Below, piece by piece: positions 1 to 38,619 of a stretch of DNA of 38,619 nt; the stretch's first letter is position 1; every line of letters starts with the position of its first letter. Under the pieces are notes generated by a model. That model was given only the letters and a program-made list of their open reading frames with translations, made no database searches and was not told the origin of the DNA. The position numbers were made by a program, and so were the translations under genes. The stretch covers positions 1 through 38,619 of the forward strand of contig PKTY01000387.1 in assembly GCA_002869725.1 (NCBI GenBank), given 5' to 3'. Origin of the DNA: Desulfuromonas sp. (GTDB lineage: Bacteria; Desulfobacterota; Desulfuromonadia; Desulfuromonadales; BM103).

Positions 1-15
1 ATTTATGACGGGCAT

Positions 16-768
16 TTACAGATTGCTAAAAATATTGCTGCCGATTACGTTACCGACACTGATGTCCATTTCACCTTTCCAGGCACTCATCATCGAAGCC
101 GCCAATTCCGGCAGACTTGTCCCGATGGCAACCACCGAAAGCCCGATAATGAGCTCGGGAATTCCGAACCAGGAGGCAATCATCACTGCTCCACGCACCA
201 TCAGTTCGGCACCCACGCCCAACCCTAAAATTCCGAGCAAAACCTTTAACAGGTTTCGTTTGTGATCTGCAGCCACCCCGGAGAGCAGTTGCTGACCGGC
301 AGGCTCCCCGGCATCCCCCTTGACTCGAGCTGTTGCAATGCAATATCCGACAAAAGTCAGCAGCCCCAAGAACAACGCAAGACCGTTCATGAAGCCCAGT
401 TCCCCATCCCAGGCCAAAAAATAGACCGCAACGGAAGCGACAATCATCATCGGGATCTCACGACTCAAGGTGGTGCGAGCGACCAGCAACGGGTGAAGCA
501 GAGCGGCAATCCCAAGGATCAGTGCGATGTTGGCGATATTTGAACCGACGATGTTGCCGGCGGCAATCGACGCTGAGCCTTTGACGGCAGCGAATAAAGA
601 GACCATCAACTCTGGCATACTGGTGGCAAAAGCGACAACCGTCAGGCCGACAATCAGCGGCCGTACCCCAAGAGCCAGGGCAAGACGGGAGCTTCCGGAC
701 ACCAGATATTCGGCGCCATAGTAGAGGAGCAGCAGACCGGCCAGGGTCATAACGACAGCAAGTAGCAT
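16..768 (-). CDS. Calcium/sodium antiporter (YrbG/CaCA family); reading frame ends prematurely in the second alpha repeat
   Basis: The two CaCA alpha-repeat signatures are present: VVAFATSMPELMVSLFAA..GNIVGSNIAN and VVAIGTSLPELAASMMSA..GNVIGSNIF. TAA at 16-18 follows GSNIFSNL, so the usual C-terminal TM helices are missing. Confidence 0.85.
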   Translation of the reverse strand: MLLAVVMTLAGLLLLYYGAEYLVSGSSRLALALGVRPLIVGLTVVAFATSMPELMVSLFAAVKGSASIAAGNIVGSNIANIALILGIAALLHPLLVARTTLSREIPMMIVASVAVYFLAWDGELGFMNGLALFLGLLTFVGYCIATARVKGDAGEPAGQQLLSGVAADHKRNLLKVLLGILGLGVGAELMVRGAVMIASWFGIPELIIGLSVVAIGTSLPELAASMMSAWKGEMDISVGNVIGSNIFSNL

Positions 769-879
769 CGATTTAAACTCCGGGGAGCAAATGGAAAGGT
801 AGCTATTCCAGCGGTCAGCAGTCTAACCACTTCCGGGCTGGCTGTCGAGCATCCTGTACGACCACGTGAGAAGATTAAC

Positions 880-908
880 TTGACATCCTGCATGCAAGGC
901 CAATATTA
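880..908 (+). promoter_or_regulatory. Putative sigma70-type promoter for the ArsR-family gene
   Basis: TTGACA (880-885), 17-nt spacer, ATATTA (903-908), about 25 nt before the ORF at 933. Confidence 0.5.
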
Positions 909-932
909 TTCATATATTCAATTATTCTACAA

Positions 933-1262
933 ATGAGGTTTTCAGGTATGCCAGAGGTCGAATTCGATAAATCCATCAATCTCGACAGGGAGGCGGAGAT
1001 TCTCAAGGTACTCGGCCACCCGATTCGCCTGAAAATCGTCGCCGGATTGATGTCTCAAAGCTGCAATGTGAAGAAAATCTGGGAATGTTTGGGGCTGCCC
1101 CAGGCGACTGTCTCTCAGCACCTGGCGCTACTCAAGAACAAGGGGATCATCGAGGGGGAACGTGACGGCGTCGCCGTTTACTACCGGGTGACCTCTGAGC
1201 ACGCCCGCAACGTGGTCACCGCCCTAATCGGCGACGACTTCTGTGCAACGCCTCCGGCCTGA
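933..1262 (+). CDS. ArsR-family winged-helix transcriptional regulator
   Basis: 109 aa; 'LKVLGHPIRLKIVAGLMSQSCNVKKIWECLGLPQATVSQHLALLKNKGIIEGERDGVAVYYRV' is a typical ArsR HTH. Confidence 0.9.
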   Translation: MRFSGMPEVEFDKSINLDREAEILKVLGHPIRLKIVAGLMSQSCNVKKIWECLGLPQATVSQHLALLKNKGIIEGERDGVAVYYRVTSEHARNVVTALIGDDFCATPPA

Positions 1263-1289
1263 AGTCTCGCTCCCGGCCCTTCTGTGGCT

Positions 1290-2105
1290 TCAACCCCCTT
1301 TGCGGGCAATGGCAAGCAACACCTCGTAACTCGCTGGCACCCCCTTCTCCGTACGGTGACGCTCTTCGTAGGAGCGGATCATCTCCTCAACGATTTGGCG
1401 TGAAGCCAAGCCACGCGGCCGGTCAACCGCCGCATTAGCGGCACCGATCTGCTTGAGACGTCGCAACAGTTGCGGCACATCCTGGTGATATTCGATCTCC
1501 ATCCAACTCTGCAACCGCTCCACGGTCAAACCACTCCCCCCCAAAGCTTCTGACACTTCATCCAAGGTGGGGAAACTCTGCGCATGAGACAGTCGCATCT
1601 GCCCACAAGAAGATACAGCGGCACGGTGCGAACTGCGCAGTTCATGGAGAGTCTGCTCGCCAAACAGGGCGACGGCAAAAAGACCGTCAGGCTTCAAAAC
1701 ACGCGCCACGTCACTAAACGCTGTCGGCAGAGACTCGACCCACTGGTAGACGGAACTCGAGACAACCGCCGCCAAAACCTCTTTGGCAATCGGCAGGTGA
1801 CGCGCGTCACCATCGCAGGCCCAGGCCGACGGCAGACGGTGCAGGGCGGTTCGGGTCATGCTGTGAGCATGGTCCATGACCAGAATCGCTTGATGTGAAA
1901 ACCGGCTGCTGAGTTCGGCGGCCAGCAGACCGGTCCCCGTGCCAATATCGAGAATCGGTCCTTCCTGCAGTTGATAATCGGAAAACTCTTCGGCAAGCCG
2001 ATGCGCGACATGCTTTTGAACGTTTGCATACTGATCGTAATCCGATGCATGGGCCGCAAAGTTGCTGCGTACCCGTCGCCGGTCAAGGGACTTTATCGGG
2101 ACCAT
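1290..2105 (-). CDS. bioC: Malonyl-ACP O-methyltransferase BioC
   Basis: SAM motif LDIGTGTGLLAAEL; N-term 'VRSNFAAHASDYDQYANVQKHVAHRL' is typical of BioC; start placed at internal ATG 2103-2105; overlaps the end of bioH. Confidence 0.88.
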   Translation of the reverse strand: MVPIKSLDRRRVRSNFAAHASDYDQYANVQKHVAHRLAEEFSDYQLQEGPILDIGTGTGLLAAELSSRFSHQAILVMDHAHSMTRTALHRLPSAWACDGDARHLPIAKEVLAAVVSSSVYQWVESLPTAFSDVARVLKPDGLFAVALFGEQTLHELRSSHRAAVSSCGQMRLSHAQSFPTLDEVSEALGGSGLTVERLQSWMEIEYHQDVPQLLRRLKQIGAANAAVDRPRGLASRQIVEEMIRSYEERHRTEKGVPASYEVLLAIARKGG

Positions 2106-2899
2106 GTCGCAGCGGCCTCCGCGATCATCATTGCCACCTGCTGTGGCCGACTCCAGAATGGTGCATGCCCGGCTCCGGGGATAACCTCTCTCTTCACCTC
2201 GGGAAGTTGAGATCCAAACCATTCTCCGGCTGCCAGGGGGGTGACCTGGTCCTGTTCCCCATGAATGACCAACGCAGGGAGCGTCAAATTTTTCAAAAGA
2301 GTGCGCTGATCCTGGTGTTCCAAAACCTCAAGCAGAGTTGAGGCCACCTGCGGATCGACAAGTTCCCCAGGGTAGAGGGCAAAGCGCCGGATCGTCGCGA
2401 CCCGCTGCTCGGCAATCTCTTCCCCGGCAAAGGTCAATCGAAAAAAGTCAGCGAGGGTTGCATCAAAACGGCGCAGCAGGTTGCGCCGCAGAGCTCTAAC
2501 CTGGGTAGCAGGCAAACCGTGTGACCAGTCTGTACTGCTGGTAAATCGTGGTGAAGTCCCGATCAGGATCAGGCCGCTCAAGTCTGCACAGGACTCGGAG
2601 GCCATCTGCATGGCGACCATCCCCCCGAGCGACCAGCCACCGAGACAGATCGGACCGGGGGCAACCACTGTCAGCCAGTCGCGCAGATCCTGAGCCAGAG
2701 TGCGTAGTGAAACATCCCGACTGGATGATGAATTGCCATGCCCGGTCAGATCGGGGAGGAGCAGCCTGAATTGCCCCTTGAGCTGTTCGGCGAGTTCGGC
2801 AAAGGCCAGCCCGGAGATGGCCCAGCCGTGCACCAGCACAAGCACCGGGCCCTGGCCGATTTCCCGCCAGGCCAGAGTCCGCCCATCAGGCAGGATCAT
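2093..2899 (-). CDS. bioH: Pimeloyl-ACP methyl ester carboxylesterase BioH (alpha/beta hydrolase)
   Basis: VLVHGWAISG, GGWSLGGMVAMQ nucleophile elbow, C-terminal HGEQDQVTP and GAGHAPFWSRP; lies between bioF and bioC. Start placed at ATG 2897-2899. Confidence 0.88.
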   Translation of the reverse strand: MILPDGRTLAWREIGQGPVLVLVHGWAISGLAFAELAEQLKGQFRLLLPDLTGHGNSSSSRDVSLRTLAQDLRDWLTVVAPGPICLGGWSLGGMVAMQMASESCADLSGLILIGTSPRFTSSTDWSHGLPATQVRALRRNLLRRFDATLADFFRLTFAGEEIAEQRVATIRRFALYPGELVDPQVASTLLEVLEHQDQRTLLKNLTLPALVIHGEQDQVTPLAAGEWFGSQLPEVKREVIPGAGHAPFWSRPQQVAMMIAEAAATWSR

Positions 2900-2910
2900 T
2901 GCGTGACTTT

Positions 2911-4089
2911 TCAAGTCCGACACTCTTTGACCACTCTCAGGATGGTTTGGGCTGCAGCGACAAGCTCCTGCGGTTGATGGCTGGCCATCACCGTAGCCCG
3001 TAGGCGACACAACCCCTCTCCTACTGTCGGCGGCCGAATCCCTTGCAGAAAAATCCCCTCTTTGAACAGGCGACCTGTCATGGCCATGGTCGGTGCGGGG
3101 TCGCGGGTCAACACCGGGATGATCTGAGTTTGGCTGTTGAGTATATCGAGGTCCCCTTCGGTCAGAGCCCTGGCCAGCAGACTGCGGTTACGCTCCAGGT
3201 CAGCGCGCAGCTGCCTTCCTTCATCGGACTCGACCAGGTCGATGGCAGCGATGGCGGCTGCCGCAACGGCTGGCGGCAGACTGGTGGAAAAGATCAAGGG
3301 CCGACTGCGGTTGAGCAGGCGATCGATCACCGTGCGCGAAGCGGCCAGGTAGGCTCCGGCGCAACCGAGGGCCTTGCCAAGGGTTCCCATCTGCAGATCG
3401 ACCCGCCCAAGACAACCGCAATGCTCGGCGCTACCCCGCCCACGCTCACCGAGCACACCGGTACCGTGCGCATCATCGACCATCAGCAGGGCGTCAAAGC
3501 GTTCCTTGAGGTCGCAGAGTTCCCTGAGGGGTGCCAGGTCGCCATCCATACTGAACACACCATCAGTGACAATCAGCCAAGCCCCCTTTCTTTGGTGACT
3601 CTCCCGTTCCATCAGTTGTTCGAGGGCCACCAGATCACGGTGGGGGTAGACCAGAGTCCGGACGCGCGACAGGCGACAGCCGTCGATGATCGATGCGTGG
3701 TTCAGTGCGTCGGAAAAAACCAAGTCATCAGGACCGCACAGCCCTTGAATAATGCCGGTATTGGCTGCATAGCCGCTGTTGAACAGCAGGGCCGCCTCGG
3801 CCTCCTTGAAAGCGGCCACACGCTCCTCGAAAGCGGCATGGGGAGCCATGCTGCCGGAAACCAGCCGACTGGCACCGGAGCCGACTCCAAACTGGCGAAT
3901 CGCCACCATGGCCGCCTCAACCAGCAGGGGATGGTTGGCGAGCCCCAGATAATCGTTGGAGCTAAGGAGCAAAAGATCACGACCATCAATGCGAACCTTC
4001 GGACCCTGTGCCCCTTCGACGGTACGCAGAGTGCGCAGCATGTCCCGGGCAGTCAGGCTATCAAGTTCCGCCTGCCATTGGCTCAGCAC
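2911..4089 (-). CDS. bioF: 8-amino-7-oxononanoate synthase
   Basis: PLP alpha-oxoamine synthase motifs: SSNDYLGLANHP, GSGASRLVSG, DDAHGTGVLGERGRG, TLGKALGCAGAY. GTG start overlaps the bioW stop (GTGCTGA). Confidence 0.95.
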   Translation of the reverse strand: MLSQWQAELDSLTARDMLRTLRTVEGAQGPKVRIDGRDLLLLSSNDYLGLANHPLLVEAAMVAIRQFGVGSGASRLVSGSMAPHAAFEERVAAFKEAEAALLFNSGYAANTGIIQGLCGPDDLVFSDALNHASIIDGCRLSRVRTLVYPHRDLVALEQLMERESHQRKGAWLIVTDGVFSMDGDLAPLRELCDLKERFDALLMVDDAHGTGVLGERGRGSAEHCGCLGRVDLQMGTLGKALGCAGAYLAASRTVIDRLLNRSRPLIFSTSLPPAVAAAAIAAIDLVESDEGRQLRADLERNRSLLARALTEGDLDILNSQTQIIPVLTRDPAPTMAMTGRLFKEGIFLQGIRPPTVGEGLCRLRATVMASHQPQELVAAAQTILRVVKECRT

Positions 4090-4886
4090 GGTTCGTTCCA
4101 GGTTTGTAGTGGGTGGACTGAAGCCAGACTATCGAACAGCACCGGTTTCCGCTCCAGAAAGTCGACAAATTCGGCAAGAGACCATTGCCGACGGTCGACG
4201 AATAAAGCTCTTCCTCCCAGGCTGTCGCCAGCCTCTTTCAGTGGGCTGATCCGTTGATAACCGGCCGTCGGAGTGGACACATAGCCGGTCAGGTAAGACG
4301 GATCATCCGACCAGCACAGCTCGGCCACAATCCCTGGCGCATGGAGAACTTTACCGGCCAGTACCAGGGCTTCGGCGATCCGATGATGGGACAAACCTTC
4401 ATCGGCCAGCGCTGAAATCAGATCGTCACGACATGCGGGGGAGAAATCCATGCGACTGACCCGCACCCCCCTTGACCAATCAGCTTCAAGGCGCTCCCCG
4501 CTCTCGGCATCGATAATCATGGCTCCACGCATGACCTTGCCCCCAGGAGCGGGGCCGTCAACCAGAGAGGAAAGAGCACGCTTGGCGGCCAGCTGAGAAA
4601 CCCCACCGGCAACCAACAGCCGGCAGGCCAGTTGTCGACCGGCTGCTGCACCACAAACCTGCCAGCTGCGGATATGGGGAAGAGAGGAAAGGTGGATCTC
4701 TTGGGGTTTAAGTTCCTCGGTGGTGGAATGGATCTCATCAGGGAGAGGTTGCACAGCGAGAGCGCGATCGAGGAGTTCGGCGGACACCTGGCGCAACTGA
4801 TGGATCGGGACAATGCGCTCGGCTCCACACAGATGCTGTCCGGAACGACTGGCGCGTAGCCGCAGACTGTAGAGGGGAGAAGTCAT
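4083..4886 (-). CDS. bioW: 6-carboxyhexanoate--CoA ligase (pimeloyl-CoA synthetase)
   Basis: YSLRLRASRSGQHLCGAERIVPIHQL, RGAMIIDAESGERLEADWSRGVRVSRMD, IAEALVLAGKVLHAPGIVAELCWSDDPSYLTGYVS..GYQRISPLKE. These match the BioW family pattern as recalled from B. subtilis BioW. Confidence 0.93.
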   Translation of the reverse strand: MTSPLYSLRLRASRSGQHLCGAERIVPIHQLRQVSAELLDRALAVQPLPDEIHSTTEELKPQEIHLSSLPHIRSWQVCGAAAGRQLACRLLVAGGVSQLAAKRALSSLVDGPAPGGKVMRGAMIIDAESGERLEADWSRGVRVSRMDFSPACRDDLISALADEGLSHHRIAEALVLAGKVLHAPGIVAELCWSDDPSYLTGYVSTPTAGYQRISPLKEAGDSLGGRALFVDRRQWSLAEFVDFLERKPVLFDSLASVHPLQTWNEPC

Positions 4887-4916
4887 GGCGCCAGAAACTA
4901 GCACCAGCAACGGGCA

Positions 4917-4948
4917 ATGTCAACCTCACTAAAAGCCAAGGTTGACAA
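4917..4948 (-). promoter_or_regulatory. BirA-operator-like inverted repeat upstream of the bio operon
   Basis: On the + strand ATGTCAACC-N14-GGTTGACAA, resembling the BirA consensus TTGTnAACC-N14/15-GGTTnACAA. On the minus strand the operator overlaps a TTGACA-N17-TAGTTT promoter-like element, 31 nt before the bioW ATG. Confidence 0.8.
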
Positions 4949-4976
4949 TTGATAGCCTCAGCAATCACTCAGCAGA

Positions 4977-7067
4977 TTAGTCGGCCAGATAGACTGACTC
5001 CAGGGCTTCCAGACCCGTTTTTTCGCCAATCACCATCAGCCGATCCCCCTCCTGGATTACGGTATTGCCATCGGGGACAAATGACTGACCATCGCGGGTC
5101 AACATGGCGACAAGGCACCCCTTGGGAACAGCCAGGTCGCGCAGGGACTGACCGGCCATACTGGCCGTCCGGCTCTGAGAGCGGATATGCAACTGCAGGA
5201 AGTGATCATCATGGAGCAGGCTTTGTCGCAATGACTGATCATCGCCCGCCTGCTTCCACTCGCTGGTAAAGCTCTTTTCATCGACCCGCTCGGCAATGCG
5301 GGCCAGTATCCGTAAATGCTGGGTTGGATTATGGTCAGGACTGACCAGGAAAAACAGAGCTTGAACCTCTTCGGACCCTTCTTCCTGATAGGTCAAAGGG
5401 TTGAAGATCGCAATTCGTACTCCCTGCCGGGCCCTCACCAACACCATCTCGGCACGCTCAACCTTGTCCGAACGGAAATGTGGCAGCGCCACGCCGCGGG
5501 TCACCGGAGTCGCTCCGACCTTGTTGCCATCCATGATCTGGCGGCAGATGTCGGCTTCGGACAAGGGAATGATCGTCTGCAGTTTTTCAGCAACCTTCTT
5601 CACCACTGCTTCAAAAGACAAGGGCTGGTGAAGATCGAGCACCCGGCTTCGAGTCACAATCTCATCGAAGGGATCCTCTTCGCGCAGCCCCTTCTCCCGC
5701 AAAATCCCCCGAAGTTCGGTATCGAGATCGTTGTGCTTGTGCCGTCCCAGACGCTCAAAGACATGGTAGATTGCCCCGGCACGGACCACCCTGTGCCGAC
5801 CGTAGTAGAGGTACCATCCGCAACAGACCAGAATCAGTCCGAAGGAAAAGAGCATCGGTACCTTACCCATCTCATAGATCAGGTAAATTGGCATGACGAT
5901 GCCGAGCAATTGCATCCAGGGGTAAAAGGGAGAGCGAAAACTTGGGTCGTAGGACTGAATCTGACTCTCACGCATGACAATCACGGCGAGGCAGACCAGG
6001 GCAAACATCAAAAGCTGGAAAGAACTTGCCAACTTGGCAATCCCAACAGGATCGAACAGTACGATAATCAGGATAACCGTAGTCACCGTCGCTGAAATGG
6101 CGTGAAACGGGGTGCCAAATCTACCTAAACGCCTGAACAGATCGGGAAGCAGGTGGTCGCGGCTCATAGCCAGCGGGTAGCGCGAGGCACTGAGCATCCC
6201 GGCGTTAGCGACCGAAACAAATGCAAGCAGGGCCGCAATGGAGAGCAGGACCACTCCGACCTCACCCAGGGCATATCCGGCTGCGGTCGCTACGGGGGTC
6301 AGGTTATTGCGCAACTCGGCTGGCGGGACCAGGCCGACAATCACCATCGTCCCCAGGCCATAGACTAAAATAGCCGTAGCCAGGGCGAGAATCACTGCTC
6401 GTGGCAGGTTTTGTTCGGGATCCTTGATCTCCTCAGACAGGCTGGCCACTTTGGTGACTCCGACATAGCTGATATAGACTAGGCCCGCTGTTGACATAAT
6501 GGAATCAAATCCGGAGGCGAAAAAATCCTGGAAATGAACGGTCTGTAAAGAGAAAAAACCACCGGTAAAAAAAACCAGCAACAGGCTAAGAAGAGCAAAA
6601 ACCAGGAAGACCTGCAGCCCGCCGCTCTTTTTGGTGCCGAACATGTTGATCAGACCAAGGACCAGAGCAATGGCCACCGCCACCGGGATAATCTGAAGTT
6701 TCGGAAAAAACAAAGCGATATAGGCACCCATTCCAACCAGAGCAAAGGCGACCTTGAGAATCAGGGCCAACCAGGTACCGATACCACCGATGGTTCCCAG
6801 AAATGGCCCGAGAGAGCGGTCAAGAAAATAGTAGACACCACCTGCGCGGGGCATGGCCGTAGCCAGCTCGATGACACTGAACATAGCCGGGATCATCGGC
6901 AGAGCAGCCAGCAGATAGGCAAGTATGAGCGCCGGGCCAGCCTGAGCGGCGGCAATGCCGGGCAGCAGGAAAAAGCCGGCGCTCAAGGTCGCTCCGGTGG
7001 CAATGGCATAGACGTCAAGGAGCCTGAGCTCTTTTTTCAGTCGGACATGTGGTTTAGCGACCGCCAT
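4977..7067 (-). CDS. APC-family amino acid permease fused to C-terminal PTS-EIIA-like and TrkA-C/RCK-C-like domains
   Basis: N-term APC core (LLDVYAIATGATLSAGFFLLPGIAAAQAGPALILAYLLAALPMIP); middle 'ADICRQIMDGNKVGATPVTRGVALPHFRSDKV' is EIIA-like with a conserved HF; C-term 'LAVPKGCLVAMLTRDGQSFVPDGNTVIQEGDRLMVIG' is TrkA-C-like. Start set at internal ATG 7067. Confidence 0.87.
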   Translation of the reverse strand: MAVAKPHVRLKKELRLLDVYAIATGATLSAGFFLLPGIAAAQAGPALILAYLLAALPMIPAMFSVIELATAMPRAGGVYYFLDRSLGPFLGTIGGIGTWLALILKVAFALVGMGAYIALFFPKLQIIPVAVAIALVLGLINMFGTKKSGGLQVFLVFALLSLLLVFFTGGFFSLQTVHFQDFFASGFDSIMSTAGLVYISYVGVTKVASLSEEIKDPEQNLPRAVILALATAILVYGLGTMVIVGLVPPAELRNNLTPVATAAGYALGEVGVVLLSIAALLAFVSVANAGMLSASRYPLAMSRDHLLPDLFRRLGRFGTPFHAISATVTTVILIIVLFDPVGIAKLASSFQLLMFALVCLAVIVMRESQIQSYDPSFRSPFYPWMQLLGIVMPIYLIYEMGKVPMLFSFGLILVCCGWYLYYGRHRVVRAGAIYHVFERLGRHKHNDLDTELRGILREKGLREEDPFDEIVTRSRVLDLHQPLSFEAVVKKVAEKLQTIIPLSEADICRQIMDGNKVGATPVTRGVALPHFRSDKVERAEMVLVRARQGVRIAIFNPLTYQEEGSEEVQALFFLVSPDHNPTQHLRILARIAERVDEKSFTSEWKQAGDDQSLRQSLLHDDHFLQLHIRSQSRTASMAGQSLRDLAVPKGCLVAMLTRDGQSFVPDGNTVIQEGDRLMVIGEKTGLEALESVYLAD

Positions 7068-7359
7068 TGACTCTGACTCTCTCATCGATCAAGTTTTGCG
7101 GGTTCCGAACAGGAGATGGACAACAATCACCAAATAGCTCTGCCGAACACTGCTACCCGAAAGACTTTAGCACACCTTGATGGCTCTTTCGAACAGTCAA
7201 TCAAGATGGGTAGCGTTGCAAAAGCTCTCTATCGGCAGCCTTGCAGCCACCGCCAGAGAACGTCCAGCCCATTTTTTCTTGTCTGTCGGCCAGTCGCCAT
7301 GCTAGCTTCCGCCCCGATGTCAACTGATTCGCGCTTGTTGCCATGAGGACGCAACAGAG

Positions 7360-8148
7360 ATGAAAGTTCTGCTCTCCCTGCTTTTCGCCATCTATCTGGC
7401 CGCCGTCCTTGGCTATCTGGTCCGGCTCGCCTGGGACCGCCCCTGGCTGGGCAGGCTGGCCCTCGGCCTGGTCATGGGCGGAGTCATCCTTCAGACCGGA
7501 CTGCTCGGCTGGCGCTGGTGGCAGGCCGGTTACCTGCCAGTTTCCAACTTGTTTTCGACCCTGTTCTTCTTCAGTTGGGCGTTGGAGCTGATCTACCTCT
7601 ATTTCGAGCTGCGCTACCGGATCGGAGCCACCGGGCTGTTCGTGATGCTTCTCAACCTGGTTCTGCTGGCCGGAGCCCTCCCCCGAGAAGCCCAGATTTC
7701 CCCTCTGATTCCCAGCCTCGACACACCACTGTTTACCCTGCACATCCTCTTTTCGTTCGCCGGCTATGCCTTTTTCGCCATGGCATTTTCCATCGGCGCC
7801 CTCTACCTGGTGCAGAGTCGCCTGCAGACTCGCCATCTGCCCGACAAGCTGCTGCTGCGTCGAATCAACGAGGAGTCGATTTTTCTGGGCTTCGGCCTGT
7901 TCAGCCTGTGCATGATCGCTGGCAGCTACTGGGCCTACGTCGCCTGGGGCTACTGGTTCTCCTGGAACATCAAAAGTGTCTGGTCGTTCCTGGTCTGGAT
8001 CTTCTATGCCGGCATGTGCCATGCCAAGTTCGTGCGCCGCTGGCAGGGGAGCGTCTACGCCTGGCTCTCCATCGCCGGTTTTGCGGTGGTCCTGTTCACC
8101 TACCTCGGCATCGGCCTGCTGCTGCAGAGCAATCATCCCCTGGAGTAG
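7360..8148 (+). CDS. Cytochrome c biogenesis protein, CcsA/ResC (HemX-like, System II)
   Basis: Multi-TM; PVSNLFSTLFFFSWALELIYL near the N-terminus and a WWD-region relic AYVAWGYWFSWNIKSVWSFLVWIFYAGMCHAKF; immediately followed by a ResB-like gene. Confidence 0.82.
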   Translation: MKVLLSLLFAIYLAAVLGYLVRLAWDRPWLGRLALGLVMGGVILQTGLLGWRWWQAGYLPVSNLFSTLFFFSWALELIYLYFELRYRIGATGLFVMLLNLVLLAGALPREAQISPLIPSLDTPLFTLHILFSFAGYAFFAMAFSIGALYLVQSRLQTRHLPDKLLLRRINEESIFLGFGLFSLCMIAGSYWAYVAWGYWFSWNIKSVWSFLVWIFYAGMCHAKFVRRWQGSVYAWLSIAGFAVVLFTYLGIGLLLQSNHPLE

Positions 8149-8154
8149 CCGGTC

Positions 8155-9225
8155 ATGAACGGGTCTGACGACAAAAGACTGTTACGAAAGCTGTGGGAAT
8201 GGGGATGTTCTCTTAAGCTGGCGATCTATGTTGCCTCGCTGGCCACCCTGCTGATCATGGGCGGCTCGCTGATCATGCACAAACACCCGCAGCTGTTCGG
8301 CCCGATGGACCAGATGCTGATGGGCGAGTGGCTCACCGGGGCCTGGCGACAGGCACCCCAGCTGATCTGGTGGGTCCCCTTGAGCGGTCTCTGCCTGCTG
8401 CTGTTTGCCGTCAACACCCTCTGCTGCCTGATCGACTGGCTGCAGCGCATCCGCAGCCGCTGGCGCAAAACCGGCGAATACCTGATCCACACCGGCTTCA
8501 TCCTGCTGGTCATCGCCTACGCCTGGAACAGCGTGGACGGCTTTCGCAGCGGCCCGCACCGATTGTTCCCGGGAGATCAGCTCGAACTGCCATCCATGCC
8601 CGGCTATGGACTGCAACTGGATGCGTTCACTCCAGAGTTGAGCGACACCGGCCGGCCCCTCGATATGCCCAGCCAGGTCTCTTTGTGGCGCGACAAACGC
8701 AAGATCACTGAAGGCGAAGTCCGCATCAATCATCCCCTGACTTATCGAGGCCTGATTGTACTCCCCTCTTCGTTCGGTCGCAGCCTCGAGGGCTTCAGTT
8801 TTCATCTACCAGGTCGGGGGATGGTCAACCTGACTGCAGGAAGCCTTCTGCCTCTACCCGGCGGCGGTCAACTGCGGGTTGTCAACCTGCTCCCCGATGT
8901 ACGACGCGTCGGCCAGAACCAGGTCAGCCCGGTCAGCGACCAGCTCGGCAATCCGGCCATGCAACTGCAACTGCAGGGAGCCGATGGTAGCCTCTGGCAG
9001 GGCTGGTACCTGCTGCGCGAACGGCCTCCCTCGGAGATGATCGCCGCCGGGGCTCCCTTGCGACCAATCGAGCCGCTGTTTCGCACCTACAGTCTTCTGC
9101 TCGTCAACCGTGATCCCGGCAGCGGTTTGGCTGCAATCGGCGCAATCTGCATGATCATCGGGGTGTTGCTCGCCTTCTTTTCCTTTTATGCCAAGCGAGC
9201 CCGCGGCGACCGCCCGGAAGTTTGA
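8155..9225 (+). CDS. ResB-family cytochrome c biogenesis protein
   Basis: LWEWGCSLKLAIYVASLATLLIMGG; LLLFAVNTLCCLIDWL; late TM 'LAAIGAICMIIGVLLAFFSFY'; paired with the CcsA/ResC-like gene. Confidence 0.82.
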   Translation: MNGSDDKRLLRKLWEWGCSLKLAIYVASLATLLIMGGSLIMHKHPQLFGPMDQMLMGEWLTGAWRQAPQLIWWVPLSGLCLLLFAVNTLCCLIDWLQRIRSRWRKTGEYLIHTGFILLVIAYAWNSVDGFRSGPHRLFPGDQLELPSMPGYGLQLDAFTPELSDTGRPLDMPSQVSLWRDKRKITEGEVRINHPLTYRGLIVLPSSFGRSLEGFSFHLPGRGMVNLTAGSLLPLPGGGQLRVVNLLPDVRRVGQNQVSPVSDQLGNPAMQLQLQGADGSLWQGWYLLRERPPSEMIAAGAPLRPIEPLFRTYSLLLVNRDPGSGLAAIGAICMIIGVLLAFFSFYAKRARGDRPEV

Positions 9226-9234
9226 TCCACAGCC

Positions 9235-10698
9235 TTATCTGACCGTCTTGATCCTCTGTCCGGCTGACAATTGGTCACCCAGGCTCATCCCGTTCATCCA
9301 GGCAATCTTCTCCCAGAGAGTCTTCTCTATCTTTGCCGACTGCAGAAAAGTCTGCAGGCTGGCAGGCCGCCGAACCTGCTCAACATGAATGCGACGGGGC
9401 TGAGGATTACGCTTCGCTTGATCTCGGATTGCACTGAAGCTGTCGACAGGCAGGGTGAGGGACTGTTGCAGTTTGGCAAAATCAGCTTCCGCGGTCATGC
9501 CGTGAAAGGCCAGCACCTTTCCCTGACCCTGAATATACTCGGACTGAATGACCGCCCGCTTTCCCTGATCGGTCACCACCAAAACCTGCTGAAGTGAGGG
9601 CATTCCAGCTTTGGTCCCATTTACCGACCGAGCCAACTCGGCTTTGAGGTCTGTGACGAAACTGGCAGCCAGCGGAGCGATCTCAGCTCCCTGTTTGACC
9701 TCGAAAAAGATCAACCCTTTCTGATCGGGCGAGGCCATCTGAATCTGCTGCCCCTCTCTGGCAAAATTCCAGTCGGCTGGAACCCGGAACTGTACTCCCA
9801 GCTCGGGGAGATAAAACCAGTCACCTTCAAGAAACCCTTGGCGCGGATCATCCCCGTAGACCATGCCATCAATCCTTTGCAGATAGCCGTCACGGTTGAC
9901 CCGCACTGCCTGCCCGGGCCGTTCAGCCTGCCAGCGCGCGGCCATCTCGCGCACACTGGCCTGGCGGTTGACCGGGTTGGGGTGGGTTGAGAAAAATTCA
10001 GGGAGTCGGCCGCCGTCGCCGCCATCAAGGGAGCTCATCCGCTCGAGGCTGGTGAAAAAGTCGGCCAACTTCCCGGCATCGAACCCGGCCTTGCTGGCAT
10101 ATTCGACACCGAGGGCATCAGCCTGGCGTTCATCATCGCGGCTGAACTTGAGAAAAAGCAGGCCGGTCCCGGCCTGCAGCAGTGGGCCAAGCAGCTCACC
10201 GTAGTCGCCAGCCAGGCTGATGCCAAGACCGACCCCGAGATTGGTCAGCATCATCTGACTGTACTTGCGTGCTGAATGGCGGGCCGTGACATGGCCAATT
10301 TCGTGACCAAGGACCCCTGCCAGTTCGGCTTCATCGTTCACTGCGGCAAGCAGACCGCGGGTTACATAGATATACCCCCCCGGAGCGGCAAAGGCATTGA
10401 CCACCGGGGTATCCATCACCTTGAAGCTCCAACCAAGTTCCGGTCGGTGGGAGAGTCGCGCCATCGGCTGTCCCAATCCCTCGATATAGCTGTTCAGGGG
10501 CGTGTCAGGATAAAGTCCGTATTGCTCGATCACCGCCTGATCGGTCTGTCCTCCCATCTGCCGCTCTTGCGGCTCACTGAGCAACATCAGTTCCTGCTGG
10601 CCGGTCACCGGATTGACCGCACAACCCGACACAACCGCAAGCATAAAGCAGCACAGACTGACCAATATCCGCGAATTGCTGGCAACTATCATCGGCAC
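9235..10698 (-). CDS. M48-family zinc metalloprotease lipoprotein (BepA/YfgC-like)
   Basis: Lipobox-like LAVVSGC; HEIGH zinc motif in 'ELAGVLGHEIGHVTARHSARK'; distal DDERQADALGVEYASKAGFD; C-terminal LysM-like tail (LWEKIAWMNGMSLGDQLSAGQRIK). Confidence 0.9.
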   Translation of the reverse strand: MPMIVASNSRILVSLCCFMLAVVSGCAVNPVTGQQELMLLSEPQERQMGGQTDQAVIEQYGLYPDTPLNSYIEGLGQPMARLSHRPELGWSFKVMDTPVVNAFAAPGGYIYVTRGLLAAVNDEAELAGVLGHEIGHVTARHSARKYSQMMLTNLGVGLGISLAGDYGELLGPLLQAGTGLLFLKFSRDDERQADALGVEYASKAGFDAGKLADFFTSLERMSSLDGGDGGRLPEFFSTHPNPVNRQASVREMAARWQAERPGQAVRVNRDGYLQRIDGMVYGDDPRQGFLEGDWFYLPELGVQFRVPADWNFAREGQQIQMASPDQKGLIFFEVKQGAEIAPLAASFVTDLKAELARSVNGTKAGMPSLQQVLVVTDQGKRAVIQSEYIQGQGKVLAFHGMTAEADFAKLQQSLTLPVDSFSAIRDQAKRNPQPRRIHVEQVRRPASLQTFLQSAKIEKTLWEKIAWMNGMSLGDQLSAGQRIKTVR

Positions 10699-10869
10699 CT
10701 CCCGTCATCAATCGACTTATTGTTTGTTAAACGATGCCCGATTCCGTTATGGATTTCAAGCTGTTCACAGACTCCAGCAATAAAATTCTGGCCCTTCCCC
10801 GGTCTATGAACCTGTGCTAAAGTTATGGACAGTGTTTTGTAATTCTATTGTTTCGAGGGGAGCCAACTG

Positions 10870-12027
10870 ATGCTTGGTACAAAAATGGTCAAAGTCCTGA
10901 CTTATCTGTTTCTGCTTGTTTTTACGACTTTCGGACTGGTCTCCGGGAGCCAGGCGGCTGAACTGACCCAGCGCGATTGGATGATCGAGCTGGTCAATAC
11001 CCTCGATCTCTCCTTCGGACTTCCAGACGATCCCGAGGACACTGATTATACGCAAATCCTGGGGGGGAATCGTACTTTTCGTTTTGAAACGGAGGATATT
11101 TACGCTCCGGACGAGGACGAAGTTTCCAGGATGGCGTTCGGCAATTTCGGAAGTTTCAGTGGTTCGGCCTGGTTGAACGGTCTGAGCCGTTCCACAATCG
11201 TTCACCTGCGCTTCACCCTCCCCCTTGGTGGCCTTTTCCGTTTCAGCGCCGGGTTGCGCAACGGACCTCATGAGTTCAGCCTCGGTGATGAGCGGTTGAC
11301 CGCTTCCGGTGAGCAGAGATTCAGTCATGTCGAAATCGCAGAAGTGTCGCTACAGGCGGGCGCCCAGGAGATTGTCGTCACCCTGCCACCCGGCGGCGCC
11401 ATCGACTATATCGAATTGACCGCCCCAGCCCTGTTTCCGATCAGCCCAAGGCACAACTGGCAGCCCGAGCAGCCGCTTGAGTGGGACGATATTCAGACCA
11501 CACTTCTCCAGGCCTTTGAACTCGGTGACCTTCTCAGTGCAGCAGATTCACCACAGCACTACGAAGCGGAAGATCTCGACCTGCACAAGGAACAGACCTT
11601 TTCCCTGACCAGCATCGAACACCTCGGGCGTCCCAGTGGCGACGGATGGTTGCGAGCCGGCAATCTCCCCGGCCAGCTCGTATTTGCCTTCGAGCTCGAG
11701 TCCGGGAACTTTTACCGACCAGCCCTGCGCATTCTGGGAAAACAGGTTCGGGTCGACTTCAACCACCAACACCGGCTGTCCATTGCCGGTCTCAGCTACC
11801 TTGAGAACTTCTCCCTAAAACCGCTTTTTCTCTACCAGGGGACCAGCCAGGTCAGCATCGACCTGCCGGCCGGGGGAGGATTCGACTATTTCGAACTGAC
11901 CGAACTCGACAGTTCTCTGGACGCCGCTAGCGAACTGCTTGGCCTCAAACCGGACTCTCCTGCGCCAACCACAAACGACCTGGAATATCTGGCAGCCCTG
12001 CTCGCCGCCTTCGGAAGCAACCGCTGA
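10870..12027 (+). CDS. Secreted protein of unknown function with two tandem beta-sandwich/CBM-like repeats
   Basis: N-terminal signal peptide (VLTYLFLLVFTTFGLVSGSQA); RBS-like GAGGGGAG upstream; internal duplication at roughly aa 70-186 and 230-346 (EAED..SG.GWL..LP.GG.DYIELT). Ends 3 nt before comEC. Confidence 0.8.
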   Translation: MLGTKMVKVLTYLFLLVFTTFGLVSGSQAAELTQRDWMIELVNTLDLSFGLPDDPEDTDYTQILGGNRTFRFETEDIYAPDEDEVSRMAFGNFGSFSGSAWLNGLSRSTIVHLRFTLPLGGLFRFSAGLRNGPHEFSLGDERLTASGEQRFSHVEIAEVSLQAGAQEIVVTLPPGGAIDYIELTAPALFPISPRHNWQPEQPLEWDDIQTTLLQAFELGDLLSAADSPQHYEAEDLDLHKEQTFSLTSIEHLGRPSGDGWLRAGNLPGQLVFAFELESGNFYRPALRILGKQVRVDFNHQHRLSIAGLSYLENFSLKPLFLYQGTSQVSIDLPAGGGFDYFELTELDSSLDAASELLGLKPDSPAPTTNDLEYLAALLAAFGSNR

Positions 12028-12030
12028 TAG

Positions 12031-14388
12031 ATGGCCCCTTATTGGCTGCTCGGCGTTTTTGCGTCGGGCATTGCCTTGGCCAGACTGTTTCCCACACCAG
12101 TCTCTCCACTGGCGCTGGGTTCCTGTGCAAGCTTGCTGGCCATCAGCTGGTTTCTGCTACGCAATCACTCCACGGTCTGGCTGCCTCTGCTGGTCGCAAC
12201 CGCGCTCTGCGGATTTTTGCTCACTCATGGGGCTCTTATCCCTACTGGTCACTCCGGACATATCAGTCGTTTCGCCGGCAACGACCAACTCATCATCGAA
12301 GCTAGGCTGATCAGTCAGGAGAAGACCGCAAAACAAGGGGTCAGAGCCCTTCTCGAAACCACAATGGTCATCAAGGGTGAACAGGGGACGGACACTCACG
12401 GCAGACTGCAGCTGAGAATCGAAACCGGAGGACTGCGGGCTCGTCCAGGCCAAATGATCCGCTTCCGCGGACGTATCCGCACCCCGCAACGCTTTGGCAC
12501 CCCGGGCGAATTCAACTATCCCCTGCATCTGGCCAGCCAAAAGATCTACGTAACCAGTTTCGTCACACGAGGGGAAGATATTTTGATTCTTCCCCAGCAT
12601 CCGGCAGGTCAAACCTATTTTTGGGAGGAGATTCGCCATACCCTGGCACAACGGATCGATCAGACCGTCGAGCCGCATCGATCCCCTCTGGTTAAAGCTC
12701 TGACTATCGGCATGCGTGGCGAAGTCAGCGACGAGCAACGTCGTCTGCTCAGCGAAAGTGGTGTCGCCCATCTCTTTGCCATTTCCGGATTGCACTTCGG
12801 TCTGCTCGGTTATCTGCTCTACATCGGCAGTGGCTGGTTTTACCGCCGCAGTCACAGGCTGATTCTGCTTCTGCCGCCCAAGCGGATCCTCCCCCTGCTG
12901 TTGATCGCCCCCCTTGGCGGATACCTCTGCTTGACTGGCAATAGCTGGTCGACGGCTCGCGCCTTCTGCATGGCGGCACTCGCCGCCGCTCTGCTGGTTG
13001 GATATCGTCGCACTCCGCCTCTAGTCATGCTTGCCACCACGGCGCTGATCCTGCTCATCTTGTCACCCCTGGCTCTGTTTCAACCCGGTTTTCAGCTCTC
13101 GTTTGCCGGCCTAGCTGGGATTCTGCGTTGGATGCCAGGGTGGCAAGAGCGGACGAGAGGATTTCCTCAACTTTTTCGCTGGCCTATAACCATTATTCTG
13201 ACCACAACTGCAGCCACCCTGGGGACCTCCCCTATTCTTCTCTGGCATTTCCATCAGCTCTCACCAGCCGGAATCCCGGCCAATCTGCTGGCCATTCCGC
13301 CGATTGCCTGGGGGGCCGTTCCTGCATGCCTGTTAGCAGCCTCCACGTCCTGGTTCGCACCGCAGCTATCCGATTTGAGCTTCCAACTCGCAGGGGCAAT
13401 CATCGAGTTGACTCTTGATACGGTCGGCTGGATTGCCGGCCTGCCGGGGATGGACCCTGTCTATTATCCGTTGGCCCAGGGAGAGATGCTGATACTTGGC
13501 GCCCTGCTCTTCAGTCTGCTCTGGCAGTCAAACAGTCACAGAGAGCGCCTGGTGCGGTGGGGACTGCCGACACTGGCGCTGGCAATCGCAGTTTCAAACT
13601 CACCGGGTCCCCGTGACAGCCTGCAAGTGATCGCTCTAGCGGTCGGCCAGGGGGACGCCACCCTGGTCACCTTGCCTGGCAACCGACACTACCTGATCGA
13701 TGGAGGAGGGCTTCCGGGTTCAACCATTGATGTCGGAGAACGTCTGGTCGCCCCGGCTCTCGGCCGCTTGGGGGTTCACCATCTCGATGGCATCATCCTC
13801 ACCCACGACCACCCCGATCATCGCGACGGGCTCCCCGCTGTCATCGACCACCTGCCGGTTGACAACTTCTGGTCGGCAATCCCTCCGGAGGAGCTTCACC
13901 CCACCCTGGCTTCGCAACTGAAGTTGCACGGTGTTCGCACCCACCAGCTTCAGGAAGGTTGGCGGGAACTCCCCAGCAGTGCCGGACAGGGGCTCATGCT
14001 GTTTACCCCGAATCAGCAGGCTCGGGACCTCAATAACCGGTCCGTTATTGTCATGGCGTCCGACCAGCACAACCGGGTTCTGCTCACTGCCGACCTAGGC
14101 CCTGAGGGTCTTCGCCAACTGTTGGCCGAACGCCAAACCGAGTCGGTGAACCTGCTGAAGATCTCACACCACGGTAGTCGTCACTCAGCTCCGGACGCTT
14201 TTCTGAGCGCTTTTCGGCCCGAAATCGCCTTCGTTTCAGCTGGCCGGAACAACCTCTACGGATTCCCCCACCCGGACACCCTTGACTGTTTCAGCCAAGC
14301 CCAAGTAGAAGTCTATCGCACTGACCAAGACGGAACCCTGATCCTCAACAGCGAGCCTTATGGCTGGCAGGTTAAAACGAGACTTTAG
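12031..14388 (+). CDS. comEC: DNA internalization-related competence protein ComEC/Rec2
   Basis: Competence domain 'LTIGMRGEVSDEQRRLLSESGVAHLFAISGLHFGLLGYLLY' and C-terminal metallo-beta-lactamase-like domain 'VGQGDATLVTLPGNRHYLIDGGG..ILTHDHPDHRDGL..LKISHHGSRHSAPDAFL'. Confidence 0.95.
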   Translation: MAPYWLLGVFASGIALARLFPTPVSPLALGSCASLLAISWFLLRNHSTVWLPLLVATALCGFLLTHGALIPTGHSGHISRFAGNDQLIIEARLISQEKTAKQGVRALLETTMVIKGEQGTDTHGRLQLRIETGGLRARPGQMIRFRGRIRTPQRFGTPGEFNYPLHLASQKIYVTSFVTRGEDILILPQHPAGQTYFWEEIRHTLAQRIDQTVEPHRSPLVKALTIGMRGEVSDEQRRLLSESGVAHLFAISGLHFGLLGYLLYIGSGWFYRRSHRLILLLPPKRILPLLLIAPLGGYLCLTGNSWSTARAFCMAALAAALLVGYRRTPPLVMLATTALILLILSPLALFQPGFQLSFAGLAGILRWMPGWQERTRGFPQLFRWPITIILTTTAATLGTSPILLWHFHQLSPAGIPANLLAIPPIAWGAVPACLLAASTSWFAPQLSDLSFQLAGAIIELTLDTVGWIAGLPGMDPVYYPLAQGEMLILGALLFSLLWQSNSHRERLVRWGLPTLALAIAVSNSPGPRDSLQVIALAVGQGDATLVTLPGNRHYLIDGGGLPGSTIDVGERLVAPALGRLGVHHLDGIILTHDHPDHRDGLPAVIDHLPVDNFWSAIPPEELHPTLASQLKLHGVRTHQLQEGWRELPSSAGQGLMLFTPNQQARDLNNRSVIVMASDQHNRVLLTADLGPEGLRQLLAERQTESVNLLKISHHGSRHSAPDAFLSAFRPEIAFVSAGRNNLYGFPHPDTLDCFSQAQVEVYRTDQDGTLILNSEPYGWQVKTRL

Positions 14389-14405
14389 ATGAAAATTTTG
14401 AGCGA

Positions 14406-17400
14406 TCAGCAAACGGGCAGTTTCTGCTTGGCATCTTCGATCAGCAGATAAAGGCAGGGGACCAGCAACAGGGTGATAACCGTGGCAAACAGTATCCCAT
14501 AACCGAGGGAAAGAGCCATGGGGATCAGGAAGCGAGCCTGACGAGAGGTTTCGAAGATCATCGGCGCCAATCCGCCGAAGGTGGTCATGGTCGTGAGAAT
14601 GATTGGCCGGAAACGACGGGTTCCGGCAGCGAGAATCGCATCATGAGCCGACAGACCTGCCAGACGTTGCCGGTTGGCATAGTCGATGAGCACCAGGGAG
14701 TCGTTGACCACCACCCCGGCCAAGGCCACCATCCCCATCATGCTCATCAGACTCAGGCTGTACCCCATCAGCAGGTGACCGAGGATCGAACCGACCACAC
14801 CAAAGGGGATGGCGAGCATGACGATCAGCGGCTGGACATAACTGCGAAACGGGATGGCAAGCAAAAAATAGATGGCGACCAGAGCCAGGCCAAAACCGCT
14901 GAACAGACCACCGAGACTCTCCTTCATGCTGGCCTGGCGCCCTTGGTAACTGGTTGTGAGTCCTGGATAGTCGCGAATCAGCTGGGGCAGAATTTCATTG
15001 TCTAGGGTTGTCTGGATCTGGCCGACCTCGTCGATCGGCTCGACTTCGGCCTTGACAGTCACCGTACGACGGGCATCCCGCCGGTTGATCACCGTGTAGG
15101 CCCGCCCGCTCTCGACCTCGGCCACATCGAGCAGTGGCACAAAGGTTCCGGCCGGGGTGCGCAAAAGCAGGGTTTCGACATCAAAAGCGCTGCTCCGTTC
15201 AGCCTCCGGACGCCTGACCCTGACCGTCAGCTCATTGCGACCACGCTGCTGGCGCAGAGCGGTCGCCCCGGAGAAGGCATCACGGACCTGGCGAGCGACA
15301 TCCCTGGAGGTCAGCCCGAGTATCTGCCCTTCGGGTTTGATACGAAAATCGAGTTGCGGTTTCCCCGGGGCGACACCATCATCGACATCCTTGACATTGG
15401 CAAACTCTTCGAGGCGGCCAGCTAAAGCGGTACTGGCGCGATCCAGAACAGCGGTATCGCGATGCGACAATTCGACCGTTAAGGCCGACCCGCGCCCCGG
15501 ACCACCACGGTCAGACTCGAAACGCAGCGATTCAAGGCCGACCAGGGTTCCGACCTCCTCCCTCCAGAGTTCGGTCACGCGGCCGGTACTGAGAGGACGG
15601 ATTCCTGGCGGTGTCAGGTAGGCCGTAATCCCAACCTGGTTCTCATCGACTTCGGCGAAAACCCCCTGCAGCAGCGTCTCTCCACCATGTTGTGCTGCAA
15701 CCCGTTCCATGGCCTCAACCAGCTTTACGCCCACCGCCTCGGCATGATCAGGCGGACTCCCGGGGGGGAGCACCGCTGTCACCACGGCACTGTCCGACTC
15801 AACCCGCGGCATCAGAATGATACCGACCCGACCGCTGGCGGCATAACTGACCACAACCAGCAACAGCCCGAGACCGAGAGCGATGGTCAACCCGCGCCAG
15901 CGGATCGCCCGCTCCAGAAAAGGCCGGTAGACCTGCTCGACAAAATGGATCAGTTGACGGCTGAATGCCTGCTGCCGAGCGTGCAGACGAGCGGTCATTC
16001 GGGATGTGGGGCGACTTTCGGTATGGGCCAGGTGGGCAGGGAGGATCACCAGGGCCTCGACCCAGGAGATCAGGAACACGGTAATCACCACCAGCGGGAT
16101 GGCTTGCCAGATTTTGCCCATGAAACCCGGCACAAAATAGAGGGGGAGAAATGCCACCACATTGGTCAGAATCGCATAAGTAACCGGCACGCAGACATCA
16201 CGGGCGCCAAGGATGGCCGCTTTGGGCAGTCCATAACCTCGCTGGCGGTATTCGTAGATGTTCTCCCCGGCAACGATGGCATCATCAACCACGATACCGA
16301 GAGCGACGATGAAAGCGAACATCGAGATGATGTTGATCGTCACCCCCATCGACGGCAAAAACAACAGCCCCCCCAAAAAAGAGGTTGGAATGCCGACTGT
16401 CACCCAGAAAGCGAGTTTGAATTCGAGGAACAGGCTCAGCAGCAGCAACACCAGCAGCAGCCCGATGAAGGCGTTCTTGAGAAGCAGGTGCAAGCGTTGC
16501 TCATAAATGTCAGAACGATCACGATTGATATCCCAGTCGATTCCCGGCGGCAGGTCGGCCTCGATATCGACCATAGCGTTACGCACTGCCCGCGAAACGC
16601 TGATCGGGGTCTGATCCCCAACCCGAAAGATCTCAAGTTCCATACTGCGCCGGCCGTTAAAGCTGGCAAACCGCTCACTGTCCTCGAAGCTTTCGGTAAC
16701 CTTGGCCAGCTGGTCAAGGGTAACCACACTGCCGTCAACGCTGGTAATGATCGGAATTCTGGCGAAGTCACGCGCCAGGTCGCGGCGATCGGCCACCCGC
16801 AACAGGATATCCCCTCCCCTGGCCTTGATCGATCCTCCCGGAATCTCGACCGCAGCAGACGCGATACGATTGGCCACATCATTAACAGTTAAACCGTAGG
16901 AACGCAGGGTCGGCTGAGAGATCTCGACGTGGATCTCGACATCCCGAACACCACGCAGGTCGATCTGGGTAATCTCAGGGCTCTGCAATAGACGGTCGCG
17001 AACCTGTTCGACGGTCTCCCGCAGGACGATTTCTGGAACATCGCCATAGATTTGCACGTTGAGAACTTCGCGACGGCGAGCCAGCAAAGAGACCTGGGGC
17101 TGTTCGGCATCATCGGGAAAGGTGGTGATGCGATCAACCCCCTGCTTGATCTCCTGGTAGACTTTCTGCTGATCGCTATCGGCAAGCAGTTCAGCGTTGA
17201 CGGTGGCATGCCCCTCACCGGCGATGGCCGTCAGCTCCTTGATCCCTTCCAGGCCGCGGACCGCCTCTTCAACAGCCAGCACAATCCCCTGCTCAACCTC
17301 CTCCGGGCTGGCTCCTGGATAGGCGACACTGATTCTCACCATGTCGAGTTCGAATGCTGGGAAGACTTCTTTCTTGATCTTTCCCGACATGTAGATCCCG

Positions 17401-17501
17401 CCACAGATCAGAAAGATCATCAGCAGGTTGGGCGTAACCCGATTGAAGACCATCCAGGCCAGCGGGCCTCGCTGCCAGGGTTCCAGGGGCGTCCGCTTCA
17501 T
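14406..17501 (-). CDS. RND-superfamily efflux transporter (AcrB/HAE family)
   Basis: 1031 aa; 'PAFELDMVRISVAYPGASPEEVEQGI', 'FIVALGIVVDDAIVAGENIYEYRQRG', 'MMGMVALAGVVVNDSLVLIDYANRQR', 'RFRPIILTTMTTFGGLAPMIFE'. Confidence 0.95.
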   Translation of the reverse strand: MKRTPLEPWQRGPLAWMVFNRVTPNLLMIFLICGGIYMSGKIKKEVFPAFELDMVRISVAYPGASPEEVEQGIVLAVEEAVRGLEGIKELTAIAGEGHATVNAELLADSDQQKVYQEIKQGVDRITTFPDDAEQPQVSLLARRREVLNVQIYGDVPEIVLRETVEQVRDRLLQSPEITQIDLRGVRDVEIHVEISQPTLRSYGLTVNDVANRIASAAVEIPGGSIKARGGDILLRVADRRDLARDFARIPIITSVDGSVVTLDQLAKVTESFEDSERFASFNGRRSMELEIFRVGDQTPISVSRAVRNAMVDIEADLPPGIDWDINRDRSDIYEQRLHLLLKNAFIGLLLVLLLLSLFLEFKLAFWVTVGIPTSFLGGLLFLPSMGVTINIISMFAFIVALGIVVDDAIVAGENIYEYRQRGYGLPKAAILGARDVCVPVTYAILTNVVAFLPLYFVPGFMGKIWQAIPLVVITVFLISWVEALVILPAHLAHTESRPTSRMTARLHARQQAFSRQLIHFVEQVYRPFLERAIRWRGLTIALGLGLLLVVVSYAASGRVGIILMPRVESDSAVVTAVLPPGSPPDHAEAVGVKLVEAMERVAAQHGGETLLQGVFAEVDENQVGITAYLTPPGIRPLSTGRVTELWREEVGTLVGLESLRFESDRGGPGRGSALTVELSHRDTAVLDRASTALAGRLEEFANVKDVDDGVAPGKPQLDFRIKPEGQILGLTSRDVARQVRDAFSGATALRQQRGRNELTVRVRRPEAERSSAFDVETLLLRTPAGTFVPLLDVAEVESGRAYTVINRRDARRTVTVKAEVEPIDEVGQIQTTLDNEILPQLIRDYPGLTTSYQGRQASMKESLGGLFSGFGLALVAIYFLLAIPFRSYVQPLIVMLAIPFGVVGSILGHLLMGYSLSLMSMMGMVALAGVVVNDSLVLIDYANRQRLAGLSAHDAILAAGTRRFRPIILTTMTTFGGLAPMIFETSRQARFLIPMALSLGYGILFATVITLLLVPCLYLLIEDAKQKLPVC

Positions 17502-18748
17502 GGAAGGTCCTTCGACAGCGCCTTATCAGCGGCAGCAGGCACGGTCTCCGCTAACCGCAGCGGCATCCCCTGTACCGGAGTCGCCAGAGCAGAGACGACC
17601 AGCAGTTCTCCGGAGCTCAGTCCATTGGCGACCAGCAGTTGGTCGCGTCCTCTGAAAATCACGTCGACAGGACGGATATCGAGTCGGTTCTCCGTATCCA
17701 TGATCCACAACGCACCATCACGAACCAGCTGGCGATCGACGGCTGCCACATTGGCCACCTGGCGCCCCTCGATCTCAAGTCGCACATAGCTATCGACCAA
17801 AAGAGCTGGCTTGCGGCCGCTATTGTTCTCCTCAAGGGCCAGCGGGTCGTCGACCGCGATCAGCAGCTGTGCCATTCTCCCCTGCTCTTCAAGGCCGGCA
17901 GCAAGGCTGATCACCTCACCCTTGCGAAAGTCAGCTTCACCCCAGGCCGCAGGATCATAAACCCGCACATGGGATCCAGGTTGTCCCCTGCCATCAGGCA
18001 ACACCACCCACGGCAACTGGCTGACCGGAATTAAGGCTTCAACCCAGTAGCGGTCGGTTCCGGCCAGGCGGGCAAGATCCGTTGAGCTGCTCACCCGCGA
18101 ACCGAGCTCAACATCACGGGATAAAACCGTGGCATTAAAAGGAACCTTGACCGTTGCGCGTGCCTGGTCGAGCTGTGCCTGCTCGAGGCGCGCCCGCGCG
18201 GCGTCGACTGCCGCCCGGAGACTGGCATATTGCGGTTTACGCAGCATCAGTGCCTGCTGGTCAGCACTCACCTGTTCCCCGAGCAAGGCCAGCTCCTTTT
18301 GAGCAACCAGCTGGTTGCCACGTTCCAGGTCCAGTTCCGCCTCGGCACGAGCCAGTTCACTTTGTCGTTGGATCACCTCCAGCCGGTAGTCGGCGCTGTC
18401 GATCTCCAACAGGACTTCCCCCTTGCCAAGCCGACCTCCAGGAATAAAGCGACGGTTAAGACCGAGCACTTCACCGCCGACTTGCGCCCTGAGAGTCACC
18501 GTGCGGCTCGGCATGACTCGACCCATGGCGTTGACCCAGGCAGCCTGCGAAGAGAACTCGACAGGTCTCACTTCGACCAGCGTCGCGCTGCGCACTTTCG
18601 GGCGCGGTTTGGCCTTGGGGCCAGTCTGCAGCAGCCACCAGGCCGCTGCTGCAGCAACCAGCAACACTATCGCCGGCAACAACAGGCGCAGGACAGCATA
18701 TGAGACCCCGGATTGCTTCTCGGGCAATTGCGAAGAGAGATCACTCAT
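17498..18748 (-). CDS. RND efflux periplasmic adaptor (HlyD/MFP family)
   Basis: N-terminal TM; 'RVMPSRTVTLRAQVGGEVLGLNRRFIPGGRLGKGEVLLEIDSADYRLEVIQRQSELARAEAEL' lipoyl and coiled-coil region; overlaps the RND gene. Confidence 0.93.
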   Translation of the reverse strand: MSDLSSQLPEKQSGVSYAVLRLLLPAIVLLVAAAAAWWLLQTGPKAKPRPKVRSATLVEVRPVEFSSQAAWVNAMGRVMPSRTVTLRAQVGGEVLGLNRRFIPGGRLGKGEVLLEIDSADYRLEVIQRQSELARAEAELDLERGNQLVAQKELALLGEQVSADQQALMLRKPQYASLRAAVDAARARLEQAQLDQARATVKVPFNATVLSRDVELGSRVSSSTDLARLAGTDRYWVEALIPVSQLPWVVLPDGRGQPGSHVRVYDPAAWGEADFRKGEVISLAAGLEEQGRMAQLLIAVDDPLALEENNSGRKPALLVDSYVRLEIEGRQVANVAAVDRQLVRDGALWIMDTENRLDIRPVDVIFRGRDQLLVANGLSSGELLVVSALATPVQGMPLRLAETVPAAADKALSKDLP

Positions 18749-20210
18749 GGTGGGCATCCAGAGAAAAAGATGAAGACTGTTCGGGAGTTACGCGGAGTTC
18801 ATGATTGCAGGTTCCGCCGAGGGCCAGGTAGAGATCGACGCGGTAACCGATCAGTTCGCGCTGGGCTGTCAGGTAGCGGCGCTGCAGCGACTGATGGGAG
18901 GTCAAAGCTGTGAGTACCCGCTGGTAGTTTTCAACCCCCTGCAGGTAACGGTCGCGAATACTTTGCAAGGCGATCTGCGACGACTCCACTTGCCGATCGA
19001 GACTCGTCAGGTAATGGCGCTGCTGCTCTTCCCTGGCCAGGGCATCCTCGACTTCGCCGACAGCCACCAGGACAGCCTGAGCGTACTGATTGAGAAGTTC
19101 GGTAACCACTGCCCTGGCGCGGTCAGCCTCGGCGCGCCGTCGGCCACCATCGAGCAACGGACCGGCCAGGTTGGCCGCCACAGAAGCGAGCCAATCATCG
19201 AACAGTTGGCTGCCATGTTCGGCCGATGACTGCAGTCGAGCCGTCAGCCCGATAGTCGGCAAGCGCTCGGCAACGGCAACAGCCAGACGGTGATCGGCAG
19301 CCTGTAATCGATGCCACAGGCTAAGGACATCAGGACGATTATGAAGCAACTCTGCTGGCAATCCAGTTGCCGGCAATAGTGGCAACTTGGGTAATGAGCC
19401 CGACAAACTCGACTTTCCAAGCCCAGGAGAGAGTCCGGTAAGAACTGCCAACTGATGCTCGAGAACTGCACTCTTCGCCTTGACAAGAGCCATCTCTCCA
19501 AGTGCGGCTTCGACCACCTGGCGTTGCTGGAGAAGATCAGCTGCCCCCACCTGTCCAACCTCAAACTTCTGGTTTACCAGGTCCAGAACCTGATTGCTGG
19601 CTGCCAACTGCTCGGAGAGGAGGGTCTGTTGGCCACGCTGTTCGAGCAACTGATACCAGGTATCGACGACCTGGGCAGAAAGTGTCAGTGCGGCGGCAGA
19701 TAGATCGTAGCTGCTGGCAACGACATCTGACAGAGCCGCATCCCGACTGGCACGGATTCTCCCCCACAGATCGATCTGATAGCTGGCGAACAGTTCCAGC
19801 CCGTAGTCGCGACTCGTACTATCTCCCGTTGCCGACTCACTGCGACTGCGTACCATAGAAGCCACGGAGGTCAAGGACGGCATCAACTCGGCACCAGCAC
19901 GGCGGGCCACGGCGCGGGCTTGATCAAGGCGAGCCTCGAAGCTACGTAAACTGAAATTTTCTAAAAGGGCTATGCTGATCAGGGAATCGAGTTGCGGATC
20001 ATCGAAAACGAGCCACCAGTTACCGTGGCTCACTTCTCCCCCTTGCTGACTGAACGTCGCAGGGAGTTCGAAGGGCTGCTCAGGACGGTCTGTGAGCGGC
20101 ACACATCCAGCCCCCCCGAGCAGCATCCAGCTCACCAGCAGCCAAACGAGCAATCTCAGTCGATGATTCAGACCGAGCGACCCGCCTCGCCGCTCTGCCG
20201 TCGATGGCAT
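18741..20210 (-). CDS. Outer-membrane efflux lipoprotein (NodT/OprM-like)
   Basis: Lipobox MLLGGAGC; 'HGNWWLVFDDPQLDSLISIALLENFSLRSFEARLDQARAVARRAGAELMPSL'; 'RPDVLSLWHRLQAADHRLAVAVAERLPTIGL'. Likely start at ATG 20208-20210, or 20237/20243. Confidence 0.92.
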   Translation of the reverse strand: MPSTAERRGGSLGLNHRLRLLVWLLVSWMLLGGAGCVPLTDRPEQPFELPATFSQQGGEVSHGNWWLVFDDPQLDSLISIALLENFSLRSFEARLDQARAVARRAGAELMPSLTSVASMVRSRSESATGDSTSRDYGLELFASYQIDLWGRIRASRDAALSDVVASSYDLSAAALTLSAQVVDTWYQLLEQRGQQTLLSEQLAASNQVLDLVNQKFEVGQVGAADLLQQRQVVEAALGEMALVKAKSAVLEHQLAVLTGLSPGLGKSSLSGSLPKLPLLPATGLPAELLHNRPDVLSLWHRLQAADHRLAVAVAERLPTIGLTARLQSSAEHGSQLFDDWLASVAANLAGPLLDGGRRRAEADRARAVVTELLNQYAQAVLVAVGEVEDALAREEQQRHYLTSLDRQVESSQIALQSIRDRYLQGVENYQRVLTALTSHQSLQRRYLTAQRELIGYRVDLYLALGGTCNHELRVTPEQSSSFSLDAHHE

Positions 20211-20214
20211 GTAG

Positions 20215-21615
20215 TCAGGGGGTGCCGAGATTGTCATCGACATCGACTCCGTATTTCGCGAGCCGGTAGCGAATCGACCGGAAGGTGATCCCCAGCAGAT
20301 CGGCTGCAGATTTGCGCACCCCCCCTGTCTTGTTGAGCGCTTTGAGCAAGATTTCTTTCTCGATCTCACCTAGGTAGGCATCAAGATCCATCCCGGTATC
20401 GGGAATGTCCGTCAACGGGGTGACCGTTCCAGACATGCCGGTCACCAGGTTCGGTGGGAGGCAATCGAGGCTAACCTCTCCACCCTGCCCCAGGACTGTC
20501 GCCCGTTCGATGACATTTTCCAGCTCGCGCACATTCCCCGGCCAGTGGTAATCGATCAGTCTCCGCATCGCCTCGTCGGTAACCTTTACTGACTCCTCAC
20601 CGGTGAACTGTTTCCAGAAATGATTAATCATGATCGGGATATCTTCGCGACGCTGGCGCAGGGGAGGCAGATCGATGCGAATCACATTGAACCGGTAATA
20701 GAGGTCCTCGCGAAAGCTGCCTGCGGCAACCGCCTCCTCGAGATGGCGATTGGTAGCAGCCAGAATCCTGACATCGGCCTTAAGATTTTTGTTGCCGCCA
20801 ACCCGTCGGAACTCGTTCTCCTGCAGAACCCGCAGCAGTTTGACCTGCATCAACGCCGGAAGCTCACCGATTTCATCGAGAAAAACAGTCCCCCCCGCTG
20901 CCGTTTCGAACAGTCCCTCTTTCTGTTTGATGGCTCCGGTAAACGAACCTTTCTCATGGCCGAACAGCTCGCTCTCCAGCAGGTTTTCCGGGATCGCCCC
21001 GCAGTTGATCGGCACGAAAGGCTGCTCGGCCCGATCACTGTTGTAGTGAATGGCCCGGGCCACCAGCTCCTTGCCGGTCCCCGACTCTCCGGTAACCAGC
21101 ACCTTGACCTGGCTGGTAGCAACCTTGCGGATGAGACTGAAGACATCCTGCATCGCCTTCGATTTGCCGATCAGCCCTTCAAAGGAGTAACGCCTCCCCA
21201 GCTGCTCCTTCAAGGCCAGGTTTTCCCGGCGCAGGTCACGTCGTTCCAGGGCATTTTTAACGATCAGGCGGATCTCTTCGTTCTTGAACGGCTTAGTAAT
21301 GTAGTCGTAGGCCCCCTGCTTCATGGCTTCGACCGCCTCCTCAGTGGTTGAAAAGGCGGTCACCATCAACACAACGGTTTCCGGGGTACGTTCCTTGATA
21401 TGAGAGAGGAGCTCTAGCCCCCCCATGCGCGGCATTTTCATATCAGAGATCACTAGATCATAGCTGTGCTCACGCAGGTGCACCACGGCCTGCGCACCAT
21501 CGACCGCTACATCGACCAGATAGCCTTCGCGGTGCAGCATGATACTCAAAAAATCCCGCATGCTCTGTTCGTCGTCAACGACCAGGATTCGGTGTCGGTT
21601 ACTGTCGGTCTTCAT
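20215..21615 (-). CDS. pilR: Sigma54-dependent response regulator, PilR-like (NtrC family)
   Basis: Receiver domain (VVDDEQSMRDFLSIML..VISDMKMPRMGGLELL), AAA+ GESGTGKELVARAIH and GAFTGA-type ELFGHEKGSFTGAIKQ, Fis-like HTH; adjacent to a pilS-like kinase and pilBTC. Confidence 0.93.
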   Translation of the reverse strand: MKTDSNRHRILVVDDEQSMRDFLSIMLHREGYLVDVAVDGAQAVVHLREHSYDLVISDMKMPRMGGLELLSHIKERTPETVVLMVTAFSTTEEAVEAMKQGAYDYITKPFKNEEIRLIVKNALERRDLRRENLALKEQLGRRYSFEGLIGKSKAMQDVFSLIRKVATSQVKVLVTGESGTGKELVARAIHYNSDRAEQPFVPINCGAIPENLLESELFGHEKGSFTGAIKQKEGLFETAAGGTVFLDEIGELPALMQVKLLRVLQENEFRRVGGNKNLKADVRILAATNRHLEEAVAAGSFREDLYYRFNVIRIDLPPLRQRREDIPIMINHFWKQFTGEESVKVTDEAMRRLIDYHWPGNVRELENVIERATVLGQGGEVSLDCLPPNLVTGMSGTVTPLTDIPDTGMDLDAYLGEIEKEILLKALNKTGGVRKSAADLLGITFRSIRYRLAKYGVDVDDNLGTP

Positions 21616-21684
21616 GGATTCCTTTCACGGATCTGCCTTAACCGGCAAGATTGAAGATCAATGTCTGATACCAGCAGGAACGCA

Positions 21685-23331
21685 TCAGCAAGCCTGCCGA
21701 CATTTGGGGGGCAATTCGATAATAAATCGCGCTCCCCCCAGATTGCTAGGCTCAACATAGACCCGTCCTTCATGGGCTTCGATGTTGGCATAAACATTGG
21801 CCAGTCCCAGGCCGGTCCCTCGGTCTTTGGTTGTAAAAAACGGCTCGAAAATCTTGTCACGATCCGATTCCAGAATTCCCGGCCCGCTATCCTCAATGGT
21901 GATCAGGCCTGCTGCGGAATCGGCCAAAACCAGAACCTCGCCGGTCGGTTGGGAGGCTTCGACCGCGTTAAGGAGCAGGTCCCAGAGGGACTGACGGATC
22001 TTCTGACGATCGACCTGCATGACCATCTTTTGCGAAAAAGATTTCAAAATCTCGACCTGCCCGGCCTGACCGCCAGCCTGCAGCAGATCGGTCAGCTCAT
22101 TGAGCAGCAGTGAAAGGTCGATGCACTCGAGTTGCAACGGCGTCGGCCGGGCAAAATTCAGGAAATTGCTCAGCAGTTGGCTGAGTCGGTCGGCCTCCTT
22201 AACCACAATCCCCATCAATCGGCGATTCTCCTCGCTGATCTGCGCGTCTTCGGCAAGCAGTTGCACCGAACCGCTGATCGACGCCAGGGGGTTGCGAATT
22301 TCATGAGCCAGTCCTGACGCCAGGCGCCCCACCGCCGCCAGTCGGTCATTGCGTTTGAGCTGCTCTTCAAGAATTTTGTATTCGGTCAGGTCCTGAAAAG
22401 CGATCAGTAATCCGAGGTTCACACCATGAGAATCCTGAACTTGGCTCGCCGAATAACCCAGGGTCAAGTCGGTCTCCCCCTGGCGATAAAAGGCCTCGCC
22501 GCGTTCGATGGTTGCCACCGACGAGGGGTCGACCTGATCGAACTCAGGAAACAACTCCTTCAGTGGCCGATTGTAGACCTGATCGAGGCGATATCCGGTC
22601 ATCCGGCTTGCCGCCTGATTAAAAGAGCGGATCCTCCCCTGGGTATTGATAATCATCAGACCACTGTTGATGTTGCTGAGGATCGCCTGGTTAAGCCGCT
22701 CCAGTTCCGCATAGTCGATCTCGCGTTGTTCTCTAGCCTCCTCACTGACCCGCAGCCGTTCGGCCAGGGAACCACTGAGCAGGGCAGTCAGGAAAAAGGC
22801 TCCTACATGCAGAAACACCGCATAGAAAACTTCTGACTGCTGCAACCCCTGAGGATAGGCGCGCTCACCAAACATCGGCAGGTAACCGAAAAATTGCAGA
22901 TCGAGCAAGCTGCCGAAGAGAATTGAAGATGCCGAAGCAACAATCAGTAGCTGACTTCGTGGCAAAAAAAGACTGGCAGCAATGATCACCAGGATAAACA
23001 GGAACGAGTAGTGGCTCTCCTGGCCGCCGGTCATATAGATCACCAGCAGCACGAACAACAGATCCCAACTCAACTGGAGATGAATGAACAGACGGAAACG
23101 TCGAAGGTGGCCGAGGATTGCTGAAGAGAGAGTGGTCTGCAGGATCGCAGCGGCCGTCAGGTAAGCCAGACAACGTGCCACCAGGGAGGTCTCCCAGGAG
23201 GCTTCGCGCAGTTGGAAAACTATGGTCCCGCCGAGGAAGAAACAGACAACAACAAGCCGAACCGCGAGATACCAGTTGATCAGCTTGCGGGAAGAATTTT
23301 GCGCGGATATCTCATGTAGCGCGCCGGACAT
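21685..23331 (-). CDS. pilS: PAS-domain membrane sensor histidine kinase, PilS-like
   Basis: N-terminal TMs, PAS region, '[23 protein letters not shown]' H-box, '[31 protein letters not shown]' ATPase. Confidence 0.9.
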
Positions 23332-23343
23332 CGCCCCGGACGG

Positions 23344-24561
23344 TCAACCGCCCACAGTCCCGGCCAGTTTGAATATCGGCAGGTACATGGCAACGACCAG
23401 ACCACCGACCGTGGTGCCGAGAAAAAGCATCAACATCGGTTCCATCATGGCCGTCAGGTTGCCGACAGCATCATCAACTTCATCATCGTAAAAATCAGCA
23501 ACCTTGTTGAGCATGGTGTCAATGGAGCCAGACTGCTCACCAACCGCAATCATCTGACAGACCATGGGAGGAAAGACCCCAGATTTTTCAAGGGGCTCGG
23601 CAATTGTCTTTCCTTCACTGATGCTCTGGCGCACCTTGTAGATGGCGTTTTCGACGACTTTGTTGCCGGCTGTCTTGGCGACGATCTCCAGACCATCGAG
23701 AATCGGCACCCCGCTGGAAATCATCGTCCCCAAAGTTCGGGTAAACTTGGCGACTGCTACCTTGCGGATCAGTACCCCCATGACCGGCAGCTTCAAAAAG
23801 ATGGCGTCCATCTGCAACCTGCCCGCGGGGGTTTTGTAGATCCGCTTAAGAATGAACATGATCGCCCAAGCGGCACCGATCATGACCAAAATGTAACTCT
23901 GAATAAAGTTACTCAGGTCGATGACAATTTGGGTAGGCATCGGCAAAGTGCCCCCGAAATCGGCGAACATCTTCTCAAATGAAGGAATAACGAAGACCAG
24001 GATCACGGCAATGACCACCACGGCAATCCCGATGATCGTCGCCGGATAGGTCATGGCGCTCTTGACCTTTTTCTTGAGTTTAAGCGCTTTTTCAATATAG
24101 GCAGCCAGACGGTTGAGAATGGTGTCTAGAATGCCACCGATTTCACCAGCGGCAACCAGATTGACATACAGATCGTCAAAGGCCTTGGGGTGCTTTTTCA
24201 AGGCATCGGCGAAAGTCGATCCGGATTCGACATCCTCCTTGATCTTGACCAGGATTTTCTTGAAGGTTTTGTTCTCTTGCTGCCTGCCGAGGATGTCGAG
24301 ACACTGTACCAGCGGCAGACCGGCATCAATCATGGTGGCAAACTGGCGTGTAAAGACCACGAGGTCCTTGGTGGTCACCTTGGGCTCGAACCCCGGAATG
24401 GATAGCTCGATATCCAGACCCTTGCCGCGCTCTTTGATGTTGCCCGGAGCCAGGCCCTGACGGCGCAGCTGTGCTTGGACGGCTTCGACGTTGGGCGCCT
24501 CCATTTCGCCCTTCATCACCGTTCCGGTCTTGGTCGTTGCTTCCCAGGCAAACTTTCCCAT
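23344..24561 (-). CDS. pilC: Type IV pilus inner-membrane platform protein PilC
   Basis: GspF/PilC domain: 'FTRQFATMIDAGLPLVQCLDILGRQQENKTFK', 'AMTYPATIIGIAVVVIAVILVFVIPSFEKMF', 'MMEPMLMLFLGTTVGGLVVAMYLPIFKL'. Confidence 0.96.
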   Translation of the reverse strand: MGKFAWEATTKTGTVMKGEMEAPNVEAVQAQLRRQGLAPGNIKERGKGLDIELSIPGFEPKVTTKDLVVFTRQFATMIDAGLPLVQCLDILGRQQENKTFKKILVKIKEDVESGSTFADALKKHPKAFDDLYVNLVAAGEIGGILDTILNRLAAYIEKALKLKKKVKSAMTYPATIIGIAVVVIAVILVFVIPSFEKMFADFGGTLPMPTQIVIDLSNFIQSYILVMIGAAWAIMFILKRIYKTPAGRLQMDAIFLKLPVMGVLIRKVAVAKFTRTLGTMISSGVPILDGLEIVAKTAGNKVVENAIYKVRQSISEGKTIAEPLEKSGVFPPMVCQMIAVGEQSGSIDTMLNKVADFYDDEVDDAVGNLTAMMEPMLMLFLGTTVGGLVVAMYLPIFKLAGTVGG

Positions 24562-24619
24562 GATCAGCCTCTCGATTTAATGTAGCGTGCCCAATCAGTG
24601 ATTGCAGTCGTTGCGACAC

Positions 24620-25756
24620 TCACCGTTTGTTGGCCACACCGGTCTGGACTCCACGTTTGAGAACCGCCTGCGGATTGGACATCATCTCTTTCAATTCCTC
24701 GACATCCGGCGACCGGGCGATGGCGTCATCCATACTGATCTTCTTGCTGTGATAAAGGGAGAACAGGCACTGGTTCATGGTCTGCATGCCGTACTTGTCC
24801 TGCCCCATCTGCATCTGCGAGTAGAGTTGGTGAATCTTGTCATCACGAACCAGTGCGCGGATCGCGGTATTCGGTACCATAATCTCCAGAGCCAGTGCTC
24901 GACCTCCGCCGATACGCGGAATCAGGGTCTGGGACAGCACCCCCTCCAGTACGAACGACAGCTGGGTGCGCACCTGCTGCTGCTGGTTGGTGGGAAAGAC
25001 ATCGACGATCCGGTTGATGGTCTGCACCGCGCCGTTGGTATGCAGGGTAGCAAAGCAGAGGTGGCCGGTTTCGGCAATGGTCAGGGCCGCCTCGATGGTC
25101 TCCAGGTTGCGCAACTCGCCAAGCAGGACGATATCGGGGTCCTGGCGCAGAATATATTTGAGAGCGTTCTGGAACGAATAGGTGTCGGTGCCAACCTCGC
25201 GCTGGTTGACCACGCACTTCTTGTGAGGGTGTATATATTCGATTGGATCTTCGACGGTAATAATATGTTCATGCCTAGTATTATTGATCTCATCGATAAT
25301 CGAGGCCAGAGTCGTGGACTTACCGGAACCGGTGGGACCGGTCACCAGCACCAGGCCGTTCGATTTCTTGGAGATCTCGTCAACGACCGGCGGCAGACCC
25401 AACTCCTGAAAACTGAGAAACTTGTAGGGGATCAGCCGGAACACCCCGCCCAGGGCCCCACGCTGCATGAAAACATTACCGCGGAACCTGGCCAGACCTT
25501 TGACCCCGAACGAAAAGTCGAGTTCATGATTCTCTTCGAACTTGCGTTTCTGGACTTCGGTCAGGATGCTGTAACAGATGTTCTTGGTATCAGCAGGCAG
25601 TAGGTTGCGCGTCTTCATCGGCGTCATCCGCCCGTTGACACGGATCTGCGGCGGGGTGCCGGTGGTAATATGCAGATCGGAAGCGCCCTGCTCCACCATG
25701 GTTTTCAGCATCTGCTGTATCGAAAAATCGGTCGTTTTTTGTTCATCCATCATCAC
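24620..25756 (-). CDS. pilT: Type IV pilus twitching motility ATPase PilT
   Basis: Walker A GPTGSGKSTTLASIIDEIN, ASP box TVEDPIEY, 'AALTIAETGHLCFATLHTNGAVQTINRIVDVFP', C-terminal AIARSPDVEEL. Same gene order as Geobacter pilB-pilT4-pilC. Confidence 0.95.
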   Translation of the reverse strand: MMMDEQKTTDFSIQQMLKTMVEQGASDLHITTGTPPQIRVNGRMTPMKTRNLLPADTKNICYSILTEVQKRKFEENHELDFSFGVKGLARFRGNVFMQRGALGGVFRLIPYKFLSFQELGLPPVVDEISKKSNGLVLVTGPTGSGKSTTLASIIDEINNTRHEHIITVEDPIEYIHPHKKCVVNQREVGTDTYSFQNALKYILRQDPDIVLLGELRNLETIEAALTIAETGHLCFATLHTNGAVQTINRIVDVFPTNQQQQVRTQLSFVLEGVLSQTLIPRIGGGRALALEIMVPNTAIRALVRDDKIHQLYSQMQMGQDKYGMQTMNQCLFSLYHSKKISMDDAIARSPDVEELKEMMSNPQAVLKRGVQTGVANKR

Positions 25757-25807
25757 AGTATCCAGATTGGCAGCAGTGACCGGTCAGAGAACACCTTCGG
25801 GTCAGTA

Positions 25808-27508
25808 TCAGTCATCGGCGACGGTGCAACGCATCACCTCTTCAAAGGAAGTAACCTGTTCTCCAACTTTTGACAGCGCAGCCTGACGCATGGTCTTGAC
25901 GCCAAGGCGCATCGATTCACGTTTAAGCTCGGCAGTGTTGGCCCCGGAGAGGATCAGTTCCCGCAACTCCTCGAACAATGGCATCACCTGGTAAAAACCG
26001 ACCCGCCCTTTATAACCGGTGTCGTTGCAGATGGAGCATCCCTCACCTCGATAGCAGACCATACTTTCGGCCTGATCTTCGGGAACGCCGGCCTGGATCA
26101 AGGTCGCTTTCGGTATCTCCTAAGGGACCTTGCACTCCTGACAGATCCGCCGGCCCAGGCGCTGCGCCGTGATCAGGTTGACAGCCGAAGCCACCAGGAA
26201 GGGCTCGATCCCCATGTTGAGCAGGCGGTTGACAGTGGCCGGAGCATCGTTGGTATGTAGCGTCGAGAGCACCAGGTGCCCGGTGAGCGCCGCTTTGACG
26301 CCGATCTCCGCCGTTTCAAAATCGCGGATTTCACCGATCATGATGATATCCGGGTCCTGCCTCAGAAAGGCGCGCAGGGCCGACGCAAAATTGAGGCCGA
26401 TCTCTTCGTGCATCTGCACCTGGTTGATGCCAGCGAAGTTGAACTCCACCGGGTCCTCGGCGGTCGAGATGTTTTCCGTCACCTTGTTGAGTTCGGCGAG
26501 CGCCGAGTAGAGGGAGACGGTCTTGCCGGAACCGGTCGGCCCGGTCACCAGCACCATACCGAACGGCTTGTGAATCTGCTCCTTGAACCACTTGAGCGAC
26601 CGCTCCTCATAGCCGAGTTTGTTCATGTCGAGCTGCAGATTCGATTTATCGAGCAGCCGCAGACACATTTTCTCGCCGAACAGAGTCGGCAGGCAGTTGA
26701 CCCGATAGTCCATATCCTGGCCACCGGGAAGCTTGATCTTGATGCGTCCGTCCTGGGGCAGACGACGTTCGGAGATGTCCATCTCCGACATGATCTTGAG
26801 ACGGGAGGTGATGGCATTCTTGAGCTTCATCGGCGGCTTCATCACCTCGTGGAGCACACCGTCGATCCGATAACGCACCCTGAACGATTTCTCGTAAGGC
26901 TCGATATGAATATCCGACGCCTTCTTCTTGATGGCATCGGTCAGGATCAGATTGCACAGTTTGACGACCGGCGCATCTTCGCTGGCCTTTTCCAGGGAAC
27001 TGACATCGATCTCATCTTCATCTTCAACGACCTCCAGGTCAATATCTTCAAGGTTGCCCATGACATCGTCGAACGATGCCGACTGATCGTAGTACTTGTC
27101 GATGGCTTGTTTGATGCTCGCCTCGGAAGCAACCACCACCTCGACATTGTAGCCGGTCATGAACTTGATATCGTCGATGGCAAAGATGTTCGACGGATCA
27201 GCCATGGCAACGATCAGCGTTGACCCCGCCCGGTTGACCGGAATCAGCTGGTACTTCTGTACCACCTCGGGGGCAATCAGCTTAATCACATTGGGATCAA
27301 TCTCAAATTCATTGAGATTGATGGACGGCACGCCGTACTGGCGCGACAGGAACGCCGCCAGATCCTCTTCCTTGATGAAGCCGAGCTTGACCAGACTGGC
27401 TCCAAGCCGCCCACCGGAGGCTTTCTGTTCAGCGAGAGCCTTGGCCAGTTGTTTGTCATCAATGAGTTTGTTGCGAACCAGAAGTTCGCCAAGACGATTT
27501 GCAGACAT
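25808..27508 (-). pseudogene. pilB: Type IV pilus assembly ATPase PilB interrupted by one in-frame TAG (two ORFs, 26120-27508 and 25808-26101)
   Basis: N-part 'MSANRLGELLVRNKLIDDKQLAKALAEQ..GPTGSGKTVSLYSALAELNK..RICQECKVP*'; C-part continues in the same frame as 'EIPKATLIQAGVPEDQAESMVCYRGEGCSICNDTGYKGRVGFYQVM..SFEEVMRCTVADD'. The TAG is + strand cta at 26120-26122; both ORFs share the same coordinate phase. Confidence 0.9.
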
Positions 27509-27545
27509 GGAAAACGTAACCCCTCAGTAAAAACAATCTTCGGCC

Positions 27546-27574
27546 ATCTTAGACGTGCAAAGCGAGACTGTCAA
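27546..27574 (-). promoter_or_regulatory. Putative sigma70 promoter of the pilB operon
   Basis: Minus strand TTGACA-N17-TAAGAT, about 38 nt upstream of the pilB start. Confidence 0.7.
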
Positions 27575-27686
27575 GCAGATCAACCTTCTGGTAGAAAGTG
27601 ACTAACAGGCTGAAATCAAAAACTTTCCCGATGACAATAAGCTCTCGGAGCGGACGAGAATCCGGTCTGTTGAGCATGGATTGGTG

Positions 27687-28688
27687 TCAATTCACCTCAT
27701 GATCGACGCAAGGGCCACCAGCAAGATCCCCGCAATCAAGATAGTCCCGGTATTCAACGATCTGTCTGCCCTGCAAAATCGAACGAGTCTTGTCAACATC
27801 GACGCGCACCGCCGTCTTCAGATCCTCCGCCGAAGCAAACCGCTGCTCATCACGCAGCCGTTCAACGAAATAGAGACGCAGAGTCTCGCCGTACAGATCT
27901 CCGACAAAATCGAGGAGATGAATTTCCAGACGGGATTCGATCCCTGCAAAGGTCGGTCGGCGGCCTAGGTTGACAACCGCATCGAAATAGCGGGCGCACC
28001 ATTTGACCTTGACTGCGTAGACCCCCGGGCAGGGGAGCAGTTCCTTTTCGGTCTGCAGGTTGGCCGTCGGGAACCCGAGGTTGCGCCCCCGGCCATCGCC
28101 ATGAACCACCACCCCATCGAGAGTGAAATTACGCCCCAGCACCTCAACCACCTCGGCAACCTGACCTGCCAGGATGGTCTGGCGGATGCGGCTTGAGCTA
28201 TAAACCAGTTCACCTCTGCTGATCGGCGGCAGCACTTCGAGTTGAAACCCTCTCCGTGCTGCGATCTCGCGTAGAAAATCAATATTTCCCTGCCGGTTCT
28301 TGCCGAATGCGTAGTCATAGCCGACGATCAGACAGCGCATAGCGAGACCCTCGAGCAGAATCTCCTCGACAAACCGTTTAGGGGGCAGTTCGGCAAATTC
28401 CCGGGTAAATGCGATGATCAACAGCAGATCGATGCACGAAGCATCGATTAACCTGACCTTCTCCTGTGGAGTGTTGATGCGCAACGGTGCCCGTTGCGGA
28501 GCCAAAAAGCGCAGGGGGTGCGGCTCGAATGTAAGCACCGCCGAACTGGCTTGCAGCTCCTGAGCCTTGTTGACCACCTGCCGGAACATCTCCCGGTGCC
28601 CCAGATGGACTCCGTCAAAATTGCCGATGGTCAGAACCGTGCCAGCAGACGGTGGCTTAAACTGACTGAGTTCTTTGATGATTTTCAT
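27687..28688 (-). CDS. ribF: Bifunctional riboflavin kinase/FAD synthetase RibF
   Basis: 'VLTIGNFDGVHLGHREMFRQV', 'LIVGYDYAFGKNRQGNIDFL', 'GDGRGRNLGFPTANLQTEKELLPCPGVYAVKV'. ATGA overlap with rnr. Confidence 0.92.
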   Translation of the reverse strand: MKIIKELSQFKPPSAGTVLTIGNFDGVHLGHREMFRQVVNKAQELQASSAVLTFEPHPLRFLAPQRAPLRINTPQEKVRLIDASCIDLLLIIAFTREFAELPPKRFVEEILLEGLAMRCLIVGYDYAFGKNRQGNIDFLREIAARRGFQLEVLPPISRGELVYSSSRIRQTILAGQVAEVVEVLGRNFTLDGVVVHGDGRGRNLGFPTANLQTEKELLPCPGVYAVKVKWCARYFDAVVNLGRRPTFAGIESRLEIHLLDFVGDLYGETLRLYFVERLRDEQRFASAEDLKTAVRVDVDKTRSILQGRQIVEYRDYLDCGDLAGGPCVDHEVN

Positions 28689-30856
28689 CGCGACTTGTGA
28701 GCCGGCCGGGGCCGACGAGAGGCACCGGGAGATCGTGGTCTGCTCTCATGGTCGAGCAACCGGAAATCTATTTCACGACGATCCTGGTCAACCTTGTGAA
28801 CCAGAACCTCAACCTCACCGCCGATCTCAAAGATGCGACGACGGTTCATACCGACCAGGCGATGACGCTCCTCCTCATACTGGTAGAAATCATCCTCGAG
28901 GGTCGAGACGTGAACCAACCCCTCGACAAAAAAAACCTCGAGCTCGACAAAAAACCCGAACGGCTGCACCGAAGTGACCAATCCAGAAAAGGTCTCGCCA
29001 ACCTTTCCGGCCATGAACTGGCACTTCTTGAGGTTGACTATGTCCCGCTCCGCCTCCATGGCCCTCCGCTCAGCCAAAGAGGCCTGCTGCGCCAACTCTT
29101 CGAGGCGAGTATCGACCGGTCCCTTCCCCCCCGCTTTGGTGGCCAGACGCTGTTTTAGTATCCGGTGAACCAGCAGGTCAGGATAACGTCTGATCGGCGA
29201 GGTGAAGTGACAGTAGCTGTCGGAAGCCAGGCCGAAATGGCCGCGGTTGACCGTCGAGTAGCAGGCCTGCGGCAGGCTGCGCAACAACACATGGTTGATC
29301 ACCCGCTCTTCTGGCAGACCGCCAACCCGATCGAGGAGAGCCTGTAAAATTCCCGGTTTAATCCCTTCACTGGGGATGGCGATCCCCTGATTGAACCAGG
29401 CGATGAACTCCTGAAATGCGCTTAATTTTTCAGGGCTCGGCGCGTCATGAACCCTGAAGACCAGAGGGATTCGCTCACTTTCCAGCCAGCTGGCCACCGC
29501 CTCATTGGCCGCCATCATGAACTCCTCGATCAGACGGTGGGCAAGATTGCGCTCGGCACGCACGATGTTTTCCGGTCGGCCCTGCAGATCGAGCAGGATG
29601 TCGGCCTCGGGGAGGTCAAAATCGAGACTGCCCCGCTCCCTCCGCCGCTGGATGCGTAGCTTGGCCAGGCGAGCCATGGCTACGAGATCGTCCATTCGCT
29701 CCGCTTGCCGGTCAACGGCTTGCGACTCTTTGTCGACCAGGGCAGCGGCCACTTCGCTGTAGGTCAGCCTGGCCCGGCTACGGATCACCGCTGGATAAAA
29801 ACTGGTGGCAGTTCGCCGACCAGCATCATCGAAGTCAAGCTGTGCCACCATCACCAACCGCTCGACGTCCGGGTTCAACGAGCAGATTCCGTTACTGAGG
29901 CTCTCGGGGAGCATCGGCAGACAGACGCCGGGGAAATAGACACTGGTCCCGCGCTCCCTGGCTTCCCGGTCGATGGCGCTCCCCGGCTTGACATAGTGGG
30001 CCACATCGGCAATAGCGACCAGTAGCCGATAACCATGACCGTTCAAAGTCTCAATGGCCACGGCATCATCAAAGTCTTTGGCAGACTCGCCATCGATGGT
30101 CACAAAGGGGGTTTGCCGCAGATCCCTGCGACCAGGCCAGTCGGTCTCAAGGACCGATCCGGGGATATGCCGCGCTTCTTTCAGACAGGAGAGACCGAAC
30201 TGGGCGGGGAGACCAAATCGGACTGCCGCGACCCGAACCTCAACCTGAGGGTCGTCGGGTGCACCAAGCACCTCGACAACTTGTGCCAGGGCCGCGCGAG
30301 AACGTTCGGGGTACTGGGTAATCTCGGCGATCACCATCTGGCCGGGTCTGGCTCCGCCGCTAGCCTCCGGAGGGATCAACAGATCGTCGTGCAGCTTGGG
30401 ATCGGCCGGAACCAGGTAGCCAACCCCCCGACCGAGTTCATAACGGCCAACCACCTGGCGCAGGGCCCGTTGTTCAACACGAATAACACGACCTTCCGGC
30501 TTACCGGTTCGTCGGCCTCGCTCCATGCGGGCAACCACCCGATCGCCATGCATGGCAGGCCGCACATAACGGGCAGGGACGAACAGGTCCGCCCCCCCTT
30601 TAGCCGGGGTCACAAAACCGTACCCCTCACGATGCAGGCTAAGCGTACCGACCACCAGGCTGACCTTGTCGGGAAGAGCGAAACGTCCCCCCTTGAGTTG
30701 CACCAGGCTGCCGTCCCGCACCAACCCCTTGAGAATGCGTCCGATCTCTCTACGACCCGAGGCGTTGAGGTCGAACTCCGTCTGAAGTTCCTTCAGACTG
30801 ACCGGGCGATTAGCCCGTCGACTGAACAGTTCGAGGATGTCCTTGAGATCGGTCAC
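28685..30856 (-). CDS. rnr: Ribonuclease R
   Basis: 'VTIDGESAKDFDDAVAIETLNGHGYRLLVAIADVAHYVKPGSAIDREARERGTSVYFPGVCLPMLPESLSNGICSLNP', cold-shock and S1 domains, basic C-terminal tail. Start assumed at GTG near 30856. Confidence 0.92.
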   Translation of the reverse strand: MTDLKDILELFSRRANRPVSLKELQTEFDLNASGRREIGRILKGLVRDGSLVQLKGGRFALPDKVSLVVGTLSLHREGYGFVTPAKGGADLFVPARYVRPAMHGDRVVARMERGRRTGKPEGRVIRVEQRALRQVVGRYELGRGVGYLVPADPKLHDDLLIPPEASGGARPGQMVIAEITQYPERSRAALAQVVEVLGAPDDPQVEVRVAAVRFGLPAQFGLSCLKEARHIPGSVLETDWPGRRDLRQTPFVTIDGESAKDFDDAVAIETLNGHGYRLLVAIADVAHYVKPGSAIDREARERGTSVYFPGVCLPMLPESLSNGICSLNPDVERLVMVAQLDFDDAGRRTATSFYPAVIRSRARLTYSEVAAALVDKESQAVDRQAERMDDLVAMARLAKLRIQRRRERGSLDFDLPEADILLDLQGRPENIVRAERNLAHRLIEEFMMAANEAVASWLESERIPLVFRVHDAPSPEKLSAFQEFIAWFNQGIAIPSEGIKPGILQALLDRVGGLPEERVINHVLLRSLPQACYSTVNRGHFGLASDSYCHFTSPIRRYPDLLVHRILKQRLATKAGGKGPVDTRLEELAQQASLAERRAMEAERDIVNLKKCQFMAGKVGETFSGLVTSVQPFGFFVELEVFFVEGLVHVSTLEDDFYQYEEERHRLVGMNRRRIFEIGGEVEVLVHKVDQDRREIDFRLLDHESRPRSPGASRRPRPAHKSR

Positions 30857-30888
30857 CAGATTTCTCACTCCAGGGTTGCCGGTCACAC

Positions 30889-30924
30889 AAAAGCGCCCCC
30901 ACATCTCTGACGAATGGGGGGCGC
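30889..30924 (-). terminator. Putative rho-independent terminator between parM-like gene and rnr
   Basis: Minus strand GCGCCCCCCATTCGTCAGAGATGTGGGGGCGCTTTT: GC-rich hairpin followed by TTTT, just after the actin-like gene stop. Confidence 0.6.
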
Positions 30925-30930
30925 CCTGGC

Positions 30931-31986
30931 TCAGACCTTTGGAGATTCCGGCACCTTGGGAGGAGCACTCCCCCGTGCCCAGATGTGCTGACCAAACTTG
31001 TGATAGCCATGAACATTGAACAGACGCATATCGGCTTCAGGGTCGACTTCGAGAACTTCTCCATTCAAAAGGGGCTTGAGATATTTGGATAACACAGCCC
31101 CACCGCCACCGGTGATCACCATGGCATCGATATCCCAGTCATCGACCCACAGACGATCGATTTCATTGGCAATCGAGGTCGCCAGCTGGTTGAAGACCTG
31201 CTCCGACAAACCCTTGAGATCGTAGACCTTGCCACGGATTTTGATATTCCCCTTATCGATGGCTTCGAACAGCCGGTAGAGCTCGACATTGACACCGCTG
31301 TTTTCACGAAGTTTGGTGGCAATCACGTTGAATGCCCGGGCAATCCCGGAATCGGTGGTGCGGCTGCCACGCTCCGAATAACGCATCTTGTCAGAAATGG
31401 TGTAATCAGAGGTGCGGAAACCGACATCGATGATGCCGATCTTCTCTTTGACCAGCCGTTTGTCACTGAGTTCCCCCTGCTCGTTGAGCATCAGGTTGAA
31501 CAACGAACCGAAGGGCTGTGGTATCACCCTGACCTTGTCGATCTTGATCGACTTCTCCTCGCGCTTGCCAGAAGCATCGGTCAGGGCCAGTTTGTGCTCG
31601 CCAACCAGCAGCTTGGCGAGTTCATCTTTGTGAGTGCGATAGGAACCGATGGGCAGCCCGGTCACCAGGTTGACCGGAACAAACCCCTTGACCATTTTGG
31701 CCGCAGACGCCAGGGCGAAAACCTTGGCGAACTTGCTGATGAACTGGGCCTGGTCGAGGGTAAAGAAACGCACATTACTCTGCCGCTCTGCCAGCTCACC
31801 GACAAAATAGGATTTGCCGTCAACTTCGATCTGTAAATGGGCCTGACCTCGGGTTTCCTCCCCGAGAAGCGCTTCCCGGAACTGAAGATCCGTCGATTCC
31901 CCGAGCACCGATTTGAAAATCAGGTTCTGAATGCCGTCGGTCGCTTTGGTGAAACCGAACCCAATATCAATACCGAGAATTTCCAC
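30931..31986 (-). CDS. ParM/StbA-family actin-like protein
   Basis: 'MEILGIDIGFGFTKATDG', 'IGIIDVGFRTSDYTISDKM' phosphate-2-like loop, 'DIDAMVITGGGGAVLSKYLKPLL' adenosine motif. Confidence 0.85.
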   Translation of the reverse strand: MEILGIDIGFGFTKATDGIQNLIFKSVLGESTDLQFREALLGEETRGQAHLQIEVDGKSYFVGELAERQSNVRFFTLDQAQFISKFAKVFALASAAKMVKGFVPVNLVTGLPIGSYRTHKDELAKLLVGEHKLALTDASGKREEKSIKIDKVRVIPQPFGSLFNLMLNEQGELSDKRLVKEKIGIIDVGFRTSDYTISDKMRYSERGSRTTDSGIARAFNVIATKLRENSGVNVELYRLFEAIDKGNIKIRGKVYDLKGLSEQVFNQLATSIANEIDRLWVDDWDIDAMVITGGGGAVLSKYLKPLLNGEVLEVDPEADMRLFNVHGYHKFGQHIWARGSAPPKVPESPKV

Positions 31987-32124
31987 TGTTCACCTCCATG
32001 ATGAGTTGCACGCACAAAACCAAGCTGCATCAACTATAGGTAATCACTGAAGTGGATGCAAGGAGTTCTCGTCAATGTTTGCAGTCTTCCGAGAGAGAAT
32101 CATTGCCCCGCGCGTTTAACTCTC

Positions 32125-32778
32125 TTAGCCGTTTCTCCGCAAAAAAATCTCCCTGGCCAGGTCACTGTCGACGGCAAACTCGGAATTGCCGACTTTAAAG
32201 ATGAACGCCGGATAATGACGGATCAGCGACAGGACGTTGCCGGGCAACACCCCCATGCTCATCAGTTTCTGCATCTTGCTGACATCTGTGGCAGCCAGGT
32301 AGGCAATTTCCCCACTCTCACCGGCCTTGAACTCGGTCAACGCCACGACGCCAACCTCCCCTTCCTCGCGGGCTTGCTGGCAACAGGTTCCTGGAGGTAT
32401 CGGCTTACCATGTGGGCAGGTTGTCGGATGATTGAGCAGGGTGCAGATCTTGGTATCGACCCCATGGTGCAAGAGGTGTTCAAACTCGCAGGCACGCTCA
32501 TCGGCTGAGGCATCCTTGATATCGAGGATGTCCATCATCAACCGTTCTGCCAGGCGATGCCTTCTAACGGTCATGCGGGCCTCCTCGCGCCCTTCGCGAC
32601 GTAACAGGACCCGCTCGCCACGGATCTCGACATAAGCCAGGCGGCTCAGTTCGGCAAGGGCTTCATCGTCTGCCGTAATTTTCAAGTCCTCGAAATGAGC
32701 AGCATCGTCTTCTCCCTCAACCGTAACAATCCACAAAGTCTCCAGGATCTCTTCAGCTCGCGCTGACACTTTCATCAA
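32125..32778 (-). CDS. DtxR/MntR-family metal-dependent regulator with C-terminal FeoA/SH3-like domain
   Basis: 'LAELSRLAYVEIRGERVLLRREGREEARMTVRRHRLAERLMMDIL..ADERACEFEHLLHHGVDTKICTLLNHPTTCPHGKPIPPG' plus C-term 'KMQKLMSMGVLPGNVLSLIRHYPAFIFKVGNSEFAVDSDLAREIFL'. Confidence 0.88.
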   Translation of the reverse strand: MMKVSARAEEILETLWIVTVEGEDDAAHFEDLKITADDEALAELSRLAYVEIRGERVLLRREGREEARMTVRRHRLAERLMMDILDIKDASADERACEFEHLLHHGVDTKICTLLNHPTTCPHGKPIPPGTCCQQAREEGEVGVVALTEFKAGESGEIAYLAATDVSKMQKLMSMGVLPGNVLSLIRHYPAFIFKVGNSEFAVDSDLAREIFLRRNG

Positions 32779-32820
32779 TTCGTTCCTTTCAGTGATTGAT
32801 ATTATTTTGCAAGCGTCGGG

Positions 32821-33012
32821 TCATTGGTCATCGTCCTTGGACACCCACTTACCGAAGCCGTGCGTCCAAGCTCCCTCTTGCCCGTCCAAGGGGTTCTCCT
32901 GTCCACAGTAGGGGCAGTGAATCTTGCGACAACCCCCTCGACCACAAGCACCACATCCTTTGCTCTTCATCATGTCTGGAGTCAGCTCATTCCCACAAAA
33001 ACGGCAGTTCAC
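32821..33012 (-). CDS. Small Cys-rich (zinc-ribbon-like) protein translationally coupled to feoB
   Basis: 63 aa MNCRFCGNELTPDMMKSKGCGACGRGGCRKIHCPYCGQENPLDGQEGAWTHGFGKWVSKDDDQ. GTG start overlaps the feoB TGA (GTGA). Confidence 0.78.
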   Translation of the reverse strand: MNCRFCGNELTPDMMKSKGCGACGRGGCRKIHCPYCGQENPLDGQEGAWTHGFGKWVSKDDDQ

Positions 33013-34958
33013 GACAGTATCCCCGTGACCAGCAAAACCCGGTTCAAAGTATAACCGACTCCAAACGCCAGTGCGGTCACCAGCAGGAAAATGGCCGTTG
33101 ACACTTTCCAGCCACGCTCCTTCTGCATAATCAAGAACTGAGCAACACAGGGGACAAACAGAGTCAGAGTAACGGCGGCAACAGTCAGCTGAACCGGGTT
33201 GAGCAGGCCGTTGGTCTGCAGGTCATAGAGGCCTGCAGCACCAAAATCTCGTCGAAAAAACCCGAGGATGAAGGCAGCCGAGGCCTCGGCCGGCAGCCCG
33301 AGCGCCGCCATCACCGGGCGCATGCCCCGTACCAGACCATCAAGCAGCCCGCTGAGCTTCCCCGCCCACAAAATTACCGAAGCAACCATAAAGAGAGGGA
33401 AGATTTCCAGAAAATACCACTTCATGCGGGTCAACGTTTTGACCAGGACGTTGCGCAGTTGCGGAAGGCGCATCGGGGGAAGCTCCATGTAAAACATCGG
33501 CCGCTCACCGGGAACCACTTGCGCCGCCAGCAGGCCGACCAGCAGAAAGACACCGCACATGGTCGCCATCCAGACCAGCAATGAGCCGCTGACCCCGGAG
33601 AGCAGGCCGAGAATCACCCCCATCTGGGCGCTACAGGGGATGGCCAACGCCAGCAGTAGAGTGGAAATAATCCGCTCGCGCTTGGTCTCCAGGGTGCGGG
33701 TTACAACCGTGGCCATGGTGTCACACCCGAAACCGAGGACCATGGGAATGACCGCCCGTCCATTCAGTCCAATCTTCTTGAAAAGTCGATCGACCAGCAT
33801 CGCCAGGCGCGGGAAATAGCCGCTGTCCTCGATCATGGCAAAGGCAATAAAAAAAGTGCCGACGATCGGCAGGATGATCGCCACCGCGTAACGCACCCCA
33901 AGGGTGAACAGCCCATATTCGCCAACCAACAGTTCGTTCAGCCAGTACCAGGGGATATAGCGGTTGGCCAGACCAATGGCCCAGGGGTTAAGGTATTCCT
34001 CGAAAATCGATCCTTCCAGAAAATCGACAATGGTTCCGGCACCGAATCCTCCGACAAACTGATAAAGTCCGAAGTAGAGGATCAGCAATAGCAACGGCAC
34101 ACCGGTCCAGGGACTCATGGTCACGGATGAAAGTTGCTCGGCAAATGACGGCCGAGCCTCGGTGTCCTGAGTAATCACCTCATCGAGCAGCCCCTTGCAG
34201 ATCCGCCGCCGCTCAAGGTTGATCCGCAAGTTCAGGTCGACCCGACGCTCGAAAATGATCTCGTTGAGACACTTCTCGATGAGGGCAAACTGCTCTTTTT
34301 CAGCATTGCTGACCCGACCGAGAATCTCTTGGTCACGCTGCAGCATCAGCAGGGCCAGGCTGCGCTTGTCGATGATGTAGTGCGCTTTCATCAACGCCTC
34401 GAGGCGCCGCAGGTCTTTGTCGAGGTCGCTGGCATAAACAAAGCGGGTCCGCTCACCGCCGTAGCCGGCAATTGCCTCGCGGAATTCTGCTAAACCGCGT
34501 TTACGGGCGATCGCCGCGCCGACCACCGGAATCTGAAGCTTTTCGCGCAGCAGCGGGATATTGATCCCCATACCCAGCCGTTCAGCCTCATCGATAATAT
34601 TGACCAGAAGAAGAAGCGGCAGCCCTGCCTCAATCAACTGCAGAGTCATCGGCAACATCCGCTCGAGGTTGCGGGCATCGACCACATGCACCACCAGGAA
34701 GGGACGCTCCTCAAGAAGGATCTGCCTGGCAACTCTCTCCTCCTCGGTAATCGGCAACAGGGAATACATGCCCGGTGTGTCGAGGACCGCGTAGCGCTCT
34801 CCGGCAATCTCACATTGCCCCCGGGACACTTCCACCGATGTCCCTGGATAATTTGAGACCGATGTATAGGCGCCGGTCAGGGTGTTAAACACCACACTCT
34901 TTCCGACGTTGGGATTACCGACCAGAATAATCTTCTTTTCGGGCTGCTGTTCAGCCAT
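33009..34958 (-). CDS. feoB: Ferrous iron transporter FeoB
   Basis: 'KIILVGNPNVGKSVVFNTLTGAYTSVSNYPGTSVEVSRGQ', 'VLDTPGMYSLLPITEEERVARQIL', 'VIPMVLGFGCDTMATVVTRTLETKRERIISTLLLALAIPCSAQMGVI'. Confidence 0.96.
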   Translation of the reverse strand: MAEQQPEKKIILVGNPNVGKSVVFNTLTGAYTSVSNYPGTSVEVSRGQCEIAGERYAVLDTPGMYSLLPITEEERVARQILLEERPFLVVHVVDARNLERMLPMTLQLIEAGLPLLLLVNIIDEAERLGMGINIPLLREKLQIPVVGAAIARKRGLAEFREAIAGYGGERTRFVYASDLDKDLRRLEALMKAHYIIDKRSLALLMLQRDQEILGRVSNAEKEQFALIEKCLNEIIFERRVDLNLRINLERRRICKGLLDEVITQDTEARPSFAEQLSSVTMSPWTGVPLLLLILYFGLYQFVGGFGAGTIVDFLEGSIFEEYLNPWAIGLANRYIPWYWLNELLVGEYGLFTLGVRYAVAIILPIVGTFFIAFAMIEDSGYFPRLAMLVDRLFKKIGLNGRAVIPMVLGFGCDTMATVVTRTLETKRERIISTLLLALAIPCSAQMGVILGLLSGVSGSLLVWMATMCGVFLLVGLLAAQVVPGERPMFYMELPPMRLPQLRNVLVKTLTRMKWYFLEIFPLFMVASVILWAGKLSGLLDGLVRGMRPVMAALGLPAEASAAFILGFFRRDFGAAGLYDLQTNGLLNPVQLTVAAVTLTLFVPCVAQFLIMQKERGWKVSTAIFLLVTALAFGVGYTLNRVLLVTGILS

Positions 34959-34985
34959 TCTCGACTCCAAACTTTCCAGTGTTTT

Positions 34986-35000
34986 TGATAATCATTTTCA
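34986..35000 (-). promoter_or_regulatory. Fur box (7-1-7) upstream of feoB
   Basis: TGATAATCATTTTCA matches the 7-1-7 form TGATAATNATTATCA with one mismatch, about 28 nt before the feoB start. Confidence 0.8.
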
Positions 35001-35023
35001 CAATGTTCCTCAAAAAAAAAGGC

Positions 35024-35461
35024 TTAGCCACAATCGTTGCACAAGCCGTACAGTTCAAGACGGTGATTCTCAATGGTGAAGCCGTGCTCGATAGCCACCT
35101 TGTGTTGCAACTCTTCGATCTGAGAGTTCTCGAACTCAACGATCTTGCCACAGCCTGTACAGATCAGATGATCATGGTGCTCATCTCGAGCCACCGACTC
35201 GTAGCGGGTCTGACCATCACCGAAATGCCGCTGCTGGGCAATACCGCATTCGGCAAACAGACGCAAGGTGCGGTAGACAGTTGCGTATCCGATACTCGGG
35301 TGCTTTTTGCGCAGCCGCAGATAGAGCTCTTCCGTAGAGAAATGACGTCCATCGCCAAGGAACTCATCAAGAACAAGTTCACGTTGACGGGTCGACTTAA
35401 GCCCCTGCCCGGCCAGGTAGGCACGAAACTCCTGACGTGCCTTGTTATTGACTTTATTCAT
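35024..35461 (-). CDS. fur: Fur-family ferric uptake regulator
   Basis: 'LKSTRQRELVLDEFLGDGRHFSTEELYLRLRKKHPSIGYATVYRTLRLFAECGIA', 'HHDHLICTGCGKIVEFEN', C-terminal CNDCG. Confidence 0.93.
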   Translation of the reverse strand: MNKVNNKARQEFRAYLAGQGLKSTRQRELVLDEFLGDGRHFSTEELYLRLRKKHPSIGYATVYRTLRLFAECGIAQQRHFGDGQTRYESVARDEHHDHLICTGCGKIVEFENSQIEELQHKVAIEHGFTIENHRLELYGLCNDCG

Positions 35462-35473
35462 ACCACACCCAAA

Positions 35474-35488
35474 TGAAATCGAATTTCA
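35474..35488 (-). promoter_or_regulatory. Fur-box-like 7-1-7 palindrome upstream of fur (possible autoregulation)
   Basis: TGAAATC-G-AATTTCA, near-perfect palindrome 13-27 nt before the fur start. Confidence 0.5.
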
Positions 35489-35547
35489 ATTTAATCTAGA
35501 GGGACAGCGGAAGTCAAGGTCAAAATGACAGAGAGGGTTAGCCCACT

Positions 35548-35560
35548 GGGGGGGGGGGGG
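35548..35560. repeat. Homopolymeric tract of 13 G (C on the minus strand) between ccdA and fur
   Basis: Read directly: cccact + 13 g + acattcc. Confidence 0.9.
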
Positions 35561-35572
35561 ACATTCCATGAT

Positions 35573-36319
35573 CTATCCTGAAGGAGGCATGACCTGGTAA
35601 AGGTAGATAGTTAACTGTCCCATCAACCCGAACATCAACATAATACCGACCAGCATCAGCAATAACCCGGTGAAAATCTCGATCAAGCGGATATGCTTGC
35701 GGAAACGGTTGAAGGCAACCAAAAACTGATGAAAAAGCAGGCCGGATAGCAAAAAAGGCAGGCCAAGCCCCAGAGAGTACACGGTCAGTAATGCGATCCC
35801 TTTGCCGGCCTGGCCGGTTGTGGCGGCAATCATCAGGATTGAGGCGAGTATGGGGCCGATGCAGGGGGTCCATCCGGCAGCAAAGGCTATTCCGACCAGG
35901 ATGGTCCCCAGGTAACCGCTCGGCTTACGATGGAGATTGATACGTTTTTCGCCGAGGAGCAGGCCAAAATGAAACAGCCCGGAGATATGAACTCCGAACA
36001 GGAAAATCAGCAGGCCTCCAATCCGCTCGACCCAGTGCAGGCTTTCGCGCAGATGTTGCTGGAACTGGGCCGAGGCAACCCCGGCAATCGCCCCGAGCAG
36101 AACAAAAACCAGGCTGAAACCGAAGATGAAACAGAGTGCGTGGCGCAGAACTGTCAGACGCACCTTGGCGGAAGGGTGCTCGTCCTGCAGTTGAGCAAAA
36201 GAAAGTCCGGTAATATAGGTCAGATAGGACGGAATCAGCGGCAGAACACACGGCGAGAAGAAGGACAAGATTCCGGCGGTCAAGGCAATCCACAGAGTGA
36301 TGTCGCTACTGGCTGTCAA
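35573..36319 (-). CDS. ccdA: Cytochrome c biogenesis/disulfide reductase transmembrane protein CcdA
   Basis: 'ALTAGILSFFSPCVLPLIPSYLTYITGLSF' and 'GIAFAAGWTPCIGPILASILMIAA' conserved Cys motifs. Confidence 0.94.
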   Translation of the reverse strand: MTASSDITLWIALTAGILSFFSPCVLPLIPSYLTYITGLSFAQLQDEHPSAKVRLTVLRHALCFIFGFSLVFVLLGAIAGVASAQFQQHLRESLHWVERIGGLLIFLFGVHISGLFHFGLLLGEKRINLHRKPSGYLGTILVGIAFAAGWTPCIGPILASILMIAATTGQAGKGIALLTVYSLGLGLPFLLSGLLFHQFLVAFNRFRKHIRLIEIFTGLLLMLVGIMLMFGLMGQLTIYLYQVMPPSG

Positions 36320-36328
36320 GTGCTGTCC

Positions 36329-36868
36329 CTATAGCAATTCGCGAAAATAGGTGACCGTATCCGGGTCAGCCCAGTCAAATGCGCCGATTACCTTGTCATC
36401 AATGATACCATCCTTGCGGACCACAAAAGTCTCAGGGAATTTGTAAACCCCATAACGTTTCTGCACCACCGCCCGATCATCTAGAAGAATCGGGAATGAA
36501 TGAGATGAGCTCTGCAGAAAACGGTCAACCGCCTGGCGCCCGTTCTGCTCGACATTGACCGCCAGAATCACGAAATTCTCGCCATTCATCAAGCGGTTCA
36601 GCTTTTCCATGGAAGGCATCTCAGCACGACATGGTGGGCACCAGGTTGCCCAGAAGTTGACCAGCACCAACTTGCCCCGTAGTTCCGACAAAGTGTAGCT
36701 GCTCCCATCGAAGGCAGACAGGGTGAAATCAGGCGCCAGCTTACCGACTTCAGCCGTCGAACCAGCCGGCTCTTGGGGTGAGCTGGAACTGCCAGAAAAG
36801 CCGAGATAGAGCCCGCCTGCTATTAAAATCAGCACAACCGCCAGTAGTGCAATCTGCCGCATAATCAC
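36329..36868 (-). CDS. TlpA/ResA-like membrane-anchored thioredoxin-family protein
   Basis: N-terminal TM; 'APDFTLSAFDGSSYTLSELRGKLVLVNFWATWCPPCRAEMPSMEKL'. Confidence 0.93.
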   Translation of the reverse strand: MIMRQIALLAVVLILIAGGLYLGFSGSSSSPQEPAGSTAEVGKLAPDFTLSAFDGSSYTLSELRGKLVLVNFWATWCPPCRAEMPSMEKLNRLMNGENFVILAVNVEQNGRQAVDRFLQSSSHSFPILLDDRAVVQKRYGVYKFPETFVVRKDGIIDDKVIGAFDWADPDTVTYFRELL

Positions 36869-36926
36869 CTTTCATATCTGACAACGGAGGAGAGAGGCAC
36901 CTTTTTAACCGACCGTCAGATAACTG

Positions 36927-37385
36927 TCAATCTTCATATCCCTGCCCGCGCGCCACGCGAAACGTCGAACTGAAACGGGCGAAGACTTGCCCCTGTTCCC
37001 CAACCAGTTGCGCCTGACCGTAGAAGGTCCGACCTTGCGAACCGGTAACTTCGGCCTCGGCTGTTACCAGGCCGGAAAGAACCGGAGCCATAAACTGTGT
37101 TAACAGTTCGGTTGTCGCAAAGATCGTCCCTGCCGGCAGCAGGCTCTTGATCGCCATGGCCACCGCCGTATCGGCCAGAGTGACCATAGCCCCGCCATGC
37201 ATTACACCGCCACCGTTGGCCAGCTTGACACGAAACGGCAAAGTCAGCACCGCCCGTCCCGCTTCGGACGACTCGATCTGTAAGCCGATCAACTGCTCAA
37301 ATGGGGCCGTGTCGACCCAGCCGTCCAAACGAAACTGCTCTTGTCCCTGGTTGCGCAAGGCTTCAGGATCATCGTGAAGTTTCAC
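36927..37385 (-). CDS. PaaI-family hotdog-fold thioesterase
   Basis: 'KLANGGGVMHGGAMVTLADTAVAMAIKSLLPAGTIFATTELLTQFMAPVLSGLVTAEAEVT'. Start at GTG 37383-37385. Confidence 0.87.
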   Translation of the reverse strand: MKLHDDPEALRNQGQEQFRLDGWVDTAPFEQLIGLQIESSEAGRAVLTLPFRVKLANGGGVMHGGAMVTLADTAVAMAIKSLLPAGTIFATTELLTQFMAPVLSGLVTAEAEVTGSQGRTFYGQAQLVGEQGQVFARFSSTFRVARGQGYED

Positions 37386-37398
37386 GTTAAAAACTCCT

Positions 37399-38616
37399 TT
37401 ACGGCAATTCCAACAGATAGCCGCGATTTGCACGTACCACCAGGAAACGCAGGGGGAGACGACCAATCTGCCCTTCCAGAAGTCGGGTGAGATCGGTTAG
37501 AGTCGATATCTTCTCCCCTTCGAGTTCGGCAATCAGGTCGCCGGGGCGTATCTCGATGCGGGCTGCAGCTGAACCTTGTCGAACAGCCCGCACTTCCACC
37601 CCCCGCTGACTGTCATCCACCGTCAGACCAAAAAACCGATCAAGATAATGCAGCGCATACCCATCGGGCAAGGCGCTCAGCTGGACTTGAATCTGCTCGA
37701 CCTCGGTGCCACGCAAAATCTTCAGCGCCAATAACGAACCGGGCGGATAAGTGCGCAACAGCGAGGTGTACTCACTGGCCGTATCGATCTGCACACCATC
37801 AAGCTCCAGAATCACATCGGCAACCTGCACTCCTGCTTTGGCCGCCGGTGAACCAAGATCGACTTCGTTGACCAGAGCACCACCGGCGCCGCGCGCTTTG
37901 GCCATGCTGCGACTGATTTCACCGGCCAAAATCCCGGCATAGGCTGGACGCACCCGTCCATGATTGATCAGGTCAAAAGCGACCCGCTTGGCGACATTGA
38001 TCGGAATCGCAAAACCAATACCCTGAGCCTGCTGGGCAATCGCGGTATTGATACCGATCAGCTTCCCCTCAATATTGATCAGCGGGCCACCGGAGTTGCC
38101 GGGGTTGATCAGGGCATCGGTCTGGATAAAGATCGACAACCCGCCGCCACCATCGGGGAGGCGACGCCGAGGTGCACTGATCACTCCGGTGGTCACCGAA
38201 TTTTCAAGGCCAAGGGGATTGCCGATGGCGATCACAGTTTCACCGAGCAGCAAGTCATCGGAGCGACCAAGGCGCAGGCTGGGGAGCGGCTGTTCGGTTT
38301 CAACCTTGATGACCGCCAGGTCGAGGGCCGGGTCACTGCCGACCAGAGTGGCCTCTCGTTCCTGGGTCTCGCCAAGCAGTGCCACATAGATTCTTGAGGC
38401 TTTGTCGACCACATGGGCGTTGGTCAGCAGGTAACCGCGGGGGTCTATAATCGCTCCCGAACCGAGAGACTGGGTCCGATAAAGCCTGGATGAACCGAAC
38501 TGGCTAAAAAAATCGTCAAAGAATGAGTCACCGAATCCGAAAAATGGCGAACTGCGCCGCCGCACCAACTGCTCGGTACGGATATTGACCACCGCTGGAC
38601 CGGTCTCAGCAATCAC
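37399..38616 (-). CDS. HtrA/DegQ-like serine endoprotease with two PDZ domains; 5' end runs off the window
   Basis: Triad segments 'LTNAHVVDKASRIYV', 'DLAVIKVE', 'INPGNSGGPLINIEGKLIGINTAI'; PDZ1 'SPAAKAGVQVADVILELDGVQI', PDZ2 'SAAARIEIRPGDLIAELEGEKI'. Frame open to the window edge. Confidence 0.93.
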   Translation of the reverse strand: MIAETGPAVVNIRTEQLVRRRSSPFFGFGDSFFDDFFSQFGSSRLYRTQSLGSGAIIDPRGYLLTNAHVVDKASRIYVALLGETQEREATLVGSDPALDLAVIKVETEQPLPSLRLGRSDDLLLGETVIAIGNPLGLENSVTTGVISAPRRRLPDGGGGLSIFIQTDALINPGNSGGPLINIEGKLIGINTAIAQQAQGIGFAIPINVAKRVAFDLINHGRVRPAYAGILAGEISRSMAKARGAGGALVNEVDLGSPAAKAGVQVADVILELDGVQIDTASEYTSLLRTYPPGSLLALKILRGTEVEQIQVQLSALPDGYALHYLDRFFGLTVDDSQRGVEVRAVRQGSAAARIEIRPGDLIAELEGEKISTLTDLTRLLEGQIGRLPLRFLVVRANRGYLLELP

Positions 38617-38619
38617 CTC

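Follow-up and report, generated by a model that had tools for sequence, protein, structure and literature searches.

Why would a single operon carry both pimeloyl routes of biotin synthesis, the BioW ligase as well as the BioC/BioH pair? We examined this in a window of 38,619 nucleotides, by which we mean the whole stretch of DNA analyzed. It corresponds to contig C346 of a Desulfuromonas sp. assembly (2.93 Mb in 426 contigs, 88.5% complete, 7.3% contamination). The elements of the locus, in window coordinates and in the direction of reading, are as follows.

4917..4948, minus strand: BirA operator TTGTCAACC-N14-GGTTGACAT, 0 mismatches to the pattern, 30 bp upstream of the bioW ATG
4895..4923, minus strand: predicted promoter, with -35 TTGACA at 4923-4918, a 17-nt spacer and an extended -10 TG-n-TAGTTT at 4900-4895
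4083..4886, minus strand: bioW, predicted 6-carboxyhexanoate--CoA ligase; ATG start; PF03744, 226.6 bits; conserved motifs
2911..4089, minus strand: bioF; 7-nt overlap with bioW; TIGR00858, 448.5 bits
2093..2923, minus strand: bioH, predicted pimeloyl-ACP methyl ester esterase; GTG start; 13-nt overlap with bioF; TIGR01738, 158.8 bits
1290..2105, minus strand: bioC, predicted malonyl-ACP O-methyltransferase; ATG start; 13-nt overlap with bioH; TIGR02072, 181.8 bits

The four genes thus adjoin on one strand (1290-4886), each with profile-HMM support, as the first-pass annotation had described; the right end that it gave, 4948, marks the outer edge of the BirA operator. The gene identities are supported at the family level, and the enzyme activities are those predicted from these families. 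BioW covers positions 1-238 of the 239 in the PF03744 profile, far above the cut-off of 25 bits, and falls slightly under two NCBIfam equivalog cut-offs (217.6 vs 226 and 187.8 vs 193.55 bits, short by 6-8 bits). It aligns nearly end to end with the BioW structures 5tv5 and 5flg, and its motifs MRGA, GVRVSRM and ELCWSDDP are present and conserved. BioF exceeds its equivalog cut-off (426.45 bits), and its PDB structure matches belong to the alpha-oxoamine synthase family. The top family of BioH is TIGR01738, yet its score lies below the cut-off of 206.95 bits. Its top PDB match is BioH 4nmw (E 9e-27), with which the catalytic Ser, Asp and His align (GWSLGG, the Asp of GEQDQVTP and the His of GAGHAPF). 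BioC is about 3 bits short of its cut-off (184.95 bits, against 181.8 for the protein and 182.2 in a six-frame search), and its top PDB match is the malonyl-ACP O-methyltransferase 8x8i.

Scores under curated cut-offs could mean that BioH or BioC is a look-alike hydrolase or methyltransferase with no role in biotin synthesis. We regard this as very improbable indeed, as the top family and top structure match of both proteins are biotin enzymes and both genes sit within an operon headed by a BirA operator. Moreover, the TIGR01738 cut-off is passed by none of 136 Desulfuromonadales genomes, so it seems too strict for this order. The TIGR02072 cut-off is passed by 22 of the 136, with many more narrowly under it. 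Because of these counts, we read both shortfalls as a property of the group, and calling BioH and BioC misannotated by cut-offs alone was rejected, since no member of the order reaches the BioH cut-off. HMM and PDB matches together support the proposal that one operon encodes both routes. It lacks bioA, bioB and bioD, also as annotated, and all three were found on other contigs: bioD and bioB, truncated by the contig end, together on C238, and the bioA N-terminus at the end of C426.

Other features of the window were recorded in passing. A 702-aa protein (4977-7085, minus strand) fuses amino acid permease, PTS EIIA type 2 and TrkA-C domains. An ORF of 385 aa (10870-12027, plus strand) matches nothing in Pfam or NCBIfam at E 0.001 and is closely followed by the gene of a ComEC-like competence protein at 12031-14388. 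A type IV pilus cluster with PilR-, PilS-, PilC-, PilT- and PilB-like proteins occupies 20215-27508 on the minus strand.

The BirA operator is specific. The strict pattern is expected by chance 0.05 times in the window, matches once in the 2.93-Mb assembly and gives 0 matches when reversed as a control. In the relatives examined, the box upstream of bioW has the strict form in 33 operons; visual inspection of 15 others showed a weaker half-site on one side, with TTGACA retained. A chance box is ruled out by the low expectation, the uniqueness in the genome and this conservation. The operator also agrees with the published Desulfuromonas bioW site (Table 1 of PMC545781). With this palindrome ahead of the first gene and a BirA on C335 that carries HTH_11 (helix-turn-helix) and BPL domains, the operon belongs among the BirA-regulated ones.

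The predicted -35 TTGACA falls in the inner half-site of the operator, and from this overlap we predict repression by BirA. A generic sigma-70 scan missed the promoter because its -10 fits just 3 of 6 consensus bases. All 33 strict-box operons have TTGACA, a spacer of 17 or 18 nt and then an extended -10 (TG-n-TA; TG in 33/33), with the bioW start codon 6-10 nt past the -10 (8 nt in the window). A looser form of this layout is present in 46 of 48 loci, out of 51 occurrences in total over 593,548 positions on both strands; these loci are related, so the promoter and start counts are not independent. With the same dependence among loci, a Shine-Dalgarno-like tetramer precedes 0 of 48 bioW starts vs 33 of 50 bioF starts. 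The short distance from the -10 to the ATG and the absent Shine-Dalgarno-like motif predict that the bioW message is leaderless or nearly so. Our literature search found no prior report of the conserved bioW start layout, and a search on leaderless transcription in Geobacter gave no relevant paper. The layout offers a cheap and specific prediction, namely a leaderless bioW message.

From the operator and gene arrangement, we infer that BirA represses the four genes and that they are co-transcribed. This bears on the suggestion in the first-pass annotation that the cell might switch routes with pimelate supply. The presence of two routes would allow such regulated use, but a single BirA operator and a single predicted promoter lie upstream of all four genes, and we consider switching very unlikely. 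This evidence concerns transcription, and allosteric or translational switching remains compatible with it. A simple promoter and terminator scan, itself uninformative, listed no promoter within the operon on the coding strand.

We profiled the distribution of the arrangement by tabulating the positions of the best BioW, BioF, BioH and BioC matches in each of the 136 Desulfuromonadales genomes (order assigned from the titles of homologous loci). The four genes are contiguous, on one strand and in the order W-F-H-C in 75 genomes, the present one included, and 34 genomes lack all four genes at the listed thresholds. Among named records, almost all of the nearest loci come from Desulfuromonadales (Malonomonas rubra, Geothermobacter hydrogeniphilus, Desulfuromonas spp., Geoalkalibacter and Pelobacter). 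A BioW match was found in 89 genomes of the order; those without the full arrangement include contigs ending inside the operon and the genomes G096, G098 and G099. In G096 the operon is missing bioW, with a divergent BioW encoded at another place, and G098 and G099 have a divergent BioW and no BioC/BioH.

Two of these divergent homologues, in L111 (G096:C30) and L133 (G099:C31), are about 27% identical to the BioW of the window, lack the ELCWSDDP and MRGA motifs and lie apart from bioF, bioH and bioC; they are possibly a different ligase. A separate variation concerns bioH. In L108 (G089), L109 (G049) and L113 (G031), the gap between bioF and bioC is about 600-750 bp with no BioH-like match, so a different esterase may do the work of BioH in these loci.

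Outside the order, BioW relatives (from Nitrospirae, Methanoperedens, Tumebacillus and others) are beside or near bioF with no bioC or bioH, and in 26 of 27 BioW-bearing genomes nothing matches the BioC family above about 98 bits. The exception is L197 (MAG: Bacilli bacterium RYN_350), in which bioH-bioC-bioW-bioF occupy 3409-6884 and the BioC and BioW exceed their NCBIfam cut-offs, apparently a second, independent clustering of both routes. The statement that organisms usually rely on one route is partly right, as it fits those 26 of 27 genomes outside Desulfuromonadales. By its own terms, the first-pass annotation would be refuted if the arrangement were on record as widespread in the clade. 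This is largely the case, given the Desulfuromonas report of 2004 (PMC545781) and the 75 genomes counted here.

The same annotation had raised the recent acquisition of one module, which would then be redundant. Outside the order, BioW relatives mostly adjoin bioF without bioC/bioH, and bioW-bioF may originally have stood as a unit of its own. However, the gene order is identical in 75 genomes from many families of the order. Median dN/dS values are 0.146 for bioW, 0.094 for bioF, 0.168 for bioH and 0.124 for bioC (Nei-Gojobori, 16-17 pairs of related genomes, some of them near saturation). By these values, purifying selection acts on all four genes, and none appears relaxed. In light of this order-wide operon and these values, recent acquisition is scarcely credible.

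How, then, would two routes serve one BioF? We think it likely that this is an ordinary Desulfuromonadales operon for the first stage of biotin synthesis, controlled by BirA, in which both routes feed one BioF in parallel. At low biotin, BirA would come off the operator, which overlaps the -35 box, and a single transcript would be made for bioW, bioF, bioH and bioC. BioC would methylate malonyl-ACP, fatty acid synthesis would yield pimeloyl-ACP methyl ester, and pimeloyl-ACP would result once BioH strips off the methyl group. Alongside this route, BioW would turn free pimelate, imported or released within the cell, into pimeloyl-CoA. One BioF would join either thioester to alanine, and BioA, BioD and BioB, encoded at other loci, would complete the ring. 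Both the dual substrate use by BioF and the source of pimelate are extrapolated from sequence here.

The two routes could instead act in series, with a thioesterase freeing pimelate from the pimeloyl-ACP made through BioC/BioH and BioW re-activating it for a CoA-specific BioF. Bacillus subtilis offers a precedent: free pimelate is made by fatty acid synthesis and then activated by BioW, which is needed there, and its BioF uses pimeloyl-CoA only and refuses pimeloyl-ACP, whereas the Escherichia coli BioF takes both thioesters (PMC7645780, PMC11089781). The persistence of the four genes together across the order and the apparently independent cluster in the Bacilli MAG would also fit a series. 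On the other hand, the operon carries no thioesterase gene, and Geobacter is reported with bioC-bioH alone (PMC545781).

A natural bioW deletion also bears on this question. In L107 (G090:C70), the operator (BirA box 4705-4735) and promoter are kept ahead of bioF-bioH-bioC and bioW is gone; the profile search found no BioW match in this draft genome, which is about 99% complete. The G090 BioF pairs with that of G091 (bootstrap/SH-aLRT 89/96) inside a clade of BioW-associated BioFs (100/99 for the whole clade). This suggests that bioW is dispensable in G090. For its lineage, BioC/BioH would seem to be enough, and BioF appears to work without BioW. It is plausible, as the first-pass annotation also proposed, that BioF in these operons accepts both pimeloyl-CoA and pimeloyl-ACP; the loss of bioW in a genome whose BioF groups with BioW-associated ones fits this. 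The deletion, a single natural case in one draft genome, speaks for two routes supplying one BioF in parallel rather than for an obligatory series. G090 might get its biotin another way, or its bioW might sit in an unassembled stretch.

With these observations on both sides, we judge the serial route unlikely. A fuller version, in which a BirA-blocked promoter with a leaderless bioW message would drive an obligatory series from BioC/BioH through pimelate to BioW for a CoA-specific BioF, seems quite improbable. Parallel feeding remains our preferred reading.

The biotin operon of B. subtilis is under BirA-type control, as here, and likewise has bioW and bioF in one operon. It differs in its content, bioWAFDBI with no bioC/bioH (PMC9544090), and the operon here lacks bioI. 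E. coli shares BioC, BioH and BioF homologues and BirA control with the present operon. Unlike it, E. coli depends on BioC/BioH, has no BioW route and carries bioH outside its bio operon (PMC11089781). Geobacter resembles the present case in a BirA site, there ahead of bioF, and in a bioC-bioH pair; it differs in that bioW is not reported for it (PMC545781). The closest system is Desulfuromonas itself, for which Rodionov et al. (2004, PMC545781) reported bioC-bioH and bioW in one genome, with a BirA site, aTGTcAACC-N14-GGTTgACAg, before bioW, as here, and a second BirA site ahead of bioB at a separate locus. Apart from that paper, our literature search found no description of a genome with bioW plus bioC-bioH in the clade.

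The two-route operon is thus real, conserved, BirA-regulated and already known in kind; as the co-occurrence of bioW and bioC-bioH was published in 2004, it is no news by itself. Relative to the available part of PMC545781, the additions made here are modest: a survey of conservation across the order, an estimate of selection, a natural bioW deletion and a start-codon layout that predicts a leaderless bioW message.
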